Assembly: GCA_021324815.1 (NCBI GenBank)
Contig: JAJPIJ010000012.1
Location: 1 to 35,160, forward strand
Source of the DNA: Gammaproteobacteria bacterium
GTDB taxonomy: Bacteria; Pseudomonadota; Gammaproteobacteria; JAJPIJ01
Length of the DNA stretch: 35,160 nucleotides
Reading direction: 5' to 3'
In this document: positions 1 to 35,160 of the stretch, piece by piece
Numbering within the stretch: position 1 is the stretch's first letter
How the letters are laid out: every line of letters starts with the position of its first letter
Position numbers and translations under genes: made by a program
The notes under the pieces: model-generated
The model's input: the letters and a program-made list of their open reading frames with translations, nothing else
Told to the model about the DNA's origin: nothing
The model's database searches: none

Positions 1-203
1 ACGTGCGAGGTCGCTATGGTGATGCCACGCGCCTTCTCCTCGGGGGCGTTGTCAATCTGGTCATACGCCCGCGCCTCACCGCCGTATTTCCTCGCCATCA
101 CCGTCGTAATCGCCGCCGTCAGCGTGGTCTTGCCATGATCCACGTGCCCTATCGTCCCCACGTTCACGTGCGGCTTGGTGCGCTCAAATTTGCCCTTGGA
201 CAT
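1..203 (-). CDS. tuf: Elongation factor Tu, N-terminal part (cut by window edge)
   Basis: EF-Tu is the GTPase that delivers aminoacyl-tRNA to the ribosome. Only the first 67 codons lie in the window; the gene runs off the left edge. The start [15 protein letters not shown] is the usual EF-Tu N-terminus. The G1 P-loop GHVDHGKT is at residues 19-26, and the switch I region with [11 protein letters not shown] closes the fragment. The ATG is preceded by a GAGGGG ribosome binding site. The gene follows tRNA-Tyr, tRNA-Gly and tRNA-Thr on the same strand, the arrangement of the classic tRNA-tufB operon, so it is probably co-transcribed with them from the promoter near 555-583. Identity is certain; whether a second tuf copy exists elsewhere cannot be seen. 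Confidence 0.97.
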
Positions 204-237
204 GATTAAATCCCCTCAAGATTTACGAGCCTTGTAC

Positions 238-313
238 TGGTGCCCACGACTGGAATCGAACCAGCGACCTCACCCTTACCAAGGGTGTGCTCTACCGACT
301 GAGCTACATGGGC
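238..313 (-). tRNA. thrT: tRNA-Thr (anticodon GGT)
   Basis: A 76-base cloverleaf with encoded CCA. The 5' acceptor strand GCCCATG pairs with the 3' strand before ACCA. The D arm is TAGCTCAGTCGGTAGAGC, the anticodon stem CACCC/GGGTG encloses loop TTGGTAA, giving anticodon GGT, and the T arm carries GGTTCGATTCC. It lies 34 bases upstream of tuf, as thrT does in the enterobacterial tufB operon. Confidence 0.96.
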
Positions 314-344
314 ATAATTCCTCATCGGGTCTGGCCGCTAACGA

Positions 345-418
345 TGGAGCGGGAGACGGGAATCGAACCCGCGTCATCAGCTTGGAAGGCTGAGGTTCTG
401 CCATTGAACTACTCCCGC
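345..418 (-). tRNA. glyT: tRNA-Gly (anticodon TCC)
   Basis: A 74-base cloverleaf with encoded CCA. Acceptor GCGGGAG pairs with CTCCCGC before TCCA. The anticodon stem TCAGC/GCTGA encloses CTTCCAA, giving anticodon TCC. The T arm contains GGGTTCGAATCCC. It sits between tRNA-Tyr and tRNA-Thr, in the same order as tyrU-glyT-thrT. Confidence 0.96.
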
Positions 419-454
419 CTCGCGCTCACGCCGGCCCCTCCCCCGCCACCATTC

Positions 455-539
<85 letters not shown>

Positions 540-554
540 TGAATCGAGCCGAGT

Positions 555-583
555 ATTCTCGTTAATGAACGGAAGGTTGTCAA
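555..583 (-). promoter_or_regulatory. Sigma70-type promoter of the tRNA-tuf unit
   Basis: On the minus strand a consensus -35 box TTGACA (578-583) is followed, after exactly 17 bases, by GAGAAT (555-560), which matches the -10 consensus at four of six positions. The start point would fall near 548, just before tRNA-Tyr. It lies in the 48-base gap after tsaC, so the stable RNA unit has its own strong promoter. No start site has been mapped. Confidence 0.65.
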
Positions 584-587
584 CGAG

Positions 588-1145
588 TTAACTCACGGCG
601 CGCAACACTTTGCCGGTTGAACCATCGTAGATGGGGGTGGGGCCGGACAACCCGCCCAACCGGCCGGGCAAAATATCGTTCAAGCCCCGGCCGAAGACCC
701 GCCGCACGGCCAGAACATTCCGGCATGGCGGCCGGTTGGTGATGTTGGCGCTGGTGGAGACCAGCGGCCCGGTTCGCCGGCACAGCAGGGCCACCGGCGG
801 ATGGGCGGAGACGCGCACCGCGAGGCTGCCGCGGCCGCCGTGCAGCCATTTCGGCACCTTCTTGCGGACGGGGAACACCCAAGTCACCGGGCCCGGCCAG
901 GTGGCCAGCACCCTGTCCATGATCCTGGATGCGGGCAGGATGACAAATGGGAGCAATTGATCGAGGCTGGATGCCACCAGAATCAAGCCCTTGCCCACGG
1001 GGCGTCTTTTCATGGCGAGCAACCTGCGCACGGCTTTTGCGTTCAGCGGGTCGCAGCCCAGCCCGTAGACGCCCTCCGTGGGATAGGCGATCACGCCGCC
1101 ACGACGCACCATCCAGGCGGCCCGCCGCAGGCGGAAATCGTGCAT
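588..1145 (-). CDS. tsaC: Threonylcarbamoyl-AMP synthase (TsaC/YrdC/Sua5 family)
   Basis: TsaC condenses threonine, bicarbonate and ATP into threonylcarbamoyl-AMP, the first step of the t6A37 modification of tRNAs that read ANN codons. The 185-residue length is that of the short bacterial TsaC without the extra Sua5 domain. The N-terminal PTEGVYGLGCDP (about 22-33), KRRPVGKGLI (46-55) and STSAN in the C-terminal half are family signatures that form the nucleotide pocket. The ATG is 7 bases downstream of the topA stop, so the gene is the last member of the dprA-smg-topA-tsaC run. The same neighbourhood is common in gammaproteobacteria. A housekeeping role in the cytoplasm is very likely. Confidence 0.94.
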   Translation of the reverse strand: MHDFRLRRAAWMVRRGGVIAYPTEGVYGLGCDPLNAKAVRRLLAMKRRPVGKGLILVASSLDQLLPFVILPASRIMDRVLATWPGPVTWVFPVRKKVPKWLHGGRGSLAVRVSAHPPVALLCRRTGPLVSTSANITNRPPCRNVLAVRRVFGRGLNDILPGRLGGLSGPTPIYDGSTGKVLRAVS

Positions 1146-1152
1146 GAGCCTT

Positions 1153-3489
1153 TCAACCTTCGGCCGCGATCCTGGCGCGCCTGGCGGCGGAGCGACGCCC
1201 GCCGCGCCGCGCCGCGGGCGCCTGCGTCAGCAATTCCTGCGCCTCGGTCAGTGTCAGGGCCGCCGGGTCACGCTCCTTGGGCACGCGGGCGTTCTTGGTG
1301 CCATCGGTAATGTACGGTCCATAGCGTCCATTGAGCACGCGTACATTTGAATCTGGAAATTCCTTGATGAACTTGGCGGCGTCGGACTGTTGTTTCTCGG
1401 CAATCAAGGCCAGCGCCCGTTCCAGCGTGATGGTGTAGGGATCATCATCCTTTTTAAGCGAAACGTACTTGGCGCCGTATTTCACGTACGGACCGAAACG
1501 ACCCATGCCGACGCTCACCTCCTCGCCTGCGGCGCTCCGCCCCAACTGGCGGGGGAGCACGGCGAGCGTCAACGCATCTTCGAGCGTGATGGTGTCGATG
1601 CGCTGACCGGGACGCAGGCTGACGAACCGCGGTTTCTTGTCGCTGTCGGCGCGACCGATCTGCACAAACGGACCGTAACGGCCCATGCGCACGGACACCG
1701 GCAGGCCGGTCTCCGGATCGGTGCCCAGTTCGCGGGCCTGCGCCACTTCCTTGCGGCTGACGTTGCTCTCCTTGTCCAGCACCTTGTGCTTGAAGGGCAG
1801 CCAGAATTCCTTCAGCAGCGGAGTCCATTGCTTTTCGCCGCGCGCCACCGCGTCGAGATCATCCTCCAGCCGCGCGGTGAATTCATAATCCACGTAATCA
1901 TGGAAATGCTCGGTCAGGAATCTGGCCACGATACGACCAATGTCGGTCGGTCGGAAGCGTTTGTTTTCCAGCTCCACGTATTCACGCGTCTGCAACGTCG
2001 AGATGATGGCGGCATAGGTGGAGGGGCGGCCGATGCCATATTCCTCCAGGGTCTTGACCAGGCTGGCCTCCGAATAGCGGGGCGGCGGTTCCGTGAAATG
2101 CTGCTCGGTGCGCACGTCGATCAGGCTCACGCGATCGACGGTTGCCATGGGGGGCAGGGTTTTTTCGTCGGCATCGGCGACGGTCTCATCCGCGCCCTCC
2201 AGGTACACCGCCATGAAGCCGGGATCCGTCAGCGTTGAACCCGTGGCGCGGAAGGCATTCCCTTCGTCCACCGCCAGATCCACGGCCACGGTGTCGATGG
2301 TCGCCGGGTTCATCTGGCAGGCCACGGTGCGCCTCCAGATCAATTCGTACAGTTTGAGCTGTTCATGGCTCAGGTGGCCCTTGAGTGATTCCGGCGTGCG
2401 CAGCACCGAGGTCGGACGGATGGCTTCATGCGCCTCCTGGGCATTCTTGGCATTGGTCTTGTACACGCGCGGGGTCTCCGGCAGTTGATCGGCGCCGTAG
2501 CGCCGGCGCACGAATTCCCGGATTTCGGCGATGGCCTCCTGCGCCAGATTGACGGAGTCCGTGCGCATGTAGGTGATGAGGCCGACCGACTCGGCGCCGA
2601 TGTCCACGCCTTCATAGAGTTGCTGCGCCACCCGCATGACGCGGCTCGCGGTAAAGCCCAGCTTGCGCACGCCCTCCTGCTGCAGCGTCGAGGTGATGAA
2701 CGGCGCGGCGGGCTGGCGCTTGCGCTGTTTCTTTTCGACGTTCGCGACCGTGAGCACGCCACGGGCCGCCGACAGCAGCGCGTGCCGCGCCGCCTCCGCC
2801 TGGGCGCCGCTGGTGACGGTGAACTGCTCGACCTTCTCGCCGGCGTAACGCGCGAGCCTGGCCTGGAAACCCTGTCCCGCATGCCTGGCGTCGGCTTCCA
2901 AAGTCCAGTATTCGCGCGGGGTGAATTTCTCGATCTCTTCCTCGCGTTCGACGATCAGCCGGAGCGCCGGACTTTGCACGCGGCCGGCGGACAGCCCGCG
3001 TTTGATCTTCTTCCACAACAGCGGCGAAAGATTGAAGCCGACCAGGTAATCGAGTGCACGGCGGGCCTGCTGCGCGTTGACCAGGTCCATCGACAGATCG
3101 CGGGGGTGTTCGATGGCCTCCTGGATCGCCCGCTTGGTGATTTCGTGAAACACCACCCGGTGAACCGGCTTGTGGTCGAGGGCCTTCCGCTCCCGCAGCA
3201 GTTCGGTCAGATGCCAGGAGATGGCCTCGCCTTCGCGATCCAAATCGGTGGCCAGATAGAGTGCGTCGGCTTTTTTCATCGCGGCGGCGATGGCGTCGAC
3301 GTGTTTTTTGTTCCTGGCGATCGGCTCATAGTGCATCCTGAAGCCGTTGTCCGGCTCCACCGCGCCCTTTTTCGGACGCAGGTCACGCACGTGACCATAC
3401 GAGGCCAGCACCTCGAAACCGGTCCCCAGGTATTTTTTAATCGTGCCCGCCTTGGCGGGCGATTCAACGATGACGAGGTGCTTGCTCAT
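1153..3489 (-). CDS. topA: DNA topoisomerase I (type IA), zinc-finger-less form
   Basis: TopA relaxes negative supercoils by cutting one strand and passing the other. The 778-residue product begins with the TOPRIM domain: VESPAKAGT at 8-16 with the catalytic Glu at 9, and DLDREGEA at 82-89 with the metal-binding acidic triad. The arch and cleavage domains follow, with active-site Tyr307 in GLITYMRTDS. The C-terminal part (about 600-770) has three repeats of the type GRYGPFV/GRFGPYV/GRYGPYI, which are topoisomerase C-terminal repeats. No CxxC zinc ribbons are present, unlike E. coli TopA. The basic tail is rich in Arg and Ala. The gene lies between smg and tsaC; two tandem 12-base repeats occur just upstream of its ATG, and no good ribosome binding site is visible. 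Confidence 0.97.
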   Translation of the reverse strand: MSKHLVIVESPAKAGTIKKYLGTGFEVLASYGHVRDLRPKKGAVEPDNGFRMHYEPIARNKKHVDAIAAAMKKADALYLATDLDREGEAISWHLTELLRERKALDHKPVHRVVFHEITKRAIQEAIEHPRDLSMDLVNAQQARRALDYLVGFNLSPLLWKKIKRGLSAGRVQSPALRLIVEREEEIEKFTPREYWTLEADARHAGQGFQARLARYAGEKVEQFTVTSGAQAEAARHALLSAARGVLTVANVEKKQRKRQPAAPFITSTLQQEGVRKLGFTASRVMRVAQQLYEGVDIGAESVGLITYMRTDSVNLAQEAIAEIREFVRRRYGADQLPETPRVYKTNAKNAQEAHEAIRPTSVLRTPESLKGHLSHEQLKLYELIWRRTVACQMNPATIDTVAVDLAVDEGNAFRATGSTLTDPGFMAVYLEGADETVADADEKTLPPMATVDRVSLIDVRTEQHFTEPPPRYSEASLVKTLEEYGIGRPSTYAAIISTLQTREYVELENKRFRPTDIGRIVARFLTEHFHDYVDYEFTARLEDDLDAVARGEKQWTPLLKEFWLPFKHKVLDKESNVSRKEVAQARELGTDPETGLPVSVRMGRYGPFVQIGRADSDKKPRFVSLRPGQRIDTITLEDALTLAVLPRQLGRSAAGEEVSVGMGRFGPYVKYGAKYVSLKKDDDPYTITLERALALIAEKQQSDAAKFIKEFPDSNVRVLNGRYGPYITDGTKNARVPKERDPAALTLTEAQELLTQAPAARRGGRRSAARRARIAAEG

Positions 3490-3498
3490 GAGTGGTTC

Positions 3499-3522
3499 AA
3501 TCGATGGATGAATCGATGGATA
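3499..3522. repeat. Tandem 12-base repeat directly upstream of topA
   Basis: AATCGATGGATG (3499-3510) is followed directly by AATCGATGGATA (3511-3522). The unit contains the palindrome ATCGAT. It lies 9 bases upstream of the topA start codon (3487-3489), where the leader of topA would be. A third exact copy of AATCGATGGATG occurs at 21711-21722, inside the mshP signal region. The function is unknown. Confidence 0.6.
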
Positions 3523-3588
3523 AACTGTCCGCGCGCCACGCGCCCGGCACCGGCAGGGGCCCGCCGCGACGGGCCATGCGCAGTGAAT

Positions 3589-4071
3589 TCAATGCAACTG
3601 ACTGCGAAATTCCTCCAACAACAGGGACTCCGCCCACTGCGTGTCGCCTCCCTGCCTGGCCTGGTTGAACAATACCATGCAAACCACCCAGCGCAGCTGT
3701 TCGAGATCAATCTCCTCGCTCTCCATGGCCATCAGGCGATCGATGACCCGCTCGCGGTGGGAAACGGTCAATACGCCGATCTGTTCAAGATGCTGCAACA
3801 GGCCGCGCCCTTCACGACTGATCTTGGCACATTCCTCGTCGCTGAACACCCGTATTGCGCCGTCGGAGGTCTGGGGAAGGTCCGGACCCTCATCGTCCGC
3901 GGCCAGGGCCTGCAGCCAGTCCATGGCCTTGTCGATGGGCGTCTCTTCGAAACCGGCCTCCCGCAGCAGGCGCCGCAGGTCCTGTCGCCCGACATCCACG
4001 CTTTCATTCTCATCCGTGTGGTTTTCAAACAGATACATCAGGACATCCATCACGCTGTGTCGCAATCTCAT
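3589..4071 (-). CDS. smg: Smg family protein (DUF494)
   Basis: A 160-residue acidic helical protein of the DUF494/Smg family, found next to dprA and topA in many gammaproteobacteria. The role is not established; a link to DNA processing is only suggested by gene context. The hallmark N-terminus VMDVLMYLFENH is followed by helical segments, and the product ends in EEFRSQLH. The start is uncertain. The ATG at 4071 directly abuts AGGAG (4072-4076), which is too close for a normal Shine-Dalgarno site. A TTG at 4065, with six bases of spacing from the same AGGAG, would give a protein two residues shorter. The dprA stop lies only three bases upstream, so the two genes are translationally linked. 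Confidence 0.9.
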   Translation of the reverse strand: MRLRHSVMDVLMYLFENHTDENESVDVGRQDLRRLLREAGFEETPIDKAMDWLQALAADDEGPDLPQTSDGAIRVFSDEECAKISREGRGLLQHLEQIGVLTVSHRERVIDRLMAMESEEIDLEQLRWVVCMVLFNQARQGGDTQWAESLLLEEFRSQLH

Positions 4072-4074
4072 CTC

Positions 4075-5187
4075 CTAGACGCGGCGCAGATAAAGACCGC
4101 CCGCCTGTGAACTGACCCGGCCTTCCAGCTCCATCAACAACAGCATGGAGGAAACCGCGTTGGCCGTCAATCCGGTGCGCGCCACCAGCACGTCGACGGA
4201 CACAGGATCGTAGCCCAGTGCCGTCAGCAGTCGATCATGTTCCTCGTTGCCGGCGGCCGATTCGGAGGACGCCTGCGCAGCATGGGCATCCGATGCCGGC
4301 GACACCGCCGGCATCGGCAATTCCTCCAAGATGTCATCGACCGTTTCCACCAGCTTGGCGCCGTCGCGGATCAAGGCGTGACAGCCGCGCGCCAGGGGAT
4401 TGTGTATCGAACCGGGAATGGCGAACACCTCGCGGCCTTGTTCGAGGGCGTGCCGCGCGGTGATCAGCGAGCCGCTGGCCTTGGCGGCCTCCACCACCAG
4501 CACACCGAGCGCCAGCCCGCTGATGATGCGGTTGCGTCGTGGAAAGTTTTCCGGACACACCGGCGTGTGCAGAGGGAACTCCGACACCAGCGCGCCCCGC
4601 GCGGCGATTTCCTCCGCGAGTTCCTGATGGCGCGGCGGATAGACGCGATCCATGCCCGTGCCCATCACGGCGACGGTGCGTCCGGCGCCGGCCATCGCCC
4701 CGCGGTGGCCGGCGGCGTCGATACCGAGCGCCAGCCCGCTGATGATGGTGACGCCCCGCAGCGCCAGATGGCGAGCGAAATCATGCGCGAGTTCCGCGCC
4801 GGCGGGCGTGGGATTGCGGCTGCCGACGATCGCGATTTGCGGCTGACGCAGCGCAGCGACGTCGCCGCAGACAAACAGCAGCGGCGGCGGATCGGCGATT
4901 TCGCGCAACCGCGGCGGGTAATCCGGGTCCGCCAGCGTCAGCGCGCGGCGTTGCGGCGAACCCGACAGCCATTGCAGGTCCTGATCGACAGCCGCCCAGT
5001 CGGGACTGGCTATGGACGACAGCGTTTGCGGAGACAAATTCAGCGATTTGAACTTTTCCGGCGGTGTGGAAAAAACGGAGGCTGGATCACCGCAGCATTC
5101 CAGCAGGGTCTGAAATGTGGCCGTGCCGACGCCCGGCGCACGCGCCAGTGCCAGCCAATATTTGAGATCTTCCGGTTGCGGTGACAC
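4075..5187 (-). CDS. dprA: DNA-processing protein DprA/Smf
   Basis: DprA binds incoming single-stranded DNA and loads RecA during natural transformation. The 370-residue product has an N-terminal helical region (about 1-75), then the Rossmann-like DprA core with IVGSRNPTPAGAE, SGLALGIDAAGHRGA, MGTGMDRVYPPRH, NFPRRNRIISGL and AKASGSLITARHALEQGREVFAIPG. After a linker rich in Ala and Ser it ends in a winged-helix segment (about 305-370). The start is GTG at 5187. The gene follows a hairpin terminator after the LysM gene and is followed by smg after three bases. Together with the complete pilus operon on the right of the window it is compatible with DNA uptake, but MSHA pili are not usually competence pili. 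Confidence 0.96.
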   Translation of the reverse strand: MSPQPEDLKYWLALARAPGVGTATFQTLLECCGDPASVFSTPPEKFKSLNLSPQTLSSIASPDWAAVDQDLQWLSGSPQRRALTLADPDYPPRLREIADPPPLLFVCGDVAALRQPQIAIVGSRNPTPAGAELAHDFARHLALRGVTIISGLALGIDAAGHRGAMAGAGRTVAVMGTGMDRVYPPRHQELAEEIAARGALVSEFPLHTPVCPENFPRRNRIISGLALGVLVVEAAKASGSLITARHALEQGREVFAIPGSIHNPLARGCHALIRDGAKLVETVDDILEELPMPAVSPASDAHAAQASSESAAGNEEHDRLLTALGYDPVSVDVLVARTGLTANAVSSMLLLMELEGRVSSQAGGLYLRRV

Positions 5188-5212
5188 GCCACTATCTTAG
5201 CGCGCGACCGCG

Positions 5213-5244
5213 AAAATGCATCCGCCCACCAGGCGGTGGGCGGA
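5213..5244 (-). terminator. Intrinsic terminator after the LysM (tsaP) gene
   Basis: A perfect 10-bp stem TCCGCCCACC/GGTGGGCGGA (5221-5230 with 5235-5244) has a four-base loop. On the minus strand it is followed four bases later by TTTT (5213-5216). It lies 18 bases after the LysM stop, so it should separate that gene from dprA. The T run is short, which lowers certainty. Confidence 0.7.
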
Positions 5245-5261
5245 CGGCCGCAGGACCGCAT

Positions 5262-6491
5262 CTAAGGATTGCCAACGCTGTCGCTAAGATGCACCGGGCG
5301 CGTCGTTTCCATGACCAGTGCGTACGACAGATTGTCGAAGGTGCGGAATACCATCAGTTCACCCACGCGCTCCGAAGGCAGTTGCACCTCGTCGTAGGCG
5401 CTGTTGAATTTGACGCCGAAGAACTTGTCGACGGAGCGCTTGGTATCGCGGATGTTGTTGAACAGGTGTTCGAAAACCTGATCGACGGGGCTTTGATCGG
5501 AATATTGGAATTTCAAGCGCCTTTGATCATCTTCCTGTTCCCGAAGATCGGTCTTGATGTCATCGCGCACGCTCAGGCTGCTCTGGAAAATTTCCAGCAC
5601 GTGTCCGGGTTCCATGCCCTGTTCCCTGCCCAGATTGATAATGACCACATGGTTGCGCCCGGTGTCCCACACGTCATCGATGAGGGACACGATGTTGCCG
5701 TGAACCTCCTGGGCCGGCGCGTGAGGGATGAATTCCGGCAGTTGTTCCTCGACTGCGGGGAACAACCGGTCACCGTTCAACACCTCGCGCTTGGCGGTGA
5801 TCAACTGGGCGGTGGCCGGATCTCCACCACGCACCACCACCACATCTCCGACATGGATGGCTTGATAACCCAGGATGTCCCCCTTGGCGCGGTACTCCAG
5901 GACTTCGTTCTCACCCGGTTTCGGGTTGTAGACGACATCGCCCTTGCGATACACCGTGTAACGCGTGACGCTGGCGCCCTCGGGCAGGCCGCGCACATAG
6001 ATGCGGTTGCCCGATCCGTTCACCAAGTGCTGATCCTGGCTGGACACGACGTAGGGCGCGGTCTGGAGCTCCTGTTCGCTCAACACCAGGTGACGACTTA
6101 AAAAAGGATGAATGGCATCCAGGGGGATTGCCCGGATCGCCTCTTCGTGCGTATATTCCCGCACCTCGGGTGAGAGCTTGACATTGCGGCCGCCGCTGTT
6201 CTGCGCGCTGCGGCTGAGTTCCAAGGCGGGCTTGCCGTCGACATAGGTCAGCGTCAGCACGTCACCCGGGTAGATTAGATCGGGGTTTTTAATGTGGGGA
6301 TTCGCATTCCAGAGTTGTGGCCACAGCCAAGGCTTGGTCAGAAAACGCCCCGCGATGCCCCATAATGTATCGCCCTTGACCACGGTATAGATGTCGGGGT
6401 GGGTGGGATTGAGTTGCACCTCGTCCGCAGACAGCGAGGCGGAGAAGAGCAGCGCCATAGTGAAGATCGTTATATATATTTTCTTAATCAT
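5262..6491 (-). CDS. tsaP: LysM-domain periplasmic protein, probable TsaP (secretin-associated)
   Basis: A 409-residue exported protein. A signal peptide (about 1-22, ending SASLSADE) is followed by one LysM peptidoglycan-binding domain at about 35-82 (YTVVKGDTLWGIAGRFL, WPQLWNANP, NPDLIYPGDVLTL). The rest is a large soluble domain with no transmembrane segment. LysM proteins encoded between dprA and def are the position of Pseudomonas PA0020, the homologue of Neisseria TsaP, which anchors the type IV pilus secretin to peptidoglycan. I infer the same identity from domain layout and synteny. The gene is divergent from def and ends in a terminator, so it is probably monocistronic. An extended -10 promoter lies upstream. 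A generic cell-wall-binding role is the alternative. Confidence 0.8.
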   Translation of the reverse strand: MIKKIYITIFTMALLFSASLSADEVQLNPTHPDIYTVVKGDTLWGIAGRFLTKPWLWPQLWNANPHIKNPDLIYPGDVLTLTYVDGKPALELSRSAQNSGGRNVKLSPEVREYTHEEAIRAIPLDAIHPFLSRHLVLSEQELQTAPYVVSSQDQHLVNGSGNRIYVRGLPEGASVTRYTVYRKGDVVYNPKPGENEVLEYRAKGDILGYQAIHVGDVVVVRGGDPATAQLITAKREVLNGDRLFPAVEEQLPEFIPHAPAQEVHGNIVSLIDDVWDTGRNHVVIINLGREQGMEPGHVLEIFQSSLSVRDDIKTDLREQEDDQRRLKFQYSDQSPVDQVFEHLFNNIRDTKRSVDKFFGVKFNSAYDEVQLPSERVGELMVFRTFDNLSYALVMETTRPVHLSDSVGNP

Positions 6492-6521
6492 GTCAGTACC
6501 CTTACACCATTTGCTTCATGT

Positions 6522-6530
6522 AGTTTAGCA
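6522..6530 (-). promoter_or_regulatory. Candidate extended -10 promoter for the LysM gene
   Basis: On the minus strand TGCTAAACT is an extended -10 element (TG-n-TAAACT). A weak -35 TTCAAG lies 18 bases upstream. It is 31 bases from the LysM-gene ATG, in the 178-base divergent gap. The call rests on sequence match only. Confidence 0.45.
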
Positions 6531-6605
6531 GAAAACAGGATGCAACTTGAAGTCTTTTAAGAAAAAGCCGGCCTAACCAGCCGAAAGTGATAAAAAAGTT
6601 TATGA

Positions 6606-6614
6606 TGGTATACT
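6606..6614 (+). promoter_or_regulatory. Candidate extended -10 promoter for def-fmt-rsmB
   Basis: TGGTATACT is a perfect extended -10 (TG-n-TATACT); TATAAT overlaps it at 6614-6619. The region is AT-rich compared with its surroundings. It lies 55 bases upstream of the def ATG. No good -35 box is present, as is usual for extended -10 promoters. Confidence 0.55.
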
Positions 6615-6669
6615 ATAATTACTTTATATTTCAGCGAGTTATGTAGCCCGCAGGGGCGGGGGTCGAGTC

Positions 6670-7164
6670 ATGGCAATCTTGGACATATTGCATTACCCGG
6701 ATCCCAGGCTTCGGACCCGCGCCGCGCCCGTGGCCCAGGTCGATGATCGCATTCGACGGCTGGCCGCCGACATGCTGGAAACCATGTATCACGCCCCCGG
6801 CGTCGGTCTGGCCGCGACCCAGGTCAACGTGCATGAGCGGGTGATCGTGGTGGATGTTTCCCCGGAACATAACGACCCGCGCTGTTACGTCAACCCCGTG
6901 GTGATCGCCAAAGAGGGCGAGGAGGAGATGGAGGAAGGCTGTCTGTCCGTGCCCGGCGTGTTCGACACGGTGCGGCGCGCGGAAAAGATCCGCATGCGGG
7001 CGCTGGATTTGCAGGGGCAGCCGCTGGAGCTCGACGCCGACGGCCTGCTTGCGGTCTGCATCCAGCATGAGATCGATCATCTGGACGGCAAATTGTTCGT
7101 CGACTACCTGTCCGGCCTGAAGCGCGACCGCATACGCAAGAAGCTCGCAAAGGCGGCACTGTAA
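6670..7164 (+). CDS. def: Peptide deformylase
   Basis: Def removes the formyl group from the N-terminal methionine of new proteins and is a cytoplasmic metalloenzyme. The 164-residue product has all three family motifs: GVGLAATQ (44-51), EGCLSVP (89-95) with metal ligand Cys91, and HEIDH (133-137) with ligands His133 and His137 and catalytic Glu134. It is the first gene of def-fmt-rsmB and stands divergent to the LysM gene, the usual arrangement. Its substrate is made by the product of the next gene, fmt. Confidence 0.97.
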
Positions 7165-7192
7165 CCACACCGGCGGCCCGAATCCTTCACTG

Positions 7193-8146
7193 GTGCTGCT
7201 GGAGGTGGGTTCTGATTCCCTGCGTTTGATCTTTGCCGGCACCCCGGCGTTTGCCGCCATTTCTCTCGAGGCCCTCCTCGCCCAGGGCAGGCATGAAGTC
7301 GTTGCCGTATACGCCCGGCCCGACAGGCCGGCGGGACGCGGCCGGGCGGTGACCGCGGGCGCGGTCAAGCAACTCGCCTTGAAACACGGCCTGCCGGTGA
7401 GGCAGCCCGCGCGTTTGGACGAGGCCGAGGTGGCCGGGCTGGCGGCGTACAAGCCGGATGCGGTGATCGTGGCGGCTTATGGCTTGCTCCTGCCGCCGGC
7501 ACTGCTCGAGCTGCCGCGGCTGGGATGCATCAACATCCATGCCTCCCTGCTGCCGCGCTGGCGCGGCGCGGCGCCCATCGAACGCGCCATTCTGGCCGGC
7601 GACGTCGAAACCGGGGTCACGCTGATGCGCATGGTGCCGGCGCTGGACAGCGGTCCCATTCTGGCGCAGAGACGCTGCCTCATCGGCGAACAGGACACCG
7701 CCGGGGACCTGCACGACAAACTTGCGGCACTGGGTGCCGAACTGCTGCTGGAAAAACTGCCGGCCATCGCCGCCAGCGGCGTACAGGCGGCGCCACAGGA
7801 CGAGCGACTGGCCACTTACGCCAGAAAAATCATCAAAACCGAGGCGCGGCTGGACTGGCGGCGCCCCGCGGTGGAACTGGCGCGGGCAGCGCGCGCCTTC
7901 AATCCCAGGCCGGGCGCCACCGCGATTCTCGGCGGGCGCGAGATCAAAGTCCTGCGGGTGCATCCCGTCCGCGGCCCCGTCGCGGGACCGCCGGGAACGA
8001 TAATCCACGCCGGCCCGGAAGGCATTGACGTGCAGACCGGCGACGGGCTGCTTCGACTGCAGACGCTGCAGGCGCCGGGCCGGCGGCCGGTGACGGCCGC
8101 GGATTATTTGAACGCCCATCCGGAACTGCGGCCCCCTCATGATTGA
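7193..8146 (+). CDS. fmt: Methionyl-tRNA formyltransferase
   Basis: Fmt transfers a formyl group from 10-formyl-tetrahydrofolate to Met-tRNA(fMet) for translation initiation. The N-terminal formyltransferase domain contains LIFAGTPAFAA, the catalytic INIHAS segment, SLLPRWRGAAPIERAI and LDSGPIL; the C-terminal tRNA-binding domain follows (about 205-317). The start is uncertain. GTG at 7193 gives 317 residues. The family usually begins MRLIFAGTP, which would place the start at the CTG of 7220, and GGAGGT at 7201-7206 lies between these positions; GTG 7205 overlaps that site. The stop overlaps the rsmB start by 8 bases. Confidence 0.95.
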   Translation: MLLEVGSDSLRLIFAGTPAFAAISLEALLAQGRHEVVAVYARPDRPAGRGRAVTAGAVKQLALKHGLPVRQPARLDEAEVAGLAAYKPDAVIVAAYGLLLPPALLELPRLGCINIHASLLPRWRGAAPIERAILAGDVETGVTLMRMVPALDSGPILAQRRCLIGEQDTAGDLHDKLAALGAELLLEKLPAIAASGVQAAPQDERLATYARKIIKTEARLDWRRPAVELARAARAFNPRPGATAILGGREIKVLRVHPVRGPVAGPPGTIIHAGPEGIDVQTGDGLLRLQTLQAPGRRPVTAADYLNAHPELRPPHD

Positions 8147-9458
8147 GCGGCATGTCGCGGCGCGGGCGCGCGCCGCGGCGGCGCGCGCCGTCGCGGCGGT
8201 CATGCACCGGGGCCGATCGCTGAGCCGGACGCTGCCCGTGGCGCTGCGAACGGTGCCCGGACCGCGGCCGCGCGCCCTGGCGCAGGAACTGGCTTATGGG
8301 ACGTTGCGATATGCGCACCAGCTCCAGTTCGTCGCCCAACGCCTGCTGCAACATCCGCTGAAGGAACGGGACGCGGACATCGAAGCCCTGTTGCTCATCG
8401 GCCTTTATCAATTGCGCATCCTGCAAACACCGGCGCACGTCGCCGTGACCTCCACCGTGGAGGCCTGCCGCGCGCTGCGCAAGGAATGGGCCTGCGGACT
8501 TGTGAATGCTGTGCTCCGCGCCCACGATCGCGACCGCGCGGCGCATGACCAGGCGGTGGCTGCGTCAGCCGCCGCCCGCCACAGCCATCCCGACTGGCTG
8601 ATCGAACGGCTGCAGGCGGCCTGGCCGCGACAATGGCGGGAGATCCTCGACGCCAACAATGCGCGCCCGCCGCTCTGCCTGCGCGTGAATCTGCTGCGAG
8701 GCACACGCGAGGATTACCAGGCCGAGCTGTCGCGGCACCACATTGCCTCCCGCGCCGGCCGGCATGCGCCCGCGGCGCTGTACCTGGAACAAGCCATGGA
8801 CGTCGCCGCGCTGCCCGGCTTCGACGCGGGCCGCTGTTCGGCGCAGGACGAGGCCGCCCAATTGGCGGCCGTGCTGCTGGACCTGCGGCCCGGCCACCGG
8901 GTGCTGGACGCCTGCGCGGCGCCGGGCGGCAAGACCACGCACATCCTGGAGAGCGAGCCGCGGCTGGGGCAATTGCTCGCCATCGACACCGACGCCGCCC
9001 GACTGCGACGGCTGCGCGACAATCTGCGGCGCCTGCGACTCAGCTGCGACGTGCGCGTGGCGGACGCCGGCCGGCCGCGGGAGTGGTGGGACGGGCGGGC
9101 GCTCGATCGCATCCTGCTTGATGCGCCCTGCTCGGCCACCGGCGTCATCCGCCGCCATCCCGACATCAAATTGTTGCGCCGGCCCACGGATGTCCCGGCG
9201 TTGGTCGAAAAGCAACGGCAATTACTGCAGGCCCTGTGGCCGTTGCTGGCGCGCGGAGGTAAGCTGTTGTATGCCACCTGTTCAATCCTGCCCGATGAGA
9301 ACCAGATGCAAATCCGGGAGTTCCTGGCCCATCACCGCGATGCGCGGGTGGAGGAGCGGCCGGCGTCATGGGGCGTTGCCGCCGATCCCGGCCGCCAGAT
9401 CCTGCCCGGCGATGATCAGATGGATGGATTTTACTATGCCCTGCTGGCCAAGACCTGA
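8139..9458 (+). CDS. rsmB: 16S rRNA (cytosine967-C5)-methyltransferase
   Basis: RsmB methylates C967 of 16S rRNA using S-adenosylmethionine. The 439-residue product has an N-terminal NusB-like RNA-binding domain (about 1-140) and a C-terminal Rossmann methyltransferase domain. Visible motifs are the SAM-binding DACAAPGGKT (257-266), DAPCSATGV (from 328, Cys331) and YATCS (378-382, Cys381); the two Cys are the paired residues of m5C methyltransferases. Its ATG overlaps the fmt stop by 8 bases, so fmt and rsmB are translationally coupled. The start is well placed, although the N-terminus is unusually rich in Ala and Arg. Confidence 0.96.
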   Translation: MIERHVAARARAAAARAVAAVMHRGRSLSRTLPVALRTVPGPRPRALAQELAYGTLRYAHQLQFVAQRLLQHPLKERDADIEALLLIGLYQLRILQTPAHVAVTSTVEACRALRKEWACGLVNAVLRAHDRDRAAHDQAVAASAAARHSHPDWLIERLQAAWPRQWREILDANNARPPLCLRVNLLRGTREDYQAELSRHHIASRAGRHAPAALYLEQAMDVAALPGFDAGRCSAQDEAAQLAAVLLDLRPGHRVLDACAAPGGKTTHILESEPRLGQLLAIDTDAARLRRLRDNLRRLRLSCDVRVADAGRPREWWDGRALDRILLDAPCSATGVIRRHPDIKLLRRPTDVPALVEKQRQLLQALWPLLARGGKLLYATCSILPDENQMQIREFLAHHRDARVEERPASWGVAADPGRQILPGDDQMDGFYYALLAKT

Positions 9459-10038
9459 CGGCGCCGGACACCCGGCCTTGAGAGCGGTGGCCATGCTGTG
9501 CCTGCTGCTGGCCGCCCAGATCGCCTCGCCGGCTCATGCCATCGCCGAACCCGGCATCGTCATAGAATCGGCCAGCGCACGCATCGAGCACGACATTTAT
9601 CTGGTCGATGCCCGGCTGCATTACGAGTTGAGCGACGAGGCGCGCCAGGCGCTGGAAAGCGGCATACCGCTCACCTTCGCCGTCGAGGTCGAACTCCTCA
9701 GGCAGCGGCCGTATCTGTGGGACGCCGTGGTCGCCGACAGCCGGCACTGGCTGCGCCTGGAATATCACGCCTTGAGCCGCAGCTACCTGGTCAGCAACCT
9801 CACCATCAAAACCCGCCACAGCTTCCCGCAGTTGCGCGAGGCCCTGGAGGCGCTCGGCACCATTCGCGACATGGCGGTGGTGGAGCGCAAGCTGCTGGAC
9901 GCCGATACGCCTTATCAGGCCCGCCTGAGCGCGCGGCTGGACATCGAATCCCTGCCGGCGCCGTTGCGGCCGGCGGCGTATTTTGAGAGCGCCTGGCGGA
10001 TCAAGTCACCCCCCTATCGCTGGACGCTCACCCCGTGA
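9436..10038 (+). CDS. DUF4390 family exported protein
   Basis: A 200-residue protein of the DUF4390 family. It has an N-terminal signal peptide (hydrophobic LCLLLAAQ segment ending SPAHA) and a beta-rich body typical of the family, including LTFAVEVELLRQRPYLWD and the C-terminal YFESAWRIKSPPYRWTL. The function of the family is unknown. It is usually encoded, as here, between rsmB and an NtrY-like kinase, so a periplasmic role connected with that sensor is a guess from context. The ATG at 9436 overlaps rsmB by 23 bases; TTG 9478, GTG 9487 or ATG 9493 would give a shorter signal peptide and are possible. Its stop overlaps the GTG of the kinase gene (GTGA). Confidence 0.85.
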   Translation: MPCWPRPDGAGHPALRAVAMLCLLLAAQIASPAHAIAEPGIVIESASARIEHDIYLVDARLHYELSDEARQALESGIPLTFAVEVELLRQRPYLWDAVVADSRHWLRLEYHALSRSYLVSNLTIKTRHSFPQLREALEALGTIRDMAVVERKLLDADTPYQARLSARLDIESLPAPLRPAAYFESAWRIKSPPYRWTLTP

Positions 10039-12302
10039 AGCCGCGCACGCGCCTGCTGCTGGCCATTGCCCTCCTTGGCTCGCTGCTGCTCGGTTCGCTC
10101 ATGATGATGAGCGACGCCCTGCAGAATTCCGAGCGGTTCGGCAGCATCTATTCGCTGCTCCTGGTGGTGAACACGGCGGGCCTGCTGTTCTTCGCCGTCA
10201 TCATCGGCGTCAACATCCGCCGTCTGTGGCGCGAATTGGCCGCCGCCGCCCCCGGGGCGCGGCTGAAACGGCGCATGACCCTGATGTTCGCCGGCGTCGC
10301 CGTGCCGCCGCTGTTGATCGTCTATGGCTTCTCGGTCGACGTCGTCCGGCGCGGCATCGACAACTGGTTCGACGTGAACATAGAGGAGGCCCTGAGCAAT
10401 GCGCTCGACCTGAGCCGCGCCTCCCTGGATTTGCGCATGCGCGAGCTGCTGAAGCAGACCCAGCAGCTGGCGGAGAGCCTCTACCAGCCCGCGCGCGGCA
10501 GCGTGCGCCTGAATTTCGAGGACCTGGATCTGCCGGACAACACCATCGTGGTCAACGAACCCCCCCCGGTGCCGGCCGTGGATCTGGATGAACTGCGGCA
10601 CACCAGCGGCGCCGAGGAGCTGACGCTGCTGACCGCCAAGGGCGCGGTCGTGGCCAGCACGGAGCTTTCGCCCACCCTGCCGTCGGAGACGGTGCTGCTG
10701 CAACTGCGCCAGAAGGAAAATTACATCGGGCTCGACCCTGTGCGCGACGATCGCCTCAGCATCCGCATCGTGGTCAACGTGCCGGGAGTGGGGATTGGCA
10801 GCGACGCGCGCATCCTGCAGGCCCTGTATCCGGTCGCCGGGCGCATGACGGCGATGGCCGGCAAGGCGGAACAGGCGTTCGTGAAATACAAAGAGCTGGC
10901 GTACTTGCGAACGCAATTGAAGATCGGATTCATCCTCACGCTCACGCTGGTGCTGCTGTTCAGCCTTCTGGGCGCGGTGTGGCTGGCGTTCTACTCGGCG
11001 GAAAATCTGGCGGCGCCGATCCGCGATCTGGTGCAGGGCACGCGCGCGGTCGCCACCGGTGATTACGGAACCATTTTGCCGGTGGACCGCCGCGATGACA
11101 TGGGTGTGCTGGTGGAATCGTTCAACGAGATGACCCGGCGCCTGGCCGCGGCGCGCGACGAGGCGAGGGAGTCGCGCGCGGAAGTCGAGGCCCAGCGGCT
11201 CTATCTCGAAGCGGTGGTGGGGCGGCTGTCCACGGGGGTGCTGACCATCGACTCCGGCCTCCAGGTGCGCACCGCCAATGCCGCCGCCGCGCACATCCTG
11301 GGCGTGCCGGGGACGCGGCCCGGCGGCGGTTCGCTTGAAGACCTGGGTCGGCAGCTGCCGCATACCGGCCCATTCGTGGACAGCCTGCTGCGCCACCTGC
11401 ACGCCGGCGATCGCGAATGGCAGGAGCAGATAACGTTGTTCGGGCTGTCCGGCCGCCAGTTGCTGATGTGCCGGGGCGCGCTGTTGACGGCGGCGCACGA
11501 GCACGGTGGCCACGTCATCGTCTTCGATGACGTCACCGCGCTGGTGCAGGGCCAGCGAGATGCCGCCTGGAGCGAGGTGGCGCGGCGGCTGGCGCACGAG
11601 ATCAAAAATCCGCTGACGCCCATCCAGCTCGCCGCCGAGAGGCTGCGGCTGAAATACCTGCGCACCCTGCCCGCCGCGGAGACGGAAACGCTGGAGCGGC
11701 TGACCACCACCATCATCCAGCAGGTGGAGACGATGAAGGGCATGGTGAACACCTTCTCGGATTACGCCCGCAATCCCACCGCCGACCACGAGCCGATCAA
11801 TTTGAACCGGCTGATCGATGAAGTGCTGGATTTGTACCGCAGCGACGACCCGCGGATGACGCTCGCGGCCGAGCTGGCCTCCGATCTGCCCCCGGTGCAC
11901 GCCGACCCCAACCGCCTGCGCCAGGTGATGAACAACCTCATCAGCAACGCCATCGAGGCCCAAGCGGATCAGCCGCGGTGCCGGATCAAGGTCGCCACGC
12001 GTCTGTTGCGGGAGGCCGACACCGCGGCCGTTGAACTGCGGATCATGGATCGCGGGCCCGGCATAGCGCCGGAGATGCTGTCGCAGGTGTTCGAGCCTTA
12101 CGTCAGCAGCAAACCCAAGGGCACCGGTCTTGGTCTGCCGATCGTCAAAAAGATCATCGAGGAGCACGGCGGCAGGGTGTGGGTGGAGAACAATCCCGAC
12201 GGCGGCGCGACGGCCGTCATCCGCCTGCCGGTTTCCGTTCCGGCCGCGCTCCGGCCCGCCACGTCTCCGGCGGCCGGCAGCGCCAGGAGCAACGCCGCGT
12301 GA
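10035..12302 (+). CDS. ntrY: NtrY-like membrane sensor histidine kinase
   Basis: A 755-residue sensor kinase. Transmembrane segments lie at about 6-26, 40-60, 84-101 and 295-319, with an extracytoplasmic region of about 190 residues before the last one. Then come a HAMP domain (about 318-372), a PAS-like domain (about 385-500), HisKA with the phospho-acceptor His521 in RLAHEIKNPLTP, and a HATPase domain with N box NNLISNAIEA (633-642), DRGPGIAPEM and GTGLGLPIVKK. All kinase motifs are intact. The start is a GTG that overlaps the upstream stop by four bases, and the stop in turn overlaps the response-regulator GTG by four bases. NtrY-type kinases have been linked to nitrogen, redox or envelope sensing; the signal here is unknown. 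Confidence 0.93.
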   Translation: MKPRTRLLLAIALLGSLLLGSLMMMSDALQNSERFGSIYSLLLVVNTAGLLFFAVIIGVNIRRLWRELAAAAPGARLKRRMTLMFAGVAVPPLLIVYGFSVDVVRRGIDNWFDVNIEEALSNALDLSRASLDLRMRELLKQTQQLAESLYQPARGSVRLNFEDLDLPDNTIVVNEPPPVPAVDLDELRHTSGAEELTLLTAKGAVVASTELSPTLPSETVLLQLRQKENYIGLDPVRDDRLSIRIVVNVPGVGIGSDARILQALYPVAGRMTAMAGKAEQAFVKYKELAYLRTQLKIGFILTLTLVLLFSLLGAVWLAFYSAENLAAPIRDLVQGTRAVATGDYGTILPVDRRDDMGVLVESFNEMTRRLAAARDEARESRAEVEAQRLYLEAVVGRLSTGVLTIDSGLQVRTANAAAAHILGVPGTRPGGGSLEDLGRQLPHTGPFVDSLLRHLHAGDREWQEQITLFGLSGRQLLMCRGALLTAAHEHGGHVIVFDDVTALVQGQRDAAWSEVARRLAHEIKNPLTPIQLAAERLRLKYLRTLPAAETETLERLTTTIIQQVETMKGMVNTFSDYARNPTADHEPINLNRLIDEVLDLYRSDDPRMTLAAELASDLPPVHADPNRLRQVMNNLISNAIEAQADQPRCRIKVATRLLREADTAAVELRIMDRGPGIAPEMLSQVFEPYVSSKPKGTGLGLPIVKKIIEEHGGRVWVENNPDGGATAVIRLPVSVPAALRPATSPAAGSARSNAA

Positions 12303-13687
12303 ACCGCCGGCACATTCTGGTGGTGGACGACGAGCCGGACATCCGCAACCTGCTCAAGGAATTCCTGGCCGACGAGGGCCATGAGGTGAGCCTGGCCGCC
12401 AGCGTCGCCGAGGCCCGCGCGGCGCGGCGTGATCACGCGCTCGATCTGATTCTGCTCGACATCTGGCTGCCCGACGGCGACGGCATTTCGCTGCTCAAGG
12501 AGTGGGCCGGCGCGGGCGGCCTCGACCCGCCGGTGATCATGATCTCCGGCCACGGCACCGTGGAGACCGCCGTCGAAGCGACCCGGCTCGGCGCCTACGA
12601 TTTCGTCGAGAAACCGCTGTCCTACGCCAAGCTCCAGGTCACCATGCAGCGCGCCTTGGAGGCGGCCTCGCTCAAGCGCGAAAACGTCGCCCTGCGCCGG
12701 CAGGCCGTGGTCAGCGAGCCGTTGGGTGACAGCCGAGTGATTACGCAACTCAAAACCAGCCTGCAACGGCTGGCGCAGCACAAGACCACCGTCTTCATGA
12801 CCGGCGAATCGGGCAGCGGCAAGGAGGTCTTCGCGCGTTACCTGCATGCGCACAGCCCGCGCGCCGAGGCGTCGTTCGTGGCCTTCAACATCGCCGCCGT
12901 GGCGGCGGAGGCGCTGGAGGAGGAACTGTTCGGGAGCGAGCGGAGCGGGCAAATCTTCACGGGCGCCATTGAGCGCGCCAATGGCGGAACGCTGTTCCTC
13001 AAGGATGTGGCCGATCTCGAACTTCCGCTGCAGGCGCGCCTGCTTGAGGTGCTGGAAAAACAGTCTTTGCTGCGCGCCAACGGCCGCGAGCCGGTGAAGC
13101 TCGACGTGCGGGTGATCGCCGCCAGCCGCCGCGATCTCAAGGAGGCCGTGACCCAGGGCCGCTTCCGCGATGACTTGTACTATCACCTCAACGTGGTGCC
13201 GGTCGCGGTGCCGCCGTTGCGCGAACACGGCGAGGACGTGCCGCTGCTGTTGTCCCATTACCTCGAGACAGCGGTGGCGCAGGAGGGCCTGTCCCCGCGC
13301 CGCTTTTCCGCCGGCGCCCTGCAGCGTCTGCGCAATTATGAATGGCCCGGCAATGTGCGCGAATTGCGCAACCTCGTCCAGCGGCTGCTCATCCTCGGGC
13401 AGAGCGAGATCATCGAGGCGCGCGAGGTCGATCGGGCTCTCGGGCTCCAAACCACCATGGCGCCGGAGGCGGCCGCCACAAACTATGACATCCCCTACCG
13501 GCAGGCGCGCGAGGAATTCGATCGCGCGTACCTGGAATACCAGCTGCAGCTGGAACACGGCAACGTCAGCCGCGTGGCCGAGAAGATCGGCCTCGAGCGC
13601 ACCCACCTGCACCGCAAGTTGAAGACGCTCGGCATCGACCCCAAGGCGAGCAAGGCCCCTCGCGCCGAGGGGGGCCGCGCGACGTGA
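12299..13687 (+). CDS. ntrX: NtrX-like response regulator with degenerate AAA+ domain
   Basis: A 462-residue partner of the upstream kinase (GTGA overlap). The receiver domain is intact: Asp10/Asp11, phospho-acceptor Asp54 in LLLDIWLP, Ser83 and Lys105. The central sigma54-type AAA+ domain has a good Walker A (GESGSGK, 169-175) but is degenerate elsewhere. The Walker B Asp-Glu pair is Lys235-Asp236 (TLFLKDVADL), the second Arg of the FRxDLxxRL segment is His296, and the stretch between ELFG and GGTLFL is 16 residues, about five shorter than I recall for NtrC, removing the normal GAFTGA surface loop (only IFTGA remains, displaced). A Fis-type helix-turn-helix is at about 422-446. It may act as a DNA-binding regulator without driving sigma54. 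Confidence 0.92.
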   Translation: MNRRHILVVDDEPDIRNLLKEFLADEGHEVSLAASVAEARAARRDHALDLILLDIWLPDGDGISLLKEWAGAGGLDPPVIMISGHGTVETAVEATRLGAYDFVEKPLSYAKLQVTMQRALEAASLKRENVALRRQAVVSEPLGDSRVITQLKTSLQRLAQHKTTVFMTGESGSGKEVFARYLHAHSPRAEASFVAFNIAAVAAEALEEELFGSERSGQIFTGAIERANGGTLFLKDVADLELPLQARLLEVLEKQSLLRANGREPVKLDVRVIAASRRDLKEAVTQGRFRDDLYYHLNVVPVAVPPLREHGEDVPLLLSHYLETAVAQEGLSPRRFSAGALQRLRNYEWPGNVRELRNLVQRLLILGQSEIIEAREVDRALGLQTTMAPEAAATNYDIPYRQAREEFDRAYLEYQLQLEHGNVSRVAEKIGLERTHLHRKLKTLGIDPKASKAPRAEGGRAT

Positions 13688-13726
13688 GGGGACGGCCTTC
13701 GGCCTTCAAGCCGCGCGCCTGATCCC

Positions 13727-13933
13727 ATGCCCGCGCCTGCCGCGCTGTTCGCCGCGATTATCTTCGGCATCGTCGGCCTGGCGGCCTTCCGCCATGGCAG
13801 GAAAACATCCCGCTGGAAGCCGATGGCCCTGGGCCTGGCCCTCATGGTCTACCCCTATTTCTTCTCCACCCCCTGGCTGCTTTACGGCATTGGCGTGACG
13901 CTGACCGCCGCGTTGTTTGTATTCAAGGATTGA
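13727..13933 (+). CDS. Small two-helix inner-membrane protein, unknown function
   Basis: A 68-residue hydrophobic protein with two predicted transmembrane helices (about 4-20 and 33-64), separated by a short basic loop RHGRKTSRWKP. The pattern of GLALMVYPYFFSTPWLLYGIG resembles a family of short proteobacterial membrane proteins that are sometimes loosely labelled amino-acid transport proteins; I know of no experimental role. It starts at an ATG 39 bases after ntrX and is convergent with the dihydroorotate dehydrogenase gene. The composition is clearly that of a real membrane protein rather than an antisense shadow. Confidence 0.7.
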   Translation: MPAPAALFAAIIFGIVGLAAFRHGRKTSRWKPMALGLALMVYPYFFSTPWLLYGIGVTLTAALFVFKD

Positions 13934-13951
13934 TCCCGCTGGGGCGCGGCG

Positions 13952-14926
13952 TCAGCCGGTGCACACGGCGGATGGGTGGTCATGCAGCTGCAGCGAGCCG
14001 ACGAGATCGCGCACGCCCCCCAGTCGGTGGCGCTTCAGGTATTCGACGATGCCGGCGTTGATCTTGGGGCAGATCAGCGGATCGTAGAACAGGGCGGTGC
14101 CCACCCCGACGGCGGTGCTGCCGGCGATCAGAAATTCTATGGCGTCATGGGCGGACGTGACGCCGCCCTGGCCGATGATTGGGATGTCATGCGGCCTGCT
14201 GACCTGATAGACCTGGTGTACCTTGAGCAGCGCGATGGGCTTGATGGCCGGGCCGGAAAGCCCGCCCTGGTTGTTGCCGATGACGGGCTTGCGTTTCTGG
14301 ATGTCGATGGCCATGCCCATCAGCGTATTGATGACGGCGAGCGCATCGGTGCCCGCCTCGATGCAGCGGCGCGCGTTCTCGGCGATGTCGGTCTGGTTGG
14401 GCGACAGCTTGGTGATGAGGGGCTTCTTCGTCGCCCGGCGGCAGGCCTCGACCACGCGTGCCGACATCACCGGGTCGTTGCCGAACTGCACGCCGCCCTC
14501 CTTCACGTTCGGACAGGAGATGTTGATCTCGATGGCGTCGATGGGCGAATCATCGAAGATGCGCGTGACCTCCTCGTACTCCTCCACGGTCGATCCGGAG
14601 ACGTTGGCGATGAAGCGTGTCTCGCTGAAGTCGAGTTGCGGGAGTATCTTGTCGACGACGTAACGCGCGCCGGGATTTTGCAGGCCGATGCTGTTCAGCA
14701 TGCCGTCGGGCGTCTCGGCGATGCGATGCGGCGCGTTGCCGAGCCGGGCTTTAAGCGTGGTGCCCTTGAGGCACACCGCGCCGGCGTCGCGGTTGGAAAA
14801 GCCGACAATGCGCGTATACTCCTCGCCGAAACCGACGCACCCCGAGAGCAGCACCAGCGGCGTTGCGAACTTGAGCCCGCAGAAATCGAGCGCGAGCATT
14901 TTTTGATCGTCAGCCGTCAACATCAT
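13952..14926 (-). CDS. pyrD: Dihydroorotate dehydrogenase, soluble class 1 (1B-like)
   Basis: The enzyme oxidises dihydroorotate to orotate in pyrimidine synthesis. The 324-residue FMN barrel has LSGCVGFGEEY near the N-terminus, KGTTLKARLGN, the substrate and FMN segment LNSIGLQNPG, the catalytic Cys in NISCPNVKEGG, and IIGQGGV and VGVGTALF for phosphate binding. The Cys base and the lack of an N-terminal membrane helix mark class 1; the overall pattern looks most like class 1B, whose partner is PyrK. No pyrK is in the window. Class 2 membrane-bound enzymes are more usual in gammaproteobacteria. The start may be ATG 14926 or the internal ATG 14899; the first lies one base from the divergent trmL ATG. 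Confidence 0.9.
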   Translation of the reverse strand: MMLTADDQKMLALDFCGLKFATPLVLLSGCVGFGEEYTRIVGFSNRDAGAVCLKGTTLKARLGNAPHRIAETPDGMLNSIGLQNPGARYVVDKILPQLDFSETRFIANVSGSTVEEYEEVTRIFDDSPIDAIEINISCPNVKEGGVQFGNDPVMSARVVEACRRATKKPLITKLSPNQTDIAENARRCIEAGTDALAVINTLMGMAIDIQKRKPVIGNNQGGLSGPAIKPIALLKVHQVYQVSRPHDIPIIGQGGVTSAHDAIEFLIAGSTAVGVGTALFYDPLICPKINAGIVEYLKRHRLGGVRDLVGSLQLHDHPSAVCTG

Positions 14927-14927
14927 T

Positions 14928-15434
14928 ATGTTTCACGTCGTCCTGTACCAGCCGGAAATTCCGCCGAACACGGGCAATATTATACGCCTGTGCGCCAACA
15001 CCGGGGCGCAATTGCATCTGATCCACCCCCTCGGATTCCGCATGGACGACCGCGAGCTCAAACGCGCCGGACTGGACTACCACGAGCACGCGCGCTGCCG
15101 GGAGCACGAATCGCTGGAGTCATTTCTGTCCCTGATCGCGCCGCGGCGCCTGTTCGGGTTCTCGACACACGCCACGCGCCTGTTCACGGACGTCCGCTAC
15201 GCCGTTGGCGACGCAATGCTGTTCGGACCGGAGACCCGCGGCCTGCCGCCATGGGTGCGGGAACCACTGGGCGCGAAGGCGCTGCTGCGCATCCCGATGC
15301 GCGCCGGCGTGCGCAGCCTGAATCTCTCCAACGCCGTCGCGATCGCGGTCTACGAGGCCTGGCGGCAGTGCGGTTTCGCCGGTGTGAACGAACCCGCGGA
15401 TTATTTTGAACTCTCCAGAGGTCCGGCGGCATAG
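14928..15434 (+). CDS. trmL: tRNA (cytidine/uridine-34 2'-O)-methyltransferase
   Basis: TrmL methylates the ribose at the wobble position of tRNA-Leu isoacceptors. The 168-residue SPOUT protein starts MFHVVLYQPEIPPNTGNI, the family hallmark, so the ATG at 14928 is secure. Further motifs are HPLGF, the SAM-knot segment LFGPETRGLP and IPMRAGVRSLNLSNAVAI near the C-terminus. The ATG is separated by one base from the divergent pyrD ATG, and no clear ribosome binding site is visible. The stop codon lies inside the left arm of an intrinsic terminator. secB and gpsA nearby on the other strand are its usual neighbours, although here trmL is inverted relative to them. Confidence 0.95.
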   Translation: MFHVVLYQPEIPPNTGNIIRLCANTGAQLHLIHPLGFRMDDRELKRAGLDYHEHARCREHESLESFLSLIAPRRLFGFSTHATRLFTDVRYAVGDAMLFGPETRGLPPWVREPLGAKALLRIPMRAGVRSLNLSNAVAIAVYEAWRQCGFAGVNEPADYFELSRGPAA

Positions 15435-15451
15435 GGACATGCCGCCGTTTT
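15424..15451 (+). terminator. Intrinsic terminator of trmL
   Basis: A perfect 9-bp stem CGGCGGCAT/ATGCCGCCG (15424-15432 with 15439-15447) has a six-base loop and is followed at once by TTTTC. The trmL stop codon TAG overlaps the end of the left arm. There is no T run on the other strand, so it serves trmL only. Confidence 0.8.
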
Positions 15452-15546
15452 CAATGAAGGTTGCCTCATTGAAAATGAAGCAAACCGGACGCTGTGTTTT
15501 CGCTTTGCGTGCGCTGAAAAATCGTCAGCGACGACTATATCCGGCG

Positions 15547-16545
15547 CTATTCAGACGTCGCCTCGCGCGCGAGCAGTGTCTGAACCGCGGCCTGCGGTGC
15601 GGTATCGCCGCGCAGAATGCGCGCCACCTCCACCGCGATGGGCATCTCGACCCCGTACCGCCCCGCCAGCTGCACGACGGCGCCTGCGGTGTGCACCCCT
15701 TCCACGGTCTGGTTGATCTCCTTCAAGGCCGTGGCGAGGTCCCTGCCTGCCGCGAGCGCCAGCCCGAGACGGCGGTTGCGGGACTGATCCTGCGTGCAGG
15801 TCAGCACCAGATCGCCTAGACCCGCCAGGCCCATGAAGGTCTCGCGGTGCGCGCCCATCGCCTCTCCCAGTCGCATCATCTCGGCCAGGCCGCGCGTGAT
15901 GAGCGCGGCGCGGCTGTTGGCGCCGAAGCCCAGCCCGTCGCTGATGCCGGCGGCGATGGCGAACACGTTCTTAACCGCGCCGCCGATTTCAATGCCGGTG
16001 ACGTCCTCGCTGCGGTAGGCGCGGAACCGGCCGTGGTGGAGACGCGCCACCAGATCGGCGGCGAAGGCCGCGTCACGGCTGCCGACGACGATTGCCGTCG
16101 GCACGCCGGCGGCGACCTCCCTGGCGAACGAAGGTCCGGAGAGGACGGCCTGCGGGCAGTCGCGGCTGAACATCTGCTCCACGACCTCGTGCGGCAGGCA
16201 CAGGGTGTCGTGCTCGAAGCCTTTGCAGGCCCAGCTGATGCGGACATCGGGCGGCGCATGCACGGCGATTTGTTCCAGCACCGCGCGCAACCCAGCCACC
16301 GGCACGGCGACGATCACGTCGCCCGCCTGCGCCAGCGCCTCCTCCAGCTCCTCCACCGGCGAGAGCAGCGGCGGGAAGACGAAGCCGGGCAGATAACGCG
16401 CATTGCAGCGCTCGCGGCTCAAGGTCGTGACATGCGCCGCGTCACGTCCCCATAGCAGGGCGGGATGGCCGTTGCGGGCCACGAGCATGGCCAGCGCCGT
16501 GCCCCACGAACCGGCGCCGGCGATCAATATCGGCCGCTGCCTCAC
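15547..16545 (-). CDS. gpsA: Glycerol-3-phosphate dehydrogenase [NAD(P)+]
   Basis: GpsA reduces dihydroxyacetone phosphate to sn-glycerol 3-phosphate, the backbone for phospholipids. The 332-residue cytoplasmic enzyme starts with the Rossmann motif ILIAGAGSWGTALA (6-19). Later signatures are LSGPSFAREVA, the catalytic Lys segment GGAVKNVFAIAAGI, the substrate loop FGANSRAALITRGL and GLGDLVLTC. The start is GTG at 16545; the weak upstream GGCGGCGAG is the only ribosome-site candidate. It lies 30 bases after secB, the normal pairing in proteobacteria, and the two are probably co-transcribed. Confidence 0.97.
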   Translation of the reverse strand: MRQRPILIAGAGSWGTALAMLVARNGHPALLWGRDAAHVTTLSRERCNARYLPGFVFPPLLSPVEELEEALAQAGDVIVAVPVAGLRAVLEQIAVHAPPDVRISWACKGFEHDTLCLPHEVVEQMFSRDCPQAVLSGPSFAREVAAGVPTAIVVGSRDAAFAADLVARLHHGRFRAYRSEDVTGIEIGGAVKNVFAIAAGISDGLGFGANSRAALITRGLAEMMRLGEAMGAHRETFMGLAGLGDLVLTCTQDQSRNRRLGLALAAGRDLATALKEINQTVEGVHTAGAVVQLAGRYGVEMPIAVEVARILRGDTAPQAAVQTLLAREATSE

Positions 16546-16575
16546 GCGCTCGCCGCCGTTGGGTCAAGTCATTTT

Positions 16576-17103
16576 TCAGTGCGCCGTAGCCGCGGGCGCG
16601 GTGGCGCCTTCGGCCGCCGCGTTGCGCTGGCGCATGACCTCCTGCGCGTACAGGGCCTCGAAGTTGACCGGTGCCAGCAGCAACTGCGGGAAGCCGGCCT
16701 TGGTGGCGATGTCGGACACGACCTCGCGCGCGAACGGAAACAGGATGTTGGGGCAGACGGTGGCCAGCACCGGCGCCAGATGCTGTTCCGGAAAGCCGGC
16801 CAGATTGAAGATGCCGGCCTGCTTGACCTCGATCAAGTAGGCCACCTTCTCATCGAAGCGCACCGTCACGGTCACGGTCAGCACCACTTCGTGGATGTCG
16901 CCGCCGAGCGGTGCCGTGCTGTTGGCGAGCTGCAGGTCCACGGTCGGCTTCCACTCCTCCATGAAGATGTGCGGCGTGTTCGGCGCCTCGTAGGACAAAT
17001 CCTTCACGTACACCTTCTGGATGCTCAAATGGCCCGTGCGCGTCTTGCCGTCGGGCTTGTGGTCCGACGCGGTGTTCGCCGTCGTGCTTTTTTCCTCAGC
17101 CAT
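16576..17103 (-). CDS. secB: Protein-export chaperone SecB
   Basis: SecB keeps precursors unfolded and hands them to SecA for Sec export. The 175-residue product has a polar N-terminal tail and then the SecB fold: LSIQKVYVKDLSYEAPN at about 26-42, EWKPTVDLQLAN, VVLTVTVTV, QAGIFNLAGF, and the conserved CPNILFPFAREVVSD segment. The C-terminal tail is rich in Ala. It is preceded by AGAGG before the ATG at 17103 and is followed by gpsA. In many relatives grxC lies between the rhodanese gene and secB; here there are only 54 bases there and no grxC. Confidence 0.97.
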   Translation of the reverse strand: MAEEKSTTANTASDHKPDGKTRTGHLSIQKVYVKDLSYEAPNTPHIFMEEWKPTVDLQLANSTAPLGGDIHEVVLTVTVTVRFDEKVAYLIEVKQAGIFNLAGFPEQHLAPVLATVCPNILFPFAREVVSDIATKAGFPQLLLAPVNFEALYAQEVMRQRNAAAEGATAPAATAH

Positions 17104-17157
17104 GATGACCTCTTTCTGTGGTTGTACTTGCGCCGATCAAAGCCGCCCCCGCACCGG

Positions 17158-17589
17158 TCAAACCACCACCGGGAGGTTTTCCTGCCGCCAGGAGTTGAGC
17201 CCGCCTTTCAATACGTGCACCCGCGAGAAACCCGCCCGCCGCAGCGCCCTGCCGGCCCTGGCGGAGACGTCGCCGGCGGCGCAATATAACAGCACCGGCC
17301 GTTCGCGGTAAGGGGCCAGCGCCGGCAACTGCGCGTCCAGCGTGGCGGCCGGCGCATGGCGCGCGTTGACGATGTGCCCGCGCTCGAATTCCTGTTGTTC
17401 GCGCACGTCCAGCACCAGCGCGCCCTGCCGGTTGATGAGTTGCACCGCCTGCCTGGGCGCCAGCATTCCGCCGCCACGGCTGAATTCCCCGGCGAGATTG
17501 TGGGCCAGCAACGCCAGAATCAGCCCGAGCAAGGAAAACAACAGCCAGTGATGGACGATGAATTCAGGTAGCCGCGACATGGTTGTCAT
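17158..17589 (-). CDS. Membrane-anchored single-domain rhodanese (YibN-like)
   Basis: A 143-residue protein with one N-terminal transmembrane helix (HHWLLFSLLGLILALLAHN, about 12-30) and one rhodanese domain. The domain has LINRQGALVLDVREQQEFERGHI and the active-site loop LYCAAGDVSARA with the sulfur-accepting Cys at about 103. It resembles E. coli YibN, which lies next to secB in the same way; the substrate is unknown. The ATG at 17589 is preferred; ATG 17580 is possible, and the frame stays open upstream to 17640, but that part overlaps the gpmI promoter region and looks non-coding. It is divergent from gpmI and may head the rhodanese-secB-gpsA unit. Confidence 0.88.
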   Translation of the reverse strand: MTTMSRLPEFIVHHWLLFSLLGLILALLAHNLAGEFSRGGGMLAPRQAVQLINRQGALVLDVREQQEFERGHIVNARHAPAATLDAQLPALAPYRERPVLLYCAAGDVSARAGRALRRAGFSRVHVLKGGLNSWRQENLPVVV

Positions 17590-17632
17590 GAATCTCGCTG
17601 CGGATGAATGACTGCGGTTGGAATACGCTTCA

Positions 17633-17641
17633 TGATACACT
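17633..17641 (+). promoter_or_regulatory. Candidate extended -10 promoter of gpmI
   Basis: TGATACACT matches the extended -10 form (TG-n-TACACT) with no clear -35. A transcript from here would have a leader of about 45 bases that includes the short hairpin CGTGCC-GTTC-GGCACG at 17654-17669. The call is a motif match only. Confidence 0.3.
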
Positions 17642-17693
17642 GTCTGATTGAAACGTGCCGTTCGGCACGAACCAGAGCCGCGCCTAAAGATTC

Positions 17694-19298
17694 ATGCCGC
17701 CGCCGTGTCAACCGGTGCTCCTGATCGTCCTCGACGGCTGGGGTTACTCCGAGAACACGCAGTACAACGCCATCCACAGCGCCCAGAAGCCGGTGTGGGA
17801 TCGCCTGTGGGCGGGATGTCCCCACATGTTGATCAGCGCCTCCGGCCTCGACGTCGGACTGCCGGAACATCAGATGGGCAACTCCGAGGTCGGCCATATG
17901 CACCTCGGCGCCGGGCGGACCATCGACCAGGAATTCACCCGCATCACCGCCATCCGCGAGGGTGAATTCCATCGCAACCCGGTCCTCACACGCGCCTTTG
18001 ACGCCGCGGCCGCGGAGGAGCGCGCCGTGCACCTGCTGGGACTCTTGTCGCCCGGCGGCGTGCATAGCCACGAGGACCACGTGCTGGCGCTGATGGAGAT
18101 GGCCGCCGGGCGCGGCGTGAGTCGCATCTACGTCCACGCCTTCCTCGACGGCCGCGACACCCCGCCGAAGAGCGCGGGCCTGTCGCTGCAAAAGGTCATG
18201 CTCAAGTTCAACGAGCTCCGGCGCTGCGGTCGCATCGCCAGCCTCATCGGCCGTTACTATGCCATGGACCGCAATCACCGCTGGTCGCGCACCCAGGCCG
18301 CCTATGATCTCGTCGCCGACGGGCGCGGTTTGTACACCGCCAACGATCCGCTGATCGCGCTGGACATGGCCTACGCCCGCGGCGAGACCGACGAGTTCGT
18401 GAAGGCCACGGTCATCGTTCCCCGCGGCGGACAGCCGGTGCGGGTCGAGGACGGCGATACCGTGGTCTTCGCCAATTTTCGAGCCGATCGCGCGCGGCAG
18501 CTGAGCGAGGCCTTCCTGGAAAGGCGCTTCGACGGTTTCACCCGCGCGCGCACGCCGCGACCGGGCGCGTTCGTCACCATGACGCGCTACAGCGACGACT
18601 ACGACGCGCCGGTGGCCTTCCCGCCCCAGCACATCCCCAACACCTTCGGCGAATACATCGCCGGCCTGGGCTTGAAGCAGCTGCGCATCGCCGAGACCGA
18701 GAAGTACGCGCACGTGACCTTCTTTTTCAACGGCGGCGAGGAGCGCGTGTTCCCGGGCGAGGACCGCATCCTGGTGCCCTCGCCGCACGTGCCGACCTAC
18801 GATCAGCAGCCGGCCATGAGCGCCGCGGAGGTCACCGACCGGCTGGTGGAGGCCATCCGCGGCAAAAAATACGCCGCCATCATCTGCAACTTCGCCAACG
18901 CCGACATGGTCGGCCACACCGGCAACTTCGAGGCGGCGGTCAGGGCCATCGAGACGCTGGACCTGTGCCTGGGCCGCATCGAAACCGCGGCCCGCGAGGC
19001 CGGCATGGAAATGCTCATCACCGCCGATCACGGCAACGCGGAGAAAATGCGCGAGGTCTCGACCAAGCACGTCATCGGCCAGACGCACACGGCGCACACC
19101 AGCAACAAGGTGCCGTTGATCTACGTGGGGCGGCCGGCGGCGATGGCGCCCGGCGGCACGCTGGCCGACGTGGCGCCCACCCTGCTCACCATCATGGGCC
19201 TGCCCATCCCGAGGGAGATGACCGGAAAACCGCTGCTCAGGCTGCCGGCGGCGGCCGCGGCGCCGGCGGACAGCGCGGGCCGCCGCGCCGCGTCCTGA
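17694..19298 (+). CDS. gpmI: 2,3-bisphosphoglycerate-independent phosphoglycerate mutase
   Basis: GpmI interconverts 3- and 2-phosphoglycerate in glycolysis and gluconeogenesis using two manganese ions. The 534-residue protein has the alkaline-phosphatase-like metal site (VLDGWGYSE with Asp14), the phosphoryl-acceptor Ser64 in [10 protein letters not shown], the [11 protein letters not shown] and FLDGRDTPP substrate segments, [12 protein letters not shown], and the second metal cluster [13 protein letters not shown] and [10 protein letters not shown]. The C-terminal tail after about 510 is Ala-rich and not conserved. It is divergent from the rhodanese gene and converges with the TMTC-like gene across a 23-base gap that holds no clear terminator. 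Confidence 0.97.
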
Positions 19299-19321
19299 AC
19301 CATCCTTTCCTCAAGCGCCCG

Positions 19322-21256
19322 TCAATTTTTCTGATTGTCGATTGCCGGCGCCGCCGCGCGCAGCAACTGATCAACCATGACCGCCCTTTGATATCTGCCC
19401 AGCGGATCGAGCCTGCCCACGATTGCAAGTTCCGCATACGCCAGCCGCCTGTCGCCCCGCTGCGCGTACCAGTTGGCGAGCCCGACATGGAACATGGGGT
19501 CGTCCTGATCCATCGCAATGGCCTTTTGCAGATATTCGCCGGCCGCAATTTGTCGGCCGCGATCGCGCTCCCAAGCGGCGCGCAGATTGTAGATCTCCGC
19601 CATCATGCGCCGGCTGTTCCCGGGGTTGTGCACCCAGGCGTCAAAAAAACCCTCCATTTCGCTGAAGGGGATTTTGCAAAAACTGCGCTGGCAATACACC
19701 AAATCCGCCAGGTAGGCCAGATTGGCGTGGGCCGCCGGGCCTGCAGCCAGCCGCCGCCTGATGGCGGAGAACCAGCCGGGATCGGGCGGGAGTCCGGTTT
19801 CATAAGCTATCATGACCAGCGTGTGATAGGGCAGGATGTCGATTTGATCGAGTTCGCCGGCGCGTTGCAGCGTATCCTGCGCCAGCGCCAGTGTCGAAGC
19901 GTCATGCGTTTTCAAGTAGATACGGTAATATAACCAGCCGAGGGCATGCATCGAGCGCGCCGATTGCGGGTGGTTGATCGCCTCCTCCACGGTGTGTCCC
20001 GCGTACTCCCCGAAGTCCCACGCCCGCGCGAAGGTGTTGTTGAACATCAAAACAAGGTAGAGAACCGGCGGCGCAAGACGCCACCAGGCGGCGGTGGCGC
20101 GCGCCATCATGACCAGCGCCCACGTGACCGCCAGGATGGGCCCGAAGTCGGGCAGATAATTGCGGTGCTCGTGGGCGATTTCCAGCGGCAGTATCGTTGA
20201 TTCCAGCGCATGGCCGGCGAGAAACCACCCTATTGCCAGCGCCAGCGGCGGCATCCGCCGCAGTGATCGCACGGCCAGCGCCGGCAGCACAATCAGGCCG
20301 AGGATGGAAAACAAGGTGGTCGGCGGCGCCAACAAGCCGTGCGACGGCGCGATATCGTCGTGGTACAGGCCCATGCGCGCGATGTCCGGATAGACAATCA
20401 GCGAGAGATAAAACCACAGCACGCGCGCCTCGGTCATGAGCCGTTCCACCACCGTGAAGCCGCGGTCCTGGTAACCTTCAACGAACCAGCCCGGCCCGGA
20501 CAACAGGTACAGTCCCGCGGCCAGCGCCGGCAGCACGAGGGCCAGGGCGAAAAATACTTGCAGGAATTTCCGATCCGCCATGCGGGCCGCGCGCCAGCGA
20601 AACGCCGTCACTTCCATCACCAGCAGGTATGCCGGCATCAGCACGGCGATTTCCTTGGTCGCAAGTGCAAGCAGGCCGAAGCCGCACGATCCCCAGGCGA
20701 TGAGCGCGCGCCCCCTGCCCCCCGTTAGCATCCGCTGCCTGCCCGCCGCGTAACAGAGCATCCCCGCCAGCATGAACAAACTGGCCAGGCTGGTCATGCG
20801 CTGCACCACGTACAGCACGCTGGTGAGATTCAGCGGATGGAGCAGCCAGATCGCCGCCGCGATCGCCGCCAGTGGCGCGCACAGGGCGGATGCGATGTAC
20901 ATCTCCGCGAGCAGGATGCGCCCCAGCAGAAACAGCAGGACGCCGTTTGCAAGATGGATGACCAGGTTGACGAACTTGAAGTAAAAGGGATCGAGACCGA
21001 AGAAATAATGGTTCAGGGCGAAACTGAGGTACGCCAGCGGCCGCTGGCCGGCGTTGCCGACCAGCGCGGCGTCCCGAAAAGCCCGCAGACTGGCCTGCGA
21101 CACGTGCAGGGCGTCGACCTTCACGATATTGGGATAGTCGTCGAACTCGAATTCACCGTGCAGGCCGGGCCAGTACGCCGCGGCGGTCAGCAGCAGCGCC
21201 ACCGCCATCACTGCTGCGGGAGAAGGCCTTCTGATCCTTGGCATCCAAATCATCAC
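19322..21256 (-). CDS. TMTC-like polytopic membrane protein with C-terminal helical repeats (candidate pilin glycosyltransferase)
   Basis: A protein of about 644 residues. The N-terminal part has about ten hydrophobic helices and a GT-C-like first loop with acidic residues (GEFEFDDYPNI), followed by NAGQRPLAYLSFALN, LLHPLNLTSVLYVVQRM, LALATKEIAVL and EHRNYLPDF; these patterns are shared with bacterial TMTC/O-mannosyltransferase-like proteins. The C-terminal 230 residues are soluble helical hairpins resembling TPRs. GTG 21256 is preferred because GAGGG lies 8 bases upstream; ATG 21253, or upstream ATG 21304 and GTG 21316, are possible. It follows mshP on the same strand as the last gene of the MSHA operon, so I infer that it glycosylates pilins or otherwise serves the pilus. 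No activity is proven for the family here. Confidence 0.8.
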   Translation of the reverse strand: MMIWMPRIRRPSPAAVMAVALLLTAAAYWPGLHGEFEFDDYPNIVKVDALHVSQASLRAFRDAALVGNAGQRPLAYLSFALNHYFFGLDPFYFKFVNLVIHLANGVLLFLLGRILLAEMYIASALCAPLAAIAAAIWLLHPLNLTSVLYVVQRMTSLASLFMLAGMLCYAAGRQRMLTGGRGRALIAWGSCGFGLLALATKEIAVLMPAYLLVMEVTAFRWRAARMADRKFLQVFFALALVLPALAAGLYLLSGPGWFVEGYQDRGFTVVERLMTEARVLWFYLSLIVYPDIARMGLYHDDIAPSHGLLAPPTTLFSILGLIVLPALAVRSLRRMPPLALAIGWFLAGHALESTILPLEIAHEHRNYLPDFGPILAVTWALVMMARATAAWWRLAPPVLYLVLMFNNTFARAWDFGEYAGHTVEEAINHPQSARSMHALGWLYYRIYLKTHDASTLALAQDTLQRAGELDQIDILPYHTLVMIAYETGLPPDPGWFSAIRRRLAAGPAAHANLAYLADLVYCQRSFCKIPFSEMEGFFDAWVHNPGNSRRMMAEIYNLRAAWERDRGRQIAAGEYLQKAIAMDQDDPMFHVGLANWYAQRGDRRLAYAELAIVGRLDPLGRYQRAVMVDQLLRAAAPAIDNQKN

Positions 21257-21319
21257 GCTTGCATCCCTCGATGAATCAGTCCGCCGGTGTTCGCGGGCGG
21301 CCATGACGCGGTCCACGGT

Positions 21320-21730
21320 TCAACCATTGGTGACGCTCGCCTGCACGCTGCGGGTGATGAGATCGGCGGTGGCCGTTGATCCGGTGGTGGCCGTGGCAGA
21401 CAGGTTGTACACGTTGTAGGTTTTCGCGCCCTCCGTCACCGACGTTGCGGCGCAGGTCACCGTGATGGTGAAGTTGTTCGGCGCGCCGGAGGCCGGCGTG
21501 ATGGTGGCGCTGGCGGCGCAACTGCCGGCCACCAAGGCCTGGCGCGCGGCCCACTCGATGCCGCTTTGCGCCGCGGCGTAGGCGCGCGCGCCCTGCAGCG
21601 AATACGTCGCCGCCGCCTGCTCCGTGCCGGTGATGGTCACCATGAACGCCGCCACCGCCGCCAGCACGGTGATGATGAACACCGTCCCGACCAGTGAAAA
21701 GCCCCTCTGGAATCGATGGATGCCGTTCAT
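21320..21730 (-). CDS. mshP: MSHA minor pilin-like protein MshP
   Basis: A 136-residue pilin-like protein. The prepilin leader ends at Gly in QRG|FSLVGTVFIITVLAAVA, followed by a hydrophobic N-terminal helix. Position 5 of the mature protein is Gly instead of the usual Glu, as is typical for the PilX/MshP class. The rest is a small domain with two Cys (CAAS and VTCAA), which may form a disulfide. Its ATG overlaps the mshO stop (ATGA at 21727-21730), and the TMTC-like gene follows. It is expected to be a low-abundance tip or initiation component of the pilus. Confidence 0.85.
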   Translation of the reverse strand: MNGIHRFQRGFSLVGTVFIITVLAAVAAFMVTITGTEQAAATYSLQGARAYAAAQSGIEWAARQALVAGSCAASATITPASGAPNNFTITVTCAATSVTEGAKTYNVYNLSATATTGSTATADLITRSVQASVTNG

Positions 21731-22680
21731 GGCACGTTGAGGACGTGCGCCTGATCGAGGAGCGTCACCTGCATCGCGCCGCCGCTGGTGGCGCTGGGAT
21801 CCCCGACCGTGAGGGAGATGGTCACGAGGCCGGCGCGCGTCGCGGTGCCCGCCGTGTAATCGAACCGGCACGCCGTCACCTGGTTCGCCAGCAGCTTAGC
21901 GGCGCCTCCCGGTGGCATGGCGTGAGTTGCGGCAATGGGATAGGCGTCGTAGCGATTGATTTGATTCGTGGAAACGTCGCAAACAAAACTGACCGGCGTG
22001 TCGACAATGTCGAAGCGCTGGCTGGGCGAACCGGTGGGAAACTTGGTCTTGGGCGCAATGTTGAACGACACCGAGGTCGGCGCGGTCACCGGCGTGGCCG
22101 CCGTCACCACGGCGATATCGTCCCCGGCGTAGGCATTGGCGCCACTCTGACCCGTGTTATAGATGACCAAACAGTTGGCGGTGAGTGCATTCGATAAACA
22201 ATTCGCTTGGGTGGCGCCTGCACCGCCGGGCGTGATGGTGCCGAAGCTGAAAGTCGTCGGCGGCCCCAACACCTCGAAGCAATCGGCGGCGACGTTGAAA
22301 TTAAGCGTATCTCCGTCGCCACTGGCGCAGACATCATTGTTGGTGCTGTCGGCTTGGGCACGATAACGGCCGCCGCTGACGGTACGCAGGATTTCGATCG
22401 CGCACGGTGTGCCGGCACTCGCGGTGCAGGTGGAAAGAAACGTGACGCCGTTGGACGTCAACCGGACACTGTTGGGCGCCGCCAGCCGGATTTCGCTGGT
22501 CATGCGGTGCAGCGCGCTCTCGGCGACGTCGACCAGTTGCGCGCGCCGCGTGGAGTCCTCGAAGCCCGTGATGGGTTGCGAAATGTTGCGCCAGGCCACC
22601 GCCGCGAGAATGCCGCCGATGACGATGACCGTCACCATCTCGACGAGCGTAAAGCCGGCAGAAAACCGCGCGCGCCCCAT
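21727..22680 (-). CDS. mshO: MSHA minor pilin MshO
   Basis: A 317-residue prepilin of the PilW/MshO type. The leader MGRARFSAG is cleaved before FTLVEMVTVIVIGGILAAVAW, with Glu at mature position 5. The large C-terminal domain is rich in Thr, Ala and Asn, with several Cys that probably pair in the periplasm. It starts 3 bases after the mshD stop and overlaps mshP by four bases. Together with MshC, D and P it should form the pilus tip complex that primes assembly. Confidence 0.9.
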   Translation of the reverse strand: MGRARFSAGFTLVEMVTVIVIGGILAAVAWRNISQPITGFEDSTRRAQLVDVAESALHRMTSEIRLAAPNSVRLTSNGVTFLSTCTASAGTPCAIEILRTVSGGRYRAQADSTNNDVCASGDGDTLNFNVAADCFEVLGPPTTFSFGTITPGGAGATQANCLSNALTANCLVIYNTGQSGANAYAGDDIAVVTAATPVTAPTSVSFNIAPKTKFPTGSPSQRFDIVDTPVSFVCDVSTNQINRYDAYPIAATHAMPPGGAAKLLANQVTACRFDYTAGTATRAGLVTISLTVGDPSATSGGAMQVTLLDQAHVLNVP

Positions 22681-22683
22681 GGG

Positions 22684-23211
22684 TCAGTAATTCGTCCTGT
22701 AGCCGGTCACGGTGCGGGCGCCGGTGAGCGCGGGATGAGTCACCCTGACGTCCACGCGCACCACCTGGCCGGCGTTGGAATTCAAACCGTTGAAGGTCAC
22801 GCCCGTGCTGGTCGTGGTGATTTGCACGGTGTAACCGCCCAGTCCCGCCAGCGCCGCGCCGGTCTGATCGCGGGCGCCGGCGTCGGTGAAATTGTAATCG
22901 CAAACGTCGTCATAAGTGGCGCGCGTCTCGGCCGGCCCGATGGCGCCGGCACAGGTGCCGCAGGCCGAGGTCACGCAGCTGGTGGGACAGGTCGCCGCCC
23001 CCGCCCAGTCCGGATCGCAGAAGGGCTTGAGCAGGGCCTCCTCCAGATAGGACTGGGCGATGGCGGCGGCCTGTTCCTCGATCATGGGATCGGCGCTGCG
23101 GCTGGTGGCGCTGTTCACCGCCAGCATCACGCCGCCCACGGCGATGATCAGGATCAGGATCGAACTGACCAGTTCGATGAGGGTCAGGCCACTTTGCGAA
23201 CGGCGCTTCAA
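22684..23211 (-). CDS. mshD: MSHA minor pilin MshD
   Basis: A 175-residue prepilin. The leader MKRRSQSG is followed by LTLIELVSSILILIIAVGG with Glu at +5. The segment ADPMIEEQAAAIAQSYLEE and then a Cys-rich stretch (FCDPDW, CPTSC, ACGTC, VCDYNF) are the MshD pattern; the six Cys probably form disulfides. The start is a TTG at 23211 that overlaps the mshC stop (TTGA), a rare start codon that fits translational coupling. It is the third gene of the mshA-C-D-O-P pilin block. Confidence 0.9.
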   Translation of the reverse strand: MKRRSQSGLTLIELVSSILILIIAVGGVMLAVNSATSRSADPMIEEQAAAIAQSYLEEALLKPFCDPDWAGAATCPTSCVTSACGTCAGAIGPAETRATYDDVCDYNFTDAGARDQTGAALAGLGGYTVQITTTSTGVTFNGLNSNAGQVVRVDVRVTHPALTGARTVTGYRTNY

Positions 23212-23702
23212 TGGACGAACCCGGTTTCCTGTTCCACGGTGATGGTGCGGCCGCCGACGGTCACGGTGGCGGACGCGGTGGTGCGGCCCATCTCGTCAAA
23301 GGTGATCGTGGCGGCGGAGACCGCCACTCCGGAAGGCGCGGTGTTGCTGAAGTTGCTGCCGTCCGGCCGCACCACTGCTCCGCTGGTGTTGCCCGGCGGA
23401 CAACCGGCGCGGGTGAGGGCATAGCCCGCGGGCGGGCCGGTGCCGGCGGTAAAGGTGGCGGTGACCGAGGTGCAGCGGGAGGCGATGGCGAATTTCTGCG
23501 CGTAGCGCAGCGCCGCCAGCGCGTCTTCATAGAAACCGCGCCTGGTGAAATCAGTGGTGGTGAAGAACCGCGGTCCGGCAAATGCCGCCACGATGCCTAC
23601 AATCACCAGGACGGTCACCAACTCCGTGAGGGTGTAGCCATTGACACGACCCCCTGGCGGGGCCTTGCCGCTCCACGAAATCGCGACGCGGGTCTGCTGC
23701 AT
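23208..23702 (-). CDS. mshC: MSHA minor pilin MshC
   Basis: A GspH-like prepilin of 164 residues from the ATG at 23702. The processing site is RVNG|YTLTELVTVLVIVGIVAAFAG with Glu at +5. The C-terminal domain contains RRGFYEDALAALRYAQKFAIASRC, the usual GspH/FimT segment, and two Cys (SRC and GCPPG). The start is uncertain: the ATG stands only one base behind GGAGG, while GTG at 23726 would give a longer leader of 30 residues. It lies 81 bases after mshA and its stop overlaps mshD. It is a minor component of the pilus. Confidence 0.88.
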   Translation of the reverse strand: MQQTRVAISWSGKAPPGGRVNGYTLTELVTVLVIVGIVAAFAGPRFFTTTDFTRRGFYEDALAALRYAQKFAIASRCTSVTATFTAGTGPPAGYALTRAGCPPGNTSGAVVRPDGSNFSNTAPSGVAVSAATITFDEMGRTTASATVTVGGRTITVEQETGFVH

Positions 23703-23783
23703 GCCTCCTTCAGTTTCCTGCCACACGCACCCTTGACCCCCCGTCGGGTGCCGGGCGGCCGCGACGTGCTTCTAAAAAACCCG

Positions 23784-24221
23784 CTAGCAGCCTCCTGTCG
23801 AGGGAGTGATGGTCGGAGGATTATTCGCAGCGGCGGGCGCTGTATAGGTCACCCTGCAAGTGGCTGTCGTGGGTGCACTGCTGATGTAATAGTATCTGCT
23901 GCCGGCAGCAGTAAAACCAGCGGTGCTTTGAAGAGTCTTGTCAATACCCGCCGCCGCGGCGGTGGGGTAGCCAAAGGTCATGGCCACGGAGTTGCCTTCC
24001 ATGGTGACCGCCGCGCCCGTGCTCTTGCCCTGGGCGAGTTGGGCGGCATGCGCCAATGCCGCGCCGGCCCTCACACCCCCTGCGATACCGTTCACGGCCG
24101 AAACCCGCGCCTGTGTCTCCAGCCCCGCGAACCGCGGCAGGGCGAAGGCCGCCAGGATGCCCAGAATGACGATGACCGTGACCAATTCAATCAAGGTGAA
24201 ACCTTGCTGCACTGTTTTCAT
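23784..24221 (-). CDS. mshA: MSHA major pilin MshA
   Basis: A 145-residue type IVa-like pilin. The short leader MKTVQQG is cleaved by the prepilin peptidase before Phe, giving FTLIELVTVIVILGILAAFALPRF, with Glu5. The C-terminal disulfide loop is framed by TTATCRVTYTAP and STGGC at the very end, as in Vibrio and Shewanella MshA. The ATG has the strongest ribosome binding site of the operon, AGGAG at 24229-24233 with seven bases of spacing, which fits its role as the most abundant subunit; an extended -10 element just upstream may give extra transcription. It is the only full-size major pilin here; a separate mshB is not seen. Confidence 0.95.
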   Translation of the reverse strand: MKTVQQGFTLIELVTVIVILGILAAFALPRFAGLETQARVSAVNGIAGGVRAGAALAHAAQLAQGKSTGAAVTMEGNSVAMTFGYPTAAAAGIDKTLQSTAGFTAAGSRYYYISSAPTTATCRVTYTAPAAANNPPTITPSTGGC

Positions 24222-24244
24222 GATTACTCTCCTTTCTTTTTTAA

Positions 24245-24253
24245 ATGCTAGCA
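24245..24253 (-). promoter_or_regulatory. Candidate internal promoter for mshA
   Basis: On the minus strand TGCTAGCAT fits an extended -10 (TG-n-TAGCAT) 24 bases before the mshA ATG, in an AT-rich gap of 93 bases between mshF and mshA. There is no good -35. No -24/-12 sigma54 element with the right spacing is visible. Weak call. Confidence 0.3.
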
Positions 24254-24314
24254 CAAATTTATGCGATTGTTTCCAGAATCATGGTTGCGCACTGCGGAAA
24301 AACCCCCCATCCCC

Positions 24315-24854
24315 TCACTTTCCGGTCCATTCATAGTGATCCAGTTTTTGCACAGACAAGGCCCATGCCCTGTCCACACCCGCATCATAACGGCCGTTGC
24401 TGTTGACATCCTCGTAATCCAGGCTCAAACGGTACCGCAAGCGCCCCGGCCCCGGCAGGTCGCTCCTGAAATACGCATCATTCATCACCCGGTAGATGAT
24501 CCAGCCGTCGCGCCTGTCGAAATACCAGTGGCCCGGCGCCATCTGCTCCGGCCGGTCGCCGTCGATCTCCCCGGCATAGTTGGTCGGCACCGCCGACATC
24601 AGCGCAAAGGGATTGCGCCCGTCGTAATCCACCAGCCGCGCGCCTTTGCCGGCGATCGCCAGTTCCGCCTGGAAAATAAGCAACTGGGTGCGGAGCTGGT
24701 TGATCATCAAATCGACGGCGGCGTGATCCATTTCGGCCTCCAGCCGTTGCACCCGCTGGTGGAAGACCGCCGTCAATATCCCCATCACGATCACAACCAT
24801 GGCCGTTTCGAAACGGCCGAGGTTCCGGCGCAGGATCGCGGTTTCAACCGCCAT
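24315..24854 (-). CDS. mshF: MSHA biogenesis protein MshF
   Basis: A 179-residue protein with a single hydrophobic segment near the N-terminus (FETAMVVIVMGILTAVF, about 14-31), then a helical segment HAAVDLMINQLRTQLLIFQAELA and a soluble domain with YRLSLDYEDVNSNGRYDAG. It lacks the prepilin Gly-Phe-Glu signature, so it is a membrane-anchored assembly protein rather than a pilin. Position between mshG and mshA and the general layout match MshF. The ATG overlaps the mshG stop by one base (TGATG). Confidence 0.82.
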   Translation of the reverse strand: MAVETAILRRNLGRFETAMVVIVMGILTAVFHQRVQRLEAEMDHAAVDLMINQLRTQLLIFQAELAIAGKGARLVDYDGRNPFALMSAVPTNYAGEIDGDRPEQMAPGHWYFDRRDGWIIYRVMNDAYFRSDLPGPGRLRYRLSLDYEDVNSNGRYDAGVDRAWALSVQKLDHYEWTGK

Positions 24855-26071
24855 CAGTGCCTGAGCTTCACGCTCGCCAGGTCCCACATCGGCAGGAAGA
24901 TGCCGAGCGCCAGGATCAGCACCATGCCGCCGATGCACACGATCAGGACGGGCTCGATGGTCTGGCTCAGGTTCTTGATGTCGTAATCCACCTCGCGTTC
25001 ATAAAAACCGGCCACTTCCTCCATCAATTGATCGATCGCACCGGTCTCCTCGCCCACCGTCAGCATCTGGATGACCAGTGCCGAGAAAATGCCGGTGCCC
25101 GCCGCCGTGTGGCTGAGCGTGTCGCCGCGTTCCACGCCGGTGCGCATTCCCAGGATGTGACTCCCGATATAGGTGTTGTCCACCGCGCGGGCCACGACGT
25201 TGAGCGCCTGGGTGAGGGGCACACCCGACTTCAGCGCCATGGACAGGGCGCGCGCGAACCGACCGAGGGCGGCGCGCTTCAGGATGTCGCCCACCAACGG
25301 CAGCCGCAGCTTGAAACGGTCCCACGCCAGACGGCCCGGCTCCGTGGCCACCCACGAACGCGCCACGACCGCGATCAGCAGGACGCCGAGGATCATGGCC
25401 GGCCAGTAGTGGACGAACAGGTTGGACGTGCCGATCAGGATGCGCGTGGGCAGGGGCAGTTCCACGTTCACGCGTGCGAACAAGGCGGCGAATTGCGGGA
25501 TCACCACCACGTTGAGGATGCCCATGGCGACGGCGATGGCGATGAGCACCATGGCGGGATATCGCAGCGCCGCCTTGACCCGTTCGCGGGTGTCCTTTTC
25601 CAGATCCAGATACTGCGCCAGCTGCCACAGGGCGTCATCGAGCCGGCCCGTCTTCTCGCCGACGCGCACCACGGCGACAAACAGCGTGCTGAACACCCTG
25701 GGATGCCGCGCCAGGCAGGCGGACAGTTCGCGACCCGATTCAATCTGGGTTTGAACATCCTTGAGCACCTCCACCAGCCCCGCGTTGCGGGTGGATCGCA
25801 CCAGGCCGGTCATGGCCTGGATGATGGGCACGCCGGCCTTCAGCAGCGCGTAGAGCTGGCGGGCGAACAGAATGAGATCCGTCAGCGTGGGTTGCTCCTT
25901 GAAAATCCGCCAGTCCACCGCCCCCGCCCGCGCCGCGGCTTCGGTGATCTCCAGCGGCGTGACGCCGCCGTCGATCAACTGGGCCGCGACGGCGCCGGTG
26001 TTCGCCGCCTCGACCCGGCCCTCGATGAGTTCGCCCATGCGGTTGCGGCCGCGGTAACGGTAGCTAGGCAT
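24854..26071 (-). CDS. mshG: MSHA inner-membrane platform protein MshG (GspF family)
   Basis: A 405-residue polytopic platform protein. It has two tandem T2SSF domains (about 65-190 and 270-390) and hydrophobic helices at about 170-195, 220-235 and 375-398. Signatures are FARQLYALLKAGVPIIQAM and FARALSMALKSGVPLTQAL at the start of each repeat and GTGIFSALVIQMLTVGEETGAIDQLM near the end. It transmits the ATPase motion of MshE to pilin polymerisation. Its ATG lies 13 bases after the mshE stop. Confidence 0.96.
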   Translation of the reverse strand: MPSYRYRGRNRMGELIEGRVEAANTGAVAAQLIDGGVTPLEITEAAARAGAVDWRIFKEQPTLTDLILFARQLYALLKAGVPIIQAMTGLVRSTRNAGLVEVLKDVQTQIESGRELSACLARHPRVFSTLFVAVVRVGEKTGRLDDALWQLAQYLDLEKDTRERVKAALRYPAMVLIAIAVAMGILNVVVIPQFAALFARVNVELPLPTRILIGTSNLFVHYWPAMILGVLLIAVVARSWVATEPGRLAWDRFKLRLPLVGDILKRAALGRFARALSMALKSGVPLTQALNVVARAVDNTYIGSHILGMRTGVERGDTLSHTAAGTGIFSALVIQMLTVGEETGAIDQLMEEVAGFYEREVDYDIKNLSQTIEPVLIVCIGGMVLILALGIFLPMWDLASVKLRH

Positions 26072-26084
26072 TGGAATTCACCGG

Positions 26085-27839
26085 CTACGACACGGCCGAC
26101 GCGGGCGCGGCGGCCACGGGGGCGGCGGCGGGTTCCAGGGCCTCGGTGTCCGCCGAGACGCGTATGACTTCATCAATCGTGGTGATGCCGGCAAGGGCGT
26201 AATCCAGGGCCATCTGCTCCAGCGGCCGGTATCCGGCGGTGCGCTTGGCGTGCACGGCGAAGCTGGCGCTGTCGCCGCGGGAAAGTATCATGCTCGTCTG
26301 CTCGGTCAGCTCCAGCAGCTCATAGACGCCGATGCGCCCGGAATAGCCGGTGTTGTTGCAGTGGTGGCAGCCCACGCCGCGCATGAATTTCGCCTGCAGG
26401 TGCTGGTTGCCGGTCTTGGCGTGCAACCACGCCTGCGCCTCGGGGGAAGGCGGCGCGGGTTGCTGGCAGCTCGTGCATATGCGCCGCACCAGCCGCTGCG
26501 CCAGGATGGCGTTCAGGGCCGAGACCAGCAGATAGCCGGCGATGCCCATGTCGAGCAGGCGGTTGACGGTGCTCACGGCGTCATTGGTGTGCAGGGTGGA
26601 CAGCACCAGGTGGCCGGTCATGGCCGCGCGCAGGCCGATCTGCGCGGTCTCCTCATCGCGCATCTCGCCGATGAGGATGATGTCGGGATCCTGGCGCAGG
26701 GCGGAACGCAGCACCCGCGCGAAGGTCAGGCCGATGTCGGTGTGAACCTGCACCTGGTTGATGCGCGGCAGGCGGTATTCGACGGGGTCTTCGACGGTGA
26801 TGATCTTATTTTCCGGCGAGTTCAGCAGTTGCAGCGCGGCATAGAGCGTGGTGGTCTTGCCGCTGCCGGTGGGCCCGGTGACCAGCACGATGCCGCGGGG
26901 CCGCCTGATGATGCGCTCGAAGCGCCGGCGCATCTCGTCCGGCATGCCCAGTTGATCGAGGTTCAACACCCCCTGGCTCTGATCCAGCAGACGCATGACC
27001 ACCGACTCGCCATACTGCACCGGCATGGTGGAGATGCGGATGTCAATGATGCGTCCCCTGACCTTGATGGAGAAGCGCCCGTCCTGGGGCAGGCGTTTCT
27101 CGGAAATATCGAGGCCCGCCATCAGTTTCAGGCGCAGCACCAGCGAGGGGGCGATGCGCTTTTCGTTGAGGACATGCTCCTGCAACACGCCGTCGACACG
27201 CTGGCGTATGCGCAGCACGGTCTCGTCCGGCTCGATGTGAATGTCGGAGGCCTTGATCTGGAGGGCGTCCTCAAACAGGGTTTGCAGCAGCTTGACCACC
27301 GGCGCGTCGGCGACGTCGGTGGCCACCAGCTCCTGTGTGGTGTCGCCCCTGCCCAATTCCTGCCTTAATTCCTGGGCGAAACCGGTGATCTGCTCGGTGC
27401 GCCGGTAAACCGTGTCGAGCGTCTTGAGCAGATCCGCCTCCCGCACCACGGCCAGATTGACCGGCTTGCCGAGCAGCAGGGTCAGTTCATCGTAGGCAAA
27501 AATGTTGGTGGGATCGGACATGCCGACGAGGACCCCCTTGGGCTCGACCTTCAGCGCCACGGCCCGCAAACGCCGGGCGTGGATCTCGGGGATCATCCTG
27601 GCCACCTCGGGATCCAGCTTGAAGTGCGCCAGATCGACGAACGGGAACGGATCGCTGATTTGCTTGGATAAAAACTGCACCAGCTGGTCCTCGTTGATGT
27701 AGCCCTTGTCGATGAGGATGCGGCCGAGCTTGTGGCCGCTCTTCTTCTGCTCGGCCAGCGCCGCCTCCAGTTGCTGGGTGGAGATGATCCTGTTCTGGAC
27801 CAGCAGTTCGCCGAGGCGGATTTTCCGTCGCTGTACCAT
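26085..27839 (-). CDS. mshE: MSHA pilus extension ATPase MshE (c-di-GMP-binding type)
   Basis: A 584-residue GspE/PilB-type ATPase. The N-terminus carries the MshEN motif pair: RLGELLVQN...Q at 8-31, a five-residue linker, and KLGRILIDKG...Q at 37-60, the spacing known to bind cyclic di-GMP. The ATPase core has Walker A GPTGSGKT (322-329), the Asp box ITVEDPVEY (347-355) and Walker B with GEMRDEETAQ (391-400), then a zinc-binding tetracysteine (C455/C458 and C491/C494). All catalytic elements look intact. The C-terminus is Ala-rich. The ATG lies one base after the mshN stop. Confidence 0.97.
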   Translation of the reverse strand: MVQRRKIRLGELLVQNRIISTQQLEAALAEQKKSGHKLGRILIDKGYINEDQLVQFLSKQISDPFPFVDLAHFKLDPEVARMIPEIHARRLRAVALKVEPKGVLVGMSDPTNIFAYDELTLLLGKPVNLAVVREADLLKTLDTVYRRTEQITGFAQELRQELGRGDTTQELVATDVADAPVVKLLQTLFEDALQIKASDIHIEPDETVLRIRQRVDGVLQEHVLNEKRIAPSLVLRLKLMAGLDISEKRLPQDGRFSIKVRGRIIDIRISTMPVQYGESVVMRLLDQSQGVLNLDQLGMPDEMRRRFERIIRRPRGIVLVTGPTGSGKTTTLYAALQLLNSPENKIITVEDPVEYRLPRINQVQVHTDIGLTFARVLRSALRQDPDIILIGEMRDEETAQIGLRAAMTGHLVLSTLHTNDAVSTVNRLLDMGIAGYLLVSALNAILAQRLVRRICTSCQQPAPPSPEAQAWLHAKTGNQHLQAKFMRGVGCHHCNNTGYSGRIGVYELLELTEQTSMILSRGDSASFAVHAKRTAGYRPLEQMALDYALAGITTIDEVIRVSADTEALEPAAAPVAAAPASAVS

Positions 27840-27840
27840 T

Positions 27841-29376
27841 TCAGGTGCTCGCCTTCTGCAATTGCCGGAGTTGATCGTTGAGGAATTGTTGCAGCCGGAC
27901 CGGCAGGCTCCGATCCGTCAGGGCGTGATTGAACGCGTCCCGTGCCTGCTGGCGCTGGCCGGACGCCGACAATGAAATCCCCAGACCCATCCACCACAGG
28001 CCGTTCTGCGGCCGCACGGACAGCAACCGACGGTACGAAACGATGGCGTCGCCATGACGGCCGGCGCGCTGCAACAAGGCGGCGAGCAGCGCATGATAGT
28101 CGGGATCGTCCGCCGGCGACGGCGCGTCACGCGTCAGCAATTCGATCGCCTTGCCCGTCTCGCCGGTCTCCGACAGCAGACGCGCGTAGAGCAGCTTGTA
28201 GTCGCGGTTTCCGGGCGCCTGGGCCAGGCCCGTTTCCAGCAATGCGCGCGCTTCGGCATCGTGTTTGTCCTCCATCAGGATCGTCGCCACCAGCAGTCGC
28301 GGCGCTGCGGCCGTGGGATCGGCCGCCAGGGCCTCCCGGCCCAACGCCAGCGCCTGATCGCGATTGCCGCTGCGCAACGCGGCCGTGGCGGACGCGTAAA
28401 GCCGGGTCTTCGGGTCGACCGGATCGGGCGTGTGCATCGTCTTGTGAAAAACGCCGGGCTGCTCGTTTTCAACCACCACGTTTTCGCGGCCCGCGGCATC
28501 GGCAGCGGCGTCCCGCGCCGGCGTTTTCCCCGCCCGGAGTTCGTGCTTGTCTTCGTGGGCCGGCGGCGGTGACGGCGTGGCCTGCGGCCGCCGCGCGCGG
28601 CCCTTCGTCCCCGCGTGCGCCGCCGTGCCGGCAAGCCGCGCAGAGGCCGACTGGCGGGATTCGGCGTTGCGGGCGGGCGGGACGCCATCGTCGTTGAAAT
28701 GCACCAGCAGCCGGTAACCGCCGCCGTCCGCGGCGGTGATTTCCGTCTTCCCGGCGCTCAAGCCCGCGCGCAGCGAAAACCGCACGTCCACCTCGTCGCC
28801 GTCCCCGTGCCGCACCTGCACGTCGTGAACCAGTCCGTCATTGCTGAAGGCCTGGAGGTAACCCTCGCGCAGGTTGACCTTGGCCAGCCGCAGCGTGGCC
28901 CCGCCCCCCGGATCGCTCTTTAGCGTGTAGTCAACCGGCGCGGTAAAACGCAGATCGAGGGCGACGTCGCTTCCCTCCTTGCCGGCCGCCAGGCGCGTAA
29001 GCTCGGCGACGGTCGGGCCCGTCGCCGGCGGAGGTTCGGCCCGGGGGTTGCTGGAATCGCGGGCCGGCGCGCCTGGCACGATTGCAATCGAGCCATCCGC
29101 ATGTGCCGCCGGCGGGGTTGTCCCGGCCGCCGTGACCGTGCCGTTCCTGGCCGGCGCGGGGGTGTAAAGTTGCGCCAGCAGGTCCTCGCGCTTGATGAAC
29201 AATGCGCCCGCAAGCACCAATAAAAACAGGAGCAGACCCGCCCGCCGGGCTCCCGGTTCCTTCGCCGCGGTGGATCGCTCGGCGGCGGTCAATCCAGACA
29301 ACCTGACCTGCGCCGTCGGCGGCAGCAGGCCCCGCCGCTTCTCCAGATCGACCAGCACTTGATTGATCAGGCTCAC
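27841..29376 (-). CDS. mshN: MSHA biogenesis protein MshN with extra beta-rich domain and TPRs
   Basis: A 511-residue bitopic protein. SLINQVLVDLEKR at the N-terminus is the MshN start, and the transmembrane helix is at about 46-61. After a Pro/Ala-rich stretch comes a beta-rich segment (about 136-228: VALDLRFTAPVDYTL, ATLRLAKVNLREGYL, VDVRFSLRAGLSAG, YRLLVHFND) that looks AMIN-like, then a low-complexity basic linker to about 320, and TPR repeats to the end. The start is the GTG at 29376, overlapping the mshM stop (GTGA). MshN proteins couple the secretin with the inner complex; the extra domain could bind peptidoglycan. I recall typical MshN as shorter, so the insertion is notable. Confidence 0.88.
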   Translation of the reverse strand: MSLINQVLVDLEKRRGLLPPTAQVRLSGLTAAERSTAAKEPGARRAGLLLFLLVLAGALFIKREDLLAQLYTPAPARNGTVTAAGTTPPAAHADGSIAIVPGAPARDSSNPRAEPPPATGPTVAELTRLAAGKEGSDVALDLRFTAPVDYTLKSDPGGGATLRLAKVNLREGYLQAFSNDGLVHDVQVRHGDGDEVDVRFSLRAGLSAGKTEITAADGGGYRLLVHFNDDGVPPARNAESRQSASARLAGTAAHAGTKGRARRPQATPSPPPAHEDKHELRAGKTPARDAAADAAGRENVVVENEQPGVFHKTMHTPDPVDPKTRLYASATAALRSGNRDQALALGREALAADPTAAAPRLLVATILMEDKHDAEARALLETGLAQAPGNRDYKLLYARLLSETGETGKAIELLTRDAPSPADDPDYHALLAALLQRAGRHGDAIVSYRRLLSVRPQNGLWWMGLGISLSASGQRQQARDAFNHALTDRSLPVRLQQFLNDQLRQLQKAST

Positions 29377-30320
29377 GACGTCAGATTCCCCGGCAGAAGG
29401 GCGTGCAGGCCGGCCACAAACACAGCCACCGGCGCCATCGCGCCCAGCATGCCGTACAGCCAGTGGAACAGGCGCTGGCCGGCGCGCGGTTTCTGGATTT
29501 GCGCCCACCGCCTGGCATCCTCCGTGTCGGCAACGGCAAGCATCATGTGCGCCTTGTCCACCCGCCGCTCGCCGCGGCCGAAGGCGGCCATGAGCGCCTT
29601 GTTGGCGAGGATGTTGACCAGCCGCGGGATGCCGCCGCTGGCGCCGAACATGAGATCCATCGCGCTGCGGCTGAACAAATCCGGGCCCTCATGGCCGGCG
29701 ACCGCGAGCCGGTGGCGCACGTAGTGATCCAGCGCCACCCGGTTCAGGGGCAGCAGGTGAAAGGAAAAGGTTATGCGCTGGCGCAGCTGGCGGATCGAGG
29801 GGTTTTCCAGCACCCGATCCAGTTCGGGCTGGCCGAACAGCACCACTTGCAGCAGTTTGCTCTTCTCCGTCTCCAGATTGGTCAGCAATCGCAACGTCTC
29901 CAGCGTTTCCACCGGCATGGCCTGCACCTCGTCCAGGCAGATGACCACGCGCCTGCCGGCCCTGTGAAAATCATGCAGCGCCTGATACAGCCGCTTCATG
30001 AAATCGTGCTGACCGATGTTGCCGGGGTAGGGGATGCGCAGTTCATCCGCGATCGACAGGAACAGCGCCATCGGCTTGAGGTAGGGGTTGGGGATATAGG
30101 CCGGAAGGTATTCCCCCCCCAGCCTGTTCATCAGCGTGCGGCACAACAGGGTCTTGCCGGTGCCCACCTCGCCGGTGATCTTGACGAAACCCTCGCCGCC
30201 GCGCAGCGCCACCAGCAGCACATTGAGGGCGTCCTGATAGCCCGCGCGGCTCATGAAAAACGCGGTGTCCGGCGTTATTGAAAACGGCATTTCGCGAAAA
30301 CCGAAAAACTCGAGATACAT
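29373..30320 (-). CDS. mshM: MSHA biogenesis AAA+ ATPase MshM (ExeA family)
   Basis: A 315-residue AAA+ protein. It begins MYLEFFGFREMPFSITPD, the ExeA/MshM signature, with Walker A GEVGTGKT at about 50-57, Walker B VVICLDEVQ, sensor QVVLFGQPEL and the lid with GGIPRLVNILANKAL. A single hydrophobic helix near the C-terminus (about 290-308) may tether it to the inner membrane. ExeA-like proteins help insert or assemble the secretin, consistent with mshL just upstream (gap 26 bases) and mshN just downstream (four-base overlap). Confidence 0.95.
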   Translation of the reverse strand: MYLEFFGFREMPFSITPDTAFFMSRAGYQDALNVLLVALRGGEGFVKITGEVGTGKTLLCRTLMNRLGGEYLPAYIPNPYLKPMALFLSIADELRIPYPGNIGQHDFMKRLYQALHDFHRAGRRVVICLDEVQAMPVETLETLRLLTNLETEKSKLLQVVLFGQPELDRVLENPSIRQLRQRITFSFHLLPLNRVALDHYVRHRLAVAGHEGPDLFSRSAMDLMFGASGGIPRLVNILANKALMAAFGRGERRVDKAHMMLAVADTEDARRWAQIQKPRAGQRLFHWLYGMLGAMAPVAVFVAGLHALLPGNLTS

Positions 30321-30346
30321 GCCGGGCTGCCTCTAGGAGGGCGCGA

Positions 30347-32143
30347 TCAAGGCGCGACCCCGTAGGGGGCGGCGGGGTCCTGGCGTTGTTCCGTCCATTT
30401 ATCGAGCTGTTCGTGCAGGCGCCGGAATCTCTCCCTGGATTCGGTTGCGGCGTTGAGCCACTCATCCTCGCCTTCCACGACGATCGGGCGCAGCAGGATG
30501 ACCAGTTCGCTCTTCGCCGTCGCCTGGCGCTTGTGCCCGAAGAAGGCGCCGATGACCGGCAGATCCCCGAGTTTGGGCGTCGTGGCATCGGTATCGTTGG
30601 TGCTGTCCTGCATGAGGCCGCCAATCACGACCATCTGCCCGCTCCTGGCGCGGACGATGCTGTCGGATTCGCGCACCGTGGTCTTCGCCAGGGGAAACTG
30701 CTGGCTGATGCCGCCGACGCTGAATACCCGCTGATCCTCGGTGACGACGCTCACGGAGGGATGGATGTGGAGCGTGACATCGCCCTGTTCGCTGATCTGC
30801 GGCGTCACGTCCAGCGCGATGCCGGAGAAGAACGGCGTCAGCTCGATGTTGGGCGTGGAGGTCGTCGCGGTGCCGGTCACGGTGGTGGTCGAGATGTTGG
30901 TCACGAAAAACTGATCAGTGCCCACCTTGATGAGCGCCTTCTGATTGTTCATGGTGGAGACACGCGGGCTGGAGAGCACCTGCACGTTGCCCTGCGATTT
31001 CAGCAGTTCGATGAAGGCCTCGAAGTTGCGGCTGTTGACCGCCAGCGCGAAGACGCCACCGAAGGCGGTGGCGGCCGCGCTGGTCAGCGCCGGCGCCACG
31101 CCTGGCGCCAGGGTTACCGTGTCACCCGCGTTTGAATTCAGGCCCGTGGGGTTCGACGGATTCAGATTCGAGCCGCCGCCCGTCTGGAAGGCCGCGAAAT
31201 CGCCGCTCAGGGCGCCCCAGTTGATGCCGGTCTGGTAGCCCTCGTTCAGCTGCACCTCGAGCACCCTGGCCTCGAGGATGACCTGCCGCTGGGTGACCAG
31301 CTGGGTGGCGCGCAGAAACGTCTCGACTTCGCGCAATTCATTCGGCAAGGCCCGCACCACCACCACGCCGGATTCGGGGTTGACCACGACGCTGCGGCCG
31401 GGACTGGTGCCGACGATGGCCAGCACGGCGGATTGCAGCTCCTTCCAGAACGTCGTTTCCGGCTGCACGGTGTTGATTTGCGTGCCCACCACCGTCCGAT
31501 GCTCGTTGACGCCCGACGTGACCGGGGAGCCGTAGGCGCTGCTACTCTGCTGCGACGGCTGGTTCTGGGCGCCATTGACGGGTTGCAGCGTGCCTGAACT
31601 CACGAAGGTCGAGGACTCGCCATGGCGTTGAATGTTGAGGTAATTGATCTGATAGACGCGCGCCTCCAGCCGCGCCGGCAACACCTGGAAACCGTAGTCG
31701 GTGCGCACGAATTCATAACCGTACACGTCGCGCGCCGCCTCCAGCACCTCCGGAATGGTCGCGTTCTTGAGATTGAGCGTGATGTTGCCGCTGACTTCGG
31801 GATGCACAACCATGTTGTACTTCGTGCCATCCACCAGACTCATGAAAAACTGGTTCGCCGGCACCTCATTGACAGAGATGTCGAAGCGCTGCTCGTCGCT
31901 GATCTTGGGCAGTTCCTGGGCGTTGAGGCGTATGGAGGGCAGCAGCGCCTGGGACACGTCGGCAGGCACCGCCGGCGGCGTCGCCGGTTTCTTGACGGCT
32001 TCCTTGGCGGGCGCCGGCGTGGACACCTGCTGTTCAATGGTTTCAAGCGTGTGCTTGAGCGGCGGCAGGTTGTCGCAGCCGGAAATCACCATCATCACCA
32101 GCATGGCGTACAGCGATCGGAGCGGCACGGTGCATGTCTTCAT
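30347..32143 (-). CDS. mshL: MSHA outer-membrane secretin MshL (lipoprotein)
   Basis: A 598-residue secretin that forms the outer-membrane channel for the pilus. The signal peptide ends in the lipobox ISGC with Cys23 as the lipidated residue. The N0/STN-like domain (about 90-150: NMVVHPEVSGNITLNLKN) and N1-type repeats are followed by the secretin domain (about 270-565) with QVILEARVLEVQLNEGYQ, VLSSPRVSTMNNQKALI, and the typical end segment PKLGDLPVIGAFFG followed by ELVILLRPIVV. Ser/Gln/Asn-rich loops are present around 185-215. Its start overlaps mshK by four bases (ATGA). Confidence 0.96.
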   Translation of the reverse strand: MKTCTVPLRSLYAMLVMMVISGCDNLPPLKHTLETIEQQVSTPAPAKEAVKKPATPPAVPADVSQALLPSIRLNAQELPKISDEQRFDISVNEVPANQFFMSLVDGTKYNMVVHPEVSGNITLNLKNATIPEVLEAARDVYGYEFVRTDYGFQVLPARLEARVYQINYLNIQRHGESSTFVSSGTLQPVNGAQNQPSQQSSSAYGSPVTSGVNEHRTVVGTQINTVQPETTFWKELQSAVLAIVGTSPGRSVVVNPESGVVVVRALPNELREVETFLRATQLVTQRQVILEARVLEVQLNEGYQTGINWGALSGDFAAFQTGGGSNLNPSNPTGLNSNAGDTVTLAPGVAPALTSAAATAFGGVFALAVNSRNFEAFIELLKSQGNVQVLSSPRVSTMNNQKALIKVGTDQFFVTNISTTTVTGTATTSTPNIELTPFFSGIALDVTPQISEQGDVTLHIHPSVSVVTEDQRVFSVGGISQQFPLAKTTVRESDSIVRARSGQMVVIGGLMQDSTNDTDATTPKLGDLPVIGAFFGHKRQATAKSELVILLRPIVVEGEDEWLNAATESRERFRRLHEQLDKWTEQRQDPAAPYGVAP

Positions 32144-32526
32144 GGTTTCTTACCTTGGGGTTGGCCCGCGCGCGGCGGGCTTTTTACGTCCTGGGCCAGC
32201 AATGACAGGGTGATCTGCTGGCCGTCGTAATCGATCAGCACTCGATCCGGCTGGATTTGAAGAACCTGGGCCGGTCCGATCTTGTCGCCTTCCACCACCC
32301 GCTCGTCGTTGATGATGGCCCACCGTGAATGGGCGCCCACCTTCACCGCGCGCAGCCTGAAATCGGTGACCTCCTTGGGGATCTCCGCCGGCGCCTTCGT
32401 TGCCGCCATGCCCTGAAAATCCGGCGGTCTGGTCGGATCGTCCAGAGGACCCGCATACAATGGCCACGCCAGACCCCACAGAAGGACGCCGGGGATCGAC
32501 GGCCACTTCAGGCGGAACGGGTTCAT
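32140..32526 (-). CDS. mshK: MSHA biogenesis protein MshK (PilP-like)
   Basis: A 128-residue protein. The N-terminal hydrophobic region PGVLLWGLAWPLYAG is a signal peptide or anchor, followed by DDPTRPP, a hallmark of PilP/GspC-like proteins, and a beta domain with RWAIINDERVVEGDKIG and VLIDYDGQQITLSLL. It presumably links the inner platform with the secretin MshL in the periplasm. The ATG at 32526 overlaps the mshJ stop, and the stop overlaps the mshL ATG, both by four bases. Upstream in-frame codons belong to mshJ sequence. Confidence 0.92.
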   Translation of the reverse strand: MNPFRLKWPSIPGVLLWGLAWPLYAGPLDDPTRPPDFQGMAATKAPAEIPKEVTDFRLRAVKVGAHSRWAIINDERVVEGDKIGPAQVLQIQPDRVLIDYDGQQITLSLLAQDVKSPPRAGQPQGKKP

Positions 32527-33212
32527 GTGCCTATCCAAGCCGGGGCCAGACTGACGGTATATACTACAATGGCTCCCCTGCCCTGTGGATATTCGCCGGC
32601 CTCGTACTCCACCGCTCCCCACAGAAACTTCCAGGGCAGCGATTCCAGCGTCCGCAGATATTCCAGCATGTCGAGATAGGGGCCGGAGAACTCCAGACGC
32701 AGGCCGTGCCGGTAAGCCGTCACGTGCCGCCCGGCGGGCGGCGCGGCCGCGGCCCCTGATTGCGCGTCCGTGGCAAGCGACGCCGCCGGCCCCAGCGGCG
32801 AGGTGCCCTCACCATTGAGTGCGACCAGGGTCAGCTTGCCGGATTTCGCTATCATCGCCTGCAGTACCTCGGCCATTTTCTCCGGCGGCACCAGTTGCGA
32901 TCCATCCTGCGCCAGTTGCTGCCGGGTTTCCTCGATCTGCGCGCGCAGTTGCGCCGCCCGGATCCTGTTGTCGGCGTCCGGATCGACGACCCCCCGCTTT
33001 TCGATCTCGGACGCCTGCCGCTCGGCCGCGGCGATGTCATCCCGTGTCTGGCCGATGTCCGCGATGATCCGGGCCCGCTGTTGAGACAACGGCTGCCAGA
33101 GCGCCGCGTGCCACAGCCACAACAGCAGCAGGGTGGCGGCGGCAAACAGCAACGCGCGTTCGCGGCCCTGCAAGGCGTCGATTCTGGCCATGGTCCGCGC
33201 CAGGCTAGCCAT
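32523..33212 (-). CDS. mshJ: MSHA biogenesis protein MshJ (PilO-like)
   Basis: A 229-residue bitopic protein. A short cytoplasmic N-terminus is followed by a transmembrane helix (about 20-40), a long coiled coil (about 42-105) and a ferredoxin-like C-terminal domain (about 112-225: GKLTLVALNGEGTS, LRLEFSGPYLDMLEYLRTLESLPWKFLW). This is the PilO architecture. It forms a heterodimer with the PilN-like product of the preceding gene, with which it shares an 8-base overlap. Confidence 0.94.
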   Translation of the reverse strand: MASLARTMARIDALQGRERALLFAAATLLLLWLWHAALWQPLSQQRARIIADIGQTRDDIAAAERQASEIEKRGVVDPDADNRIRAAQLRAQIEETRQQLAQDGSQLVPPEKMAEVLQAMIAKSGKLTLVALNGEGTSPLGPAASLATDAQSGAAAAPPAGRHVTAYRHGLRLEFSGPYLDMLEYLRTLESLPWKFLWGAVEYEAGEYPQGRGAIVVYTVSLAPAWIGT

Positions 33213-33831
33213 TCTTCTTGCCCCCCTGCACCGACGGTGGCTGGGTGAACAGTGAAAAATCCACGCGGGGGACCGCCTGGTCCTTGGGTCGCTTCAGTTC
33301 CAATTCGCTGAAGGATTTGCCGTTGAAAATTTTCTCCTGGCCCAGACGCTGCACGTAAAGCGGCACCAGCTCGGGCGCGAGCGCGTGGCCTTCGAGCCCC
33401 ACCTGCCTGCCGCCCTCGCTGATCTCGATGCGGCTCAGCCAGGTGCCCTCCACGTGCTGGCGCGAGAGGGCCTCAAAGTACGCCGAGAAACCATTGCGAT
33501 CGCCGTAATCGCCGGCCTCCAACGCCCGCACCACCGCTTGACTGTCCTCCAGCTCCTGTTGCAGCCGCCGCAGTTCCTCTTCCAGGCGACCGTCCTTCCG
33601 CCGTTCGGGAAATTTTGCCTGGGTCTCCGCCAGCTTCTGCCTGGCGGCCTGGGCCTCGCCGCGCAGGCCGGCGAGTTGCGTCCCGAGCAGCGTCGACTCC
33701 CAGAGCCGCCAGCCGTACACGGCGGCCAGCGCGGCGGCGAACACCAGCAGCGTGCGCGCCATGAAGACAGCCGACAGCAGCCTGCGCTGTTTGCGAAATT
33801 GCGGCTGAAACAGATTGATCTGCTGCTTCAT
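33205..33831 (-). CDS. mshI2: MSHA biogenesis protein MshI2 (PilN-like)
   Basis: A 208-residue bitopic protein. The cytoplasmic tail KQQINLFQPQFRKQRR carries the INLF motif by which PilN-type proteins bind the actin-like PilM partner. A transmembrane helix (about 24-42) and a coiled coil (about 50-105) follow, then a C-terminal domain (EGTWLSRIEISEGGRQVGLEGHAL). The ATG overlaps the mshI stop by four bases. Some genomes name this gene mshI2, others mshI1; the role as PilN analogue is what the sequence supports. Confidence 0.93.
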   Translation of the reverse strand: MKQQINLFQPQFRKQRRLLSAVFMARTLLVFAAALAAVYGWRLWESTLLGTQLAGLRGEAQAARQKLAETQAKFPERRKDGRLEEELRRLQQELEDSQAVVRALEAGDYGDRNGFSAYFEALSRQHVEGTWLSRIEISEGGRQVGLEGHALAPELVPLYVQRLGQEKIFNGKSFSELELKRPKDQAVPRVDFSLFTQPPSVQGGKKNG

Positions 33832-34802
33832 GCGGCATCCATCCCATCGCGCAACGCCGCGCCCAGCGCCGGCAGACAGAAGAACTGGGCCGGCTGGGGC
33901 ACCGGCCTGGCGCAGTCGATGAGTTCATTCAGGTCGAGCACGCGGCACTTGCGGCCGAGCTGCGATGACAGATATTCGGCGACGCCATCGACCTTCCTGC
34001 CCAGCGGCGCCAGCACGACGCCGGCGATGGGTGGAACCGAGAAGTTACTCTCGTAGTAGTCGAGCGAACGCTGCAACTCGATGATGATCGAATCCAGCCA
34101 TTCCTTGATTTCCGGGGTCAGCTCGGTGACGTCGTCGCGGCGCCGCGATCCGTCGTCCTCGCGCCAGAGAAAATCGATCCCGGTTTGCAGGCGCCGGGAG
34201 AAATACAACGTTCCCTGTTGGGTCAATGTCAGCACCCCGCGCTGGCGGCCGAGGCTGATGAAGGCGACGCCGCCGGCGTCTTCCGGCAGCAGGCTGGTGA
34301 TGTTGCGACAGCACAGCTCCGGAATGTCGATGACGTTCAGCTTCAGTCCGGCATTCAGCAATTGCTCGATGCGCTGCCGGACGACGGGGGCACGGGCGGC
34401 GACGACGTAGACCATGCGGTTCCCCGCCTTCCTCTGCGGCGGCACATCGAACACATCGATGACCGCGTCATCCACGGAGAAATCGACCAGTTCGCGCACC
34501 CGCCAGCGCATGGCGTCGCGCAGCTCCTCGGCGGGGACCTCCGCCGCCTCCAGCAGCAACAGGCTGTAGGTGCCCAATTCCAAGGCGCTCGTGCACTCCA
34601 TGTTCTGGAGGCGTTTGCCCTTGACCAGATTCTGCAATTGATCGTTTTGAAGCTGCGGATTGGCGGCCGGCAGAAACTCGCAATATTCGAGCGTGGGTGG
34701 CCGGCCTTTTTCCCGCCGCACCTGGGCCACGGCGATCCCCTCCTCGCTGGGACATACCGCCAAAAGGACATTCTTGTGAAGTGACTTTTTAAACAGCGCC
34801 AC
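33828..34802 (-). CDS. mshI: MSHA biogenesis protein MshI (PilM-like, actin fold)
   Basis: A 324-residue cytoplasmic protein with the PilM/MshI actin-like fold. Signatures are GIAVAQVRREKGRP at the start, the C-terminal half of the first lobe AEELRDAMRWRVRELVDF, VVAARAPVVRQRIEQLLNAG, FISLGRQRGVLTLTQQGTLYFSR in the nucleotide pocket region, and SLDYYESNF. The start is GTG at 34802 with AAGGA about seven bases upstream; the ATG of the next gene is coupled by ATGA. It is the first gene of the operon; a promoter lies about 60 bases upstream. Confidence 0.93.
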   Translation of the reverse strand: MALFKKSLHKNVLLAVCPSEEGIAVAQVRREKGRPPTLEYCEFLPAANPQLQNDQLQNLVKGKRLQNMECTSALELGTYSLLLLEAAEVPAEELRDAMRWRVRELVDFSVDDAVIDVFDVPPQRKAGNRMVYVVAARAPVVRQRIEQLLNAGLKLNVIDIPELCCRNITSLLPEDAGGVAFISLGRQRGVLTLTQQGTLYFSRRLQTGIDFLWREDDGSRRRDDVTELTPEIKEWLDSIIIELQRSLDYYESNFSVPPIAGVVLAPLGRKVDGVAEYLSSQLGRKCRVLDLNELIDCARPVPQPAQFFCLPALGAALRDGMDAA

Positions 34803-34864
34803 TCGATTGTCCTTGTTGCCACATGCGTGATGCCCCCCTGCGCCCCATAATCACACAAGTCTTT

Positions 34865-34893
34865 AGAATTTCATACTAACTCATTATTGTCAA
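34865..34893 (-). promoter_or_regulatory. Candidate main promoter of the MSHA operon
   Basis: On the minus strand TTGACA (34888-34893) is followed after 17 bases by AATTCT (34865-34870), which is preceded by TG one base away and so has an extended -10. The -35 is a consensus match; the -10 is poor (3 of 6). A start near 34858 would give a leader of about 55 bases before the mshI GTG. The region is clearly AT-rich and lies downstream of a terminator. Confidence 0.5.
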
Positions 34894-34954
34894 TGATGTT
34901 TTCAGCCGTCAGACGGGTAAAAACCGATGATGCGGCGCAATGGCGGCGGGGCGG

Positions 34955-35004
34955 AAAAAAAACCTCCCCTGATCCTTGAAGGCGTGACGTTTAAGGAGCA
35001 GGGG
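34955..35004 (-). terminator. Strong intrinsic terminator after the MshQ-like gene
   Basis: On the minus strand CCCCTG-C-TCCTT pairs with AAGGA-T-CAGGGG (34993-35004 with 34966-34977), giving 11 base pairs with one mismatch and a 15-base loop, followed by AGG and eight T residues (34955-34962). It lies 63 bases after the MshQ-like stop and insulates it from the operon that follows. Confidence 0.85.
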
Positions 35005-35067
35005 TGAACGTGAATGGCGGCCTCGGAATGAAAGGCGGCGTCAAGCGGCTTGCTTTCGCGATGATTA

Positions 35068-35160
35068 TCACCACGGCTCGCGGATGTAGATCTGGCGTCC
35101 GGAGCCGCCGTAGGTCCCGAAACTGACGCGCGCCAGCGGCGGATCGTTGTCGTTCACGCC
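35068..35160 (-). CDS. C-terminal end of an MshQ/DUF6701-like protein (cut by window edge)
   Basis: The last 30 codons and stop of a gene that enters from the right edge. The visible end includes LARVSFGTYGGSGRQIYIRE and ends in PW. The pattern of ARxSFGxYxGxxRxIYxRE followed by an aromatic residue near the stop is typical of MshQ and related DUF6701 proteins, large surface adhesin-like proteins of MSHA clusters. The gene is on the same strand as the MSHA operon but upstream of mshI, rather than after mshP as in Vibrio and Shewanella. Identification rests on a short fragment only. Confidence 0.65.
   Translation of the reverse strand, partial: GVNDNDPPLARVSFGTYGGSGRQIYIREPW

Follow-up and report, generated by a model that had tools for sequence, protein, structure and literature searches.

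The window, the whole stretch of 35,160 nucleotides that was analysed, holds the gene order fmt-rsmB-DUF4390(plrP)-ntrY-ntrX. On the + strand, rsmB (8139..9458) opens the conserved rsmB-plrP-ntrY-ntrX cluster and is followed by the DUF4390 gene, the plrP homologue (9493..10038, with an inferred exact start; PF14334 match at 9553-10026, E 2.6e-48), which is found in 91 of 143 class genomes, and by the sensor kinase gene ntrY (10035..12302), whose product carries NtrY_N (PF19312), HAMP, PAS, HisKA with the motif LAHEIKNPLTP, and HATPase. Directly after this NtrY-type kinase gene lies ntrX (12299..13687), its GTG start overlapping the ntrY stop by 4 bases, which encodes a response regulator of 462 amino acids with a REC-AAA+-Fis HTH architecture. 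A GTGA overlap is present at both the plrP-ntrY and the ntrY-ntrX junction (window 9493-12302), suggesting translational coupling of plrP, ntrY and ntrX. The order rsmB-plrP(DUF4390)-ntrY-ntrX is shared with Bordetella PlrSR, for which PlrP is suggested to be a third component that acts on the kinase, and the rsmB-plrP-ntrYX arrangement has been extended to beta- and gammaproteobacteria, whereas alphaproteobacterial ntrYX generally adjoin ntrBC (PMC13001219).

The window protein falls below the NCBIfam NtrX cut-off (465.5 bits vs 600, NF051870), though this is its best family by far. In the tree, the alpha, gamma and beta NtrX lie apart from the other activators of the window genome; the best PDB match by sequence is an NtrX, and the nearest solved structure by both sequence and fold, over the full length, is that of Brucella abortus NtrX (PDB 5m7n, 5m7o, 5m7p). 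Given that lineage, synteny and structure all back NtrX, the protein is taken as a beta/gamma-type orthologue of NtrX that lies outside the NF051870 cut-off; its rsmB-plrP-ntrY-ntrX cluster is likewise of the beta/gamma type, with this protein as the response regulator.

Matches to PF00072, PF00158, PF25601 and PF02954 (Pfam) follow one another in the order REC, AAA+ and Fis HTH, and the AAA+ domain includes the lid. In the predicted structure the AAA+ core has a pLDDT of 92-96 over most of its length, while the model as a whole has a pTM of 0.57 and an unreliable domain-to-domain placement. The receiver, Walker A and Fis-type DNA-binding domain had been described as intact in the first-pass annotation, and this is borne out: the receiver has the phospho-acceptor D54 (12458..12460; all features of ntrX are on the + strand), found without exception in the sampled NtrX of alpha, gamma and beta type, and also keeps K105 (12611-12613), Walker A reads GESGSGKE including K175 (12803..12826), and the HTH_8 domain (PF02954, 13508..13624) retains near-invariant residues. 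The Walker A lysine K175 and the sensor II arginine R354 (13358..13360, in GNVREL) are present as in canonical sigma54 activators. Three features of such activators are missing, namely the GAFTGA loop L1, the Walker B Asp-Glu and the second finger arginine. Loop L1 (12935..12982), flanked by ELFG (12923-12934) and GGTLFL (12983-13000), is shortened to 16 residues, the length that had been given for it, against 21 in the canonical activators that this genome encodes; it lacks GAFTGA and is modelled as a short beta hairpin. In place of the Walker B Asp-Glu stands K235-D236 (13001..13006; K235 is AAG at 13001-13003 and D236 is GAT at 13004-13006), and the residue numbering previously assigned to this pair is exact with the GTG start at 12299. 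The first description, of an arginine-finger position holding His, gives the right residue number but needs one correction: the finger has two arginines, of which only the second is replaced, by H296 (13184..13186, CAC), turning YYRL into YYHL, and the first, R290 (13166..13168, in FRDDL), is kept.

sigma54 in the window genome

With 2.37 Mb at 98% completeness, the window genome carries a single rpoN and encodes eight other clear sigma54 activators, all of which have Asp-Glu (LFLDE), both arginines and a loop L1 of 21 residues with GAFTGA (GAFTSA in one). Given rpoN and eight canonical activators in the same genome, the loss of the motor residues is specific to NtrX. As far as sequence can tell, sigma54 is in use in this cell, and NtrX alone appears to have left the mechanism.

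It could be argued from the presence of rpoN, and from a window loop sequence (IFTGA) with a faint likeness to GAFTGA, that NtrX is still a sigma54 activator with a different loop. This is very improbable for two reasons: first, the loop is 5 residues short and reads IFAGA in the sister species and HFGA or HYGR in other relatives. Second, -24/-12-like sites in the window number 28 vs 51 expected, which is fewer than chance. NtrX-like palindromes in the window, for the one site form tried, are not above chance either. Among sampled cluster-bearing genomes, rpoN is present in 78 of 80; its absence was considered as proof of sigma54 independence and set aside, since only 2 of the 80 are without PF04552, which is too few and possibly due to assembly gaps. 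One 99%-complete genome without a PF04552 match, possibly through an assembly gap, still encodes an NtrX with an AAA+ domain.

Conservation and erosion of the NtrX motor

Comparison with relatives, which had been proposed as a check on the Lys-Asp pair, finds the same columns occupied by K-D and His in the NtrX of the sister species (90% identity) and of two sister-genus genomes (65% identity); the rest of the family shares them as well. At these columns synonymous codons differ among several relatives (AAG/AAA, GAC/GAT, CAC/CAT). That K-D and H recur in another genome of the genus, independent of the first, and in two of the sister genus, together with the differing codons, rules out a sequencing error and argues equally against chance. 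In the window clade, defined on a tree built without the columns in question (n=22 rows), Walker B is K-D in 19, N-D in 2 and Q-D in 1, so that the second position is Asp in 22/22. Constraining all K-D rows to one clade is not rejected (p-AU 0.81) and gives a higher likelihood; a single K-D clade is compatible with the data. Two separate K-D origins, suggested by the first large tree, were dropped, as a mixture model with fewer rows puts the K-D groups side by side. Among K-D pairs, the three closest have a dN/dS of 0.09-0.10 for the AAA+ core and 0.04-0.07 for REC; across NtrX domains it is 0.05-0.11, and it reaches 0.36 only in the 18-residue linker. Read from these alignments, K-D is an old state that is conserved in the window clade under purifying selection.

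With K-D and His common to relatives and an AAA+ core dN/dS of 0.09-0.10, decay is a poor description of the window ntrX. Several catalytic residues are gone, as they might be in a gene drifting towards a pseudogene, but the likelihood of such a drift is close to negligible given the full-length frame, the low dN/dS across domains, the cross-genus conservation of the whole protein, K-D and His included, and the gene order overlapping with ntrY. The first-pass view that this is not simple decay is upheld by the intact frame, the clade-wide K-D/His and the purifying selection.

Class frequencies were taken from 85 gamma NtrX sampled via the neighbouring DUF4390 gene, and thus independently of NtrX sequence. 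A first set of relatives, in which His is over-represented because one of the search peptides was FRDDLYYH, was not used for them; most public relatives are metagenome bins. Walker B in the 85 is DE in 24, KD in 12, DD in 9 and NE in 7, followed by a long tail, so that 61/85 have no DE, and the second arginine is absent in 63 and present in 22. Walker A has Lys or Arg in 83/85. All four catalytic residues are canonical in 11/85, some of which may therefore still hydrolyse ATP. In the comparison across groups, all four are found in 0/22 NtrX of the window clade and in 7/106 other gamma NtrX. The GAFTGA pattern has no match in any gamma NtrX sampled. The canonical activators have K, DE, R and R in 17/17 and the GAFTGA pattern in 16/17, the remaining one having a short loop, while the alpha NtrX have GAFTGA in 0/10, yet all four catalytic residues (K/DE/R/R) in 9/10. 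Throughout, receiver D54/K105 are retained in 178/178 NtrX of all groups, and the HTH residues are near-invariant. In NtrX-like regulators from bins of Rokubacteria, Bdellovibrionales and Syntrophobacterales, the GAFTGA-type loop, DE and the two arginines are all still present, and in the tree these proteins branch outside the GAFTGA-less NtrX group.

A further reduction of the domain is seen in 41 genomes from a single order, which their beta-type NtrX suggests to be Burkholderiales. In 31 of these probable Burkholderiales the NtrX bears an AAA+ domain, which is shortened and has an 11-residue loop; the Walker A Lys is gone in 30 of the 31, the first arginine is gone in all 31, and the second is present in 3. 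In the other 10 of the 41 the AAA+ domain is missing, leaving a protein of some 210-270 aa in which receiver and HTH are intact; this deletion requires several changes on the tree, which is weakly supported. Betaproteobacterial NtrX has been stated to be without an AAA+ domain (PMC13001219), and the window NtrX is unlike that description in that its AAA+ fold is complete, though catalytic residues in it are altered. Given that 31/41 keep a shortened domain, the published statement is true only for some.

A mixed-oligomer role, in which inactive NtrX subunits would enter the hexamers of other sigma54 activators and poison or tune them, might draw on the retained AAA+ fold, Walker A and R290 and on the eight canonical activators in the same cell. 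Such a role is highly unlikely, given that erosion in another lineage reaches full AAA+ deletion with receiver and HTH unchanged, which suggests that the DNA-binding role is the essential one.

In the sequences sampled, NtrX of alpha, beta and gamma type generally lack GAFTGA, and the second arginine and Walker B are each widely lost among gamma NtrX. To speak of a broken domain as a trait of this one gene, as was first done, is therefore misleading: the motif losses are widespread in NtrX, and K-D is old and conserved. We read the distribution as an ordered dismantling in which the loop would be lost first, then the hydrolysis residues, then nucleotide binding and finally the domain, an order taken from a tree with many open forks. 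On our reading the window NtrX would stand at the stage where the hydrolysis residues are gone and the nucleotide-binding residues are still there.

Mode of action and known counterparts

The reading preferred here, at a probability of roughly three in four, is that the window NtrX is a DNA-binding regulator controlled by phosphorylation and independent of sigma54, with an AAA+ domain that acts as a scaffold and may bind nucleotide; it is drawn from sequence and from analogy with characterised relatives. NtrY would phosphorylate D54, the phosphorylated NtrX dimer would bind target promoters via its Fis-type HTH, and the bound protein would activate or repress transcription by a sigma70-family holoenzyme. 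ATP hydrolysis for sigma54 remodelling would have been lost from the AAA+ domain with the disappearance of L1/GAFTGA, the change of the Mg2+/water-activating Asp-Glu to Lys-Asp and the change of the catalytic trans-arginine to His. The domain would be retained as a folded scaffold placing receiver and HTH; with Walker A, R290 and sensor II still present, it may also hold a nucleotide. Given that the loss of motor residues is a branch-wide conserved trait and not damage to one gene, NtrX is most likely an ordinary signal-controlled DNA-binding protein. The first-pass annotation had proposed phosphorylation-controlled DNA binding, perhaps ATP binding, and no sigma54 remodelling; this proposal is partly supported, in that it fits all the sequence evidence and the Brucella precedent.

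That precedent is the closest one. Brucella abortus NtrX is like the window NtrX in its REC-AAA+-Fis architecture, its partner NtrY and its lack of GAFTGA, and the titles of 5m7n, 5m7o and 5m7p (Fernandez et al. 2017, J Mol Biol 429:1192) give it as bound to ATP or ADP. It differs in that the alignment shows the Walker B Asp-Glu and the arginine finger kept, both of which are replaced in the window protein. In S. meliloti, NtrX requires D53 phosphorylation and binds CAAN2-5TTG (PMC9223101), and GAFTGA absence has been recorded for a gammaproteobacterial NtrX, that of Thioalkalivibrio (PMC5744179). The NtrC of Rhodobacter capsulatus and of Caulobacter, which are without GAFTGA, act at sigma70 promoters, as does Vibrio cholerae VpsR, another member of the activator family without GAFTGA (PMC10274813). 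These NtrC share with the window NtrX an enhancer-binding-protein architecture that has lost L1, but they are NtrC and not NtrX, and in the window protein Walker B is gone. VpsR (7v2b) is a fold match, likewise without GAFTGA, at an identity of only 25%, and differs in its atypical receiver and its c-di-GMP ligand. Among the papers searched, none was found to describe Walker B or arginine-finger losses in NtrX, nor did any give measurements of ATPase, DNA binding or transcription for an NtrX from gammaproteobacteria.

In the GAFTGA-less NtrC, the R. capsulatus protein requires ATP binding and the Caulobacter protein requires Walker A and B residues (PMC10274813). The latter requirement, the retention of Walker A, R290 and sensor II R354 in the window NtrX and the presence of D236 in 22/22 clade rows would be consistent with a residual or unorthodox ATPase, in which D236 or nearby acids bind the metal, R290 acts as the finger and slow hydrolysis powers a switch outside the sigma54 mechanism. 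We consider this unlikely, as the two acids of Walker B have changed together with the second arginine and the wider gamma set drifts at these positions to unrelated residues (GN, SE, NE, HD, YD). Moreover, Brucella abortus NtrX, in which the catalytic residues are all intact, is reportedly without measurable ATPase activity.

A minor and tentative possibility joins the lineage-wide ordered dismantling of the AAA+ domain to a particular role for Lys235, which may act as a built-in cation replacing Mg2+ at the phosphates, with the nucleotide locked in as a structural cofactor of a non-hydrolysing, possibly ATP/ADP-sensing, phosphorylation-controlled DNA-binding dimer. Were this true, a former motor would have been turned into such a dimer.

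The survey of sequences bears on annotation: the usual description of NtrX as a sigma54-dependent regulator is likely wrong across gammaproteobacteria and probably also betaproteobacteria. The natural series is graded, from motor intact through loop lost, hydrolysis residues lost and nucleotide site lost to domain deleted, and could serve to find out what role an AAA+ domain plays in a transcription factor after its motor activity has been lost. In Bordetella, persistence in the lower respiratory tract depends on PlrSR, which makes the mechanism of this type of regulator of general interest. At three loci carrying ntrY and the DUF4390 gene, where no receiver-domain protein was found after ntrY and either an orphan NtrY or a relocated ntrX is possible, the genes after ntrY include one for an outer-membrane barrel-like protein at one locus and one for a Na+/H+ exchanger with a TrkA domain at another.

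Follow-up and report, generated by a model that had tools for sequence, protein, structure and literature searches.

The last gene of the MSHA pilus operon in the analysed stretch of 35,160 nucleotides (contig JAJPIJ010000012.1 of a gammaproteobacterium, hereafter the window) encodes a membrane protein of 643 aa (21253–19322, minus strand) whose probable role is to glycosylate pilus proteins on the outer side of the inner membrane. The explanation that we favour, and hold to be fairly likely, is that of an inner-membrane pilin glycosyltransferase that depends on polyprenyl-phosphate sugars, acts on PilA across its family and has been recruited to MSHA in this genome, with a GT2 glycosyltransferase working in trans. 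The role in pilin glycosylation is well supported by the genomic context and by the predicted fold, and MSHA is a plausible specific target.

The MSHA-type operon is complete in the window, where it reaches from mshI (34802) to mshP (21320), and all msh genes share the minus strand with the ORF of the putative glycosyltransferase. It includes the gene for the assembly ATPase MshE (26085–27839), which served as the query of the MSHA survey, mshG (24854–26071; T2SSF), an mshF-like gene (24315–24938) that is named by its position and has no Pfam match, the gene for the mshA-like major prepilin (23784–24254), and the genes for the mshC-like (23208–23726), mshD-like (22684–23211) and mshO-like (21727–22680) minor prepilins. 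The mshP-like gene (21320–21730), which codes for a pilin-related protein, was assigned by its operon position and by blast matches from msh operons elsewhere; its product also gives a weak NCBIfam match to GspK (E 1.7e-4), far under the cut-off. The maximal ORF of the glycosyltransferase gene extends from 21316 to 19322 with a GTG start (664 aa), and translation probably begins at the ATG in position 21253, or at an equally good GTG at 21256 with AGGG 8 nt upstream, which gives a protein of 643–644 aa. The sequence-only reading, whose range of 19322–21730 spans mshP as well as the glycosyltransferase gene, had placed the latter about 60 bases past mshP on the same strand, and the distance from the mshP stop at 21320 was measured as 66 nt to the ATG (or 3 nt with the first GTG as start codon). 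It had also seen no terminator in between, with which the terminator scan agrees: the 66-nt gap is without terminator-like site, and the region 19150–24400 holds three such sites, below the mean of 4.3 for shuffled sequences. Since a plus-strand gene (17694–19298), which we take to be gpmI-like, converges on the glycosyltransferase gene, the latter closes the operon, as had been proposed. The sister genome (G001) carries the same gene at the same place, with 73% amino acid identity to the window copy. The dN/dS between these two copies is 0.17, an approximate value (simple Nei-Gojobori, dS about 1) similar to those of mshO and gpmI, and by this sequence comparison the window gene is under purifying selection. 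At the window end, upstream of mshI, positions 35077–35154 (minus strand) encode the C-terminus of an MshQ-like protein (DUF6701), and two DUF6701 proteins occupy the matching place in G001; MshQ seems to have moved from the end to the start of the operon in the genus of the window.

An AlphaFold2 model of the protein, calculated with 77 sequences, reached a pLDDT of 93.6 and a pTM of 0.93. For its membrane domain (residues 1–425; 19979–21253), VIA-align returned AglB (Z 18.0), STT3 (17.8), Pmt4 (17.1), ALG12 (16.9) and Pmt1-Pmt2 (16.7), and further ArnT (15.9), PglB (15.1), AftD (14.7) and EmbB (13.9). The GT-C superpositions have Z scores of 15–18 across 311–349 residues, and the chance level for helical models lies at Z of about 13–14; for the predicted structure, the GT-C matches are above chance and form one coherent fold class. 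The superposition on AglB, STT3, Pmt4 and ArnT is in line with the GT-C-like membrane protein that had been claimed from the sequence, and for which a structure prediction compared with ArnT had been named as a check. Among the 50 matches listed by Foldseek there was no GT-C entry, all being TPR or other proteins, and a profile of the membrane half retrieved no solved GT-C enzyme from the PDB sequences, only unrelated chains (E 1.3–2.1). No Pfam or NCBIfam model names the membrane part of the window protein or of the 77 members; Pfam PMT (PF02366) does not match the window protein and matches 1 of the 77 members. A Wzy_C/WaaL domain is absent from the window protein at E ≤ 0.1, and the sole Wzy_C protein of the genome sits elsewhere, on contig C28. 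The TPR-like hairpins that had been noticed at the C-terminus are clear in the model at about residues 426–639 (19337–19978), where the domain superposes on PilF/PilW (VIA-align Z 11.9) and also matches designed TPR structures. Pfam TPR models match this part weakly, under the cut-off, and TPR_19 is matched by 49 of the 77 family members.

The family alignment was built from 80 loci without L082, L092, L099 and L114, which were in the wrong frame, truncated or short. In this alignment R277, E362, R364, N365 and Y366 are identical in all 77 members, and D38, D39, R71, K93, N96, H100, Q151, R152, K200 and E201 are identical in 76, with one gap each. The acidic motif FDDYPN that had been described for the first loop is indeed present and contains D38 and D39, which are gapped in the one remaining member. 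The HDD motif (298–300) has H298 in 74, D299 in 73 and D300 in 71 of the 77 members and is absent from the copy of G063. As described in a passage of a TMTC paper that also mentions prokaryotic homologues in general terms, human TMTCs carry DD in loop 1, SHKSYRP, KE(T/Q)xxT, DW and ERxxY as contacts to metal, sugar and phosphate (PMC7801869). The DD (38–39), RP (71–72), KE (200–201) and E..Y elements of the window protein match the TMTC motifs M1, M2 (RP part), M4 and M7 in the same order. Of M2 (SHKSYRP), RP is kept and SHKSY is not (family consensus GPLxRP); the counterpart of M7 is E362-H-R-N-Y366, with the arginine one place later than in ERxxY; and SHK as well as the W of DW have no counterpart in the window family. 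A search for DUF1736 (PF08409) at E ≤ 10 stayed empty for five genomes (G000, G001, G043, G063 and G298), and the domain is not among the matches listed (25 of 30 Pfam families) for the 77 members. We therefore term the protein TMTC-like, not TMTC as Pfam defines it by DUF1736. The alignment supports the view that the conserved residues occupy the positions of the catalytic and phosphate-binding residues of TMTC and ArnT.

A single-protein search of genome contigs found no relative, an alignment-based search of the same kind of data found at least 562, and a plasmid search yielded no relative of the Acinetobacter copy. The family occurs in 109 of the 370 sampled genomes of the class, with copy numbers that are lower bounds because at most three candidates were scored per genome. 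Neighbourhoods were compared for the best 88 of the 109 matching genomes, plus G011, with the 21 weaker ones left out. Among the resulting 102 neighbourhoods are 83 loci with 2.5 kb of upstream sequence; 67 of them have a prepilin gene in that stretch and in the same orientation, and the controls gave 4/87 for a prepilin downstream on the same strand and 1/83 for one upstream on the opposite strand. A GT2 gene lies downstream in 60 of 87 loci. Among the 80 loci nearest to the window protein, which include Dechloromonas, Acinetobacter, Marinobacter, Dokdonella, Lysobacter, Dyella and Cycloclasticus and were counted without the MSHA copies of G001 and G063 and the locus L009 (all part of the 102-neighbourhood count), the corresponding values were 59/65 for a prepilin upstream, 43/66 for GT2 downstream and 0/66 for a prepilin downstream. 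The family usually adjoins pilus-subunit genes, the usual layout being pilS-pilR-pilA-GTC-GT2, and tandem copies occur in 20 of the 102 loci. Dechloromonas denitrificans (L095) and Marinobacter mobilis (L128) are examples with pilA-GTC-GT2. The genome survey that the sequence-only reading had set as its test favours the pilin link (67/83 upstream against 4/87 downstream).

No prepilin gene was seen upstream in 16 of the 83 loci with sufficient room, eight of which have GT2 in the stretch examined. In L063, L143, L153, L176, L200 and L203 a TMTC-like gene stands with GT2 and without prepilin upstream; these may be independent modules whose target is a different one or lies at a distance. Tandem arrays at L046, L049 and L159 contain broken or fragmented family copies (split frames, stops), which suggests that tandem copies turn over rapidly. 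At two loci that belong to one family, f104 (L172 in G212, L181 in G296), a pilB-like gene and a TMTC-like gene lie together with the genes for a prepilin and for a long protein of no recognised type, and this group is a candidate for a different pilus-like cluster. Cycloclasticus (L107: 376–9893) has two mshE-like ATPase genes, presumably PilT/PilU-like by their start, minor prepilins and a prepilin-like protein of 654 aa ahead of a TMTC-like gene.

MSHA-type mshE was found in 118 of the 370 genomes, and family and mshE occur together in 48, which is above expectation (odds ratio 2.1, Fisher p 0.0015, relatedness ignored). Linkage to MSHA is rare, with 5 of the 118 mshE genomes, and in four of the five the gene is inside the operon. 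These four represent three lineages with different placements: the gene follows mshP in the window's genome and G001, follows mshQ in G043, and in G063 is flanked by mshA and mshC, which share its strand. The order mshP-mshQ-gene in G043 was deduced from two contigs that overlap by exactly 127 bp: one spans mshI to mshQ, and the other has the 3' part of mshQ at its end, next to the gene. In G298 the gene lies past mshP on the opposite strand (convergent), outside the operon, with a dihydroorotate-dehydrogenase-like gene in between. A quick tree put the MSHA-linked copies in four places, which needs 4 changes (3 without G298), and suggests independent recruitment of these copies; since a single clade was not rejected by the AU test (p 0.156), this is not demonstrated. 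Overall, the mshP-adjacent placement is rare, yet MSHA placement as such recurs. The association that the survey was to examine is strong for prepilin genes; with mshP itself it was seen only in the genus of the window.

The genome of the window carries two more family copies (35–39% identical) at its pilA locus (L031: 7385–12749, on contig C5 of G000), where the order is pilS, pilR, pilA, the two copies in tandem and a DPMS/ArnC-like GT2 gene. The closest solved structures to this GT2 protein, which matches Pfam GT2, are ArnC, dolichol monophosphate mannose synthase (DPMS) and GtrB. The genome has a single full-length copy of this GT2, the other two matches being partial, and no GT2 gene lies beside the MSHA copy in the window. 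In the ArnC/ArnT and DPMS/PMT pairs, the GT2 enzyme makes a polyprenyl-linked sugar and the GT-C enzyme transfers the sugar. By analogy, GT2 would load a sugar onto polyprenyl phosphate at the cytoplasmic side, a putative flippase would turn the polyprenyl-phosphate sugar over, and the GT-C enzyme would move the single sugar to a Ser/Thr hydroxyl of a not yet assembled pilin, which the inner membrane still holds. The TPR domain is predicted to lie in the periplasm and would there keep hold of the pilin or of the assembly apparatus. In this scheme the catalysis, the sugar, the type of linkage, the topology and the target are predictions. Across the class, the family would act with PilA, for which the neighbouring DPMS/ArnC-like GT2 would make the carrier-linked sugar. 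In the window's genome the third copy would have been recruited to the MSHA operon, where MshA or the minor pilins of MSHA are its most likely targets, and the donor would come in trans from the one full-length GT2, which is encoded at the pilA locus.

MshA is the proposed main acceptor. Its mature C-terminus in the window ends in ...NNPPTITPSTGGC, which is possibly the acceptor region; MshA of G001 ends differently. Richness in Ser and Thr, which had been taken to point to the target, was rejected as a sign of modification: the Ser/Thr content of MshA is 0.225 in four operons with the gene and 0.207 in 16 without it (p=0.25; one further operon yielded no MshA), so that there is no difference. 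In V. cholerae, the location of pglL upstream of msh has led to the suggestion, without proof, that MSHA is a possible target of glycosylation (PMC6901666).

It might be that the protein glycosylates PilA only, that a chance insertion put its gene at the end of the MSHA operon and that the MSHA pilins are unmodified. This would fit the pilA neighbourhood as the family norm, the rarity of MSHA placement and the MSHA copy without adjacent GT2; however, the genome already carries two copies at pilA, the gene lies inside the msh operon and on its strand in three lineages, once directly between mshA and mshC, and the window copy is under purifying selection. We consider this explanation unlikely. 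A GT-C enzyme could also act on a non-pilin surface molecule, such as LPS, exopolysaccharide or another exported protein, given that the GT-C fold serves lipid and glycan acceptors as well (ArnT, AftD) and that some copies (e.g., L079 and L063) lie in or near polysaccharide genes without prepilin upstream. Such a target is quite improbable in view of a prepilin linkage of 80–90% in two samples that is specific for orientation (upstream, same strand). That the protein is, now or always, no enzyme at all and works via its TPR domain as a TfpY-like accessory of pilus assembly strikes us as highly improbable, as the charged residues at GT-C active-site positions are nearly invariant and GT2 is linked in 60 of 87 loci, even if the TPR domain resembles PilF/PilW and TfpY is described, in part of one paper, as a non-enzymatic pilA-linked accessory (PMC11841053).

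The recruited pilin glycosyltransferase could be one member of a widespread bacterial system of protein O-glycosylation, in which a DPMS/ArnC-like donor synthase and one to several TMTC-like GT-C/TPR transferases serve a pilin. Such a system would be the periplasmic counterpart of O-mannosylation in the ER by DPM synthase and TMTC, and MSHA pili would have recruited it from type IVa pili on several occasions; we put this forward tentatively and with some doubt. If true, the family, which lies mostly by pilA and bears no curated name, would be a common second route of pilin glycosylation, with a likely monosaccharide-phosphate donor and built-in recognition of the pilin. Pilus phage resistance, adhesion and surface properties of many bacteria from the environment would then be read in another light, and TMTC chemistry would gain simple models in bacteria. 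Glycosylation of the MSHA pilus in particular has become a directly testable question. Within the open-licence literature, which leaves subscription papers and preprints outside and makes this a weak result, no paper was found that ties TMTC-like proteins to pilins.

Compared with known systems, the window protein shares with ArnT/ArnC and PMT/DPMS the combination of a GT-C enzyme with a GT2 polyisoprenyl-phosphate-sugar synthase (Z 15.9 to ArnT and 16.7–17.1 to Pmt), and it differs from them in its predicted pilin acceptor, its TPR tail and the missing Pfam PMT match. Kus is said to have described in 2008 that TfpW of Pseudomonas paraeruginosa Pa5196/PA7 is a GT-C pilin arabinosyltransferase with D-Araf as the sugar. 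Set beside TfpW by description only, the window protein is alike in its GT-C class, in the family's gene position beside pilA and in the proposed action on a cognate pilin, and unlike it with regard to the sugar D-Araf and the MSHA link, which as far as seen TfpW does not have; the window family may include TfpW or may stand apart from it. TfpW, which in the passages concerned transfers arabinofuranose to PilA (PMC11841053, PMC12369383), is the one GT-C precedent described, and not TfpO and PglL as had been assumed. The latter were rejected as GT-C enzymes: excerpts from a 2025 review count TfpO, TfpM, PglS and PglL, the usual O-linking pilin transferases, among the O-antigen-ligase kind and state that all known O-OTases carry O-antigen-ligase/WaaL domains (PMC12645811). 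As the same excerpts present them, TfpO/PilO, TfpM, PglS and PglL resemble the system proposed here in their frequent linkage to pilin genes and in periplasmic O-glycosylation; they are unlike it in their WaaL/Wzy_C fold, which the window protein lacks, and in their en bloc transfer. From the eukaryotic TMTC1–4, the window protein is set apart by the missing DUF1736 and HK of SHKSYRP and by pilins instead of cadherins as predicted acceptors. It shares with them, as far as the part of the TMTC paper concerned describes, the GT-C membrane part with DD in loop 1, RP, KE and E..R/Y in loop 5 that is followed by TPR, and a donor from a GT2-type DPM synthase (PMC7801869).
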